Assembly: GCA_002786065.1 (NCBI GenBank)
Contig: NHNY01000004.1
Span: 1,290,236 to 1,354,235, forward strand
Reading direction: 5' to 3'
Source of the DNA: Microcyclospora pomicola
Taxonomy: Eukaryota; Ascomycota; Dothideomycetes; Capnodiales
DNA: 64,000 nucleotides
Below the pieces are notes generated by a model, which saw nothing but the letters and a program-made list of their open reading frames with translations, searched no databases and was not told where the DNA came from. The translations under genes were made by a program, and so were the position numbers. Shown one piece after another: positions 1 to 64,000 of the stretch (position 1 is its first letter; each line of letters starts with the position of its first letter).

Positions 1-1508
1 TCCGAAGTGAGGATCTGGAGAAATACGTCAAAGAGGTGGATTCGAACAAGCGGAACTTGCTGCTTGTCAACAAGGCGGACATGATGACCTTGGAACAGCG
101 GCAGGCATGGGCCAAGTATTTCATGTCAAAGGGAATCAACTTCAAGTTCTTCTCCGCTGAGTTAGCGCGAGAGATGAACGAGGCACGGGATGAGGCTCAG
201 GGTAGCGGCTTCAACGCATTGAAAGACGAGGGAGATGATGGTTCGAGCGAAGAGGAAGAGGAAGACGATGATGACGACGATGATAGTGAAGAGGGGGACG
301 ATGATGATGATGACGAACTAGACGAGGACGACGTTGATGAGGAAATTGACGCCGATGACGCTCTTGTCAAAAACACAAAGAAAGCCAGTCTTCAAGATAA
401 GCAAGAGGAGGATGAGGAGGATTGGGATGATGAAGAGGGCGTGGAAGCTGCACCGGAAGTCGATAGTGGGAAAGTTCCGTTGGAAGAGCAGACTCGCATC
501 TTGACCACCGAAGATCTGGAGTCATTGTTCCTTCAGCATTCTCCTCAGGTTCCACAAGGGTCAGATCCTTCGCAGCCCGCTCGAAAGACACAAATTGGTC
601 TAGTAGGCTACCCCAACGTCGGCAAGTCTTCGACTATCAATGCGTTGCTCGGTGCCAAGAAGGTCTCAGTCTCAGCGACCCCGGGAAAGACGAAGCACTT
701 CCAGACCATTCATCTCTCTTCTAGAGTGGTGCTGTGTGATTGTCCCGGTCTTGTCTTCCCCAACTTCTCCACGACCAAGGGAGAATTGGTCTGCAATGGC
801 GTTCTGCCCATTGACCAGCTGAGAGAATATACTGGTCCAGCAACGCTCGTGGGTCAACGTATTCCTCAAGCATTCCTAGAGGCAATCTATGGCATGAAGA
901 TCGATACTCGACCCCTTGAAGAAGGTGGCACTGGTATTCCGACCGGCGAAGAAGTTCTACGAGCATATGCTTCGGCTCGTGGCTTCCAGACTACAGGCGT
1001 TGGTCAACCTGACGAGAGTCGTGCCGCTCGCCACGTACTAAAAGATTATGTCAAGGGCAAGCTCTTATATTGCCACCCACCGCCTGTCGAGCCGCCAATT
1101 GACGGCAAGTACTTTAACCGCGACTTGTATGACGCCGCTCATCTGCCCGAGAAGCGTCGTGCACATCTCACAGCCGTCGCGCAAACGATGTTTCAGGATG
1201 GCGCTGACGACATGTCCGTGATGGACGACCCTGACATGCTACTCCTGCTGGCACCTCAGGGGGCAAAGACTGGAAGATTGGATAAACAGTTCTTCGCTCC
1301 GGGTCAAGGAAATGGTAGCCTTGTTCAGCCATTTCATCATAAGTACAGTGAGCAGGGCAAGGCACTGTCGGGCAGGAAACTGAAGACAGCAATTGCATTG
1401 GAGAAGGACATTGATCCAGCTGATATGAGGCTCAACTCCAAGAAGCACTTCAAAGGCGGCAAGAAAGCGAAAGGTAAGGTACGGGGTGGAGGCGGAGAGT
1501 ACGTCTGA
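1..1508 (+). CDS. LSG1: Large-subunit GTPase 1 (LSG1-type circularly permuted GTPase), 5'-partial
   Basis: The gene enters from the left edge, so its N terminus is missing; about 500 residues are visible, in frame from base 3. The GTPase motifs run in the permuted order typical of the YlqF/Lsg1 family: NKAD (G4) near base 70, then a G1 P-loop GYPNVGKSS at about 606-632, then DCPGL (G3) near 739. A very acidic Asp/Glu tract (about 240-350) lies between G4 and G1, as in eukaryotic Lsg1. The C terminus is Lys/Gly-rich (KKHFKGGKKAKGKVRGG). Lsg1 is a cytoplasmic GTPase that releases Nmd3 from pre-60S ribosomal subunits. No intron is needed in the visible part. The stop is TGA at 1506-1508. Family assignment is firm; Lsg1 rather than nucleolar Nog2/Nug1 is inferred from the acidic insert and motif spacing. 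Confidence 0.9.
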   Translation, partial: RSEDLEKYVKEVDSNKRNLLLVNKADMMTLEQRQAWAKYFMSKGINFKFFSAELAREMNEARDEAQGSGFNALKDEGDDGSSEEEEEDDDDDDDSEEGDDDDDDELDEDDVDEEIDADDALVKNTKKASLQDKQEEDEEDWDDEEGVEAAPEVDSGKVPLEEQTRILTTEDLESLFLQHSPQVPQGSDPSQPARKTQIGLVGYPNVGKSSTINALLGAKKVSVSATPGKTKHFQTIHLSSRVVLCDCPGLVFPNFSTTKGELVCNGVLPIDQLREYTGPATLVGQRIPQAFLEAIYGMKIDTRPLEEGGTGIPTGEEVLRAYASARGFQTTGVGQPDESRAARHVLKDYVKGKLLYCHPPPVEPPIDGKYFNRDLYDAAHLPEKRRAHLTAVAQTMFQDGADDMSVMDDPDMLLLLAPQGAKTGRLDKQFFAPGQGNGSLVQPFHHKYSEQGKALSGRKLKTAIALEKDIDPADMRLNSKKHFKGGKKAKGKVRGGGGEYV

Positions 1509-2069
1509 TTCCCCATGGCTGCTTGTTTGAAAGCAAGATCCTCGGCGTTGTTGATCGATTGAAGCTTTCGAGGCAAGTTCTTATGGATTGCATGCAGCAT
1601 GAACCCCATATATTGTGTTGCGGAGTCTCGTCGAGGTCGACAAGTCCCAAATGGGCTGGAGCGCCTCATCATTCCGACTGAGCACGTGATGCTTTGAAAT
1701 CGAGCGGCTTCACTCCAGAAGCAATAACCATACTTATGGTCGGGCAAAGCGGTGACTGAAGTACATCGCTTCTCGTTAGAGTCGGAGTGGGCTACAAATG
1801 GCAAAGATGGACTGCTTTCTGTACGAGTTTGGTACATCCGCCAGACTTCCCAATGCGGAAGAAGTGCTCTGGCGAAGGGATATATAAGAAATGATTTCTA
1901 TCGTCTATTTTGCTGCTCCTCGTTAACGAGCTTTCTCAAGTGGAATATCAAAAAGCTCAAGTCTGACCACACGTCCTTGACCGCGCTTTCATCATTCTCT
2001 CGCTCCTAAGGCCCATACATCTTCCTGCATTCTTCTCGTTCACCAAGACGAAAGCTCGCCTAGGACATT
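1509..2069. other. Intergenic, LSG1 3' side and promoter of the next small ORF
   Basis: I see no convincing gene here. A TATATAAG element (1881-1888) and pyrimidine-rich sequence just before 2070 look like a promoter for the small ORF that follows. Confidence 0.5.
1881..1888 (+). promoter_or_regulatory. TATA-box-like element
   Basis: TATATAAG lies about 180 bp upstream of the ATG at 2070 and is followed by a CT-rich stretch, a common fungal promoter arrangement. Functional role is inferred from sequence only. Confidence 0.35.
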
Positions 2070-2393
2070 ATGCCGGCCTTTTTCGAAACTGGGCGTACCA
2101 ACTCCTCTGCCAGCAAGACATCGACTACGACAATGGAGCAGATGCCTCATTCGTACCCACCATTCACCACGTCCAGGCCTCACATCCTCACATACTCCGT
2201 CCCCTACGGTGCTGGGGTCGTTTTCGAACACCGGTCTCATCCACAGTCTCATGCTCAGCCAGAGTTGGTGGAAAAGCAAGGATCGCCGCCCGGAAGAGAT
2301 GTATCTGAACGTTTCGATGCACTCTCAGCTCATCTCAGGTCAGAGGGACTGATGCAAAGACTGAAGACACGTTGCAGTGCGGGTCTTCAGTAG
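2070..2393 (+). CDS. Hypothetical small protein, 107 aa
   Basis: This intronless ORF starts at an ATG after a CT-rich leader with a TATA-like element 180 bp upstream. It encodes a Ser/Thr/Pro-rich, His-containing, probably soluble protein. I see no signal peptide, membrane segment or known domain. The overlapping minus-strand frame is shorter and no more convincing. It lies between LSG1 and the convergently oriented RAI1 gene. It could be a species-specific gene or a chance ORF; only the promoter-like context supports it. Confidence 0.35.
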   Translation: MPAFFETGRTNSSASKTSTTTMEQMPHSYPPFTTSRPHILTYSVPYGAGVVFEHRSHPQSHAQPELVEKQGSPPGRDVSERFDALSAHLRSEGLMQRLKTRCSAGLQ

Positions 2394-2532
2394 GACAAGC
2401 TTCACGAATTGATGCACGCCATTGGCGACTGGGTGGACGTAATGCCATATAGTGGCGACAATATTCTCGGTGCCGAGATTCGGTGCTTTAGATTCCTCCT
2501 GATTCTGGTACTTGGTAGCTGTTTAGAACAAT

Positions 2533-3997
2533 TCAACTTGTCTCATTCGCATTGGCTGTGACATTTCCAAGCATAGCAGCAACTTCCATCCCTCTCAACT
2601 TCTCCCGATGCGTCTTGAAGCTCTGCTTGATGATCTCTCCTGTCCCAGTATCCGCAACTCGAAACACCTCAATGGCTTTCTGTGATTTGACCCGACGAAT
2701 CCTCCACACACCCTCGCCAACGATGGTCTGCTTGAGAAAATCCAGAAACGCCGCCGTCATGTTGATGCTGATGTTGCCATCCCACACTCGTGTACTGGCT
2801 TTGACTTTTTGCGGGATACGTTGCGTGTCCAACTCCTCGACTCGCAGCAGCTCACCGCGCGCGGATCGAAACCCAACAGCAATCTTGGGCACGCCAAGGA
2901 GGAATGACTGCGCCCAAAAGCGCAACAGTTTACGTTCAAACTTCTCGAGCTCGCGAGGTTGGAGAGCATTGAACTCTTGCGTTGTCTTCAATTCGATCCA
3001 CGGGATAGGCGTGCTGGAGTCGTCAGGCTTTTCGCCGAGTACAGCATCTACTTCGCCAGCAAGGATGAGAGACGTGGTACCAATTCCGGTACGGACGATG
3101 GAGCAGAATTGCGCATTATTGTTGACAGTCATAGTATCGCGGGACTCGATCTCACTGCGAGTGCACTCCGACCAGGGTTTGTGAAGTGTTGACAGAGTCT
3201 CAAACTTGTAACCTTAATGCTGTCAGCGTCTAGCCGAAGGTGTAACCGTAGTGACTTACCCCAATACTGCATCATTTCCTGCGGAATCAGATCTCCGCCG
3301 CGTCTCGGCTTTGTCTGTTTCTCCTGAGACCGGCTATGCTGCTTGTACGCGAAGTTTTCCTCGATATATCTATGTCGATTAATGCGAAAAACAAAGAATG
3401 AATTGCACTTTATAGCTTACATGGTATCCTTGATCACATGCCATTAGTTTGCGTTCGAGCTTACAAATCTGATAGTCACGATCGCGCACCTGGAAAAGAG
3501 TGGCATTCATCTCAAACTCGTTGAACATGTCGAATGCTGCCGTCAAGATCTATGTTGTGAGCTCACATGGTCGCTGTCTATCTAACTCAGCCCTTAGGCT
3601 GATCTGCAAGAGAACTCACTTTGGTCATCATCCCTCGCCACGTAACGAGCTCAGCTTTGACTCTGACATTCTTGATATCTCCACCATTGTCATTCAGGCT
3701 TTGAAGTGACTTGTCTTCGTACGCCTGGATTGTATCCAATAGACTGTCGAGATGTTCTTCCACGCTGTCGTCCCGCTGGATGAAGCTGTCATACCCAGCC
3801 GAGAGATCCAGTGTACGCGTTTCGCCCCATGGCGCTTGGAATATCGGAGGATAATAATAGCTCAAGGATTCCGTAGACAAGGGGCGAAGTTGGTGATCGT
3901 CGTTGTACGAGAAGTAGGTGAACTCCCGCGGCCGACGGATTGATGTTTGCCCAGTTGCAAACCGTTGGGTAGGCTCGAGTTCGAAGATCGGCATCAT
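2533..3997 (-). CDS. RAI1: RAI1/DXO-family decapping nuclease, five exons
   Basis: I reconstruct exons 3997-3620, 3549-3490, 3428-3421, 3369-3260 and 3212-2533. They join in frame to 411 aa, the usual length for fungal Rai1. N-terminal EFTYFSYNDD and the following LRPLSTESLSYYYPP match the family start. The catalytic core is in the last exon: VVRTGIG-like, GEVDAV and ELKT supply the acidic metal-binding residues. The joins restore FQDTIYIEEN and QYWGYKFETL, both family-typical. Rai1 pairs with the nuclear 5'-3' exonuclease Rat1 and removes incomplete or non-canonical mRNA caps. The third exon is only 8 nt (GATACCAT), flanked by introns of 61 and 51 nt. Two ATGs are adjacent at the start; either is plausible. 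TGA at 2533-2535 ends the frame. Confidence 0.9.
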
Positions 3998-4505
3998 GCA
4001 AACATTATGCTGATACCCAAGGTAAGTGTGTTGGTAGACATCAATGGCCCTTTTGTTCTTTACGTTTGCCGTCCATACACGCGACCAGAGATGATTGATA
4101 GTGTGATGGTCGAGGCTGGTCCACGATCAATGCTCTTCCGCCTCTCATTTCGTCATGGCCTGTGGCTGAGCTACCTAGATCCATCTCGTGCCAGGCGGAA
4201 GTAGAGCATAACGCCGATGCCCAGGCACCACCATTACCTGCACATCCAGATGGCCACTCTCAAGCTACCTCACTTTATATCGTCTGTCCACGACCTCGAA
4301 GCGGAGGCAATATAAGAGAGCACTTCATCGAACAATTCGGAGCAGAAACCTACCTGTCAGACTTCGCAGCGGTTCCGGCGCAACATTGCACACACCATCT
4401 GGGATAGCACCCAAGGGAACTTGGCGGATGCGTAGCCTTGCAACCATTTGACCTTCTACCACTGCGCGCGTCCATCATTCGTCCCGGCAAGGAGCAGCAT
4501 TCGAC
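3998..4505. other. Divergent promoter region between RAI1 and the MINDY gene
   Basis: Head-to-head spacer of about 500 bp between the minus-strand RAI1 and plus-strand MINDY gene. Short open frames here have no coding character. It presumably carries both promoters. Confidence 0.5.
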
Positions 4506-7364
4506 ATGGTCACCCGAAAACCAGTGCCTGGGCAACTGGCAACACCCGCTCCAGCGCACAATACCTCTGCTTCCTCGAACCCGCCGTACCCCACTACTCC
4601 AACCACAGACAGTCAGGCTCCAACAGGCACAGGGAACGTCTACACGCCTCAATTGGGGAATGTGGCAGCCTTAGATTTGATCGACATGCAGGAGGCGAGA
4701 AAGCGATCAGGAAGTGATTCGGACATTTCTTCGCATGGGACATGGAACTCTGATGACGACGACCGTGACGACGACGACAAACAAGCAGAACCGGCTACAT
4801 CCGATATACCAAAACCACTTCGCATCACCCCGGTCAAGCAGCCAGGCGAGCACAAGGAGGGGAACAGGGAAGAGTTGCCCGCAGTCTTGCGAGTTGGCCC
4901 AGCGGGAGGAACGTCGAAACAAGTCACTCAAGCTGCGCAACAGTTTGGCGATGGAGCACAATCAAATCCATGGCTGGGACCAACTTTAGGTTCGGTGACC
5001 AACACAGGGCAGCGACCGGTTGTCCCAACCATGGTGTCCAACAACCCATACAGACAACAGAATGGGTACGAGCCGCAAAACAGTCAGACTGCATGGCAGG
5101 AAGTACAATCTCAACCTCCGACACAACCTCCACCACCGCCGCCAGTGGAGCTGCCGGCAGTGACTACACCCTCTCAGGAGCTTGCACACATGTCACTAGG
5201 TCAAGGCATATCTGGGAGCTCAAGCACCTACAAGACTGCAGAGATGTTGCCTGTGTCTACTGTACCTGGACGCCAATTCTCAGATGAGGAATCCGACCAA
5301 GCACCAAGCAACAATCCCATACCCATCTCAAACCCTTGGCAGGATGATCAGCCGTGGTACGGAGAAGATGCTGCACACTCACAAACAATGCCATCTGCAC
5401 CGCCACCATTACCGCCTGGGCGCAATGCGAATGAAACGCCCATCGATCTACCGCCTTCCGGGCAACCTCCAACCACATCAGACTCTCTGCTTGATCGGCA
5501 AGACCATGTACAACACCAGCAATCATCTAACGATGCAGCTACGCTTTCAGACCGACCTGGTAACATTTCCATACCAAACCCTGCCGCTGCGCGTTCAACA
5601 GAGTCGGTACCCGAGACACCAGGAACACGAATGCGGCGTCAGAAGAACGAGCACTATCAGATCAAGAATGTCCGCTGGCTGGACGGTCCAGCAATGCGCA
5701 CAAGTCCAGTCCTCACTCAGAACGCCAATGGCCCTTGTCCCTTGCTTGCGCTTGTCAATGCATTGGTACTCGGTACGCCACCCAATGTAGATACTGCGTT
5801 GATCGAAACACTACGGACAAGGGAGCAAGTGAGCCTCGGACTGCTGCTTGACGCTGTGTTTGATGAATTGATGTCGGGGCGACGTGGTGAGTCTGCAGAC
5901 GATCTGCCTGATGTCAGTGATCTATACGCATTCCTGCTCGCACTTCACACCGGTATGAACGTGAACCCACGATTTGTCACGTCACTTGCCGGATTGCCGG
6001 GTTCGCCGAGTGGCGATTCAAGAGTCGACCATATACATCCGCTTGAACGCCCAGAAAACAAGCCAGGGAGTTTTGAGGAGACTCGGGAGATGCGACTGTA
6101 CTCTACTTTCAATGTGCCACTAATTCACGGCTGGACGGCACCGAAAGGTACGCCAGATTATGATGCTTTCGAACGATCTGCTCAGACATTCGAGGATGCA
6201 CAGAACGTCCAGTTTTCACAGGTTGAATTGGAAGACAAGCTACAATCCGAAGGTCTCAGTTCTGTAGAGCAGCAGAAACTCCAGGACATTCACACCATCA
6301 AGAATTTCCTAGACTCATGGCCTACACAATTGACAAACCACGGCTTGGAGATGATTTCCTCGAGCTTGAAGCTTGGCCAGATCGCGATCTTGTTCCGCAA
6401 TGACCATTTCAGTACACTGTACAAAGAGTCCAAGCATGGTGCGCTGATGACACTGGTCACTGATGCTGGTTACTCGAGCCACGAGGAGATTGTCTGGGAG
6501 AGCTTGGTTGACGTCAATGGAGCTGCATCGGAGCTCTTCAGCGGTGATTTTCGTACAGTGAGCCATCAGCAAGACGCAAGGCTCAACCAAAATAGTTCCG
6601 CGGGTGGTGAAGAAGGCTGGCAAACGGTTCCCAGTACACGACGACAAGATCATCAGCGAATACCTTCCGATGCCCGGACGACACCGGCGACCGCCGAAAT
6701 TCGACCTCCTCTCCCTGGCTCTCGTCCTGCACAAGAGGCTGCTCCAACAAGTGTTAGCGACGCTGAGTCACAAAGGAGAGCAGCTGAGCAAGAAGACCAC
6801 GATCTGGCACTTGCCCTTCAACTTCAAGAGGAGGAGGAAGACCAGCAACGGCAAGCTGATCAACGCAGACGACGCGAGCAAGAACTATCGGAGCAGTTCC
6901 TGTCGACCGAATCAAGCGAAGGTCCTCGTCCTACCATCCCGCCCAGGCGAGGGACAGGCCGTAACACCTCTACCACGAATATTCCCATTACCAATCGTCC
7001 GCGGCCTAGCGGACGTCCTGCCGTCAATAGACCTGCAGACCAAGACGATCCCGAAGCACCTCCATCTTATGAGCAAGCTGCGACTGATCGACCCTACCGT
7101 CCTGCTGGTTCCACAGCGCCCGGCATGCAAGGCAGTCCTTTGTCGGCATACGATGCGCTTCGCCAGCAGCAGAACGCTATGAGCACTACGAGCCTCAACT
7201 CTACTGCATCCCCCCCGTACCATGCCCGCCAACGCAGCGATGGCAACCGCCTTCGACGGCGAGACAGCCAGCTTGCTGGATCCGGACTTGGTAACCCATC
7301 GCCGCAGCGGGTTAATCAGGCAGCCAATGTACATGACGCAGAGGAGAGATGTAGTGTAATGTAA
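4506..7364 (+). CDS. MINDY-family (FAM63-type) deubiquitinase with C-terminal CaaX-like motif
   Basis: One uninterrupted exon encodes 952 aa. The first ~380 residues are low-complexity (Pro, Ser, Gln, acidic runs). The MINDY catalytic domain follows at about residues 385-700, with the signature NANGPCPLLALVNAL near residue 405 (catalytic Cys in NGPCPL) and a downstream FRNDHFSTLYK segment that supplies the His. MINDY enzymes trim K48-linked polyubiquitin chains. The C-terminal third is Gln/Arg/Glu-rich, including an ALALQLQEEEE helix that resembles a ubiquitin-interacting motif, then Pro/Ser-rich. The protein ends in CSVM, which fits a CaaX prenylation box; membrane tethering is inferred. It ends at TAA. 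Confidence 0.9.
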   Translation: MVTRKPVPGQLATPAPAHNTSASSNPPYPTTPTTDSQAPTGTGNVYTPQLGNVAALDLIDMQEARKRSGSDSDISSHGTWNSDDDDRDDDDKQAEPATSDIPKPLRITPVKQPGEHKEGNREELPAVLRVGPAGGTSKQVTQAAQQFGDGAQSNPWLGPTLGSVTNTGQRPVVPTMVSNNPYRQQNGYEPQNSQTAWQEVQSQPPTQPPPPPPVELPAVTTPSQELAHMSLGQGISGSSSTYKTAEMLPVSTVPGRQFSDEESDQAPSNNPIPISNPWQDDQPWYGEDAAHSQTMPSAPPPLPPGRNANETPIDLPPSGQPPTTSDSLLDRQDHVQHQQSSNDAATLSDRPGNISIPNPAAARSTESVPETPGTRMRRQKNEHYQIKNVRWLDGPAMRTSPVLTQNANGPCPLLALVNALVLGTPPNVDTALIETLRTREQVSLGLLLDAVFDELMSGRRGESADDLPDVSDLYAFLLALHTGMNVNPRFVTSLAGLPGSPSGDSRVDHIHPLERPENKPGSFEETREMRLYSTFNVPLIHGWTAPKGTPDYDAFERSAQTFEDAQNVQFSQVELEDKLQSEGLSSVEQQKLQDIHTIKNFLDSWPTQLTNHGLEMISSSLKLGQIAILFRNDHFSTLYKESKHGALMTLVTDAGYSSHEEIVWESLVDVNGAASELFSGDFRTVSHQQDARLNQNSSAGGEEGWQTVPSTRRQDHQRIPSDARTTPATAEIRPPLPGSRPAQEAAPTSVSDAESQRRAAEQEDHDLALALQLQEEEEDQQRQADQRRRREQELSEQFLSTESSEGPRPTIPPRRGTGRNTSTTNIPITNRPRPSGRPAVNRPADQDDPEAPPSYEQAATDRPYRPAGSTAPGMQGSPLSAYDALRQQQNAMSTTSLNSTASPPYHARQRSDGNRLRRRDSQLAGSGLGNPSPQRVNQAANVHDAEERCSVM

Positions 7365-7702
7365 AATTAGCCTTGTTGTTTCTAGCATAGCAATACGATA
7401 CATGATACCCACATCATTTCTTCGTGCCTCGTTCGCATGAGCAGCTATAAAGAACTACACACTATAACAGTAAAATTACGGTTGGGTGTACCTCGTTGTA
7501 GGACAAACCTTCCAGTGCGGCTATGTTTGCATATGCATTGTACAACGCATAGGAAATACAATGATGAGGTGACGAGTGAATTCTGGAACTTGATACATTG
7601 GTTGGTCTATATCATCAAAGAAAAACGCCAGACGCGGACTGTGCCATGATGTGTACAAAAATGCGCCCTAAAATGCGGGCCTAATGCTAACAGAAACAAG
7701 AA
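7365..7702. other. Intergenic between convergent genes
   Basis: Tail-to-tail spacer; no gene seen. It should contain the 3' UTRs of both flanking genes. Confidence 0.5.
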
Positions 7703-10700
7703 TTATGGTTCGTCCTCTTTTCGAGTGACCATTTCGCGGACTTCGCTCAAAGCAAGCGGGTAGCTCGTGGGGCGATAAGGCGCCGGCTCTTCGGACGCGG
7801 ACACCCAGATGCCCTTGGTGATCTCCTTGCCCAGCATCTCCATGATAGGCGTGACGATGGGGAGACAGGCGAAGAGGGTAGTATAGCAGATGAGCGCGGT
7901 CAGGAGCATGTTCAGCCAGAATGGGAGGCCTTGGCCAGCGAAGAAAACACAAACCAGACTGCCCATGGACCAGAAGACCAGCCCGTGAATCAGGTAGATC
8001 GTGAAGACGTGAGGAAAGAGGAAGAGGAAGACTTTGGTCGACAGGACTGCTTGCACCCATGTCGACAGCTCTACGACGTATTGTGCGGCTACAGCGAATA
8101 CGAGTCCGTTGAGTTTGGGCTCGGTGTAGCCAGGATAGCCGGCCCGAGCGGTGTCCATGATAGGAAGATCGGTTTGCATGTCAGGATGAATGCCACGCTC
8201 GTTGGTCGAGAACGTGTAGCCGGTCCAGACAGAAAGCAGATCGTTGCCCAAACTCGCGAAGACCAGGACACAGGCTAGGATCAACATTGGGTAGTGAATG
8301 AGGGGGTTCGCTTGGATGGGTTTGCGGTACTTGTATGTGATGTCCAGATCGGCGAGCATCAGACCGAACCAGAAGTAAGATCCCCACGACATTGCGTACC
8401 AGTGATTGATGATGCAGAAAGCGTAGTAGCCGAAACGCTTCCAAGGCGTCTTGATCTCACGGATGATGACCACGCCAAGTAGCACCAGCCAACTGTTTTG
8501 GAGCTGCACGGGTATTGTCCACAGTACACCAGTGCAGAAGTTCCAGGTCAATTGAGGAGCGGCATTAGGAATAAGGTAGAAAAGCTGTAGTGTTTCGTCG
8601 ATAAAATAGCCGAAGTTGGTGTATAAAGTGGTTGATGGCCAGGTTGACCAGGTGATAGAGGGGATGTATTCAAGATAGTAAACGGCACCAAGGTCCATGA
8701 GAAAGTACTCGAACAGGATGACGGCCGTGATTGGGATCATTAGACGTGGGCAACGACAGACGACCTTCTCGGCAATAGTCTTGAGATTGCCGGTGCGAAG
8801 ATAGCCGCTGGTCAGGAAACGTGTCGAGGTGGTGAAGAAGATACCGACCCAGATCTCGTTGAAGAAAAAAGGTTCAATCGTTCTTCGTGCCCAGTACTCA
8901 CTTTCATAGTGCTGGGGTAAATATTCTTCGATCACAGAAGGGACAAATGTGAGGATGAAATGAGTGCAAGAAACAAGAAGCGAGCATACGGCGACCAGAC
9001 CAGCGAGGTAGTCTACACGCGTGCGTGCTTGTGGGACCGCTCCAGGCTTCGGCGTAGGCTTTGCTCCCGGGTTCGCCGCAGCCTGCGAGCCCTCGGGCAC
9101 ATAGTCGAGGCGTGATGGTGCTTTCGAAAGCAGATCTGCTGTAGATGCGTCCATGCGATTTGCAAGTGGTTCGATGGCGTCGAAACTAGTACCGGGTCTG
9201 CCATATGGACCCTCTTTCTCATACGCAGCAAGCGTTGCGGTACTCGCAGCAGCGGAGTATAGAAGAGGTTGACCGCTGACGGATCGGCCTTGTGCACCCA
9301 GATAAGGGCGACCAGGGCTAGCGCTGCCATCGATCAATGTAGTCGAGCTCCCAACCATCATTGGCCTCAAGTGGTCCATCTCGAAATCGGTCTGCGTGGT
9401 CCATGCATCGGAGACTGGTCTGCTCTTCGAGTTCAGATATGCTTGGGATTCTGGCCGGTTCTTGCCTTCATAGTATCCGCTTGGCATAGGCGAGGTCGGC
9501 ATTTTCGGCCGGCTCATCGGAACCGTTGAAGACCGGGCGGGGGCCTTCTTGCCCATCATTTTGCGCGCAACTGCGTGAATGATCAGCACAGCGCTGAACG
9601 CCAGGCTCGCTATGATTATGGCGATTCCAGCCGCATGATTCTTCTTGCTCGGTACTGGCACACTCGCAGTTTCTCTCGAGGTCATTGCATCAGTGTAAGG
9701 CGTGCTTGCCCGTAAAGTCCAATCTTCAGTGGAACAGTACTGGCTGGAATCGCAGCTTGCCTGTCCAAGCTGTGACTCGCTTGTCAAAGACGAGTTGAAG
9801 AACAACCGGATCCATCCGATGCCAGCTGTTGTACCGCTGACCGCTGGGGTTTGCATCCAGTCTAGATCACCGTTAGACCAATGCTTGAATATAAGCGACG
9901 AGGCCATCTCGACCATGTTTGCATTACTCGTCGGCACGGTGGTCAGAGTGTTGTTGCCCACCCAGTAGGTGATGTCGTCACTTGTCCAGTCCATCCGGTA
10001 GGGCAAGTAGCCGTATGGGAAATTGTACGAAGGCAGTGATGAATAATTGAGTCCGGCGGTGAGGTTTGGAGCCTGCCCACCATATGTTGTCTGAAAACTT
10101 GGATCGTATCCATTTCCCATGGCTAGCAAGTCGAGCTCCGCCGAAACTGATTCGTTGTGTTCTGCTCTCATCGTCAAGGCAGTACCTTGCCCGTATGGCG
10201 GACTCTTCATGAGTGCTCGAAAAGAGCCATATTGAATGTCCTTCCGTACCGTCTCTATCACTGCCCCGTCCACCAGATGAGTGGAAGTGTATGGCGAGAC
10301 AGTGAGATTCAGGATCGACGGAGCAATATTCCATTCGGTGATGTTGGACGAAAAGAAAACGTTGGACTTGGCCGCCCCTTCTCTGTAGTAGATTGTCCAT
10401 CCCTTCTCATATTTATGCTCGAACTCGTTGATGGTGAACAGGTCGGCGGGAAGGGTGGTGTTGGACGCCGTCTCATTGAAATATGCAATTATGGAATCCG
10501 TGAAGACATTTCCCGTGACAGGGTCTGAGTATCCGCAAGTGCAAGTAGCGGTTCCATTGTCTACTGATGTCGCGGCACTCGAAGTCGCGCTGCTGGTACT
10601 GCTACTAGTGGTGCTGATGTCGGCATCCGTGGTTGTGCTGGTGACCGAAGTCGCTGTGATGGAGGAGGAGGAAGACGTAGTCGTGGTCGTATCGTCCTGC

Positions 10701-10798
10701 GCAAAGGCCGTGGTCGCAAGGAGAAGGACAGAGGACGAGATGGCGCTTGTCCAGTTCCTTCTCCGACGAAGCCAGGGGTTGTGCGTGCGACGCGCCAT
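7703..10798 (-). CDS. GH16-like lectin/glucanase domain fused to acyltransferase-3-type membrane domain
   Basis: A single exon encodes 1031 aa, read from the ATG at 10798. Residues 1-33 form a signal peptide with an Arg-rich n-region, followed by a Ser/Thr-rich linker. A concanavalin-A-like GH16-type domain spans roughly 84-365 (KDIQYGSFRALMKSPP, then AELDLLAMG near 220). The usual ExDxxE active site reads E-L-D-L-L-A, so the last acid seems lost and the domain may bind glycan rather than cut it. A single membrane helix (about 390-412) leads to a Ser/Pro-rich cytosolic linker. From about 605 there are some ten membrane helices resembling acyltransferase-3 proteins, related in pattern to the gene at 15245. 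It probably acts at the plasma membrane on cell-wall or extracellular glycans. The domain fusion is seen; the function is inferred. Confidence 0.75.
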   Translation of the reverse strand: MARRTHNPWLRRRRNWTSAISSSVLLLATTAFAQDDTTTTTSSSSSITATSVTSTTTDADISTTSSSTSSATSSAATSVDNGTATCTCGYSDPVTGNVFTDSIIAYFNETASNTTLPADLFTINEFEHKYEKGWTIYYREGAAKSNVFFSSNITEWNIAPSILNLTVSPYTSTHLVDGAVIETVRKDIQYGSFRALMKSPPYGQGTALTMRAEHNESVSAELDLLAMGNGYDPSFQTTYGGQAPNLTAGLNYSSLPSYNFPYGYLPYRMDWTSDDITYWVGNNTLTTVPTSNANMVEMASSLIFKHWSNGDLDWMQTPAVSGTTAGIGWIRLFFNSSLTSESQLGQASCDSSQYCSTEDWTLRASTPYTDAMTSRETASVPVPSKKNHAAGIAIIIASLAFSAVLIIHAVARKMMGKKAPARSSTVPMSRPKMPTSPMPSGYYEGKNRPESQAYLNSKSRPVSDAWTTQTDFEMDHLRPMMVGSSTTLIDGSASPGRPYLGAQGRSVSGQPLLYSAAASTATLAAYEKEGPYGRPGTSFDAIEPLANRMDASTADLLSKAPSRLDYVPEGSQAAANPGAKPTPKPGAVPQARTRVDYLAGLVAVCSLLVSCTHFILTFVPSVIEEYLPQHYESEYWARRTIEPFFFNEIWVGIFFTTSTRFLTSGYLRTGNLKTIAEKVVCRCPRLMIPITAVILFEYFLMDLGAVYYLEYIPSITWSTWPSTTLYTNFGYFIDETLQLFYLIPNAAPQLTWNFCTGVLWTIPVQLQNSWLVLLGVVIIREIKTPWKRFGYYAFCIINHWYAMSWGSYFWFGLMLADLDITYKYRKPIQANPLIHYPMLILACVLVFASLGNDLLSVWTGYTFSTNERGIHPDMQTDLPIMDTARAGYPGYTEPKLNGLVFAVAAQYVVELSTWVQAVLSTKVFLFLFPHVFTIYLIHGLVFWSMGSLVCVFFAGQGLPFWLNMLLTALICYTTLFACLPIVTPIMEMLGKEITKGIWVSASEEPAPYRPTSYPLALSEVREMVTRKEDEP

Positions 10799-12683
10799 TC
10801 GAAACACGCAGGCCGGGAAGAGAGCGTAAGGTGTTCCTTGCGTGAGATAGGTTCAAAACTGAATATTTCAATCGTTGTTCAGCTGCATTCTTTTCTCCTA
10901 CAACAGATAGGCTTCATCCAGATGGCCCGCGCAAGCACAATAACCAAGCGAGTGTTGTATGGGTCTGACGAAGTGATCGGTGGTCGGTGGGTCGAGCGCA
11001 GTCGACGTGGAGGTAGCTGACTGTGAGATTGGTTCGTGCTTGTTCGTGCACTACCACACCAGTATGGTGAAGTGAAGAGAAAGCAACATGAACATGAAAG
11101 TGGTGAGCAGCTGATTTCCCGGAAGCCGCATCAGCGTCAGCATGAGCAGCTACCTGAACAACACCACCTGCATCAGCCACTACTGGACCAGCGACTGCAT
11201 GCGCTAATCGTCTTCCCTGCAGGACTGTTGCCGATACATGCTGCACCGGGTCTACGCTCTCCTGATCTCAGGATTGGCATTCCTTGACGTCCCGAAGACT
11301 ACTACTGAACACTGATCCTCCGAGCCCACCACCGCCACCAGTTCCCCAACGCCCGCGGAGGCTGAACCTCCCACTGCCAAGACGTAGCCACGCCAGTCCG
11401 CCGATCTATCCTACTTTCCCACCAATCCCTACCGGCAGAAGGACAATGCAGGTGATCCGCTGGATTCTCCTTAGCAGCGAGATCTGACTCCAGCATTATT
11501 TACTGCATCGAGTCTTTCGCAATTCCCGCGCGAACTGTCGCCGAACTTGGCAGGGCATTACCGACACTTCCGTTCCCCTTTATATCTAGACGATGTACTT
11601 TTTGGCTCTCTGACGAACGGAACCCGTCAAGCCGCCGACTACATTCTTCTCTGCGACTATTGGATGGTCTGTCAGGGTCAAGGTTTGCCACCTGCTCGCA
11701 GAGAAGATAACTGAAACACGGCTCGAAAAGGTCCCGGAACACAATCCTGCAGTCGCATGAGCTAGCATGCGAGGACACACGCATGCTCTACCAAGAGCAC
11801 GATGCGCGCAGCATACCTGAGCATTGATCCGTCATTCCACGATTATGACCATCGTCATCTCCTGCTGCGCACGATGATATGTCGGATACCCACACCAACT
11901 ACACATATGATATCTGATCTCGCGAGATGAGTAGATCTACCGATTGATCCTGGCGAATGTCACTGAGATAGCATATGATGCCATTATCATTGCATCATCC
12001 GCTCATCAAGCAGACGCCCAACGGTGGCGGACATGGACCGAGCCTACTCTTCGCATGCAATGTCAACGAGTAGCTTATCAGCAAAGCCAATTTTTCTATT
12101 ATTGCTCGGCACTTCCACATACTGTACCAAGTGTGTTTCGCGCTGGGTTCGCGTGTTAGAAGCGTGCGACGCGCGGCTCGTGAACCAGGGGAGCGAATCT
12201 GCTCCGCGGGAATTTAGGCTGGACGGCCACCTAATCTCTGAATGTGAGTGCTGCTTGAGATAAGCCCGATGGTCAGGTAAAGTTATCTTATAGCAAAGAT
12301 CTTGGTAAAACGCATTCCACCCACTCACAGGACTGACGGTGTCTTGACTGCCAGAATGGCACCCTCATCTCGTGTTAGGAAGAGGCCCATACCGCTGTCT
12401 TAATGGGTCGCATGCACAGGACGAAGGATTCAGACATGAAACATGGTATCTCAATCCAAATGATGATTTTCTGCTGATTGGTGGTGGAGCAACAACGGGG
12501 AGAAGACAAAGGTATTATCTACTGTTCGAATTGGACCTCCTTCGAGATATTCAGTGTTTGTATGCTAGTAAACATGCGGCGACTCTTTGAAAAGGCGCGT
12601 GCAATGTCTTATGATATACAATTGTACATATAGCGCATCTACCACAGCGCTCCAGGAGTCGCGTCCATAGTGCGATGTGCCGT
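10799..12683. other. Long intergenic region (1.9 kb)
   Basis: No frame shows coding character or a recognisable domain on either strand. The part next to 10799 is the upstream region of the GH16/acyltransferase gene; the rest lies downstream of the minus-strand GT2-like gene. Confidence 0.5.
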
Positions 12684-14260
12684 TCACGTCACCAAGACAT
12701 CCAGTTGCGCATATACGTCCACTACGGCGCGGTACACCAGCAGCAGGGGATAGACGACGAGCAGCACAGGCGCTGTCCACGCCGGCACAAACTCGCTCCG
12801 CGCCTTGTGGATCATGTACACCGTCGATAATAGGCAGATCACACTGTAGTTCAAGTCAGCTATCGGGACGTGTAACAGAGGGCGATGGTGAAGATGGCTT
12901 ACCCTGCAATCATCAGCCACTCACTGATGGGGTACGGAAAGTACACAGTAGAGGCAAACTGGGCGGTCGATGACGGCGTCTCTGTGAAAAGCAGAGCGAA
13001 TGCCATGCACAGATACTGCAAGATGGCATGTGACGCGATCCGCAATACCACCAGTTCGTAGATCACTGCGAATCTTGATTTTCCCGTCCACTTCACTGCC
13101 GACGCATCCGTGCTACTGTTCTTCTTGAAAGCGACTGAAGTGTATCGTGCCGCAGCTAGAACCCACTGACGCGCTTCGGTGGCTTGTGTGTACAGATAGC
13201 TGGCGTAGGTCGCTGGACAGGGCTCGAAGCAGACAAGTCTCAGGTCGTTAACTGTCCGGGCGCCTTGCGCGACTGCAGCAAAGCCAACATCATGGCCGGT
13301 ACGCGCTACATTGGCTGTCGCGCCAGTTGCAGCTCGTAGCGCCGCTGTCCTCCAGTAAGTATTCGAGTCCAATGCGGCGTTGAATGTCCAGGTGATGGCC
13401 CGACCAGGGTACAGGAGCGCGTACACCATGTCATGCTCGATGTTGGCCAGCGCGGCGAAGAATGAGGAGCTTCTTCCCTGTGGCACACGCACACTTCTGC
13501 CTTGCATCACGTCTACCTTCGCATCCTGCATCAGGCGCTCCACCGCAATGCGCATAGCATGTGGGTGCGGCCGTTGATCACGGGAAAAGATGGCCATGAT
13601 ACTAGCAGCCATCGTGCCGGCGGAGGACAGGAAGTGCGCGAGACGCGCTGAAAGTGAGCCTTGAGCATGTGGAGGAGTCACGTAGATGCGTACCCCGGCC
13701 GCTTCCAGGGTTCCGTCGTAGTCGTTGGCGTGCATATGCGCTATGCTGTGCTCGTGGCACAGGACATTGATCCGGACCAGTGATTTCGGATAGAGTAGGC
13801 CATTCCGGATCTGCTTGATGGCGGCCAAATCGGCCGCGGTGCCTTGTTCAAGGACAAATACCATTTCCACCAGAGGCAGCGCCTCCTCGCTGGTCTTGAA
13901 CTTGTGGTCGTCTTTCTCGAATTTGGCCGTCGCCTTGAGCGCTTCCTTGAGTGGCGTCAGTCCATCGTACGCTTCCAGCGCAGTCGTGCCGGCAACGATG
14001 GTAGCGATGGCGAGATACAGAAACCAAAAGATCTTGGTCGCTTCGGAGTCCAACACGGTGTAAAGCGCGATGGAAAAGACAAAGTAAGACACCACGAGCG
14101 CGGTGGCAGTCCAACTCTGTATTCTGGCGGAAATCGACTGACGAGAGCGATCGGGCGCGGTGCCGCCGCGCGCATATTCGTGCGCAGGAGGCATCAGCGG
14201 AGCAACATTGACATCGACACCACCAGCTCCAGGTTTGTATCCTTCGTCCTGGCGTCCCAT
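12684..14260 (-). CDS. Membrane glycosyltransferase family 2-like polysaccharide synthase
   Basis: Two exons (14260-12903 and 12843-12684) join in frame across a 59-bp GT-AG intron with a CTGAC branch site, giving 505 aa. Two membrane helices near residues 50-95 precede a cytosolic domain. That domain has GT2-like marks: VEMVFVLEQ, QGRSVRVPQGR, an acidic FEPCPATYASY and a Q-x-x-x-R-Q-W element (QATEARQW), resembling the QxxRW motif of processive GT2 enzymes. C-terminal helices include one completed by exon 2. The family normally polymerises or transfers sugars at the membrane. It lies between two acyltransferase-3-like genes, suggesting joint work on an acylated glycan. The GT2 call is from motif memory; a diverged, inactive member is possible. 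Confidence 0.65.
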
Positions 14261-15244
14261 GGCTGATGTCGTCGCGGTGCAACTGCGTCAAGTTCCTGGA
14301 AGTGTAATGGCCCCTCGATCCTCCCGGCGTTCAGATTGGCACACAACGCTGGGGAAAGTCGGTAGTCGTGACCTTGAAACCAAAAAGCCAATGGCGACGC
14401 TGCAGTAACAACAGTCTCACGGCGTGGCCCAGCTGTATCAAGTGATTGTTCGGTCACACAATACAAACGCCGCATGACATTCTTACTGGGGAGACACAAG
14501 AGACGTTGTGAAGGCTGCGGGCATCTCCTTATCACACCTCCATTAACAAGCAGCCAGATCGGCGTCAGCAGCCGCTCAAAGGGACAATCTTGCAACGTCG
14601 CGGACCCGGGTGGAGAGCCTTTGCGCCGCCACTCAATAATCATCATCAGGTATTCTCCCAGCACAGTACATTAACAGCCTAGTTCATGTACATGCAGGTA
14701 AGGATCCCAAAATAACCCACTCGACAAGGAGGTCGATCTTGGACTCATCACCATACGCAGGGATTGGTGATGTTTGCTGGGCATTCGTGTTTTTGCCGGA
14801 ATCCGCTGCTCGCATCATTACCGGACCAACTTCCCATCACATCATAATCTCACAGCCATCGGCCACAGCTACGTCCGGACAATTATCTCCAACTCCAAAC
14901 GGCGTCGACTTTCAAGACTATCAACGGCCCACGCCACCCATCTCACTGTGGCGCGCCGGTCTCTGCCAAGATCCATCAAGCCAAGTCCGTTTTCTAGGTT
15001 CGAAACCCAAACCTCCGGGCTCAACCACCCCTTCGCACGCGACATTGCCGCCACCCGTCTTGCTGCAGGTAGATTGTAGCACTGCCAAGAAACGCCTGGC
15101 CTGATCTGCCTGATCCGGACTCTGACATCGCTTGCTGGACTGTTCTGTCCCATCGCGTGCAGTAGCAATACCATCTCTTGGGCGGGCTCCCATACGACGA
15201 CCAGGGCATAGGTTTCATTACTCTCGGGCAACATCTACAACACT
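14261..15244. other. Divergent promoter region between GT2-like and acyltransferase genes
   Basis: Head-to-head spacer of about 1 kb. It is CT-rich before 15245. A GGTTCGAAACC string near 15000 resembles a tRNA B box, but no cloverleaf can be folded. No gene seen. Confidence 0.5.
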
Positions 15245-16678
15245 ATGTTTTCCAAGCGGAGGAGCAGTGTGGGCGAGGTGCGCGAGGAGAAGCAGCCGGT
15301 TCCACAATGGCTGAGGACTGTTGTTCCAACCTCAATTTCACAGAAGATTCCCGACCAGACCATCAGCGAACATGATTCAACACAAGACTATCTCATCGGT
15401 GTGCGTGGTGTCCTGGCCATCATGAGTTTCCTCTGGGTGTTCATGCAGACCTTCTCTCCCGCAGCAGTGGCGCATTCGGTCAATGATACTGGACCCGGCT
15501 ATCAGATCGCACTGCGGAAAACGCTTTCAGTGCTGTTTTGGAATGATTCAATGATCTACTCCTCATTCATCTTCTTGTCCGCGCGGACCATTTGCCTGCC
15601 ATTCCTACTCGACTCCTCGAAACTCACCCTTGCTAGCTGTGTTCTCCGACGCGGTCTGCGCCTGTGGTTTCCTACAGCAGCCGCCTTGATCGTGGTCTAC
15701 ATTGTCTTCTCCAAGACTCTAGGCACCACCTATCTAAGCACTTTCAGTAACCTGACCCAGAACTACTCCATGCACACCGACATATATGTCCTGCCTAGTT
15801 CGCTGGCCAATTTCAACGCCATCTTTCAAGTCTTCTGGATCACACACAACTTCTCCTATCAAGGAGGATCCTGGGCATTCCCCACGCAGACATTGTGGAT
15901 TGTCAGTGCCATCTTCCAGCAGTCGTACACCGTTTACATGACCATGGTCATTGTTCCATACACGCGCAAATCCTGGCGTCTATGGGGTGCTGCCGTCTTC
16001 ATCGTCACTGCTTTCTGGGTATATTCCTGGGCCTGGTTCTCGATCACGGGTCTGCTCGTTGCCGACGCCGTGGTCAACATGGACCTCAAAGGAAAGTGCC
16101 AAGCACATCGAATCCCAGTCATGATTGCGGCGGCGGTGATGATGGGCGTGGGGTACTTCCTCTGTTTCTACTGGGTGGACGCCCGGCCGGACCTGCAATA
16201 TAAGGAGATCGATTATCACACTGGTCTGTACAACACTGGTGGCCTCTACACATGGAACGACACAACCGCTCCACTACTTCTGGCCGAAAACTATCTCGTC
16301 ATCTGTGGTTTCTTCCTGTTCCTCGAATCCACAGACTTCCTCCAAATGATATTCCGCAATCCCGTCTTTGTCTTCATCGGCAAGCGCTCCTTCAGTAAGT
16401 TCTACTTTCGTGATTGGCTCTTCCTTCAGCCCGCTGACTCACCAATCTTCTGCGTAGGTTACTTCCTCCTCCAATCAATCATCGTCTACGCTGTTGGCAT
16501 CAAGATTGCTCTGAACATGATGCCCGATGGGACGTTGAAGAACTACCCCAATGCTACAGGCGTTGCTTTCATCGCGTCGCTGCTGGTGACCATTGCAGCT
16601 GGCGAAGTGTTTTACTGGCTTCTTGATGTTCCCTCGCGGATGTTCGGACGCCTTCTTTTCACGTGGATTCGCGAGTAG
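15245..16678 (+). CDS. Acyltransferase-3-like integral membrane protein
   Basis: Exons 15245-16394 and 16458-16678 give 456 aa. The intron (63 bp, GTAAGT...CTGAC...TAG) is a multiple of three with no stop, so naive translation retains it; splicing restores a clean hydrophobic junction (GKRSFSYFLLQSI). The protein has about ten membrane helices, beginning with DYLIGVRGVLAIMSFLWVFM, a typical acyltransferase-3 start. It lacks the GH16-like front of its relative at 7703-10798. Such proteins transfer acyl groups to extracellular or lumenal sugars; the substrate is unknown. It lies head-to-head with the GT2-like gene, so they may share a promoter region. The ATG at 15245 has a good context (AACACT before ATG). 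Confidence 0.75.
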   Translation: MFSKRRSSVGEVREEKQPVPQWLRTVVPTSISQKIPDQTISEHDSTQDYLIGVRGVLAIMSFLWVFMQTFSPAAVAHSVNDTGPGYQIALRKTLSVLFWNDSMIYSSFIFLSARTICLPFLLDSSKLTLASCVLRRGLRLWFPTAAALIVVYIVFSKTLGTTYLSTFSNLTQNYSMHTDIYVLPSSLANFNAIFQVFWITHNFSYQGGSWAFPTQTLWIVSAIFQQSYTVYMTMVIVPYTRKSWRLWGAAVFIVTAFWVYSWAWFSITGLLVADAVVNMDLKGKCQAHRIPVMIAAAVMMGVGYFLCFYWVDARPDLQYKEIDYHTGLYNTGGLYTWNDTTAPLLLAENYLVICGFFLFLESTDFLQMIFRNPVFVFIGKRSFSKFYFRDWLFLQPADSPIFCVGYFLLQSIIVYAVGIKIALNMMPDGTLKNYPNATGVAFIASLLVTIAAGEVFYWLLDVPSRMFGRLLFTWIRE

Positions 16679-17147
16679 CTTGGTAGCATAACCACCAGGG
16701 CTTCGTGTGTCTTTCATAGTTCGATGTATCGTTACACAATTGAAAAGCGCTCTGGTTCTCTATTGAGTAGGTCTTGCAGCACACAATTGCAACCTTCGTA
16801 GTGACTGTTTCGTTTTCTTGTGGGTTTGACGGCAGTGAAGTCAGCAGCAGCCAGGCATTTTGGCCATAGCTCGATCGCCATCATGACGACTGTTCATCCA
16901 GCGCTCAGACGCATATGATGTGTTTCACCATTATGCCACACAACATATATATTGTGCGTCATGACAGATCGCCAGCTGCAACTCGAATGCTGCATGGAAA
17001 GTCCCGCGGCGAGCGATAATGGATGCCAAATGCCGTGTTACCTTCTAATGCCGTCCAATTCAAGAATCTCGCGAGACTCTATCACTTCACTGTGCTTCGT
17101 GTCGTCAGGCTTCATCACGTAGACATCGTTGTACACTGGACGACCAC
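16679..17147. other. Intergenic between convergent genes
   Basis: Tail-to-tail spacer, no gene seen. Confidence 0.5.
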
Positions 17148-17903
17148 TCAATGATGGACTGCGCCACCTCCCTTGCCCTTCTCCCAGCCTCGAATACTCT
17201 CATCGATATTCACCCAGTAGCGTAGCTTGACCGCCTCCTGCGCCGCCGCCTCCCAATCCGCATTTGCGATCTGCGCATCCAAGACTTGCACGCTCGCCGC
17301 AACCCTTGCGTCATTCTCTTGCCGTAGCTCCAACAGCCCTGCTTCATCCTGCACCTCCTCCACCGCCTCCCGTGCCTCCATGACCTCCATCAAGAGCTCA
17401 TTATCCAGCCCGTCAAGCTTCGCCGACTCGTCCTCGACATCGATCCCACGCAGCAAAAGCAGGTATTGCGCGCGTCGTAACGGGTCCTGCAATGTCTTGT
17501 ACGCCTCGTTGATGCGCGAGCTGAGAGCCTCTGCTTGCACTTTCTTGTCTGCAGGCGCAAGATCCGGATGCGCTTTGGCTTGCAATTGAAGGAACTCCTT
17601 TCGTAATTGCTTCAGGTCCGGGGAGAACGGCGATCGTGGAGGGAGACCATTGGGGAAGGTTTGCGGGAAGAAGTCGTAGTGCGTTTGAGGGGTGATGGAC
17701 TCGCGCTGTGGACTTGCGGCTGTAGTCTGGAGGTTTCGGGCGGTAGACGAAAAAGTTCGTTGCGATCGCTGCGGTTGCGATCGTTGTAGCAAAGGTGATG
17801 GTATAGCTCGATGGCAATTGGCGCAAGTACGTGGCACCGATGACCGGAAGCGCAGACCGTTTGACGTACGCTGCGCTGTTTCCACGATACTGCGTTTCAT
17901 CAT
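17148..17903 (-). CDS. JAC1: Mitochondrial J-type co-chaperone Jac1/HSC20
   Basis: Single exon of 251 aa from the preferred tandem ATG at 17903 (MMKRSIVETAQ). An in-frame upstream ATG at 17999 would add 32 residues. The N terminus is basic and Ser/Thr-rich, as expected for a mitochondrial presequence. The J domain has HPDL near the middle (KAHPDLAPADKK), preceded by HYDFFPQTFP and followed by INEAYKTLQDPLRRAQYLL, all typical of HscB/Jac1. The C-terminal three-helix Isu-binding domain follows (LLMEVMEAREAVEE). Jac1 brings the Fe-S scaffold Isu to Hsp70 Ssq1 in the matrix. It lacks the N-terminal zinc finger seen in some animal HSC20, but a CANCHRA element near residue 30 is a partial reminder of one. 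Confidence 0.9.
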   Translation of the reverse strand: MMKRSIVETAQRTSNGLRFRSSVPRTCANCHRAIPSPLLQRSQPQRSQRTFSSTARNLQTTAASPQRESITPQTHYDFFPQTFPNGLPPRSPFSPDLKQLRKEFLQLQAKAHPDLAPADKKVQAEALSSRINEAYKTLQDPLRRAQYLLLLRGIDVEDESAKLDGLDNELLMEVMEAREAVEEVQDEAGLLELRQENDARVAASVQVLDAQIANADWEAAAQEAVKLRYWVNIDESIRGWEKGKGGGAVHH

Positions 17904-18650
17904 GGCAAAATTTGTGATCTCGGCGTGGAACTTAACTAAGGGATACAAGATAGCCTGGGCTCGCAGTGTTCTTGAAGTGTAATAAGGTCGAGTCGACATG
18001 GAAATGTTAAAAATGATGTCATAGCTCTATTCCTCGCACATCTACAGACATCAGATTGATTTCTTGCACAAATAAGATAGGTACCTAATCTCCTCCCGCA
18101 AGGACATGTAGGTATAAAGGTAAATCACTTCCATGTGTGTACACATGAATGGGTACTTCACCATATCTAGCTGTTTCTACCTTACCCTGACAGTCTAGAG
18201 CTATTATTAGTAAGGTTCAATGTTGTTAATGCGTCTCCCGCGTGCTCATCTGTGAATGAATTGCATGCATGTACGTACCCATACTGCGATTGTACCTGGT
18301 ATCAGAAGTATGAAGTGCAGCTAAGGCTCAGTATCTTACCTTATATCCAAGCTCCCTCTAGGGGAGTCCACGAAGATGATAGCAAGTCTACAGTTCACAA
18401 CTGCCGGAGTGAGAACGAAGCGCAAAGGCCGCACGTCCATACGCCACAGTGTAATGATATCTGGTTCGTCATGCTACCCACGCATCATGGAGTTCGAACT
18501 TGGCACAACCGCCCAGCATAGACTGACGAGTCGTCCACGCCTTGTTGTATACAACGTCGTTCCTGGCCATCTTGTATATGGCACATCACTTCCTATCATA
18601 TCGTCAGACCTTTCCAACGCTTATATTCTCTTTCTAGTTCTTGATTGACC
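17904..18650. other. Divergent intergenic region rich in TACCTA/AGGTA motifs
   Basis: The spacer between JAC1 and the acyltransferase at 18651 is AT-rich and contains several TACCT/AGGTA words (e.g. AGGTACCTAA near 18080). No gene seen apart from the possible JAC1 N-terminal extension to 17999. Confidence 0.5.
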
Positions 18651-20017
18651 ATGACTGTCATAGACCGCACGCAGCGATGCAGTCCAGCACCCACGGGAAA
18701 TGCAGCACATGCTACAGAGGAAGAGACTAGCAAGAGGGATCGTACAACAAGAAATATGATTGTGGAGTACTTTCGATTCGCAGTCATGCTATCATTCTTT
18801 GCGACAGCTGCGATCTGGTAGATTCTCTGCCTGCTGGCACATCATTGTTGCCGCTCTTTGCTGAACCGCCTCTACAGCTTACATGTTCAGCAATGGGTTG
18901 GCGCTCTGGTGCATTTCTATGATCGCGCGCTGGCGGAGAGAATGCAAACCGTTGTCAAAGGACTAGCCGCCATTCTTGTCATCGGGCTCAACCAGTGGCG
19001 ATCGCCAATTACCACACGGATCAGTGGCGACCCAAGCGTAAGAGGTCAGATCCGGATGACGCCTGATGGCAAGGTCATCTTCGACTTTCCTTCTCGTATT
19101 GTCTTGATTGCGAACCACCAGGTATGTATTTCAAGCTGTTCGAAAGCTTCAAGCATTGACCACCGCCAGCACAGTTGTACACAGAATGGATTCTTCTATG
19201 GTGGACGGCGTACACTAAAGGTTATCACGGCTCCTTGATTATCGTGCTCAAAGATGCCATCAAGAAGATCCCGGTTCTCGGTCGCGGCATGATGTTCTTC
19301 TCTTTCATCTTTCTCAGTCGCCGTTGGGAGACGGACAAGACTCATCTCGAAGAGAACTTAGATCGTCTGTCCGATTCAAGCAGACGTACACCCATGTGGT
19401 TGCTCATCTTCCCCGAAGGAACAAATCTGTCGAAACGATCTCTAGGATTGAGTAGGCAGTGGGCTGAAAGGAATGATCTCCCACACTCGGACCTTATTTT
19501 ACTTCCTAGGACCAGGGGTCTGCGCGCGTGTCTCGATGGCCTGGCAGAGAGTGTGGACTGGCTGTATGACTGCACAATCGCGTACGAGCACATTCCGTAC
19601 GTAACCCGCGCAAGATATATGATCCCCAACTGACCACAGTTCAGGCGAGGAACAGACGGCCAGGACATTTTCAATCTGAAGACCCTGTATATCGAAGGTC
19701 TTACAGCTCCCGTCACTCACACCCATTGGCGCCGATTTGCTGTCAAGGATATCCCCTGGTCTGATCCTGAGGCTTTCGATCAATGGCTATACGAGCGATG
19801 GGCCGAGAAGGGCAAACTTCTCGAGCACTTCCAATCGCAACGCTGCTTCCCAGCTGATGATGGGTACATACAGGCAAGCGTCAAGCTTCGTGATCCATCG
19901 GAGATCTTACAGGTCTTTACCGGTCTTCTGGTGGTAGTAACCCTTCTGGTAGGGTTCACATTGGCCTACCGAGTGAATTTTGGTAATGGCTTCTCTGCGG
20001 TTAGATCAAATGTCTAG
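18651..20017 (+). CDS. CST26: Lysophospholipid acyltransferase, Cst26/PSI1 (LCLAT1-like) family
   Basis: I assemble four exons (18651-18817, 18878-19121, 19175-19596, 19645-20017) into 401 aa; all joins keep frame. The first exon ends in a membrane helix. The acyltransferase box is IANHQLYTEWILLWW, the NHQxYxxW variant of NHx4D found in the AGPAT/LCLAT1/Cst26 group, restored across intron 2. FPEGTNLS is the second block. A C-terminal membrane helix (LLVVVTLLVGFTLAY) completes the topology. Yeast Cst26/Psi1 places stearoyl chains on the sn-1 position of phosphatidylinositol in the ER. In intron 3 the second of two AGs must be used, since the first gives an early stop. The symbol is by family similarity. 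Confidence 0.8.
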
Positions 20018-20166
20018 CTCTAACTTCAAATTCTCCGATAAGAAGCAAAGGTGGTGTTTGGCTTACAATCACTGGTATGAGCATCATGCCGCCGGGATCA
20101 CCGCACTGAGCCGACCTGCGGATTCGACCCGAACTCAACGGCTCCCGCGACGATCATCACTGTAAC

Positions 20167-21361
20167 AAATTCGGAGGCATACGGGACGATGGCAGACCTT
20201 ACTTAACCCCTTTTCACGAACCACGGCCAGGGTCTGTAAGAGTGTGAAGGACGAATACTTCGCCACGGGTTCCGTGTTGAATGTCAACAACATGTGGGCT
20301 ACCTTTGCCGCAGATAACGTGGTTAGCTATTGCCTTGAGGAGCCGTACGACTTCATCATGTACCCAAACTTTCGTGCTGCGTTCTCGGATGCCACGTACG
20401 TACTCCCTGCTACAAGGTCATATGTCATGTCCGTGTGCAATGAGCTGACAACCCGTAGATCCGACCTCGTCAAGACTTCCCATTTCCTTGTCCACATTCC
20501 TTGGATATTGACAGCTTTAGGGTGCTGCCGAATTGGTTGGTGGTCATGTTGTCGGCCCCTATGAAGTCAGTAAATGCGTTCCGCGACGAGATGGAGGCAC
20601 AGATCCTGCGAGCGAAGGCCACCAATGCAGCTGGTGACAAGCCGTCCGCCGAGCACTTGTCACTATTTACTGCTCTGCTACAGTCTGATCATCCCGCATC
20701 AGAATTGGGACTGAAGCGTCTGCGATACGAAGCCTTATCAGTCATCGGGGCGGGTGTTAAAACGAAATCACATGCTTCGTCAAATTGCATCTTTTACGTT
20801 CTGGCGGATCCTTACATCTTATCTCGTCTCGTTAGTAAGCTTGAAGCGGCCCTCCCAGATCCCAACCGGATGATCGACCTCGACACTCTGACGCAACTGC
20901 CCCATCTCACCTGCATCATCAATGAAGCGCTTCGTTTCTCTTATGGTGTGGCACAGCGTTTGCCACGACGCTGCCCAGCGCCTGTCGTCTACACCTCTGG
21001 AAAAGAGGAGTATGTCCTACCATCGGGCTACATCATAAGCATGGACAACTACTTCGCCTCGCACGATGCCACCATCTTCCCCGACCGGTACGAGTTCAAA
21101 CCCGAACGATGGGAGAATGACCCCCTTGCAGGGCCGCTAAGCCGATATCTCATCACCCTTGGCCGCGGCACCCGCAGCTGTCTAGGAATGCAATTGGCGT
21201 ATGTGGAGTTATACATCGGCATCGCAACGTTCTTCCGGAGCTTCACGTCGGAGTTCTTCGAGACACAGCGAGATGCCATCGACTGCTACATGGACATGAT
21301 AGTGCCACGGCCCAAGCCGAGGACGAAAGGGGTAAGGGTGATGGTGATGGCTGTCGCTTGA
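20167..21361 (+). pseudogene. Cytochrome P450 remnant, 5'-truncated and frameshifted
   Basis: The C-terminal half of a fungal P450 is clear: ExxR as NEALRFS, FKPERWEN, and the heme loop LGRGTRSCLG with its Cys. Upstream, a piece with RWQTLLNPFS and YFATGSVLNVNNMWA matches the helix-C region, but nothing encodes the membrane anchor and first ~120 residues. An intron (about 20394-20458) joins FSDA to TSDLVKTSHFLVHIPW. Then the frame slips near 20515, since the continuation VLPNWLVVMLSAPMKSV is in another phase. The I-helix reads GAGVKTKSH and lacks the expected acidic residue before Thr. I judge it a dead gene. The substrate class is unknown. Confidence 0.75.
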
Positions 21362-22087
21362 GCTTGGCAAACCTCGCGCATCGAGTCATCGAGCTTCGAG
21401 ATGGGTGTGGCCCATGATAGGAGACTCTGGAACGGGGAGTTCAGTGGATCATGAACTTTCGAGTCGTTGGCGTTGATAGCTACATATTCGAAGCCTCAGA
21501 ACACTGCTGGGTATATGCCATGCTCACCAGAGCACGATCGACCCACCTTTTCTCGTGAAGACAGAGTGCCTCAGGAGATCTAGTGCCCATTGCGAGCCTA
21601 AGTTATACACAACAGAGAGAATGATCGCATCAATATGGTCAACACGAGATAAGTCTGGAAAGAGTGATGCGTTCAGAGGAATCTACAACGTCAAGCTGAT
21701 GGATCACTCAATGGGTCTGAAGCGACGCTGCCCGTCGAGAGTCACTCTGTCTTTACCGATCCCCCAGTGCACGCCCTTATATCCCAAGCAAATCCTCAAA
21801 CCACTGTACCAGACGATTGCAGCTTCAGCCAGCAAGGTGTGGCGGTAACCAGACTACCACCGGATATCTTGTCAACATGGTCCACGCGATGCATATGCCG
21901 AAGCGACGACGAGCTTTGTACCTCCTCCACAGCAAATGCTAGTTCACGTGAGTCCGACCCTGATGTTCTTACGCGATCTCATTCTCTGTCCTGATTCTCA
22001 TACCGGTCGTGGGAACATGATAATACGATAAACGAGCCATGAGTTCTGTGCCACAGCAATGTGCAGCACATCTACTCTTGTTCTCCC
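21362..22087. other. Intergenic between P450 remnant and CLA4
   Basis: Tail-to-tail spacer of 0.7 kb. A 97-codon frame near 21555-21848 has no coding character. No gene seen. Confidence 0.5.
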
Positions 22088-24647
22088 TTAGTGCCCTCCC
22101 TTTCTGAAAGACAGCAGACTAGCAAGCGAGGCAAGACTACAACCGTGCTGTAAGAACTCATGTTTGCCAAGTTCCTCCGCGGTCGCTCTCGATTTCACAT
22201 CGACGCAAAGACACACACTCAGGAAAGCCTTGAGCTCCTTGCTGAGTTTCTCCGGTTTCTTCAGTCGCGGCGTTCCGTTGGTTGCAATCAGATAAAGTGC
22301 TTTTAGTGGCTCCTCGTTAAGGTATGGTGGTTCTGACTCGATCATTTCGATTGCCATGATTCCGAGAGACCAGATATCCACCTTGCTACCGTACTCTTTC
22401 TGCTTTACCACCTCCGGAGCCATCCAATATGGTGTTCCAACCATAGTGGCTCGTTTGTTTCGTTGTTCTGTGAGCTTAGCACAGAAGCCGAAATCGGTAA
22501 TTTTGACGGCACCACGTGAAGAGAGTAGGACATTGTCCGATTTGATATCACGATGAATGATGTTTTGAGCATGAAGATGGATGAGACCCTTACATGTCTG
22601 CCGAAACTTGTTAGCCCGGCTCCTCAGAACATAGCAGATTCACGTAGCTTACCTCGTGGCAGATTGTTGCAATCTGATCTTCGGAGATCGAACCGTTGTT
22701 GTCAATCACATCGGTGAGTGCACCACCCTCCATAAACTCCATCACTACCCACAACTCAAATGTTTCTTCTTGCAGGAATGCATCGAGGAAATTGACGATG
22801 TTGTCATGTCGACTTTCCTTCATCACGATGATTTCATTGACGATGAGTTCCTTCCGAGGCTGTGATCGAAGGTCCATCTGCTTTATCGCCACTTGCGCTC
22901 TTGGTCCGAATTGCTTCATGATGTCCTGTGCGGTCTTACTTGGAGCACTCTCACGGATTCGGGCAACATACACGGAGCCAGACGCTCCTTGTCCGATCTT
23001 CTTTTGCTTGTTGTAGCTTTCCAGAGGGTTAGAGAGACTGACTACCGATCTCAATCGCTCCATGACTTGTGCATCGGACATAGCACTCATCCGTACTTCC
23101 TTCTGCTTGTCGCCGGCGTCCTTCTTGGTCAAAGCCGCTTCCGCTGCTTTTATGGGGTCTTTAGGAGCGCCGGTCGGCTGCTTAGTCTGGATGTTGAGCG
23201 GCTTGACCGCTCCTTGACCATTCATCGGTTTGCTGCTGGAGCCAGAAGGCTTGCGTGTCAGCGGCTGTTGCCGGTCCGGGGCCTGCGTCTGTCCATTGAT
23301 TTGTGGCGTTGACGGCTGTTTAACCGCGTACGGTGAGGATCCATTCGATTGCTTCTGAGGCGAGGGACCTTTGTAACCGTTTTGGGAGCCCGGGGGCGCT
23401 GGAGCAGGTCGCGATGCCTGCAAGTTCCTGACCGGAATACTACTGCTCGATTGGCCACCTTTACCACTACCGGGCGCAGCAGGCGCGGGTCTTTGGGCTT
23501 GATAACGAGTGTTCGCATTCGGATCCTGCTGATCACCTAGGTAGCCACCACCAATTTCCTGCTTGACCATAGGAGTCTTCGTCTTCGGAAGAGAGTCGTT
23601 ATATTCACGATCTTCTTGTTCGCGTTTGCGCCTTTGCTCATCGTCATTTCTTCGCCTTTCGGAGTCAGCGCGACGAGAAGCATCTTCTGGCTTTCTCCGC
23701 CTGTCTTCTGAGTCGCTGCGCGCCTGATCGCTGCCAGGCGCTGTGTCAGACCTCTTCGGCGGACCATAGCGGTCCTGGTTTGTAGGCGTTCCTGAGGCAC
23801 TGCGGCTGAAGCTGTCCTGGCGATCATACCCTGGATGTTGTGGTCGTGGTGGAGCTACGTTGCTCCCTGCGGAGTAGCCAAGCTGCTTTTCTCTTCCAGC
23901 ACTCAGCGGCGGGGTTGGAGTGAGAGAAGAATACTTTGCCGGGTCGTCAGCTCTGACGGCAACCTTGTCGGTGTAAAACTGCAACACTTCCACAACAGCC
24001 TGAGGGTTGTTGGCCATATCCTCCTTCGTAAGCGCCGAACCCTTGAGCAGTCTCTCCCACTCCACAGGTAGACCGACAAATCCGCCGGTGACTGGATCGA
24101 AACCGACGTGCACGCGGTGCGAGAAGCCTGTAGGGTGCGACACGCCGCCCATGCTTGGGCAACGGTCGTATATGCTGTCCATCCAACCATATACCTCATT
24201 ATCAGTGTCAAACTTGAGAATCCACTGCTTGCTTCCCTCCCGTGTAAGTTCCAGACTGTATGGGTAGTTGTCGGATCGCGTGACATTGGACACGTCGCGC
24301 AGATAGATAGTAAAGGAGACTTTACTGCTTGTGTTGGATTTGAGGAAATCCAGCTGTTTCTCCCTGAGCACAAGGAAGCGCTCGTTCCAGAACGCTTTCA
24401 TGAATCCACCACCTTCTTCTTTGACCTTGGCCCATCCGTCTTTTACCACCGTAAGCTCCCCATTGCTTTCACTGCCACTGCGACTGAAAGAGGTTGTGGA
24501 GGGCGAATTGAGACTGCCGGATTGGTATTGGGCATGGCTAGGATTACCAGGAGTCTGGTAGACTTGCGGAGTGAGGTTGAGTTTACCACGGGACGAAGGC
24601 GGTTGCGGAGCAGGGCCTGGGTTGAGGAACTGATCCGGACGATACAT
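22088..24647 (-). CDS. CLA4: p21-activated kinase Cla4 (PH-CRIB-STE20 kinase)
   Basis: Exons 24647-22653 and 22597-22088 are joined by a 55-bp intron with a CTAAC branch site, giving 834 aa. A PH domain lies at about residues 65-180 ([22 protein letters not shown]). The CRIB follows at once ([20 protein letters not shown]), the arrangement that separates Cla4 from Ste20. A long Pro/Ser/Gln/Arg-rich linker runs to the kinase domain, which starts near 550 ([13 protein letters not shown]). The intron falls in the kinase domain just before [15 protein letters not shown] and [11 protein letters not shown] are intact. Cla4 acts downstream of Cdc42/Rac in septation, polarity and hyphal growth. Its head-to-head neighbour is MGT1. 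Confidence 0.95.
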
Positions 24648-25750
24648 CCTGCAGCGCGCTTTATGGTCAACAAGGCCGCATCATGATATCGTTCTCATCA
24701 TATCACTTCTGCATGCTCCTGTTCCCTCCTGGGGCGACGCCAAGTCCCCTTCCCCTCATCACTGCTTCAACTGCAACACCTAGATAGGACGGACTTACGA
24801 GTTTGGTTGATTAGACATGATAGGGTACTCTGGCCCTGGCCACGTGCACGATGTAGTGCTCAGGTGAATGGACGAGACGGTGCTTCGACGTCGTGGGTGG
24901 TGCGCAAACCCGATGGAGTCTTGGGTTGGCGGAGCGCTCCAGGGTCCCACTTGCTGTAGTTGCCGCGGCGTTGTTAATCGATGATCGAGGGGCGTTGTGG
25001 TGGGCGCGAAAGCCGATTCCGTGGAGTCCGAGACGAGCTGAGGCCCACGACTCAGTTGGTGTGCCGGTGGGGAGTATGGATGGCGCCAAGGCACGGTGAC
25101 TCTGCCTGCGGAACGAAGCTTTGTCTGCTTCAAGCGCAAGCGACAGAAAATGACCGAGGAGGCTCAGCAGGCGGCCGGAGAGCGCGAGGGTGTAACGAAC
25201 GCAGTGAGCGAGCGAGGGGCGGATGATGTCGCGGTTCAAGGGAAGATGCCAGACTGAGCCACGCGCAGTGGGAGGTCCATACAACGGAGGTGAGCTTTCA
25301 GGCGCCGGTCGGTGTGGGAAGGGGTCCTGTCGGGGGTGGAGCGGAGTGGGGGAAGTCAAATGGCAAACCGGGAGTTTCACAACACCAGCGGCTCGGAGCT
25401 TACGGCGCTGCGACCCAATGATAGTACTGTATCAGGTTGCCCATCACATGATGGGGGGATTGCACGCAACTTGAGTGTTTTGTACCTTCGTCGACCGCAC
25501 CGCCGTCGCCACCCACCATTCCGCTCCGCTGGACTTCTTATCATGCTCGACTGGTCTCGTGTCGGCCCTACAGCTAGGCTCGGAAGAATGTCTTCCTAAA
25601 CACGTGATGCACGCACTCAATCCACATACTGGTTGCTGTATACTGCCTTGCAAAGCAGCGTCTTGTCAAGCGAACGCGGCTGAACGCTCACCACCATAGC
25701 CATCAGAAATATCTTGACCGACGTATTGACACGACATAGAGGATTGGGCC
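24648..25750. other. Divergent promoter region between CLA4 and MGT1
   Basis: Head-to-head spacer of 1.1 kb, GC-rich. Several long open frames on both strands (up to about 190 codons) are low-complexity and share no domain; I treat them as chance frames in GC-rich promoter or UTR sequence. Confidence 0.5.
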
Positions 25751-26347
25751 ATGCCTACTGCCGGCGATAAGAGAAAACGAGCCCTTTCGACCGGAACTGT
25801 AGACTGCATCCAAAAGAAACATGGATCGGCTCCGACCATTTCCAAGTACTTCGCACCACTGCCAAAGCTGGCAATCGACTCTTCCGCTATGGAAGACATC
25901 CATCTTGATGCTGTCACACCTGCTTCTTCTCATGCAGCGCCAGCCGAGAGCCTACGCACTCCCACACGAGCAGATATGGCAGTCCAGCTCGATCGCATTG
26001 CTCGGTCCAACCTGACTCCGTTTCGCAAGCGAATGCTGTCGCTGCTATGTGAAGTCCCCAGGGGGCGTTACAGTACCTATCAAGCGCTGTCTGACCATGT
26101 GACATCAACGTCGCATAAGACATGTGCCCGTGCTGTTGGGAGCGCCATGAGGAACAACCCTTTCGCCCCGGAAGTACCTTGCCACCGAATCCTGGCTGCC
26201 AACGGGAGTTTGGGGGGTTTTGGGGGCTACTGGGGGGAGAGCGGTAAGTATGCTAATAAGAAACACGAGCTGCTGCACGAAGAAGGCATCAGATTTGACT
26301 CGAGAGGGAAGGTCAAGGGACCTGTTTTTAGGGACTTCACAGGCTAA
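25751..26347 (+). CDS. MGT1: O6-methylguanine-DNA methyltransferase
   Basis: Single exon of 198 aa. The active-site motif PCHR is in VPCHRILAANGSLGGFGG, with the upstream DNA-binding helix-turn-helix (VPRGRYSTYQALSDHV) and the RAVGSAMRNNPF arginine-finger helix, all family-defining. This suicide enzyme takes the alkyl group from O6-alkylguanine onto the PCHR Cys and works in the nucleus. The N-terminal ~70 residues form a basic, disordered extension (KRKR near residue 8), possibly a nuclear signal. A PIP-like stretch (APTISKYFAPL) is also visible there, but its meaning is uncertain. The length fits fungal and bacterial C-terminal-type enzymes. Confidence 0.93.
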   Translation: MPTAGDKRKRALSTGTVDCIQKKHGSAPTISKYFAPLPKLAIDSSAMEDIHLDAVTPASSHAAPAESLRTPTRADMAVQLDRIARSNLTPFRKRMLSLLCEVPRGRYSTYQALSDHVTSTSHKTCARAVGSAMRNNPFAPEVPCHRILAANGSLGGFGGYWGESGKYANKKHELLHEEGIRFDSRGKVKGPVFRDFTG

Positions 26348-26761
26348 GCCGCTCATTTTCCACGATCAAAAAATGTTACGCATCAACAGCATCATGCCTA
26401 CCCAGGCGCAGCCGAGCAAGTATATCATCTCGGAACAGAGATCAGACGCGCCAAGTCTGCTCGCATCTTCCCTTCAATACTGCAAAACATCACTCGGGTG
26501 CTCTCAAGTAAGCTCTGTACCAGCCAGCGCGTAACAGCAATAGCACGACCAATGGAAGAGATTACCAAACCTAGAATGGTACCGAAACAAGGAAAGTCAT
26601 GGCGGATTCACTGTAATAACGCATCATGATACAGGGGTGTTCCGGGGGCATTTTCACATGGTTGACATATATGGTAAGCCTGTTGACCATGATCAAGCAT
26701 TTGCCATCGTCACTTTCAACGATGCCGATGTGGAGTCTCTTCGGACCAGATCTCAACCGAT
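26348..26761. other. Intergenic between convergent MGT1 and HSF1
   Basis: Tail-to-tail 414-bp spacer; no gene seen. Confidence 0.5.
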
Positions 26762-29072
26762 TTATGTTCTTCGCGCTCTCTTCCTCGGCGTGCCCGGGTC
26801 TTCGGCGACTGTTCCCGCAGGGCTTGTAGCTTCACTACTCAGGCTCTCGACTCTACCGTCGGCATCGTCACCACCGACGTTCTGGGTCGTGGTAGCTGCG
26901 TCGTTCTGCTTGAATGGCTCACCAAACATGTCTGCTTCGTCAAGTCCGGCAGTGTTCGTGAAGTCCCAGTCGCTCACGTCACCAACGCCATTTGCTTCGG
27001 CATTGGTCGCGGAGGGGAAATTGAAGTCAATGTCGGTGTTGTCTGGTGCTGAGCTTCCGAAATCAAAGAAACTGCTGGGATCGTAATCGCCGGGATTTCC
27101 GGTGAAGTCGAATGGATTCTCATCGGCGCCGTGGGCTAGACCAGGTATTGAACCTGTTGGAGACAGCGGTTGAAGCCTCCGGTTGAGTTCTTGAACTCTA
27201 TCGTCCTGCTGCCGCTGCATGTTTGTGAGCATCTCTAATTGCTGCTGAGTTTGCTTGAACTGGTTCAAGTCAGGCATGATAGGCGGCTGTGGGGATATCA
27301 GCGCGTTGTTGTTGCCGGCGTCTCCGTTTTGGCTTGCCATCAACGCTAGGACGTTTTCACGCTGCTGCTGCGTGAGGGGAGCATTCCCGTCAGCATTTTG
27401 ATAGTGATCGAGCGCCGAGGTGAAGTCGAATGTCGGAGCAGACGTGTTTGGTGTTGATGCGTTGGTAGCGTTGACGCTGTTGATCAGGCTCATCATTTGG
27501 TCGCTTTCGGGGATTTGCTGCAAGGGAGGAGTCTCTGCTTCTTCTTTCGGTACCGGACTTGCCGTCTCGGCTGAGTTGAATGGCGAAGCATGCACTCTTG
27601 CTCTACTGCTCTCCGGGCGTAAAAGATCATTTGGCGGTGTGGTTGATTGACGGGCGGCAGTCGCATGACTTCTTGACGAGTTTGAGGTCTGCAACAGAGG
27701 AGACTGTGACTGTGTCGCGGGCGATGGAGCGCCCAGCAGCAACGGTGTCTTCTTAACATAGCGCTGTAGCTGTGCGTTGTTCCCGTTCGGCGTGTCATGG
27801 AACTCTTCCACCACACTGCCATGTTGTGCTTGCTGCTGATGGTTGTTGAACATGTTGACAAGGTTCGCTGCCCCCGTGCCATCGAGACTGCGATTGTAGA
27901 ATGTTGCCAGGAAGGTTAGAATTGCGTTAATCGAATTTTCGTGTCTGTCGTGAAGAGCCTGGAAAGCGGTTGCTTGTCTATAGAATTGATCGTTCTGCTC
28001 TTTAAGCTGAGTGATCATCTTCGAGATGAATCTTTGTTGTTGCTGGAGCTTCTGCAGCTCTGTGCGTACCGCAGTAAGTTCGTTTCGTGGCAACGTTGCC
28101 AGGTCTTGGCCCATGCCCGAGGCGCCGATTTCATGCGTCCTGCCCTCAGGTCCTGGAGAATACTGGCGCTCGTCGTCGCTGTCATACGGTTCCTTGGCCG
28201 ACCCGTCTCTTTTCCGTTTAGCCGATGATTTATTGGTGGGTTTCTGAATCAGCCAGAGAAGATCTGGTCGATTCTTCCGGAAGTAAGGATGCGAATACAT
28301 GCTCGGCGGTTTCACCCCTTTCCGCGCCTTTTCCGACTGTCGTAGTGATCCGTCTGTGATGTTCACAGTCTTGTGAAAGCCATACATGTTAAGCTGGCGA
28401 ACGAATGATGCATAATTATTGTGTTTGAACAGCTCCGGGATAAGTGTTCGAGCGAATTCATCCTCATCAAGCACGATGAATGATCGGCCGTCATCCGACC
28501 ATCTGATGAGGTCAGTGTTGTTGCTATCCAGAAAGCTATAGAATGTCAGCATATTTGCATCATGCCAAAGGGGTACGGGCGTTCGCTGACCTGCTCAGTT
28601 TCTGTACGAATGGCGGTATTTGCTTGCGCTTCCCTTGAGCATCTCTCTTCGCCGCTTGCACTTTGAGTGTCAATTCAGCCTCATCCTCCTCACCAGGCTG
28701 CTGCTGCCGTGCGCTTATACCACTGTTCTGCAAATTCCACTGCTCTTGCTGAGGTAGATGCTGCGGACCCATGAGCTGGGTTCGGGATCGCCGGACCAGG
28801 TCTGTGGAAGGGACCAGCGCCGAGTTACTGCCATGAACGGGACCCAGAGCAGCATTCTGTGAGAACGCCGCGAATCCGCTGTCATCCGCGTGAGCGGGAT
28901 CCGAGAACACCTGGTCTTGAGCGTAGGGCTGCAGAAAGTTCGTCTCGAAATCGGTCTGCTGGTCCTGTAAAGGGCTATAAGGATATGTAGGGAGTTGTTG
29001 CTGTGGCATGTTCTGGATGAGGGGCGATGCACCTGGCGCTGCTCGTTTTCGGGAGTTTGTGGTAGATGGCAT
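26762..29072 (-). CDS. HSF1: Heat shock transcription factor Hsf1
   Basis: Exons 29072-28591 and 28535-26762 are joined across a 55-bp intron, giving 751 aa. I chose the ATG at 29072 (MPSTTNSRKRAAPGASP), a conserved-looking Hsf1 start, over an upstream in-frame start. The HSF DNA-binding domain begins at PPFVQKLSR in exon 1 and continues across the intron into FLDSNNTDLIRWSDDG, FVRQLNMYGFHK and SHPYFRKNRPDLL. The intron therefore interrupts the DNA-binding domain. A basic linker, then a leucine/glutamine heptad region (ELQKLQQQQRFISKMITQLKEQ) for trimerisation follow. The C-terminal half is Asn/Gln/Ser/Asp-rich, as in activation domains. Hsf1 is the master activator of chaperone genes. A TTCnnGAA element lies about 225 bp upstream. 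Confidence 0.93.
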
Positions 29073-30837
29073 CGCTGATAGCAGGAGCGCGACGGGGCCG
29101 GGGATTGGAGGTATACGCGAAGTCGTGAAGGCAGCGAGCACCACACACAGGCCACCTATCGTGAAAAGTCTTGCCCGTGTTTTGTTTCGTTGCGGCGCAG
29201 GGAATCAGGAGAGTATCATGGAGTAGTGAGGTCTTCACAAGAAGAAGAGGGCCAGCCTTGTGTACAATTCTACAACAAGCTCATGGCATGAAGTTGTTCC
29301 AGAACCAATCACGGTGTGCGCCATTCATGACATCGTGAAGTGATTGCCGCCGCAAAGATCGCGCGCTCGAGCTGGTATGGATGTGAGATCCTCGACTTGC
29401 GACAGGCGCAAAGAGTACAGCGAGAGCGCGCAAAACCGGTCGGGCTGCTATGCACGGCAAAAGGTCGAAGCTGCGGGGAGCGGGTCAAACGGAGCGAGGA
29501 AGACTGAGGGATATTGATCGTGCAATCGGCGTGAATCGTGAAGTCGGATCGTTTTGGTCAGGAAGAGATTCGTTGTGCTGGTATGATCTGAACTGATCAG
29601 CTCACTATTATTGACCTCGTGCCAAGCCCAGCGTCGCGAGGTGAGTTCGGTATGAGGTGAGATGACGATGCTGCAGCCAGAACAACCCTAAGGTAAATCC
29701 CTCTACATACCTTACCTGTATGATGATACATGTTCTACCTACGTGTACCTATCCTATGCTTTCAACACAAAACGACCAGAGGACCATTCAGCCAAAAACT
29801 GACGGTCAAAGCCGTTCCATTTCCTTGGTCTGCTTAGACCGCCGGAGAAATTACCTGTAGCTACCTAAGGTTACCTATGCTATGTTCCGCAGACGCAAAT
29901 GCAGACAAGGCGGGAAGCTCTCTTTACCACATAGCCACAATCTCGTTAGGAATAAGATCAGGACGGGCCATAAGGAAACCTACTACGGATCTTCTACAAT
30001 ATTGGAGAGGAGCAGACTGATCGGAGCTTTCTGGAGACGCTGGTGTATTGAGCGGTCTATGATGTGGACGATAATGTCCCTACCTGATTCTAATGGAGAA
30101 CATCTCCTGAAATGATCCGCATTGTGTCGCCGGGCTACCCCAAGGATGCACCATCTGATTCTCTTGGAGCACTGTCCTGGACATTGACTTGAGGAGCGTG
30201 AAGTAGTATGAGAACGGTCAAGATACCTATTGCCCTCTATCAGACTTGTTCCATAACATTGAGGCTTGAAACCCTGCGAGCATGTCGACTGTGTTTGCTA
30301 GGATTGACAACATCAGTGCCGGGCTATGGATGAGCTGCGCAAGACAGTTGTCCTTGTTATAGATTGAGCGAGATTACTATTGCATCACTGCATGTGCCTG
30401 TTGTCCGCTTCGTATGTTGCCAACCTATTCAACACATGCAGCGGGTGAGGGTGGAGGAGTTTGAATATGCGCCAATTCATGTCGTGGAGACCTGATCTGA
30501 AGAGATGTGTATTGTAGAGGAAGATGGAATATTTCGGCCCTACAGTACATATAATACATACATTACCCATTGAGAACCATGTACGATAGCAAGGTAGAGT
30601 ACAGTAGACGTTGTCACTCCTGACTGCAGCATGTGAGGTGCATTATTGGACCACAGAAATCTCTCGTCCCATCATCATCATCATCCAACCGCGTCCGTCC
30701 AGTTGCTGCTTCCGGGCCCTCTGCATCTTCTACCAGTCCGCTCCCCTTCACTTTGTTCATCGCATCAACATGCCTCGTGTCACCTACATCTCCCGACTAC
30801 CCTTCACTCCGACTTCATCGCGACGACAGCGCTGATC
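29073..30837. other. Divergent intergenic region between HSF1 and a membrane protein gene
   Basis: 1.8-kb head-to-head spacer. The middle part (about 29690-29885) is rich in TACCT/AGGTA words. It holds CT-rich and CATCATCATC sequence before 30838. No gene seen. Confidence 0.5.
29297..29304. promoter_or_regulatory. Two-unit heat shock element (TTCnnGAA) upstream of HSF1
   Basis: TTCCAGAA lies about 225 bp upstream of the HSF1 start, with another GAA just before it but out of the 5-bp phase. It might allow autoregulation. Such 6-base matches arise by chance, so this is weak. Confidence 0.25.
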
Positions 30838-32322
30838 ATGGCGACCTTCACGGGCGATGACGCCAGTCGTTCACTGCCACCATCTACTCCACAAACCCCG
30901 GACGCTGACTATGATGACGCCAAATCGCGACTTGCATCCTCCACCGCACCTTTTCCCCGTCTGACTTCCAATCGAGGTAGAATTTCTTCTCCGAACCCTA
31001 AGAACACCGTCCGCCGGCGATCAAGTCTGCTGTCCCTCTCCAGTCTGGACGAGGCTGCTCAGTCCTTCACCGACGACATCATCAACCCCCGCACGCACAA
31101 GAGCAAGCTCCGAAGAGATGGCGAGGATGAAGTCACACATTGGCACTCCACACCACTTGTCTTTGCAATACTTCCAGCTATTGCCGGGATCTTGTTCCAG
31201 AATGGATCCACCTTTGTCACGGACGTTCTCTTGCTTGCATTGGCTGCCGTTTTCTTGAATTGGAGTGTGCGATTGCCATGGGATTGGTATTACGCTTCGC
31301 AGTCCACCTTCGAGGCCAATACCCCCGTCTTCGACGACGATACCATTATCGAAGAGGACATAGCCGCGGAGACTGTGGTGGAGAACGATTCTCCGACCGA
31401 TGGCGCATCTGTTCATGCTGCTACCGGCTCGAGTTATGCGGCCAAGCTCAACGGTGACTTAGGCTTCAATGAACGAGAGCAAGCCATCAAGGAACTCCGT
31501 CGACAAGAACTCTTCGCTTTATTGGCGACGTTTGTCTTTCCGTGTCTGGCCGCCTATCTCCTCCATGTCATTCGTGCTCAACTTTCGCGACCTTCCACCG
31601 GACTGGTGTCTGATTACAACCTCTCAATCTTCATACTTGCTGCAGAAATCCGACCTTTTCGTCAACTGTGTCGGCTCATTGCCCATCGGACCTTGCATCT
31701 GAAGCGTCTTGCTACAGCTGTAGATGAACCTGGCTACGACCAAAAGCCCACGGCCGTTGCCATCTTGATGCAGCGTGTGGATGATCTCGAAGCTCGACTT
31801 GCAGATCAAACTCTAAGCCCGATGGCAACGCAGATTGCACAGAAGACTGAAGTGAACGAGCTTCACTCCGAATTGAAGAAGCGTTTTGAGCCTCGCCTGG
31901 AAGGCCTAGAACGCGCAGTCCGCCGCTACGAGAAGAGATCTACCACATTCACCATGGCAATCGACCAGCGTCTGCTTGCGCTAGAAAGCAGGACGAACGA
32001 TGCATTCAGCCTTGCTGCAGTCGCCGCGCAAAACTCGCGTGGCCATAGCATATTTGATCTTTTGGTCGACCTTGGCACGAACGCCGTGGTGCTGCCTATC
32101 AGATTACTATGGTCTGCATGCAAGCTACCTTTCAATATGGCCGAGGAAGCCTATATCAAATTGAAGGTGCTCATGCTAGGCCCTGCGTATGCACAACCCA
32201 ATCACGGTACCAAGAGATCATCTGGCAATAGCTCTGCCACTCTCGGCCGATATCCAGAAAGGGACGAGAAGGTGCGACTGAAGTACACCGGGAGGAAGCC
32301 TCAGCGGGATGCTCTTCGGTAA
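30838..32322 (+). CDS. Conserved-looking membrane protein of unknown function with coiled coil
   Basis: Single exon of 494 aa from the ATG at 30838; the open frame extends upstream, but that part is low-complexity leader. A Ser/Pro/Arg-rich N terminus (SRGRI..., RRRSSLLSLSSLDEA) is followed by paired hydrophobic helices (STPLVFAILPAIAGILF, TFVTDVLLLALAAVFLNWSV) ending in RLPWDWYYASQ. A third helix occurs after about 210 (ELFALLATFVFPCLAAYLLH). A Glu/Leu/Arg-rich segment near 310-390 (ARLADQTL..., ELHSELKKRFEPRLEGLERAV) looks like a coiled coil. I do not recognise the family. It may sit in an internal membrane with a cytosolic coiled coil. Confidence 0.75.
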   Translation: MATFTGDDASRSLPPSTPQTPDADYDDAKSRLASSTAPFPRLTSNRGRISSPNPKNTVRRRSSLLSLSSLDEAAQSFTDDIINPRTHKSKLRRDGEDEVTHWHSTPLVFAILPAIAGILFQNGSTFVTDVLLLALAAVFLNWSVRLPWDWYYASQSTFEANTPVFDDDTIIEEDIAAETVVENDSPTDGASVHAATGSSYAAKLNGDLGFNEREQAIKELRRQELFALLATFVFPCLAAYLLHVIRAQLSRPSTGLVSDYNLSIFILAAEIRPFRQLCRLIAHRTLHLKRLATAVDEPGYDQKPTAVAILMQRVDDLEARLADQTLSPMATQIAQKTEVNELHSELKKRFEPRLEGLERAVRRYEKRSTTFTMAIDQRLLALESRTNDAFSLAAVAAQNSRGHSIFDLLVDLGTNAVVLPIRLLWSACKLPFNMAEEAYIKLKVLMLGPAYAQPNHGTKRSSGNSSATLGRYPERDEKVRLKYTGRKPQRDALR

Positions 32323-35139
32323 ACGAGTATTAGGTCCATTCAGACATGGTAGCCCGATGGTCATGACAAGACCCAAATACATATGAACATACCAAGCAAT
32401 TCTCGGTGTGCCCAAGCTTAACATTCACGGCTGCGACGTTCGAAAGGGGCCTTGGACCGTGACACGCTTCTTCTCAACACAAGCCAAACCATCCAGGACA
32501 GCCGCAAAGTCCAGCCGCGTACGCACAAGCTCGTGTAGGCTGACGACCATGATAATCAGGCAGCACTGCCGAACATCATCACAGTGTAGGTGTTCTGACA
32601 CCTTCGTCCAGTAATATGTCGATTCTGCCCCCTCTTCGGCTCTGTTCCATACTACCCTGGCTTTCAAGTCTTACTCACCAGTTGTGCTTACTATCAGCTC
32701 AACGAATGGCATCGAGAGAGCAAGAAGAAATTGCTACCTGATATAGGTCGGTTGGCATCAGACCGCACCTACCTATCCATAAACATAGGTTGCTGCGAGT
32801 GTCGCGTGACAACTGCCATGATTACCTGGTCTAATCTGGTCCTTGTCCTTGGTGAATTGTAATTGGCCGCACGTCGTGTGACACGCCATTATGCATGCCA
32901 GACTTTCGCTCTGGCCTTGACTCGGACACGATGAGGATACAGGCTGACCAACCGCTTGGTATTCAGCCGCATTACGCTGTTGTGTCCCACTGCGGACGTG
33001 TCAGGCCAGGCATGTGCGTGCGCAGGAAGCATAGCCTCCTGATTGCAACAAGATCTGTCACCGGTCGCTGAGACCCGTGTTCTTAGCCCAGGAGTACGGA
33101 TATACACCGTTCTACAAGAGAACGGTGGCAAGGACTCATGGGTGGAGTTGTGAAACCCGCCTCGAGATAGCTGAAACAATTTCACCAAAACTCATTGACC
33201 TCCTTAGGATGGTCAGACTGCGCCGAAGAAAATTATCTCATGCTGGCCTGATTCTGTACGTATCGACTCCCTGGCTCATGGATGGTGCGGGCCACAAGAT
33301 GGCAATGGGTAGCAGCAGTACGTGAATGCGTAAATACATGTATGAGTATGCTTGAACGTGGACCTTGAAATAGCACAAGAGACCAATAGTCCTCTCGTCT
33401 GGTCGACACGTGGATGACACGCTCGCGTCCCGCAGAATCGTTCCTTCTCCTGGAGTGTGTCGTGCGCAGAATCCGCATACGATTGCGGACCCATCTTGCT
33501 AACATGTGTAGAGTGGTCTCGCACGAAAGACACGGCCAGATCGCTGACTTCGCACGATACTTGGGTGATCACAAGCTCAGAGGGATGCAGGGTTCTATCC
33601 CATTGCAAGGATGCCGTCTGCATCGGGTAACTACCGCGGAAACAGACGCATGTAGTGTACAAGGATATCATTGTTGTCATCGTCAGACGGGGATTCAGCA
33701 GTCCGCCACGTGCAATGAGGCTCGTTGGCACGACGAGATCAGAAATAAAATCGACAATATCCCGCCAATGATCTTGGTTCATCAAAGCACTGTTCGGCGA
33801 GCCGCCTTCCGAAATTTGTCATGTCTCAGCTGGCCGGGTGCGCAGGGAGATCTGATGGGCGGGTCGAAGATTGGTTCAACGGACGATCGGTCAACGTGGC
33901 GTACTTCAGCCTCGGAGTGATGACATACTGGTGGACAAGTCCTGTCGCGATACGTACGAGACTGAATATTGATCTTTCCATCCATACACGCAATCAGCCT
34001 CGCATTTCTCGGCAGCATCCCAGCCCAACTGTCGCGGGAAGGAAAGTCACCTCACTCACACATCTCATGTGAAGCTTGCCTACCATAGGACAACGATCAC
34101 TTGTTCGCCCACCCGAGGATGTCCCACGAAACATGACCCTGGCGCGCTCGTCATCAACTTCTTATCGTGAGAAACGCCTGTGCTGCTCTGACCAGCTCGG
34201 CACCGTTGGCCGCCGTAGCCGAAAGCTTGCACCGACCCTGGCTCATGCAAGACCCATGCACCTAACAAGCGATATGTGGTGATGATTGTAATGATGGCGA
34301 CAGATCTGGTCTTTGCCACCAGTCTCTTGGCACTACACGATGGAAAGCAGAACGGAAGAATCGCTAGCGCATTACCAAAGCGGCAAGCAGAAACAGACTT
34401 CGGCCTGGCGTCCAGCAGGATTGTTGAACGTGCCGACCACTTCTGTGCGATCTCCGCTCAAGTTTATGGATGCTCTTCTTCGCGACGACTCGATTTACGA
34501 GATAGCTGGTTGTCATCTGCATGATTGGCCCCATTGCTTACAGACCTCCCAGCCATCCTCGCTTGTTTCTCACCACGCAGTCTTCAGCTGCTGCGCCATC
34601 CAGTCGGGAGGCGGTATTGAAAGGCCGAAAGTATGGATCGTCGTATATTTAGGCTTCGATAACCTTGTCAGCCTCATACGATGCTGTCATCGTCGATGAT
34701 GTACGGTACCACTTCCGTCGAATACTTTGACTTCCATTATTAGCACATCGTCTTCATTCCCAGCCCGAGCAGACCCTCTTGGCGCTCAACACCGAGTACG
34801 GTGAAGGAGGGAAAGGCTGGCTGTGACAGCAGGACAGTCGATTTACGGCTCAACGGCGATCCGATGCTGCTGGAACCACGAGGCCCAGCAGCCACTGGGC
34901 TCCCCGAAGACCAGCGATGACTCTGGTATGTGCGAACATTTCGTATATACTCATCAGATGTCCTCGTCGATCAAAACGTGTTTCTCTATTTCTGACCTGC
35001 ATGGTCCCAACATTGCATATACATTTTCGGAGTCTCCTACGCTTGGCCCTTGGTACGCGATCGTGCACTATTCTTCTCGTTTCGTTCACATCATTATCCT
35101 CGTTTCGTTGTTGGAAAGGCTTGTGATCATCAGTCTGGT
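32323..35139. other. Long gene-free stretch (2.8 kb) upstream of the laccase
   Basis: Open frames on both strands around 33.2-33.9 kb overlap each other and show no domain or coding signature. An AGGTA/TACCT cluster lies near 32740-32800. The last few hundred bases are CT-rich and probably the laccase promoter. Confidence 0.5.
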
Positions 35140-37266
35140 ATGGCTGCTCGGCTTTTGTTGGCCGGTGTCGCCTTGCTTGGAGTTGCACAAGCACAACAAT
35201 CAAACACAGCATCTGTCAATCAGACCGATGGCAGCCCCGCAACTACAGCTCTTGCCACCGTAGTAACACCTACACCCTCAGCACGTGGCGGCAGCAATGC
35301 ACGACTGTACAATACACTTGCTTGGATTCCTCATGGCGGCAGCCTTTCACCAGAGCTGCCCCAATGGGCCACCAACGGCAAAAGCACACTTGGAACATCT
35401 CGAGCGTCCCATCTCCCACCATGGCTAAGTGGCCCATTGCCAGGTGGAACACCTTGGGGATCGAGGACAGCCAACAATACGAACTACTATGACGACGTGC
35501 CCAATACTGGTGAGCCAAGCTGCACACCAGTCTTCCTCGCTTTCTCACGCTGACTGGAGTTAGGCGTGACAAGACATTACGAGTTTACTGTCGCCCGGCA
35601 AACGATCGCACCTGATGGTGTCGAAGTAGACGGCATCACCATCAATGGCGCGTTCCCAGGTATGTTCACGATACTGCCGGGGATTCATGCTCGAGCTTAC
35701 TGACGTCCTGTTCAAGGTCCAACAATCGAAGCGAACTGGGGAGACTGGGTTGAAGGTATGCATCGTGCATTGCTCTATCGATGTACCGTATGCTGACTTG
35801 TTATAGTCATTGTCCATAACAATCTACCCGTCGAAGGAACGTCACTACATTGGCATGGGTTGCTGCAGAAAGCGACTCCATATATGGATGGCGTACCCGG
35901 TGTAGGGCAATGTCCCATCGCCCCTGGGAGCTCGTTCACCTACCGCTTCAAAGCCGACCTTTACGGAACATCTTGGTGGCATTCTCACTACAGTGCGCAA
36001 TACGCCTCAGGTGCCGTTGGCCCTTTGATCATCCATGGTCCAACTAACGCTCTGTACGATGTGGACCTTGGGCCGGTGATGCTGAGTGATTGGTATCACA
36101 CATACTACTACGACTTGATTGAACAAGTCATGGCTCCTGCATCTCTAGATCTACCTCCGCCAGTCTCGAACAACAACCTCATCAACGGCAAAATGAATTA
36201 TCCCTGTGCTAACGCAACTGGTTTGAATTGCACGGCGAACGCAGGTATCTCCAAGTTCTATTTCGAGACAGGGAAGACATACCGATTACGTCTGATCAAT
36301 AGCGGTGCCGAGGGCATTCAGAAGTTCAGCATCGATGGCCATAATCTCACCGTCATTGCGAACGATTTTGTGGAGATCATCCCATACACAACAAACGTGG
36401 TCACGCTGGCTGTAGGTCAGCGTTCTGACGTGCTAGTGACCGCCTCAGGCAAGTCTACCGATGCGGTCTGGATGAGAAGCACGTTGGGACCCTCAGCGTT
36501 CGTAGGCGGCTGCACGTTGAACGATGGGGTGTCTCCTGAAGCATTTGCGGCCATCTACTATCAGGACGCTAACACGACTGCTGTGCCGACTACGCAGTCA
36601 ACGGTATCTGCAGCACAGATTGTCACTTGCGACAATGATCCGCTCGTCGAGACCCAGCCCATGTACCCACTCACACCAACACCCAGACCACAATCCGTAC
36701 AGCAAGTCGACGTCACATTCCAGAGCAACGGCACCAACCTCCTATTCTACATGAACAACGTCACTTTTCGGGCAGATTACAATGATCCTGTCCTGTTGGA
36801 CGCGAGTCTTGGCCACGATGACTTCCCCGCGGAATACAACGTATACAACTTCGGATCGAGCAGGTCGATTCGTATCGTCTTATACAACTATGCGGCGACA
36901 GGCGCGCATCCTATGCATATGCATGGCCACAACATGTACATTCTGGCGTCAGGGTATGGAACATGGGACGGCACCGTGACGAATCCACTGAACCCTCAAC
37001 GACGAGATGTCCAGCTTCTTCCTAATGCCCCTAGCGCTACGGAACCGGCATATATCGTGGTACAGATTGATGCGGATAATCCCGGGGTTTGGCCAATGCA
37101 TTGTCACATTGCATGGCACGTGTCCGCAGGACTCTACATCAATGTCCTTGAACGACCTGCAGACATTCGCAAGCTTGAAATACCTAGTATCAGTGCGCAA
37201 ACCTGCCGGGACTGGGCGGCGTGGACCGGGACTCATGTCCCTGACCAGATCGATTCTGGACTTTGA
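35140..37266 (+). CDS. Secreted ascomycete laccase (multicopper oxidase)
   Basis: I assemble four exons (35140-35509, 35564-35659, 35717-35755, 35807-37266) into 654 aa; three introns of 51-57 bp keep frame. A signal peptide (MAARLLLAGVALLGVAQA) is followed by a propeptide-like Ser/Thr region. All copper sites are visible: HWHG, WWHSH, HPMHMHGH and HCHIAWH. The C terminus ends in DSGL, matching the processing tail of ascomycete laccases, here with little or no sequence after it. Many NxS/T sites suggest glycosylation. Laccases oxidise phenols with reduction of O2 to water and serve in melanin formation, lignin-derived phenol metabolism or detoxification; which applies is unknown. Confidence 0.93.
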
Positions 37267-37407
37267 ACGGAATCTCTTGCATGGTTGTATAATGATTCGG
37301 GGCTTTGAATATGATACGGTTAATGAGCGAAGGAGTTTGATAGACAGGTCTCAGAAAGAGTTGCTAATGCCAACCGATGTATTTTACATAAAGTCCAGGG
37401 ATAGTCC

Positions 37408-38565
37408 CTACGAAGATGTACCAACAACATATAATGAGAGTATCACTGAAGGGATTACGACGATCATACCGCCTGCCGTTCCTTGCTCCATAACACGATG
37501 CGCTTCCGCTATCTCGTGGAGCTTTGAGGGGTTTGCCTACAGCAATTGGCAGATTGCCTTGCTCGATTTGCTCTATCAGCTCCTGCAACGGTGTTGTCAT
37601 GCACTCTTCAACTCCCCCAGAGTACGTTGTCAAATATTATCCGGTGGAGATGGCTTTCATTAGGCAGAAGTCGGCCAATGTCCAACCTGATATCATGATC
37701 AGCAACATACATTCAATCATCATGCCACCATGTCGAACTCGCTGTTGCCAACCATTCCCACCAAGCAAACTCTTCCGTGCAATCTCGCGCACTGTAGCGG
37801 ATCTTTTAGAGTAATGGTACCGATTAGTTCCAGCACTCCGTGCATTCCTCCGTCCGCCAGCTCCTTCACTTTGACCGCGATCCTGCCATTGTCAACCACT
37901 ACCTTACTCGCTCCATGCTTGAGCAACAGCACCTTCCGCTCTGGCTTTCGTGTCGTGGAGATGACTTCGATACCATAGTTACGCGCAATTGCTGCCGCCG
38001 CCAGACCGACACTGGTGGTCCCCCCACGGATCAGCAGCGTCTCGCCACGTTTCATCTGCAACCCGGTGAAGATGGAATCGTATGCCGTCTGTAGCATCTC
38101 GGTACAGGCACCTAGCACGTCCCAACCCAGCGTGGTGCGCAGCTTCTGGACCTTGCCGACTGGAACTCACGTGTATTCAGCATATCCACCGTCGAAAAGC
38201 CGGCCCATGCCTCCCATGGCCGTCGCGACGACGTCTCCCGCGGAAAACTCCCCAGCGGGCGCATCCACCACCACGCCTGTGGCTTCGATGCCGGATACGC
38301 GGGACAGCGACACGGACGTCGGGGGACTGAGACACTGGCGTGTGAACAGCTCCGATCGGTTCAGACCGACGACTTTGACGCGGATCAGCACCAAGCCTGG
38401 CTGGGGCGTGGGGATGGGAAGCTGAGGCGTGGTGCATCGATGTGTTAGCGGGGGACGTCGGACGTTGTGGGGGCGAGCGAAGCAAGCAGCTGTGGGCGAG
38501 TAGCGAAACTCTCCAATACGGAAGACCTCAGCACCGCCAGCGTCACGCATGTCCACCGCTCTCAT
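37408..38565 (-). pseudogene. Quinone oxidoreductase-like MDR/zinc-less ADH family pseudogene
   Basis: Fragments of an NADPH:quinone-oxidoreductase-like protein appear in order but in different frames. The N-terminal part has VVGLNRSELFTRQ and SGIEATGVVVDAPAGEFSAGDVV. An in-frame TGA at 38167-38169 interrupts GGYAEYT-VPVGKVQ. The cofactor-binding part contains TLLIRGGTTSVGLAAAAIARN. The frame is lost after about 37720 where GMVGNSEFD should continue. LTTYSGGVEECMTTPLQEL returns near 37620, and KLHEIAEAHRVMEQGTAGG follows in yet another phase. At least one nonsense and two frame disruptions are needed. It lies just downstream of the laccase, tail to tail. Confidence 0.8.
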
Positions 38566-39438
38566 CTTGCATCTTGTTTAGTCTCGTGGAATTCAATTGG
38601 AAGATTGTTCGGGTGTGTCTCGTACTGTTGCCATTGCTGCCGACTCGGATTGTGTTATCGAGCGCAGTGGAGTAAGGTAGGGGATCTCCGAAGCCTCGCT
38701 TTTGTGTTGGAACACAGAGTTTGTCGGAGAAACAAGACACCATACAATGTGTCGCATTGCCGTTTCATATCCATTTGCTCATCAGTGTGCTTGTTTCAAC
38801 AAATTCCCGTCCAGACATGTATCCGAGCTCGCGGCGACTCCTGTGTATGATGTTGTGCTGTTCGCTGACAAAATGGTCTCGTTCACGTCAAGCTCGTTTG
38901 GCATCATGACATGGAGGTTTGGAATCCTGAGCAGGACACGGAAGATTCCGTGATGGGAGCATTAAGACTCCAGCAGGCTAGGGCGCAACATGTCTTGGGG
39001 AAGTCAAGATGGTTACACCCATACCTGCGGACCTGCTGCACGTTTGAGGCTCGCAGCATGTACGCAGACTGCCGGGTTGGTGTCTCAGTAAGGTAGGCCA
39101 GCAGTGTGGAACCCAAACCCTTCCAGAGTGAAGAGTACGATCGCTTCGACATGTACCATGTCACCTTACCTGCGTGTAGTAGATAGGTACATACGGGGAG
39201 GGTCAATGCATGCGATGACCCGACATCATGCCCTAGGCAAGATTGACCAGTTTCATGTTCACCACATGACTACCTTAACTTGTGCATGAATAATGCCGAT
39301 ATTCTCCACGGTACTAGTCATTAATTCATACATCGTTCCACATTACATTGGCGAGCATCGTCCTTTCTGAGCAACATGCCGTGTGACTCGCTCACCAGTC
39401 CTGCCTATAACGATGACAAATCAAGCCATGCCCCCTTC
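38566..39438. other. Intergenic, no gene seen
   Basis: Short overlapping frames on both strands only. TACCT/AGGTA words appear near 39085-39200. Confidence 0.5.
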
Positions 39439-40683
39439 TCACATAGAAGAATGTGAAGTGTCGATGCTCTCAACACTCGAAGACGGCGATCGCTCGGATG
39501 TGATGGAAGTGGTGCCGATGCGGCGATCTTTGCCTCGACCTCGAATCCCCTTGTTGCAATTCTTGTACAGGCCACCGAAATATTCCCACATCTCCTTTTC
39601 CCACTTATCGACCCGGTCTCCCTCCTGGAAGTTCTCGAATCGGTCCTTCAATCGTCGGATGGTGTCGACATGGAATTTGTTCTGGTGTGATTTGAGATTG
39701 CCGAGTTGGGTAAACTGCTTGTTGCAGCTGTCCAGCTTGCAGGTGAAGGGTTTCGTTGCCGTGTGCACGATCTTGTGCGCTCTAACGTTGCCATGCTGCG
39801 CGAATGCTTTCCCACAGACGTCGCATTGATAGGGTCGCTCGCCGGTGTGCCTTCGTTCATGGGTCTTCAGATTGCCGAGTTGACTGAATCGTTGACCACA
39901 CGATGTCTCCTTGCATACAAACGGCTTCACGCCAGTGTGTGCTCTCATATGGATGTCCAGATGAGTCTTCTGGTGAAAGGCCTTGCCACAGTCCGGAACG
40001 ACACATGTGTACCGCTTCCTGGGTTTGTTCGGCATGCTTTGCTGTACACGCCGCCGCTCATACTGCGTAGCATCGGCTCCGTCGGCCTTGGCTTGGATGG
40101 TGCGCATCAGGGTGTCGATATCGGTGGAGAAGACAGCCGGCTTGCTGTCTTCGATAGTAGCTGTGGGTGCCATCGAACCCGGAGACAGCATCGAGACCGA
40201 AGGCTCGCACCAGGATGTAGCGGACCTGGCGGGCGAGTCTTCACATTTGATGTAGTCCTCTGTGTTCATCACACCATAATCTTCGAGACGAAAAGCGGAA
40301 GGGTGACACATTTGAGGCTGTTGCATCGAACCCCATGTTATGGAGCCATACATAGGCGAGACCAGGCTTGAAGACATTGCGAAAGCATCCACAAAATTTG
40401 CATCCATGCTCAAGCCATGTGGTAGAGAGGTTTCCCGGAACATTTCGCTTGGGATCATCGCCGCTGCATCGGATCCAATGCCTAGCCTTTGTGCGGAGAG
40501 TTGTTGACTGGAGATAGATTGAAGCGCCATCTCATCCGTGACGCAAGACGAATCTGTTCGGATGTCAATGTTGATTGAGGACATCACTCCAGCGATATCG
40601 AGTGACCTTGGTGCATGGGAGATGTGTCGACGGGCATTAAAAGGTTGTGCAATGTTCATCCTCGAGTCGTAGAATGCAGCCAT
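39439..40683 (-). CDS. C2H2 zinc-finger transcription factor (Azf1-like)
   Basis: Single exon of 414 aa. Four C2H2 fingers run from about residue 220 to 335: [67 protein letters not shown] and [24 protein letters not shown], joined by TGVKP/TGERP-type linkers (quoted pieces broken by the linkers). After the fingers is a conserved-looking [27 protein letters not shown] block and a Ser-rich tail. The N-terminal half is Ser/Met/Ile-rich with no domain. The finger sequence resembles the Azf1-type group in filamentous fungi. It is likely a nuclear regulator; targets are unknown. Confidence 0.85.
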
Positions 40684-43447
40684 AGTAGCTCGGGCTGCTA
40701 TAACTCAAGATCCGTCGTATGGAGTTCAATGGGGATGGAGGCGACTTTGGCAGCTCTAATCTGTACGTCTTCGACGAGTAGAGAAGACGAGTGTCGGCGT
40801 GCTTGATCAGTGGTAATGATCTGAAGGTGGACGCTTTGAGGATGCAGTGTTACCAAATATCTGGAACAAGACTGCATGGAGCCCAGAAACGTGGAACACA
40901 TCGCTACAAGGCATCTTGTCAACCCACTCAACGTGGACGTGGAATCGCGGACGAGTTGTATACATGATGGTGGATGGGCGCAAGCATCCCACGACATACC
41001 TAGAGAGGTCAGGAACTAGCGCTGACAATCTCGATGGAGCGCGCGGCTGAGAAATGGGCACGCGCGGGAGGGCATAGACGAAGTGTGTGGAGGTCCGCTC
41101 CATGACAACACCAATCCCGCCCGGAGTTCCTGGGGCATGTTGAGTTGAGGTGGTGATGAGTACCCCTGAAGGTGAATACCCGAGTACTGTACTGAAGCTT
41201 AACTTGTCGGTGATGGGAAACGAGCCGTCGCAGCGTTCTTGACATCGGCCGGCTGCGCTCACGAACGGTGGGTCATGATAACCACATAGGTATGAACAAT
41301 CGGTTTCCCCATAGCCTCGTTGCTTATTAATAATATGCGGTCCCACGGCATGCCGGTGATGGGATGTGCGGGTGCTCACAAAGGGTTGCCAACCTCCACC
41401 TCTACTGCATCCCCGTCGAAGGTTTATGAGATTGGATGTTGCCGATCCATTTCGAGAAACCGGTAGCCGAACGACCCGACAACACGGGCCCAAATAGGAT
41501 AACGAGTTGGTACATCGAGTCCTCCTATGCACGATGAAGAGAAACTCATGTTGCGTTCCCCGCCGGGCTGCAGAGCCTACATCTACGTGTACCAGTAATG
41601 TGCAGCGACCCCACGCGGGGAGATGTGCGATCGCGCCGCCATGCGGCTCAAGCCTTTTTAGTCCCTCGACCCACGAAGCATGATCGAGTAATGGCAATCA
41701 ACGTGAACAGAGACGAGATGGACGAGAGGTTGTTGAGCTCGTACTGACATGGCTGCAAGGGTTCGGAAACCCAGTCCGAGTGCTCTTGTCTGCTCGTCTC
41801 CTTTCTTATCAGCCAATCTCACCAACGTTGAACCGCCTGTCCTCAGGCTTGGTAGGACAGCCCATTGGAATACACGCCTGAACAGACTTATGACTTCTCT
41901 CGTGAGCGCCGCTTGCGAGGGAGATCGCGTGTCTTGATTCGTATTCGTGGATCGACATGAGCGTCGAGAGCAGGTTTCACCCGTCATCTCTTCGCATGAT
42001 CAGACTCGCTGTGGATGCTCCGCGTCAAGGCTAGAATTGTTGAGCAAAGCAGTCAAATGAAGGGAGTGCACGAAGCACACGGCTAAACGAGAGCTGGCGC
42101 ATTCGACTGCGCACTCACAAGTATTCGAAGTGTCTGCAGGGTGCGGGTCGAGATCTGGCTGAAGAACGACGCAATGTTATTGACAAAATACATATTGCGC
42201 AGGGTACTGACATGAATACGAGAAGGTTTGGTTTGGTCCACTTTGGTTTCGTGGTGGTGCGTGCTTCGGGTTGATACCGAGTGCACCGACATTATTTTTG
42301 ACCGTCGAGATGCGCGCGGAGTGCCGACCTACAACAAGACCACCGAGGAGACGAACATGAAGGGTTCCTGTGACTCGTTGCAGGTCTTGATAGCAGTGCA
42401 GGAAGTCTTGGACCCAGTGAGCCAATGAAGCTATTTGACGACAGCATGGTATGTACAGCGGTCGCTACTGACTGCCATTCGCGTGCCTTGACGCTCTTCA
42501 GACCCGTCCGCGATGACATGATTGCTCTGTGCAAAGGTCTGGAACGTGAACAGGCACTGTAGTCGTCCTGCGAGGACAGACAGGAGACCTTCATCTCGAA
42601 TCAAGAACACAAGCTGGGCCGTGCGAGAGACAGATGGGTTGTTGCTGTTGCTGTTGCTGTTGCTGTTAGTTGTTTGAGCCTGGGCTGCGCCGCAAAAGAC
42701 TACATATCGAGCAATCCAGACTTGTTAGCAAAGTCTTCTTCACTTGTATACTCATCCAGTGAGGCAGTAATCTCAAGCGCGGTCCTGGTCTTCATCCATT
42801 GGATTACTGCAAATGCCCGAAACGACGTTTCCAGTTGTTTTTGTCGAAGTACTCTTCGAGAGACACGGTGGCCAGGCATACTCCTGACCTTCCCTCGACT
42901 ACATGCTATGTGCGCCCTCGAGCTTCACGTCGCTTGCATAACCTCGCAATGCAGGCAGCAAATGCGATTCTCCCTTTAAATTGTGCGCGATCCCTGCACT
43001 CGTTCATCCGGCAGCTGACCCCGGCGGTTCGTACTCGAGGTACATAACGAGGGTGTCAGCTTCAGCTCGTTCCCAAACACCATTCCGTGACGTTGAAGTG
43101 ATGTACTATGTTCAGAACTCGTCGCACTCGACGTGGTCAACGGCGCCTCATGCCCGTCAAGCAGCTCTGTTGCGAAACGCTACGACAGATATGACATGGT
43201 GTGTAGATCTGTCGTGTCGCGGAATACGTAAACGAGATTTGATGGACTGCTTTCCCCAGAAAACCTGATGCCCTAGCCGCAGCCGAGGCTGATGTGAAAC
43301 GCGCATAGACGCATTGGTAAATAGTTGCCGTGTACCTTGCATAAAAGATACAATACATAAAGGATAGTGATGCCCTGCTCATGAGCTCGTCTGCCTCCTC
43401 AGACCGCACATTATCGTCTACGAAACAGATCACCAGAGCTTTTCGTC
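40684..43447. other. Long gene-free stretch (2.8 kb)
   Basis: A 296-codon minus-strand frame (40807-41697) lies in the upstream region of the C2H2 gene but shows no domain, low-complexity bias or intron pattern; I do not call it. The region contains a (GTTGCT)n microsatellite at 42638-42668. The cutinase promoter must lie near its right end. Confidence 0.5.
42638..42668 (+). repeat. (GTTGCT)n microsatellite
   Basis: Four to five units of the hexamer GTTGCT in a non-coding region. Likely polymorphic by slippage. Confidence 0.8.
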
Positions 43448-44434
43448 ATGTCGCGATCTCTGTTCACCTCCCTCCTTGCTTTGGGATCCCTGGCAACAGC
43501 TCAGACGACCATCAGCAATGTCACGTCTTCTGCATGCCCAAGTCCTGGCGGAGCACATATCATCGTCGCACGCGCATCGCTCGAGGCCCCCGGATACGGT
43601 ATCATCGGTGCCGTGAAAGACTCGGTTCTCGCAAGTCTCCCAGGCTCAACGGCCGAGTCTGTCGGTTACCCAGCCACGCTGTCGAACTACACCACCTCGG
43701 AAACCGCTGGCGTGCTTGCGATGCGCATCTTGATCGACAATTTCATCGCCAACTGCTCCGGCACACCTCTCGTCGTCATGGGCTACTCGCAGGGTGCGCA
43801 GGTCACCGCCGATAGCTTGGTCGGGCAAGAGGACCAGAACTTCCCTGATGACTCTCCTGCGCCGGATCCTCTTCCAGCGAGCACCTTGGCGCGCACGGCG
43901 GCTGTCATCATGATGGGAGACCCTACATTTGTTGTCAACGAGACCTTCCATGTCGGCAATGCCACCAAGAACAGCATCTTCCCGCGCGAGGACTATTCCA
44001 ACTTCGACATCACTGGACTCGCCTCTCGAACGCAAAGCTACTGCGACGATGGCGACCCTTACTGCGCTGCCGGCGGCAACCTCAGTGTGCATCTGGGTTA
44101 CATCCAAGAGTATGGCACTCAGGCAGCAGCGTTCGTCGTTGAACACGTCAATAGCTGGTATGGGAACGTTACAAGCAGCAGCTCGTCTACCACCTCCTCG
44201 GCCACCACCTTTTCTACCTCTACATCAACTGGACAGGTACCTTCGGCATCGGTTGCTCGCTCCACAGCTTATAGCACTGGGCTTCCAAGCACGGGCTCAC
44301 CTACCGCATCGTGCCATTCTTCAGGATTAGGCTGGACGAAGCCGACCGTGACGCCGTACACCGGTGACGCGTCAACCGTCCACGGCATGAGCGCGGCTGC
44401 TCTTATGAGCGCCGCTTTGGCTTGGGTGCTATAA
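43448..44434 (+). CDS. Secreted cutinase/acetylxylan-esterase family (CE5) protein with GPI-anchor signal
   Basis: Single exon of 328 aa. A signal peptide (MSRSLFTSLLALGSLATA) leads into an alpha/beta-hydrolase of the CE5 family. The nucleophile motif is GYSQG (Ser near residue 118); conserved Cys pairs (SACPS, near YCDDGDPYC) and DGDPYCAAGGNLSVHLGY provide the acid and His. This resembles acetylxylan esterase/cutinase-like proteins rather than classical cutinases. A Ser/Thr-rich stalk (about 240-290) and a short hydrophobic tail (MSAAALMSAALAWVL) suggest a GPI anchor. It hydrolyses esters of plant polymers or cell-wall glycans. It is the last intact ordinary gene before the RIP-mutated block. 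Confidence 0.88.
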   Translation: MSRSLFTSLLALGSLATAQTTISNVTSSACPSPGGAHIIVARASLEAPGYGIIGAVKDSVLASLPGSTAESVGYPATLSNYTTSETAGVLAMRILIDNFIANCSGTPLVVMGYSQGAQVTADSLVGQEDQNFPDDSPAPDPLPASTLARTAAVIMMGDPTFVVNETFHVGNATKNSIFPREDYSNFDITGLASRTQSYCDDGDPYCAAGGNLSVHLGYIQEYGTQAAAFVVEHVNSWYGNVTSSSSSTTSSATTFSTSTSTGQVPSASVARSTAYSTGLPSTGSPTASCHSSGLGWTKPTVTPYTGDASTVHGMSAAALMSAALAWVL

Positions 44435-44700
44435 GAGTTTCACGACACAGCTTGCGCTATACGATAATGAAGTTCGTACGCGCAATGTTCACGGCAGGAA
44501 ATAGAGCTATGTAACGTCTTGTATACACACAATCTACCGAGTTCTACTGCCTAGCTATAACGTCGCTCTAAATACTGTTTTATGTCTATTGTTTAAGTCG
44601 ATACAGACCGACTCGGTATAGCCGATAAAATATACCGTAGAGCTCTCCGCGTCCTCTACGTAAAATCGAGGTAGCTTCGAGCGGCGGATCATCGACCTAA

Positions 44701-46745
44701 CTACTATTTAAGACGACAAGACAGTGTCTTGTCGAGATTCTCTATACAAATTCTGAAGTGCACAGACATTTTTAGAAGGGACGACCATCTCTTAGTAACT
44801 ATCAATTGTTTCGACAACGCGCTATTACAGCGCTTCTAAATAGTTTTAAGAGGCAATTGAAACAATTTAAAGCAAGTTTTGTATACATTTATAGTCGCTA
44901 TAACAACTCGTTATTATACAATATAGTTTCGAAATATCGCTTTATTAGTATTAAAGTTCGTTAAGGTAGTTCGGAGTATATATATATATTTTAGACTACT
45001 CGCGCTACGACATAGTATTCTACATTATATATACACTTCGAACTATTTAATAGGTAAGGTAGTAGGTCTAAATACAAGTTACTTTTACTAGTTAGTTAAA
45101 GTCTTTAAAATAGGTCTACTTTCTATACCTATACTATACTCTTTATAATCCTTATAGTCTAAGGTATACTAAAGAATAATAATAGAAGGGTCGAAGGTAT
45201 AATACTAGGTAATAGCTGTTAGGAAGTAGAGGGAGCAGGGGTAGGGCTATATCTAGTACGCTCTGTCGGGGTAGGGCTAAATATTCGATGTTGTTTATTA
45301 ATAGTAGCAGACCTTACGCTCTCGGAGTATATATCTCTTAGCTTATCTAGGATGTCTGTAGTCCTAGAGTCGTACGACTTATAGCATTACGACGTTTCTA
45401 ACAAAGTCTTGTAGCGAGGTAAGTCGATGCTAAGGTAAGCTAACACTTTGTTTAGGATACGATACGCGCACTCCGACCCTAGGCCTAAACGTCCCTCTTC
45501 TAAAGCTAGAAGGTTATAGGCTTTAGTATATATCTCGCCTGTGTTATAATCTGTTCCTAGATTATCCGCGTTAGACAGAGAGGTCTTGTCGCTGTTAATA
45601 ATAATCCGGGTAGAACGCGCCTTTTGTCTTAGAGGTAGCGATAACAACTTTATAGTTATAGTCGACTCGTATAGGGATAGGTCTTTATCTATAGTATTAA
45701 CCTACGAGTCGGAGAGGACACAGCGCGTATCTTTAGGCTTGCTCCGTTTTATCTTCTAGTTACGTACACGCTTAACCTAATATCGGCCTTCTAGAGACAA
45801 GACCTATAAGTCCTTAGAGTATACGCTTAATACTAGATCTCCGGGCTGCTAGTCTTCGACTAGCGGCGTAGGCCTGCTCGTATTCGGCTGCTATACGTAC
45901 TTACGCTTCTTCTAATAAGATAGGATCCTAAGGTTTACTCGTACTAATAGGTATGTCGTTAGGTCTATAGTACTAGCTTAGGTAGTCTATAGCTAAGAGC
46001 TAAGCTTCTACGTCTTAAGCACATTATATAGCTATAGGCGAGATGTCGTTAGAGCTTTGATCTATAAGGCCTAGCGCTACTATATATTAGTCCGCGACAC
46101 CTAGCGCTAGTTCTAGCTAGCTACAGCGTCCTCTAGTAATATCTTCGACTTCGTCGTGCGAACGATAGCTCTTAGAACCGAAGTACTATATTGCTAAGGT
46201 AAAGTAGACTGCTTGTTATGCAGACGAGTTCTTACTTCTTTAAACTACTCTTAGCTCTATACATCTATAATAGTATTTAGGAGCTACTTCTTCCTTACAT
46301 ATATACTATAACCTAATAGGACATTTATAGTAATTATGTCGAGGGTGTTCTTATCCTTTATATATATCTATACATCCTTAATACTAGTAGTACGCTATAG
46401 ACCTTTCGTTATACTATATTTGTATATTATCGTAGACTGTAACCCGCTATCCTTAGTCTACGTAGCTAGCTGCTTTAATAGCTCGATAATATGCAGTCGT
46501 TATACCTTACTGTTATCTAATAGATCTAGTTCGCGTAGTAGAGCGGTATCTACGTCCGTTTTAGGCCCTTCTCGTAGGATATATATAGTATCTTTAGTAG
46601 AGATCGTTAATAGTAGCTTTACTACTACAGATAAGGTTAATATAATGTTAAGAGACTATAGCTATCTATATAGGGAGTAAGGGACAGAAAGCAAAGGTTA
46701 GTATATATTAATAAAGTGTTAGGGAGTGTATAGTAGAGAACGCAT
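44701..46745. repeat. 2,045-bp direct repeat, proximal copy (heavily RIP-mutated)
   Basis: Starts at CTACTATTTAAGACG and ends at GAGAACGCAT. It aligns with 49259-51303 at a constant offset of 4558 and equal length, with no net gap. In 180 bp aligned from 44763/49321 I counted 12 differences. All are C-to-T or G-to-A in this copy, nine in CpA/TpG and three in CpG context. Confidence 0.9.
45096..46643 (-). pseudogene. RIP-destroyed copy of the unknown gene at 49654-51201
   Basis: Positions are inferred by the constant 4558-base offset from the distal repeat copy. The same frame can be followed without gaps, but many TAG and TAA stops interrupt it; the longest open part is about 86 codons (45387-45647). 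The family is unknown. Confidence 0.8.
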
Positions 46746-47280
46746 TCTAGGGCTAAATATAGTAGGTCGGCTATCTAGATTAGATAATATATTTAACAAT
46801 ATTCTTCTATATTTAGATTCTCCTTTTCTTTCTCTATATTTTATATATACAAAGTTTTCTCCCTAGTACTAGTAGTATACTAGAGGGCTATAAAGATAAT
46901 GCCTAAGCTGTAACTTTAGACTTTCGCTTTATCCTATAGTTTCGTAATATTCTAACGTAATTTCGTGATAAGCATCTAATATAGTCCCTCCTAATAATCG
47001 CTATATACCTAAGTCGCTACAGGTCGTAATTCTAGCTACCCTTAAAACAGTTCGTCTCTTACGATAGTAATAGCATTAATTAGTACTAGCTTCTACTAGT
47101 ATATCGTAACAGCCTCTATAGCCGCGATGTCGTACGAGAGACTGTTATTAGCGTCCGAAGTATTGTCGCTAATAGCGCTATAACTTTCCTTCCTAAAATT
47201 AGCTATAGCAATTACAACTCCCTTTTTCTCTTCGCGACTATTCTTTAACCTCGATAGCTTTTTTATTATTCCTCTCTCTT

Positions 47281-49269
47281 TACCTTGCTTAACTGCTATA
47301 CTCCTAATAGCTACTACTAAGCGTAGATACCTAACCCTTACTAAGGATAACAGCCTTCTAACTAAGCTAAGAGAACGGACTAAGGTACTTGCTTGTATCT
47401 ACTAGACCTAACGTAGAAAAAGCTCGTAGACTCGCGTCCGAGCAACTATATAGACGTTCGATCCTATATTTAGTAGAAAAGTATTCTCTGCGTAGAGTTA
47501 CCGACATAAATATAATACTAGACGACTACATCCCTTAATCTAGCGAGGATAGTATTAGAGGTAATCTTTAGGAACTCGTAGATACTGTTAGTAGTAATTA
47601 AGAGGCTTTTCCTACCCTCTAGGCTCGGTGTGTTAGAGTAGAGGATACAGGTGTAAACAATATACTGTCGCTATACTACGTAGTAAGTAAGGTAGTTACT
47701 TAGCGCTTCTATACAGCAAATTAACGACGAGCGTAGAATATTATAGCTGATAGCGACGATAAGATCGCCTGCTCTCCTTAATGTAGTACTAGCCCTACTA
47801 TAGCAGCATTATATACCCCTAGTAGTCTATACGAGACTAACAGTAATATCGATAATAGGTTCGAGAACGTTATCGATCGATACTACTATACGTAGCAACA
47901 ATAGAACTAGCTACCTTACAGCTTATTATATAGTGCCCTTAGCACTAACGGCCTGTTACTACTGTCCGAGGCATAAGAGGAGGATGCCCTATTTTCGAAT
48001 TAGGAGTTTAGTATATAGCTAGCTACTAGGAGGGACTACTCCTGCGTTAATCGACGCTAACAGAAAGAGCCTAAGGATACTTCTAAGCTACGTTTCGACG
48101 TAATAAACGACCGCGCTTTTAAGGCCGCGTTTATAGCGCGCGAGCCTGCTAATATACTACTACAGTACCTGCTTAAGTTTTAGGGTTGTAGTAGAGCAGA
48201 GCATCGTTCGACTATAAAACAGCATGTTAATAAGTTCCGAACTAATAGCAACACCTACTACCGCTTAAACGATGTCTACTCTAACAGGCGTATAACCTAC
48301 CCTGTTTTATAGAATTAATCGCTGCTCCGCCTAATCGATATAGCTTCGAAGATTATAACGCTATCTACTCTTACTTATACTATAGAAGGGCTTACTCTTA
48401 ATTCTAGCGGTTAGGATAGCTCTCTCCCTCGATATGTCTATGTTTATAAATCTAAGGTTCGAGATAATTCGGCTTATAGCGCTATTACCTTCGACTGTAA
48501 TTCACACTTTAGCTAGGCTACCTTACTCCGCGTATTCTAGCAAGGCCTAAGTTACTTCCCTATCCCTCCTACTATATAGTAGATAAACGCCGAGTTATAT
48601 CTGCCGAAGGAAGCTTAAGCGAGTCTAGGGGTGTTTAATCTAGACACCTATTACTTCCTAAAGCTTAACATAGCGACTTATATTTACCTCGGAGACCTAT
48701 ATAGCGAGGACGTTAAGGTATACATCTTCTTCCCTAATATCTATAACCCGAGTACGCTATTAATATACGATTAGTATCGGATCTAGTATAATTACGTTGT
48801 ATAGCCCGCTCTCTAACGAAGCTATCTATAAGACATACACTCTAGCTTTCCGTCCTATTATAGTAGCGCGACGATAGACTCTACGACCGCTTAAACTAAG
48901 AGGCGGTTAAGAGGGACGTGTAGTATAGGTACTATAGCCTACATTAAATATACTTTAGATACAGAGTTATATTATTTATTATAGGATTACATTATCGAAT
49001 CGCTCTACTCGACAGCTAGCGAGGACCTAGTCTAGTTTTAAGACCCTGTTATCTTTTTTAGCGCTAAGAATTATAAAATAAAGTACTACGATATAGAACT
49101 AGCTAAATATCTAGCGGAGTTTAACGACTTTATCGTAGCTAACTACGACCTTTTATATGTAGAGAACATAGTCGTTAATGTCGGTAAAGAGATTACTCCT
49201 TTGTTAGGAACCCTATCTACCGCTTTTATTAGGGAATGTTATATATATTGTGCCCTACCTACTATTTAA
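47281..49269 (+). pseudogene. RIP relic of a long gene of unknown family
   Basis: One plus-strand frame can be followed for about 660 codons (codons starting at positions congruent to 47281). It shows normal protein character between many TAG and TAA codons and no frameshift: for example VEKARRLASEQLYRRSILYL near 47410, DDYIP...SSEDSIRGNL near 47521, and YLAEFNDFIVANYDLLYVEN near 49120. The stops fit CAG/CAA/TGG codons mutated by RIP. The frame ends at TAA 49267-49269, just inside the distal repeat copy. The true start may lie further left. I see no recognisable transposase, polymerase or helicase motif, so I give no function. Confidence 0.7.
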
Positions 49270-49637
49270 GACGACAAGACAGTGTCTTGTCGAGATTCTC
49301 TATACAAATTCTGAAGTGTACAGACATTTTTAGAAGGGACGACCATCTCTTAGTGACCATCAATTGTTTCGACAACGCGCTATCACAGCGCTTCTAAATA
49401 GTTTTGAGAGGCAATTGAAACAATTTAAAGCAAGTTTTGTATACATTTGTAGTCGCTATAACGACTCGTCGTTGCACAATGTAGTTTCGAAATGTCGCTT
49501 TATTAGTATTGAAGTTCGTCAAGGTGGTTCGGAGCATATGTGTATATTTCAGACTACTCGCGCTGCGACACAGTATTCTACATTACATATACACTTCGAA
49601 CCATTCAATAGGTAAGGTAGTAGGTCTGAATACAAGT

Positions 49638-49664
49638 TACTTTTGCCAGTCGGTCAAAGTCTTT
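49638..49664. repeat. Subtelomeric palindrome, degenerate copy at the 3' end of the unknown gene
   Basis: TTTTGCCAGT-CGGTCAAAGT resembles the subtelomeric palindrome. The TGA that would end the minus-strand frame lies inside it. A RIP-mutated counterpart lies near 45080-45106. Confidence 0.6.
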
Positions 49665-51201
49665 GAAATAGGTCTGCTTTCTACACCTACGCTACACTCT
49701 TCACAATCCTTGTAGTCTAGGGTACACTAAAGAATGATGATGGAAGGGTCGAAGGTGCAATGCTAGGTGATGGCTGTCGGGAAGTAGAGGGAGCAGGGGC
49801 AGGGCTGTGTCTGGTGCGCTCTGTCGGGGTAGGGCCAAATATTCGATGTCGTTCATCAATAGCAGCAGACCTTACGCTCTCGGAGTATACATCTCTCAGC
49901 TTGTCTAGGATGTCTGTAGTCCTGGAGTCGCACGACTCACAGCATTGCGACGTTTCTAACAAAGTCTCGTAGCGAGGCAAGTCGATGCTAAGGCAAGCCA
50001 ACACTTCGTTTAGGATGCGATGCGCGCACTCCGACCCTGGGCCCAAACGTCCCTCTTCCAAGGCTAGAAGGTCATGGGCTTCAGCATACATCTCGCCTGT
50101 GTCATGATCTGTTCCTAGATCATCCGCGTCAGACAGAGAGGTCTCGTCGCTGTCGATAATGATCCGGGCAGAACGCGCCTTTTGTCTCGGGGGTGGCGAT
50201 AACAACTTCATGGTTGCAGTCGACTCGTACAGGGACAGGTCTTCATCTGTAGTATTGACCTGCGAGTCGGAGAGGACACGGCGCGTATCTTCAGGCTTGC
50301 TCCGTTTCATCTTCTGGTTGCGTACACGCTTGACCTGATGTCGGCCTCCTGGAGACGAGACCCATAAGTCCTTAGAGCATGCGCTCAATGCTAGATCTCC
50401 GGGCTGCCGGTCTTCGACCGGCGGCGCAGGCCTGCTCGTATTCGGCCGCTGCACGTACTTACGCTTCTTCTGATGAGATGGGATCCTAAGGTTCACTCGT
50501 ACCAATAGGTATGTCGTTGGGTCCATAGTGCTAGCTTGGGTGGTCTGTAGCTGAGAGCCAAGCTTCTGCGTCTTAAGCACATCATATGGCTGTAGGCGAG
50601 ATGTCGTCGGAGCTTTGATCTGCAAGGCCCGGCGCTGCTGCATATCAGTCCGCGACATCCAGCGCTGGTTCTAGCTAGCCACAGCGTCCTCTAGTGATGT
50701 CTTCGACTTCGTCGTGCGAACGATAGCCCTTAGAACCGAAGTACTATATTGCTAAGGTGAAGTGGACTGCTCGTTATGCAGACGAGTTCTCACTTCTTTG
50801 AACCACTCTCGGCCCTATGCATCTGCAATAGTATTCAGGAGCCGCTCCTTCCTTGCGTATATGCCACAACCTAACAGGACATTTACAGTGATCATGTCGA
50901 GGGTGTTCTCATCCTTCACGTACGTCCGTACATCCTTGATGCCGGTAGTACGCCACAGACCTTTCGTCATACCATATTTGTATATCATCGTAGACCGCAA
51001 CCCGCTGTCCTCGGTCTGCGCAGCCAGCTGCTTCAATAGCTCGATGATGTGCAGTCGTTGTGCCTCACTGTTACCTAACAGATCTAGTTCGCGTAGCAGA
51101 GCGGCATCCACGTCCGTTCCAGGCCCTTCTCGCAGGACATACATAGCATCTTCAGTAGAGATCGTCGATAGCAGCTTCACTGCTACAGATAAGGTTGACA
51201 T
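49654..51201 (-). CDS. Unknown subtelomeric protein, 516-codon frame interrupted by six TAG codons
   Basis: From the ATG at 51201 one frame runs without gap to TGA at 49656-49654. It is broken only by TAG at 50817-50815, 50754-50752, 50673-50671, 49719-49717, 49689-49687 and 49683-49681. Flanking residues make Trp plausible at several (NTIADA-x-GREWF, VAS-x-NQRWM, KSVA-x-V-x-KADL). Nearby CAG codons are intact (e.g. MQQRRALQ). The N-terminal ~130 residues look helical (LHIIELLKQLAAQ). The rest is basic then Ser/Pro-rich with acidic patches (SDADDLGTDHDTGE). I see no known domain. The gene sits wholly in the distal repeat copy, divergent from the RecQ-fusion gene. It may be a pseudogene by light RIP, or expressed with UAG recoding or editing. 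Confidence 0.6.
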
Positions 51202-51316
51202 GATGTCGAGAGACTGTAGCTATCTGTATAGGGAGTAAGGGACAGGAAGCAAAGGTCAGCGTGTGTCGATGAAGTGTTAGGGAGTGTATGGTGGAGAACG
51301 CATACCGCTAAGGCTT

Positions 51317-54300
51317 ATGTCATCCGAAGATCGCACCCCGGCTTACATAATCAAACATCGCGATGGATTCAGCAACGTAAGCAAAGACTTTGACCGACCG
51401 GCCAAAGTTTTAGAATCGCCAGACATTATATCGCTTTTTAGCAAATGTCACCAACTCCATCAGTACAGCATAGTCGACTTTCTCCTGAAGATGGGAGAGA
51501 CATCACGATCGATTTACCTACCGAGCTGCAGCAGCGTGTCCTTTACATCGCTGATGCTCGCATTGTAGTGTGCCTCCTATGCAAGATATGCTACGTCCCG
51601 TCGACGAAAGGGGTACAACGACATCTTCGCCGCCAACATATCGATTGGCCTCTTAAAGATCGTCAGCTTATCGAGACGTATATCGCCAGTTTAGATCTTG
51701 CAGATCCAAAGGCCATCCCAACCCCAGTCGGCATTTCTCGCCCTATCCCAGGTCTCGGGATACACGACGGCTGGGTTTGTCAGGAGTGCCAATATGCTAC
51801 AAAGGAGCAAAGTAGCATACAAGAACACTGTCGGGGGAAGCACGGTTGGGTAAGGGCTGCTGCACGACTTTGGAAGCCGGGCAAGATACAGACATTGTTT
51901 GGGGGTCCCCGTCGGCAGTACTTCAGCGTCCTCGATGAAAGGCCAAGTGAAGAAGGGGATAAGGGTGATTGGGAAGAGGCCGTAGTAAATATATTGGAAA
52001 GGGGGAAACTAAGAGACCAAGAGGAACTGGAGGAGCAGTATAACCCAAGCGGAGAATTGGCGCCCGTGGACAACACGCCATAGATGCGAAAGACGAGATG
52101 GGCTGATAAGTTTACTGGGTATGATCTACGCCAGGTCGTTCAGTTGAGTGTAAAGCCGACGAACGACGACGCGCAGCTAAGCAGCATTTGGGACTCCGTC
52201 TGCCGAATCCTCGCACAATGCGAGGCTAGCATAAAGGCGTGGCACCGAGATGTCGAGGACGGAGATGTTGTTCTAGGGTGGTTGAACAGTCCGAAAGCCA
52301 CGGAAACCAATACCAAGCCATTCAGTGTGTATTACGAGAAAGCAACGCATTAGAAGTACGCAAGCTATTGGGCACGTTGCATCTGTTATAACCTTCGCTT
52401 GCTACATAGCGGAACGAATCATGGACACCAATTCGATCCAACAGAGGAGCGAGCGATGCGTGAAGCATGGGACGCGGTGAACTTCGGGGAAGGCGACGAG
52501 GCATTAGATCGTTCGATATTCGATCTCAGTGTTCGGCTATGGCAACATGAAGCTCTAGGCACTTCGAAGTCGGCGTTAATACATTTTTGCGCCGTGCTAG
52601 GTATCCACGAGCAGACGTACTGTTTCCGCCTCGCGCCTACATATGGTCAAATGCTGGCGGGATTACTATATTGCGCTCGATTAATCCTCTTTGAACATGC
52701 ATTACCGCGCGACTCTCGTACACAGCTGACAGACCTATTTACTAAGTTTATCGCTGTTTATCATCTGTGGCTTGTGGATGGACGGCCTACGCCGTTCCAC
52801 TACATTGTGAACTTGCTTGCATATGCTCTCAGCGCAGGCAAAGAAGTCGGTGCTCTACCACGGGTAATTTGGTCAGATGCCCGAGACACCTTGATTTATC
52901 AGGGGCAACGTCTCCCTCTCAATGACCTACGGCAATTTGTGAACAACATATGTGCAGCTGCGGAACACGTTCTGTACCAGAAATTAGGGGTAGCAGACGT
53001 CGCTGGGTCCTTCAAGGCAATCATAGACGATATGAATGACAGGTCATTAGGATATTCCTTCATAGCCGACCCTAGAAACCAACTCATGTCCGGGCGTGAG
53101 GCCATTCTCCGACGACTTGCAGTCTCCTCCACCTATCGATCATTGTTCGACAAGACGCTAAAGGTAGAGCCACATGCCTGGCGGGCCTATCATGGTCATC
53201 TCGACCGATTCATGGGATTGTTATTTATCCTCGTCCACATGTGTAGCGGCGCACCAGCGCGAGGGGTGGAGATACTCCCAAGTCGATGGATGAACGCTTA
53301 TAAGGGACCACGAAACGTGTATATTGTTGATGGAGAGGTCATGATCGTCACTGCGTATCACAAGTCGCAGGCTATTACGGGGGCACATCGTGTCATTGCC
53401 CGGTTCTTACCACATCGAGTGGGAAAATTGCTTATTGCTTATCTTGTTGAGATTCGCCCATTCCACATGCTCCTCGACAGAGACAGTATTCCCAAAAAAG
53501 CCAGGAGCTTCCTATGGACTAACAAACAGGGTCTATGGTCCACCTCACACGCCACGAAGACCCTCGCGACGGAGACCGCAAGTAAGATAGGCACGCGAAT
53601 CACCTTCCATGATTACAGACACATCGCGAAGGCCATCGATCGAGAACAAGTACGTAGCATGATCGACGAAGATGAAGAAGGCCCTGATAACATTCACGAC
53701 CTAGCCTTTGCGCATACAAGTGCTACCGCCGATAGGATATATGCGATCGACGCTACCATGCTACGCAGTCTGACTTCTCGAACACTGAATGCGTTCCGAA
53801 GCGTGTCCCACAAGTGGCATTCGTTTTGGAGATTCGACGGGCCACCAGTGGAGCGAGGGCTTACGAGAGCGCGAGATTCGGGTAGCTGGCCCGAACTTCC
53901 ACCGAGAAAACTTGTACGAAGGGAAACGAATGCAAAAACTTTGGCCGGTCGGTCAAAGTTTTCAGATCCAGCGATTGAGGAAGCATTGGCGCACCTACAC
54001 GGACCCAAGAGCGAATTCAAAGACGTCTACCAGAAGGCCGGACTCAAAGCAGTACTGGAAGACAAAAGTCCTCTCGTGGTCATTCTTCCTCCAGGGGGTG
54101 GGAAGAGTCTCCTCTTTCAGCTCCCCGCGTCTCTATCGACCACGACTGCCACGATTGTCGTCGCACCGTTCCGGGCATTAATTAATGACCTCGTCCAGCG
54201 CAGTCGCGCACTAGGCATCAAGAGTCAGATGTGGGACGGCCAGCACTCTACCAATGCCCAGTTAGTCTTCGTCAGCGCAGAGACTGCCGCTGTGAACGAT

Positions 54301-55950
54301 GATTTTATGACATATCTTTCCAAACTGCAAGTGGATGGTCGGCTTGATCGTATCGTCGTCGACGAGTGTCACGTCCCACTCACCGCACAGTCCTATCGTC
54401 ATCAACTGGCCCATCTTGATCGGCTTCGCACCATCCCGTGTCAATTGGTGCTATTGACCGGAACCCTGCCGCCTCGAATGTGTCCTGACCTAGAGGCTCT
54501 GTTCCTTCTCCGAGACATCGAACGTAGGCCGCTCTATGTTCGCGCGCAGACGAACAGGAGCAACATTATGTACGAAGTAGAGGTCGGCCTAGTAGCTACA
54601 CGGGAGGATACCTTAAGGGATCGAATCCGTGAACAGCAACGTAGAACCCCTAATCAACGCTGCCTGATTTTTTGCCGTACCCGCGCCTTAAGCGAGGCGA
54701 TCGCTGCCGCACTCGGTTGCCAGGCCTATCACCGCGCGCAATCCAATCACGACGAGTCCATCGCGGCGTGGAGGGCTGGCGAGGATACGACTCTCGTAGC
54801 CACGACCGCTCTAGGGACTGGCGTCGATCTACTAGATGTGAACTTGGTCATACACATCGGCCTTCCCTATAGCATTGTCGACTTCGTTCAAGAAGTTGGG
54901 CGTGCAGGTCGGAGTGGACAACAGTCGTGTAGCATCGTGATGTTGTCTGAAACCGAGCTGTCATGGATCATGAGTCCGGATGCTCATAAGCAAACCTGGA
55001 ACCAAGAAGGTCTGCGGCTCTTTCTAGCCGCCGACAGCTGTCGACGCGCAATATTGACCTTGGTCATGGATGGCATCAGCAAATCGTGCGATCCAGCCAT
55101 CGCAGAGATTTGCGACAACTGTCACAAACAGCACTCTACGTCGCCGGTCCTGGCTGATGATGCCGAACCTCTGACCGAAACGTCGTCCAAACAAATAGAT
55201 GATATGCCGGTACAACAGTCGAGTATACCTCTGCCCAGTCGCGCAGAGCAACAAGCCCGGGATCACATTCACGGTACGCGCCTCTTCTCAGAGCGTATAC
55301 GCACGCGGGGGGATGAGCAAAGCAGCTTGCTAATCGCGGTGCGGGAGATTGCGACTGGGTGTGCGTATTGCTAGCTACAACAGCGTGATCCCACCAAACA
55401 CCCTACCCTGTCCTGTCCGCTGTTAGAAGAGGCTCTCGGTACTCCGTATCGGGCTGTACGAAAGACCCTTCATATGAAACCTAAAACTTATTGCTGCTAC
55501 CGATGCGGCTTACCTGCGGACTAGTGCCCCTACTTCTCACAGCGCCAGAAGTGTCAGGAGGCCGATATTGTTCCAGCATTGGCCCTCGCAGGATGGGCAG
55601 ACGACCTTACGGGGGCAGCGATACGATCTAGGTCAGGTTGTACGACGCTCTCCGACTTCCTGCAGTGGATGGGCGAGCTAGCCTATGTAGCCGGTATTCG
55701 AAGTGCGAACATGGTGAAAGCGGCATGTACCGTTGCCCGACTGAACGCAGTGACGAGTACCACGTAGGTCTTCGATCATCAGTCGAGAAAGGACGGCCGC
55801 GCTCGAAAAGCTGAAACTTTGGTCGACTGGCGAAAGTTTTCAAGTTTGCGGAATTTATTCTTGAAACAGGTACGATCGCAAACTTTAGCCGACTGGCAAA
55901 ATTGCTACAGCGATTTAACGTGTCGTCGCAGATATCTCCCGCGCATGTGA
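51317..55950 (+). CDS. Subtelomeric C2H2 / tyrosine-recombinase-like / RecQ helicase fusion, five in-frame TAG codons
   Basis: Exon 1 (51317-51376) joins exon 2 (51442-55950) across a 65-bp intron that carries the subtelomeric palindrome; the total is 1523 codons. Zinc-finger elements: a first Cys/His group near residues 64-85 and CQECQYATKEQSSIQEHCRGKH near 120 (C2H2). A region with tyrosine-recombinase marks follows: ARGVE near 624, HDYRH near 742, and AHTSATADRIYAI with His and Tyr nine residues apart near 778-787. RecQ motifs: GGGKS near 904, DECH near 994, TGTLPP, and QEVGRAGRSG near 1172. A Cys-rich tail (CCYRCGLPAD) follows. TAG codons at 52081, 52351, 55372, 55522 and 55765 are the only stops before TGA at 55948. 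Fungal telomere-linked RecQ helicases are known; this is probably one. Whether it is functional depends on the TAGs. Confidence 0.8.
51386..51410. repeat. Subtelomeric palindrome copy in intron 1 of the RecQ fusion gene
   Basis: GACTTTGACCG-ACCGGCCAAAG, starting 9 nt after the GTAAGC donor of the 51377-51441 intron. Confidence 0.85.
53937..53960. repeat. Subtelomeric palindrome copy within RecQ-fusion coding sequence
   Basis: AACTTTGGCCGG-TCGGTCAAAGTT, in frame, encoding KTLAGRSKF just upstream of the helicase domain. Excising it as an intron would shift the frame. Confidence 0.85.
55815..55838. repeat. Subtelomeric palindrome copy
   Basis: AACTTTGGTCGA-CTGGCGAAAGTT, in the 3' part of the RecQ-fusion frame; the surrounding bases GCTCGAAAAGCTG recur near 57245. 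Confidence 0.85.
55881..55903. repeat. Subtelomeric palindrome copy
   Basis: AACTTTAGCCGA-CTGGCAAAATT, 66 bp after the previous copy. Confidence 0.75.
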
Positions 55951-55980
55951 ATGTTGCTAGGGCCTTAGTTGCCTTGTCAG

Positions 55981-56042
55981 TTCACATGCATTTGTTCACA
56001 TACATTTGTTCACATGCCTTTGTTCACATGCCTTTGTTCACT
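55981..56042 (+). repeat. 14-bp tandem repeat, about four units
   Basis: Units of TTTGTTCACATGCC with variants (GCA and ACA for GCC), just upstream of the promoter of the small gene at 56232. Confidence 0.85.
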
Positions 56043-56231
56043 TCCCCAGCCACCTTTTAATTTTATCGCCGAAAAGGGTAATGGTCTGTGCGTGGTCAGA
56101 GAGGATATACCCTTTCGTTCTCGCCCTTTTCAACTTCTCCTTTTCATCCACTTCCTCTCCTTTCAGCATTCGATTCGACGCCAGTCCCCACAGTTCAGTT
56201 CCAAGACGAACTCCTCAAAGACAACCACATT

Positions 56232-56747
56232 ATGTCGACAGAACAGAATCGCACTAGGTAGGGCGATATCCCCCGATTATGCACCTAGTTGCTAGGTTCC
56301 GAAGGGATTTACTAATGAGTTCGTAGTGACCCCCTATCCACCCACTTCACAGATGTCAACTTTACCCGGCAGAACATCATCCCGCTGTTCAGAGGCGGGC
56401 TTGGTGCACGCAGCAACAGAAATAGGACGAGCTTCGAGCATAAGTGCGAGGTATTCCTCACGTGCGACGCGGATAGGACGTTCATCTGCACGTTCTTCCC
56501 AGACCCCGAAGAGTCCCAAGGCACGCAGCTCGTAGGCCCGAAGAAAATACAGACCGTCGCCGGCTATGCAGCCCCGTTCGAGACGGAGAAGCACCTGTAC
56601 AGCCTGTACCCCGTGTTCGACGACCCCGGGCTTTTACCTGTCACGTCTGATGGCAGTTTCAATGTGGCTGCTGTCCTTCAGATCGGCCTCATCATCTATG
56701 GGAAAATGGGGAAAACCGCGGAACAATTCAACAGGCCACAGAATTAG
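56232..56747 (+). CDS. Small unknown subtelomeric gene with one intron
   Basis: An ATG at 56232 follows a strongly CT-rich leader ending ACAACCACATT, a good fungal start context. Exon 1 (56232-56257) joins exon 2 (from 56327) across a 69-bp GT-AG intron with TACTAAT, completing AG|T (Ser). The resulting 148 residues read as a globular protein (FTDVNFTRQNIIPLFRGG, CEVFLTCDADRTFICTFFPD, FNVAAVLQIGLIIYGKMG). The frame meets TAG at 56745; if that codon were read through it would end at TGA 56829-56831, adding 28 residues including the recoded one. This echoes the TAG pattern of its neighbours. I recognise no family. Unlike neighbouring introns, this one has no palindrome. Confidence 0.6.
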
Positions 56748-57096
56748 GGTATCGGACAAGGTTCTCTAGGTCACAGTCGAGGGGAACGGCAATTTTCAGC
56801 GACAGGTCACAAAAGCAGGAGGGTGATGTGACCCTACGTCTTACATAGACACAAGCGCGGCGAGGCCGATCAGATTTTTGTAATACCCCTTACACAACGG
56901 GGTAACTAGCTCTATCAGACATCGAGACAACCCGGATCGGGTTGTACGTCATAAGGGCAGGCAGCCTAGATAGCTAGGCTCCGTAGCACAAATACCGTAT
57001 ATACGGCAACTAATAGTGTTTTAATGAACGTACCCGCGAATGTGATATAAGTCTTGTGTGTTACCTCCAAAAGTACGACCACGCTCGAGTCGCTAC

Positions 57097-57120
57097 AACT
57101 TTGGACGACCGGCGAAAGTT
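57097..57120. repeat. Subtelomeric palindrome copy
   Basis: AACTTTGGACGA-CCGGCGAAAGTT. Confidence 0.85.
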
Positions 57121-57261
57121 CCGGATGATCCGAAGGTGGTCGTCTTTGTCGCATAAACTTCGCAATCATCGAGCCCGTAGCTGCGGACAGCATACAAGTC
57201 TCAAACGATGTACAGTAGAACAAGAACAACGTAGAAAGAAGGACCGCGCTCGGAAAGCTAG

Positions 57262-57285
57262 AACTTTGGACGACTGGCGAAAGTT
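57262..57285. repeat. Subtelomeric palindrome copy
   Basis: AACTTTGGACGA-CTGGCGAAAGTT, with flanks like the copy at 55815. Confidence 0.85.
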
Positions 57286-57460
57286 TTCAGATTTGCGCAG
57301 AAGACTAACTATCACATTTATCCTACAATACTTGAGCACAGAGAGACAACGGTCATTTGGGCATGCTTGCAGAGTGGTGTTCTCCGGCTTTTAGGTGGCT
57401 CCCTCGGAATATATTCCAGCTCGCTGAGTACAAACAGGCATTTCTAAAACTCGGATTCCA

Positions 57461-57483
57461 ATCTTTAGCCGACCGGCGAAGTT
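57461..57483. repeat. Subtelomeric palindrome copy
   Basis: ATCTTTAGCCGA-CCGGCGAAGTT, one base shorter in the right arm. Confidence 0.75.
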
Positions 57484-57822
57484 GCGACGAGTCACAAGCA
57501 AGGGTCCAATATTAAGGTTTAGGCAGCCATCGGAGAGTTTCCACGAGATTCTACGTATCGAGCTTACTTTCACTTCACTTCGTGGACGGTTTTTGTATGG
57601 GCGCCTATAGTAAATGGGGGTGAGAAGTGAAATGGACGTGAAGATCAGCACGTGGATTGCGGCGAGCCTTTCCGCATTCGGCTAGCAAGCCCTAATAAGG
57701 TTGAGGCGCTTTGTGCATAAGGTTTGCCCCGAAGTGAAGTTCTCGACTTCCATCAAACATGTATGTTCCCACGTCTGCTACGTAAATTGGGTGCGCAGTC
57801 CGGGAAACATTCTGCAACATGG

Positions 57823-57847
57823 AATCTTCGCCAGTCAGTCAAACATT
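57823..57847. repeat. Degenerate subtelomeric palindrome copy
   Basis: AATCTTCGCCAG-TCAGTCAAACATT, decayed symmetry. Confidence 0.5.
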
Positions 57848-57923
57848 CTTACATTCACTTGACCTCAACCAATCAATGGTGGGTTTCGCTCGGCACGCCA
57901 CAGGACGTGCGTACGGAGCATGC

Positions 57924-57930
57924 TATAAAT
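57924..57930 (+). promoter_or_regulatory. TATA box of the SNF2-type gene
   Basis: TATAAAT lies about 220 bp upstream of the ATG at 58151 and is followed by long CT-rich tracts, a strong-promoter architecture in filamentous fungi. Confidence 0.5.
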
Positions 57931-58013
57931 CCATCCATCTCCTACCATCTGTCACCTCACAACCACTACCTTTTTCGTCATCACCACCTTCTTCGTCACG
58001 ACCACGTCTTCTC

Positions 58014-58037
58014 AGCTTTGCCAGTCGGCCAAACTTT
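58014..58037. repeat. Degenerate subtelomeric palindrome copy in the SNF2 gene leader
   Basis: AGCTTTGCCAGT-CGGCCAAACTTT, within the presumed 5' UTR or promoter. Confidence 0.6.
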
Positions 58038-58150
58038 CTCTTTTTTCAATTCCTAAATTCCAGCACTTGTCCTTTCCCAGCACACCCTTCGTCTCGTCCC
58101 TGTCGACTTTCCCATAGTCCCCAGGGGTACAGATCGAAAACCACTCCACA

Positions 58151-61100
58151 ATGGCAGATTCTTCTGCATCTATCTCGGAGGAGACTCGCAAGCGGAAACG
58201 CAGTGAGGCTCCGGAGACACCGAGCGATCCCGCTCACAACCCCACCACCACTGAGGAATCGAACCCTACTGCCGAACCTGAGAAAGCGGGTTCAGTCGCC
58301 GGTTCCGAACAGGCTGCCAAGGTCGCCACACCAAAGAAGACCGCCAAGGCATCTAAGCCGGTCAAAACCCCTAAGGTTCCCAAAGGAAAGGGTGCTCTTA
58401 CACAGCTCCCCGCTAGCATCGAGAACTTGAACTTGACCGACAAGGAGAGATTTGAGAAAGCCCTCCCCAGTCTCGAAGCCCATCGAGAAGCGACGATCAA
58501 GGACCTCAAGTTGAAAGGCAAATTCAAGCTCGCCGTGAGTGCCACATTGGGACCCAAGATCGTCAACATTTCCATCAGCGATTTGAAGCTGGCACAGGCT
58601 GCTGGCTACCTGAACTTGTATAGCACATACGAACTGTGGCAGTTCGCCTAGGAGAATGTCGCTGTCAGAGACATTCTGGCCAACTACGAAAAATTGCGCG
58701 AAGTGAGTAAATCTGACCAGCCGAAAGCTAAAACTTTGGCCGGCCGGCCAAAGTTTTTCGTTTTCAAACTCGAAGACTAACCACAATGATAGAACTACTT
58801 TGGCACTGCCAGGAAAAGCCATACCTTCGTTTTCAAGGAGCTTTGTGCCCATCTGTCGTCAGGAGTCATTTTTGCAGATCTGGTGCTGGACGACACTATA
58901 GAAGTCAACACTTCCGAGGGACCTTTTAAGTTGAAGAGCATGAAGATTTCCATCATGTACCTCCATTTCATGCGGACAGCGAGAGCGCTGTTGGACCTGC
59001 GAGAAAGCGACGAGGTGGCACGCAGAGTGTTTTCCGGTGCTCCTAGTGCCAACAACTTCATGTATCTTTCCACTTTCGACTCCGAGGATTTGTACAGAGT
59101 GCTAGTCCTCATCACATACTACCATACGAAGGATCGGAAACAAGCGGCCTCGGACAGCAATGCAAAGCACGGACAGAACGCCTTACCTGTGTTACCGATT
59201 TTCAGTGACAGCGATTCCGTCTACATCAACACCGATGAGCAGACCAGATCAGTTGAGCTTGCGATGTGGCAACTGGAAAGTGGAATCACCGACGAATCGA
59301 CTTGGGCCCAGTACTAGGCTGCTGATAAGGACAAGACCTAGGACGTCAACAGCGAGGATGAAGCCGAGGCCGATAAGTCGCTTCGTCACGCCAAGGTGAA
59401 TGTGAGCAGCTCCGACGTTGCCAGCTTAGATGATACGGCGCGTTTGGCGCTCGTCCGTACCTTGGCCAGCGGGGTCACCTACAAGTTTCGGGATCGCGAT
59501 CGGATCAACACCATGTTTCTCCCTGGCAATCAAGACCAGTTCCAAACGCAATTCGTCGCCGAATCCGCCGAGGAAGCCGGTCTCGATGAAACTGGCATTG
59601 TCAAAACTGACTTGGACCGGAAACAGTTCAAGACTCTCATGGCAGCTACGAATGAACACAGCGCCACCCTCCCCTCGTGGACAGAGGCTGTGAAAGTGTT
59701 GGACCTCAAAGTCGTCGAGCTCGGAGTCAATGATGAAGGCAAACCAAACATTGACGAGACCACCGGTGTGGACTTCCAGGTTTTCTTCCGTGGGTTGAAA
59801 TTGATCCCGCATCAGCCCCAAGCCGCCGCCTTTGCTACTCGCATGCTCGACACCCCGCTCCAAGCGTGCATGATTGCAGATGCTGTCGGCCTAGGAAAGA
59901 CCGTGAACTGCTGTGTCGCCATTGTGGATCAGGCCGCAAAGACTGAGAAGGCTAGGCTCGCTTAGAAAGGTAAGTGGAAATATCTCAGAATCTTTCGCCG
60001 GTCGGCCAAAGATTTGACGTTTCGTGAACTGACAATATTTGCAGCCCAGCATCGGAAGATCATCCTTCCTCACCTACCGTTAGACAGCGAAGGTAACGTC
60101 ATAGAACCTTCCCCCGCAGAGTTGATGGAAATCATCGAGAAGAACGGGCTTGGCGAGTTCATCGACTTACTCGGACCGCAACCTGTGCATCGTCCCGTTC
60201 TCGTGGCAGTCCCACTCTCGGCGATCAATGCTTGGGTCTCCGATGTACAGAACAGGTTCAAGGACAAGAGCTCTGGCCGTTACATCAATCTCTACCAGTT
60301 CACACCCGACACCAGCCGGGTTACCATGTTACAGCGCGATATCTCCATCGCCTACAGTGCAGTTGGCCTTAAACATTTTTGCGACTCCCTCGACCGCGAA
60401 GACGAGCAGACCTCGAACACCATCATTCTAGCCACGTATCGGACCCTTTCGCAGAAACTGCTCGACCAGAACGTTGTAGTGCGTCAGACAGCCAGAAACC
60501 GTACGAGCGGCAGGATAGTCGAAATTGACTCCGACAACGAGGATGAGGGCGTGCAAGGCGAGGATCCGAACAAGATCGCCTTGGAAGATTTGGAGCTTCA
60601 CCCGGAGGTTCGCAGGACAGCCAGGCTTGACATCCGTCCCGACACCTTTAGCATCTGCATTATGGACGAGGCACATCGCGTGAAGAGTCGGAAAAGTCTC
60701 CAGGCTATCACATTGTACCTCCTGGATGCCAAATACATCATGATGACGGCGACACCTACTGCGAACAATATCGGATGCTTGGAAGGGATCCTGGACTTTT
60801 TCTGGAAAGGCATCTCGAAATTCTTCTCCAAGGCGTGGGTGGACCTCAACCCTTGGCCTGATCTTGCAGGATACGGGAACCTCGCAAAGGAACTGGTGAC
60901 CGGGTATAACGGATCTCTTCTCAAGGTCGAGGACATGGACGTCTTCAAGCGCTTCACTTCATGCTTCAACCCCACTCAGTTCCACTTTTGGAGTCGCAAG
61001 GATGGCGGCACACTTTCGATCGCGACCGGGGCCCAGTTGCTCCTAATCATATACCGCCTCATCGCATGTCGTCGCGTGATGGGTCAAAAACTGGACGTTA

Positions 61101-63512
61101 ATGGGCGGATCATAGATCTCGGTGGTACTATACCTCACTACAACATCGTCACGATCGAGGCGAAATTCGGCCCTTTTACCCAGCGTATGTACACAGGAGT
61201 TCACCAGGCCTGTATCCCGGATGTCAGAGAGGACGACAAGGATGACAACGTCGCTGAAGACCACGACGACAATCCTCGAAACTCGCGTAATCGACGCCTA
61301 CAGCATGCTGCACTACATCCCCGACTGGATCTTCTGTCGCTGCGCACGTCGAAGTGCAAGACCTCGAACAATTGGTAAGTGAGAAGGAGCGAAAACTTTG
61401 GCCGACTGGCGAAAGATTCTGCGATTCTCTCACATTTTTCGCCCTTTATCGTCCTGTTAAACCGGAGTTTGACTAACACTTCTTAGGCACAATACCACCG
61501 GGAACAGCTTCAAAGACTTCTATCGCCTGACACATCAAGACTTGTTTGCACCCCTATATAACGATCGAGTTGCCATGGCGCAGTACATCTGCAATCCTTC
61601 TCCAAAACTCCGCATTTTGCTTCAGGAGATTCTGGACGTCGTCTTTACCGACAACAAGAGGCTCATCATCTTCGCCGACTGGCCTCTGAATCTCTGGCTC
61701 ATCGAACTGCTTCTAGACGTCCTACAGATCAAGTATGTCTCTATCCGCGCAGGTGTCAGCGGATCCACACGCACCGATGCAGAGCATAGTTTCACCAACG
61801 ACAAATCGGTTCAGATTCTGGTAGCCTCGCTGCGTTCTGCTGCGGAGTCATTGAACCTTCAGGGTGGAAGCTCGAACATCGTCATCATAGATGTTGTGAA
61901 CAACAACGTCATCGCCCAGGTCGTCGGACGCATCCACCGCTACGGTCAGGTACATGTGCAGAGGATCGTCATCCTCACCATGGAAGGGACAATCGATCAA
62001 GTCCTACAGGCGAACAACGCGAGGAAATATGCTGCGATCCTCGCCGGCACCGCTAAAATCCCCGTCCCTCTAGGCGTCTGCAAACGGGCCGAGGACATAT
62101 AGGCAAAGGAGATCGAAGAGACCTTGGCCCTCTCTCCAGATGTCAGCAAGGAGGAAGTCGTGCGAGATTTGGTCCAAGAGCCGATCATTCGGGCCATGGT
62201 GCGATCGCTTCTTAGGCAGCGTTCCGACCGTCAAATGTGGACTAGCTTCATCGACCCGGCAGAGAAAGACGAATTGCCGGAAGAAACCTTGTACATCTTG
62301 GTCTCTGGTGGAGAGGCCGCCCTGGAATTGATGACCCGCCTTCACAAGGACCCTACGCCCAAGGTCAAGAACAGCAAACTCCCGCTGACCGCCCCTGAAG
62401 ACGTCGATCCAGAGGCGGAGGCCGTCCCTAGTCCCTTGAAGAGAGTCGCGATCAGTGACCTCACCACCCCTAAGACTCAGCAGTTCAAGCCTGCCGAGTT
62501 CGTGGACGCCATTTGCCGGGCTGCGTTGCAAATGGCAGACACCAAGGCCCATCGAGCGTTCGAATACTCCCTAGAGGATGTCCTCCGCATGTTCGTCAAC
62601 AAGATCGTAGAGAATCCCTCGAAATATGCCTTGCAGGCGTTGGAGGACATCAAGAAGCCAGAGTACGAGCTAGGGCCGCTCCCCAAGTACACGAAGAAGG
62701 CTGCAGGCACGTTTCCCTTCACCTAATCTTTGGCCGGCCGGCGAAAGTTTTGGAATCGCTAACCTTTTCATCTCTCAGACTCCCCGTCGAAGTCGACCAA
62801 AGCGAAGACGAATGTGGCTATCAAAGCCGATCCTGCCGGCACCGAGCCTATGGATGTTGACGAGTCCTCTAAAGGTATGTTTCCACCCACCGAATCTTTT
62901 ACCGACCGGCCAAAGATTCGCATTCACTAATTATTCCACGATTTAGATCCGTCGTCGAAGACTACCGAAGTCAACCAGAGCGCAGCCCACCCCGACTCCA
63001 ATCCTAGCTCCGATCTTATGGACATCGACAACCCTTCGCCTCTTCCTCAGCGTGTCGGTCCAACTCCTCCGGCTACTCCAGGCAACACTTCCCAGACTGT
63101 CCCGTCGACGTCGTCTCCCGCGCCGTCCAACCTGGTAGAGTCTTCGGGCACAGTGGCGTCTACCCGTGGAGCCACCCTTCCCACAGAGGAGCCGACAGAG
63201 ACCAGAGGACAGGCTATAGCGCGCATCTCGAATCAGTTCAGCCGTCTCTACAAGCGGGTGGGTCCAATGATGGAGGCGCTTAAGAACCTGATCGACGAGG
63301 AGAAGTTCAATACACTCCCAAAGAGCAAGACGGGAAAGCCTACGAAGGCCGTCATCCTCACCGAGTTCGCTAGGGCCTGGTACGATAAGGAGCAAAAGGA
63401 ATGGAAGGAGGCACGCGATGTCCCCGAGCCACGTCAGTCCTCCAATAATGGACAGGGCAGTGAGAACCAGTCGGAGACTGCACCTGAGGACAGCGATATG
63501 ACTGGGGTTTGA
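58151..63512 (+). CDS. Subtelomeric SNF2-family ATPase/helicase, six exons, five in-frame TAG codons
   Basis: I assemble exons 58151-58702, 58793-59969, 60045-61374, 61487-62706, 62779-62874 and 62947-63512: 1647 codons, in frame throughout. An Ala/Lys/Pro-rich N terminus is followed by an unknown region. Then come SNF2 motifs: HQPQAAAFATRML and ADAVGLGKT (Walker A, about 546), DEAH (about 783), MTATPTANN (about 811) and, C-terminally, VVGRIHRYGQ (motif VI, about 1167). The tail is Ser/Pro-rich with MDVDES and MDIDNP. Intron 4 has a GC donor (62707). TAGs at 58649, 59315, 59339, 59963 and 62100 are the only stops before TGA at 63510. Every intron holds one palindrome. SNF2 proteins remodel DNA-protein complexes; a role in subtelomeric chromatin or element spread is speculation. 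Confidence 0.8.
58732..58755. repeat. Perfect 24-bp palindrome in intron 1 of the SNF2 gene
   Basis: Arms AACTTTGGCCGG and CCGGCCAAAGTT are exact reverse complements. Intron 58703-58792; the palindrome starts 29 nt from the donor. Confidence 0.9.
59989..60014. repeat. Palindrome in intron 2 of the SNF2 gene (AATCTTT arm variant)
   Basis: Outer arms AATCTTT and AAAGATT remain complementary although both differ from the main type. Intron 59970-60044; starts 19 nt from the donor. Confidence 0.85.
61394..61417. repeat. Palindrome in intron 3 of the SNF2 gene
   Basis: AACTTTGGCCGA-CTGGCGAAAGAT. Intron 61375-61486; starts 19 nt from the donor. Confidence 0.85.
62725..62750. repeat. Palindrome in intron 4 of the SNF2 gene
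   Basis: AATCTTTGGCCGG-CCGGCGAAAGTTT. Intron 62707-62778; starts 18 nt from the donor. Confidence 0.85.
62893..62918. repeat. Palindrome in intron 5 of the SNF2 gene (AATCTTT arm variant)
   Basis: AATCTTTTACCGA-CCGGCCAAAGATT, outer arms complementary. Intron 62875-62946; starts 18 nt from the donor. Confidence 0.85.
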
Positions 63513-63616
63513 GGGAAGACGATCCACGCGAGAAGGGACATGATCCCACTCCTTCACGGTCCTATGTATAATAGTTGATGGTACATTGTGTAAGATAGGT
63601 GTGATACCTAATACTC

Positions 63617-63880
63617 AAACTTTGGCCGACCGGTCAAAGTTTCTCCAAAACTGTTTTTAATGTAACAACTCGAATCTGCCTTTCGGGCGACTAGTTGAAG
63701 TTCTTTTCTTTGTATGTCGGACATGACAGTTAGGATTAGAACTTTGGCCGACCGGTCAAAGTTTCTCTGAAATTGTTTTAACTTAACGACTCGAATCTGA
63801 TATTTAGTTAACCAGCTAAAGGGGTTCTCTTTATGTTGAATTTGTAATTACAACTTTAGCCGACTGGTCAAAGTTGTTTG
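63617..63880 (+). repeat. Telomere-proximal tandem repeat with palindromes
   Basis: About 2.2 units of roughly 115-122 bp. Each full unit has a clear palindrome (63618-63641, 63740-63763, then 63852-63875) and a second, degenerate one (about 63678-63702 and 63802-63823). Shared words include CAACTCGAATCTG / CGACTCGAATCTG. It adjoins the telomere directly. Confidence 0.75.
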
Positions 63881-64000
63881 TTTAGGGTAGGGTTTGGGGT
63901 TAGGGTAGGGGGGTTAGGGTTAGGGTTAGGGTTAGGGTTAGGGTTAGGGTTAGGGTTAGGGTTAGGGTTAGGGTTAGGGTTAGGGTTAGGGTTAGGGTTA
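63881..64000 (+). repeat. Telomere, (TTAGGG)n
   Basis: Degenerate TTAGGG-like repeats from 63881 turn into perfect TTAGGG units from 63914 to the last base (about 14 units). The G-rich strand runs 5' to 3' toward the right end, so this is the true right chromosome end, cut only by the assembly. Confidence 0.98.

What the first reader, a model, noticed from the sequence alone, without database searches (positions are those of the whole stretch)
49638..63875. Palindrome family of about 24 bp confined to the terminal 14 kb, one copy in the RecQ intron and in every SNF2 intron
I find about 20 copies (arms AACTTTGGCC/GGCCAAAGTT and close variants) from 49.6 kb to the telomere and none in the chromosomal-arm part. 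Copies lie inside the only intron of the RecQ-fusion gene and in all five introns of the SNF2 gene, mostly 18-29 nt after the donor. None of the 16 introns I reconstructed between 1 and 44 kb has one. Introner-like elements that create introns are described in Dothideomycetes; these could be short subtelomeric introners, splicing hairpins, protein-binding sites, or recombination sites. The linkage of one palindrome to each intron is the striking part.
Basis: partly seen in the sequence, partly recalled or inferred. Interest (0 to 1): 0.88.

Follow-up and report, generated by a model that had tools for sequence, protein, structure and literature searches.

The report
Palindromic sites clustered beside a telomere
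A 24-26 base palindrome is repeated about 18 times in the last 14 kb of a fungal chromosome, almost only between genes and in the five predicted introns of one gene; it looks most like a binding site for a paired DNA-binding protein rather than a self-copying intron.

Summary
The palindrome family is real: 14 places match the 20-bp core with 3 or fewer mismatches, all between 49.6 and 63.9 kb, against 0.01 expected; degenerate copies bring it to 18. All five predicted SNF2 introns hold one copy. Two claims fail: the RecQ ORF needs no intron at its copy, and a sixth predicted intron (56258-56326) has none. The inner limit partly reflects decay: 49254-51303 has a RIP-degraded twin at 44696-46745. 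Conservation is concentrated in the 26-mer, half-site positions vary unequally (TT invariant in 36 of 36), arms show no significant compensatory change, copies lie in both orientations, and 17 of 18 lie outside my exon models. This fits a dimeric protein's binding site better than an RNA hairpin or introner, though an old, decayed introner is not excluded: offset from the donor and one base variant set intron copies apart. Introns 1-3 share nothing detectable beyond the palindrome; 4 and 5 are a tandem duplication. Intron linkage is above chance (P about 0.001-0.003) but rests on one gene. No other chromosome end could be searched.

The parts
45079..45104 (-). RIP-degraded twin of the palindrome copy at 49637, in the inner copy of a 2050-bp duplication
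49637..49662 (-). palindrome copy, 6 mismatches, 3' of the minus-strand gene
51385..51410 (+). palindrome copy between two divergent genes (upstream of the minus-strand gene and of the RecQ-type gene)
53936..53961 (-). palindrome copy inside the RecQ-type ORF, in frame, before the helicase domain; no CTRAY string in the candidate intron examined
55814..55839 (+). palindrome copy just after the TAG taken as the end of the RecQ-type ORF (inside a 65-bp, 86% repeat of 57233-57297)
55880..55905 (+). degenerate palindrome copy, 66 bp after the previous one
57096..57121 (+). palindrome copy, intergenic
57261..57286 (+). palindrome copy, intergenic
57460..57485 (+). degenerate palindrome copy, intergenic
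57822..57847 (-). very degenerate palindrome copy (9 mismatches), intergenic; at chance level on its own
58012..58037 (-). degenerate palindrome copy upstream of the SNF2 start codon
58731..58756 (.). perfect palindrome in predicted SNF2 intron 1
59989..60014 (-). palindrome in predicted SNF2 intron 2
61393..61418 (+). palindrome in predicted SNF2 intron 3
62725..62750 (.). palindrome in predicted SNF2 intron 4
62893..62918 (+). palindrome in predicted SNF2 intron 5 (intron 4 plus following exon duplicated in tandem)
63617..63642 (+). palindrome between SNF2 and the telomere
63739..63764 (+). palindrome between SNF2 and the telomere; 63618-63763 and 63740-63875 are 74% alike
63851..63876 (+). 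palindrome directly before the telomere repeats
58151..63512 (+). SNF2-type gene, 5 predicted introns: 58703-58792, 59970-60044, 61375-61486, 62707-62778 (GC-AG), 62875-62946; 5 in-frame TAGs
51445..55764 (+). OrsD + DEAD + Helicase_C (RecQ-type) ORF, one frame with 4 in-frame TAGs before a TAG at 55765
56258..56326 (+). predicted intron of the small gene starting at 56232; no palindrome (counter-example)

Best explanation
The 24-26 bp palindrome is most likely a binding site for a sequence-specific protein that binds as a dimer, used many times across a telomere-linked block that carries RecQ-type and SNF2-type helicase genes. Some copies were spread by local duplication within the block, and they have been kept out of exons, so inside a 5.4-kb gene they lie in introns. 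Shown here: the family, its confinement within this window, the concentration of conservation in the 26-mer, the unequal position-by-position variation, and the absence from all but one of my exon models. Inferred: that a protein binds it, that the protein acts on subtelomeric chromatin or on the block's own genes, and that introns serve only as permitted places. From recall, a CCG-N2-CGG core flanked by TTT/AAA would suit a fungal zinc-cluster factor; this was not tested.
For: In 18 aligned copies the core columns carry 0.4-1.7 bits, most above 0.8, while the 80 flanking columns carry 0-0.7, most under 0.3 (no null was run for the flanks). Half-site variation is unequal: mismatches per position 11,6,8,6,3,0,0,15,8,3,1,8,16 of 36; chi-square over positions 2-12 P 2e-6, or 2e-4 in 26 half-sites after dropping five near-duplicate copies. 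Arm pairing averages 9.0 of 13 against 9.3 with shuffled arms as written, and 9.0 against 8.8 when oriented (shuffle fraction 0.10), so the symmetry lies mainly in the consensus. By their centres 11 copies are plus, 5 minus and 2 symmetric. 17 of 18 lie wholly outside my coding models, where 20% of start positions do (binomial P 1.6e-11, copies treated as independent). Three copies lie within 300 bp of the first perfect triple telomere repeat.
Against: No binding protein and no binding data. No other chromosome end or species could be read. Subfamilies share changes by descent, which inflates the unequal-variation test and the binomial test. One copy sits inside the RecQ ORF, and if the TAG at 55765 were read through to the TGA at 55948 the copies at 55814 and 55880 would be coding too, leaving 15 of 18 outside. 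The near-constant 18-19 nt distance from the donor in four of five introns (three of four independent introns within 1 nt: P 0.013) and the T at half-site position 3, commoner in introns (6 of 10 against 2 of 26 half-sites, P 0.002), are not predicted by this model.
Confidence: 0.42

Rival explanations
1. A small non-functional or selfish palindromic repeat (a micro-MITE or scar) that spread by insertion and segmental duplication in subtelomeric DNA and survives only where it does not break exons.
For: Local duplications carry some copies: 55786-55850 and 57233-57297 are 86% alike, 63618-63763 and 63740-63875 are 74% alike, and intron 4 plus exon is duplicated as intron 5 plus exon. Avoidance of exons is expected.
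Against: Divergence is unequal along the half-site (TT invariant in 36 of 36), unlike neutral decay. In the printed flanks of the 18 copies I saw no target-site duplication by eye (no test was run).
Confidence: 0.3
2. Introner-like element: the palindrome is part of a mobile intron that created the SNF2 introns.
For: All five SNF2 introns hold one copy; random placement of 17 copies in non-coding DNA gives this at P 0.0013, or 0.0033 with introns 4 and 5 merged and 14 copies counted. Distances from the donor are 28, 19, 18, 18, 18, and intron copies favour a T at half-site position 3. Dothideomycete ILEs are described as symmetrical or structured (passages of PMC8469720), and ILEs are said to become indistinguishable from ordinary introns quickly (passage of PMC4457414), so lack of similarity does not exclude an old one.
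Against: Introns 1-3 show no similarity above shuffles outside the 26-mer. 13 of 18 copies are not in predicted introns. One predicted intron nearby has none. Introns 4 and 5 are explained by tandem duplication.
Confidence: 0.11
3. Recombination site of a tyrosine recombinase: the RecQ-type protein carries a stretch that to the eye resembles a tyrosine-recombinase catalytic set, and the palindromes could be its targets in exchange between chromosome ends.
For: Dyad symmetry and telomeric place; residues reading FHDYRH and AHTSATADRIYAI in the protein (my reading, from recall of such motifs).
Against: Pfam found no recombinase domain. The single-sequence fold is unusable (mean pLDDT 34.7). Copies in introns and next to each other are an odd layout for a recombinase target.
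Confidence: 0.09
4. RNA hairpin that aids or regulates splicing.
For: Introns 1 and 5 fold better than shuffles (z -4.3 and -3.2).
Against: Introns 2, 3 and 4 do not clearly (z -1.4, -1.3, -0.13). No significant compensatory change between arms. 13 of 18 copies are outside predicted introns. In another fungal family of symmetrical introns the authors judge the symmetry not necessary for removal (passage of PMC8469720).
Confidence: 0.05

Closest known systems
Subtelomeric protein-site elements such as budding-yeast STR/X elements with Tbf1 and Reb1 sites (recalled, not searched)
   Same: Short binding-site-like motifs repeated next to telomeres
   Different: Different sequence, a longer dyad, and copies inside predicted introns of a telomere-linked gene
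Telomere-linked RecQ helicase genes of fungi (passages of PMC4522978)
   Same: RecQ-type gene next to a telomere in a genome with RIP-type mutation
   Different: Here with an OrsD domain, a neighbouring SNF2-type gene and the palindrome; 'palindrom' and 'SNF2' have 0 occurrences in that paper's main text
Introner-like elements of Dothideomycetes (passages of PMC4457414) and symmetrical stwintrons of Hypoxylaceae (passages of PMC8469720)
   Same: Symmetry inside several introns
   Different: Those families are grouped by sequence similarity of the introns themselves; here only the 26-mer is shared, and it lies mostly outside introns

Membership tests
Introner-like element | Introns form a family by sequence identity | tested here: not met
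   No pair of the five introns beats shuffles at 0.05 outside the palindrome; lowest fraction 0.06 for 4 against 5, which are a tandem duplication. Decayed ILEs may lose identity (passage of PMC4457414)
Introner-like element | The repeated element is itself the spliced intron | tested here: not met
   5 of 18 copies are in predicted introns
Introner-like element | New intron positions compared with relatives | not testable with these tools
   No relative confirmed in viral contigs or genome contigs; no fungal genomes are held
Dimeric DNA-binding site | Dyad consensus with conservation concentrated in the site | tested here: met
   (no null run for the flanks)
Dimeric DNA-binding site | Position-specific constraint in half-sites | tested here: met
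   shared descent of subfamilies is a caveat
Dimeric DNA-binding site | Bound by a protein | not testable with these tools
   no binding data
Conserved RNA hairpin | Compensatory changes between arms | tested here: not met
   own-arm pairing 9.0 against 9.3 shuffled as written; 9.0 against 8.8 oriented, shuffle fraction 0.10; 18 copies give modest power
Tyrosine recombinase target | Recombinase encoded nearby | tested here: inconclusive
   no Pfam hit; fold model unusable

The most novel reading that the evidence does not exclude
Introns as carriers of chromosome sites: a telomere-linked gene block needs the dyad at intervals along its DNA, and the introns of its SNF2 gene are gained or kept because they hold the site clear of coding sequence. 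This would explain one copy per SNF2 intron, the similar spacing (1258, 1404 and 1332 bp between the copies of introns 1-4) and the near-constant offset from the donor.
Probability: 0.12. Interest if true: 0.75.

Novelty: new variant of a known kind. Interest (0 to 1): 0.45.

Why it matters
If the site recurs at other chromosome ends, it would mark a subtelomere-specific DNA-binding system in a filamentous fungus and give a simple test of whether introns can be kept for a DNA-level function. If it does not, it is a local repeat of little wider meaning.

Tried and rejected
The motif in viral contigs: two hits, L001 and L002, both GC-rich contigs with the site in the same sequence context, taken as one chance match. 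Relatives of the RecQ-type protein: none in viral contigs (no pattern match), none confirmed in genome contigs (3 pattern matches failed tblastn). Relatives of the SNF2 part in viral contigs: 4 pattern matches, none confirmed. Structure of the suspected recombinase region (52702-53838): mean pLDDT 34.7, not used. Palindromes in a purine/pyrimidine scan: 10 hits with 2 or fewer mismatches, all already listed, none in 44-49 kb; the twin at 45079 was found by aligning the duplicated segment. A strict intron-pattern scan gave 15 strings in 1-44 kb (both strands) and 5 in 49254-63880; of these 5, four hold a palindrome (SNF2 introns 1, 2 and 5, and 63712-63807 outside the gene) and one, 53650-53704 inside the RecQ ORF, does not; it missed SNF2 introns 3 and 4 and the small gene's intron, so it was not used for counts. 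Literature: no held paper contains any of five 14-base strings of the motif. Searches on subtelomeres with palindromes, introns, RecQ or SNF2 and on introners, recombinases and editing showed no title or abstract start that describes it; only listings were seen, some of them capped, apart from passages of PMC4522978, PMC8469720 and PMC4457414.
Full report
What is there. The window ends in TTAGGG telomere repeats; the first run of three perfect units is at 63914. Pfam finds OrsD, DEAD and Helicase_C in the ORF 51445-55764, and SNF2-related and Helicase_C domains in the gene at 58151-63512 (the SNF2 query ran on through predicted intron 2, and TAG was read as tryptophan). The palindrome consensus is AAACTTTGGCCGACCGGCCAAAGTTT. 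In 64 kb, 17 places match it with 8 or fewer mismatches (mean 0.25 in 20 Markov resamples) and 19 with 9 or fewer (mean 1.45); of these 19, all but 19956 lie in 49637-63876. With the 20-bp core and 3 or fewer mismatches there are 21 strand-wise hits at 14 places, against a mean of 0.01 in 100 dinucleotide shuffles. I used 18 copies: the 17 plus 57822.

The inner border. A 2050-bp segment at 49254-51303 has an ungapped copy at 44696-46745, 87.4% identical. Of 259 differences, 256 are C-to-T or G-to-A towards the inner copy; 71% of CpA sites (193 of 271) and 21% of CpG sites (53 of 252) changed. This is the signature of RIP. The palindrome at 49637 lies in this segment, and its twin at 45079 is degraded. 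The inner limit of the family is therefore partly a limit of decay. The rest of the AT-rich stretch shows no further copy in a purine/pyrimidine scan (10 hits with 2 or fewer mismatches, all already known).

Introns. The SNF2 model has five introns of 90, 75, 112, 72 and 72 nt, with donors GTGAGT, GTAAGT, GTAAGT, GCACGT and GTATGT, and each has at least one CTRAY branch string. The 112-nt intron shifts the frame and must be spliced if the full protein is made; the 75-nt one is open in frame and could be retained. All splice sites are predictions. Each intron holds one copy. The RecQ-type gene needs no intron: its frame runs through the copy at 53936, which codes for a stretch before the helicase domain, and an 84-nt candidate intron there has no CTRAY string. 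The small gene at 56232 has a predicted 69-nt intron with a CTAAT string and no palindrome. If 17 copies fell at random in non-coding DNA, all five SNF2 introns would be hit with P 0.0013; merging introns 4 and 5 (14 copies, four introns) gives 0.0033. Intron 4 with the exon after it aligns to intron 5 with the exon after it at score 86 (500 shuffles: mean 24.8, largest 49); without the palindromes 54 (largest 42); exons alone 40 (largest 34). So they are most simply one tandem duplication.

What kind of sequence it is. In the 18-copy alignment the core columns carry 0.4-1.7 bits and the flanking columns 0-0.7, most under 0.3; orientation was chosen to favour similarity and no null was run. 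Some copies sit in longer local duplications. In 36 half-sites, mismatches per position are 11,6,8,6,3,0,0,15,8,3,1,8,16; the spread over positions 2-12 is unequal (P 2e-6; in 26 half-sites, after dropping 57096, 57261, 62893, 63739 and 63851, P 2e-4). RIP does not explain this: half-site position 8, whose G lies opposite a CpA, is A in only 3 of 36. Own-arm pairing averages 9.0 of 13 against 9.3 with shuffled arms as written (shuffle fraction 0.90), and 9.0 against 8.8 when oriented by the centre (0.10). The dyad is thus mainly a property of the consensus, as in a site for a dimer, not of compensated hairpins; 18 copies give modest power. RNA folding is uneven: z-scores for introns 1-5 are -4.3, -1.4, -1.3, -0.13 and -3.2, and 0.67 for the small gene's intron. 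17 of 18 copies lie wholly outside my exon models, where 20% of start positions do (P 1.6e-11); if the RecQ frame went on past the TAG at 55765 to the TGA at 55948, it would be 15 of 18.

Results against my reading. Palindromes start 18-19 nt after the donor in four of five introns; three of four independent introns within 1 nt has P 0.013 under a uniform model. The T at half-site position 3 is commoner in introns (6 of 10) than elsewhere (2 of 26), P 0.002. Both could mean that intron copies share a history of their own, as an introner would. Against that, no pair among the five introns has a shuffle fraction under 0.05 outside the palindrome, the lowest being 0.06 for 4 against 5; but ILEs are said to become indistinguishable from ordinary introns quickly (passage of PMC4457414), so an old introner is not excluded.

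Comparison. Fungal telomere-linked RecQ genes in a genome with RIP-type mutation are known (passages of PMC4522978). Introner-like elements are grouped into families by sequence identity, with 98-99% identity in some species and much less in another (passages of PMC4457414), and symmetrical stwintrons carry 45-55-nt terminal inverted repeats (passages of PMC8469720). The palindrome here is unlike both as described there. I saw no description of it in the listings (titles and abstract starts), and no held paper contains the five 14-base strings searched; the held papers are a part of the literature.

Verdict. A real, local family of dyad sites in a telomere-linked helicase block, most likely protein-binding sites, with a statistically supported but single-gene link to introns. 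The genome-wide test that would raise or end the interest could not be run.

Noticed in passing
51445-55764, 58151-63512, minus strand 49720-51201: The three long terminal genes hold 12 in-frame TAG codons (4, 5 and 3) and no TAA or TGA before the stops I assumed (TAG 55765, TGA at 63510-63512, TAG 49719). Several read naturally as tryptophan by eye (AD*CPYF, P*MRKTRW). Light RIP or A-to-I editing of UAG to UGG (reported in some filamentous ascomycetes; abstract starts of PMC11156358 and PMC5496914 seen) could explain it. In the RIP twin 5 of 27 new stops are TAA, so 0 of 12 is only weakly unusual; no homologs were available to tell W from Q.
   Followed up: partly
44696-46745 and 49254-51303: Ungapped 2050-bp duplication, 87.4% identical, with RIP-type change almost wholly in the inner copy (256 of 259 differences), though from recall RIP normally hits both copies. 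The three in-frame TAGs of the minus gene are present in both.
   Followed up: yes
62707-62712: Predicted SNF2 intron 4 has a GC-AG donor (GCACGT) where its tandem duplicate, intron 5, has GTATGT.
   Followed up: partly
55786-55850, 57068-57132, 57233-57297: Related 65-bp segments around three palindromes; with the weak 1304-bp-spaced repeats 55524/56828 and 55616/56920 they may be a decayed copy of the RecQ gene's 3' end.
   Followed up: no
63683-63706 and 63802-63821: Two further very degenerate palindrome-like stretches between the telomere-proximal copies, perhaps a decayed array with a period near 60 bp (by eye).
   Followed up: no
52702-53838: The RecQ-type protein between OrsD and helicase reads by eye, from recall, like a tyrosine-recombinase catalytic set; no Pfam hit and no usable fold.
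   Followed up: partly
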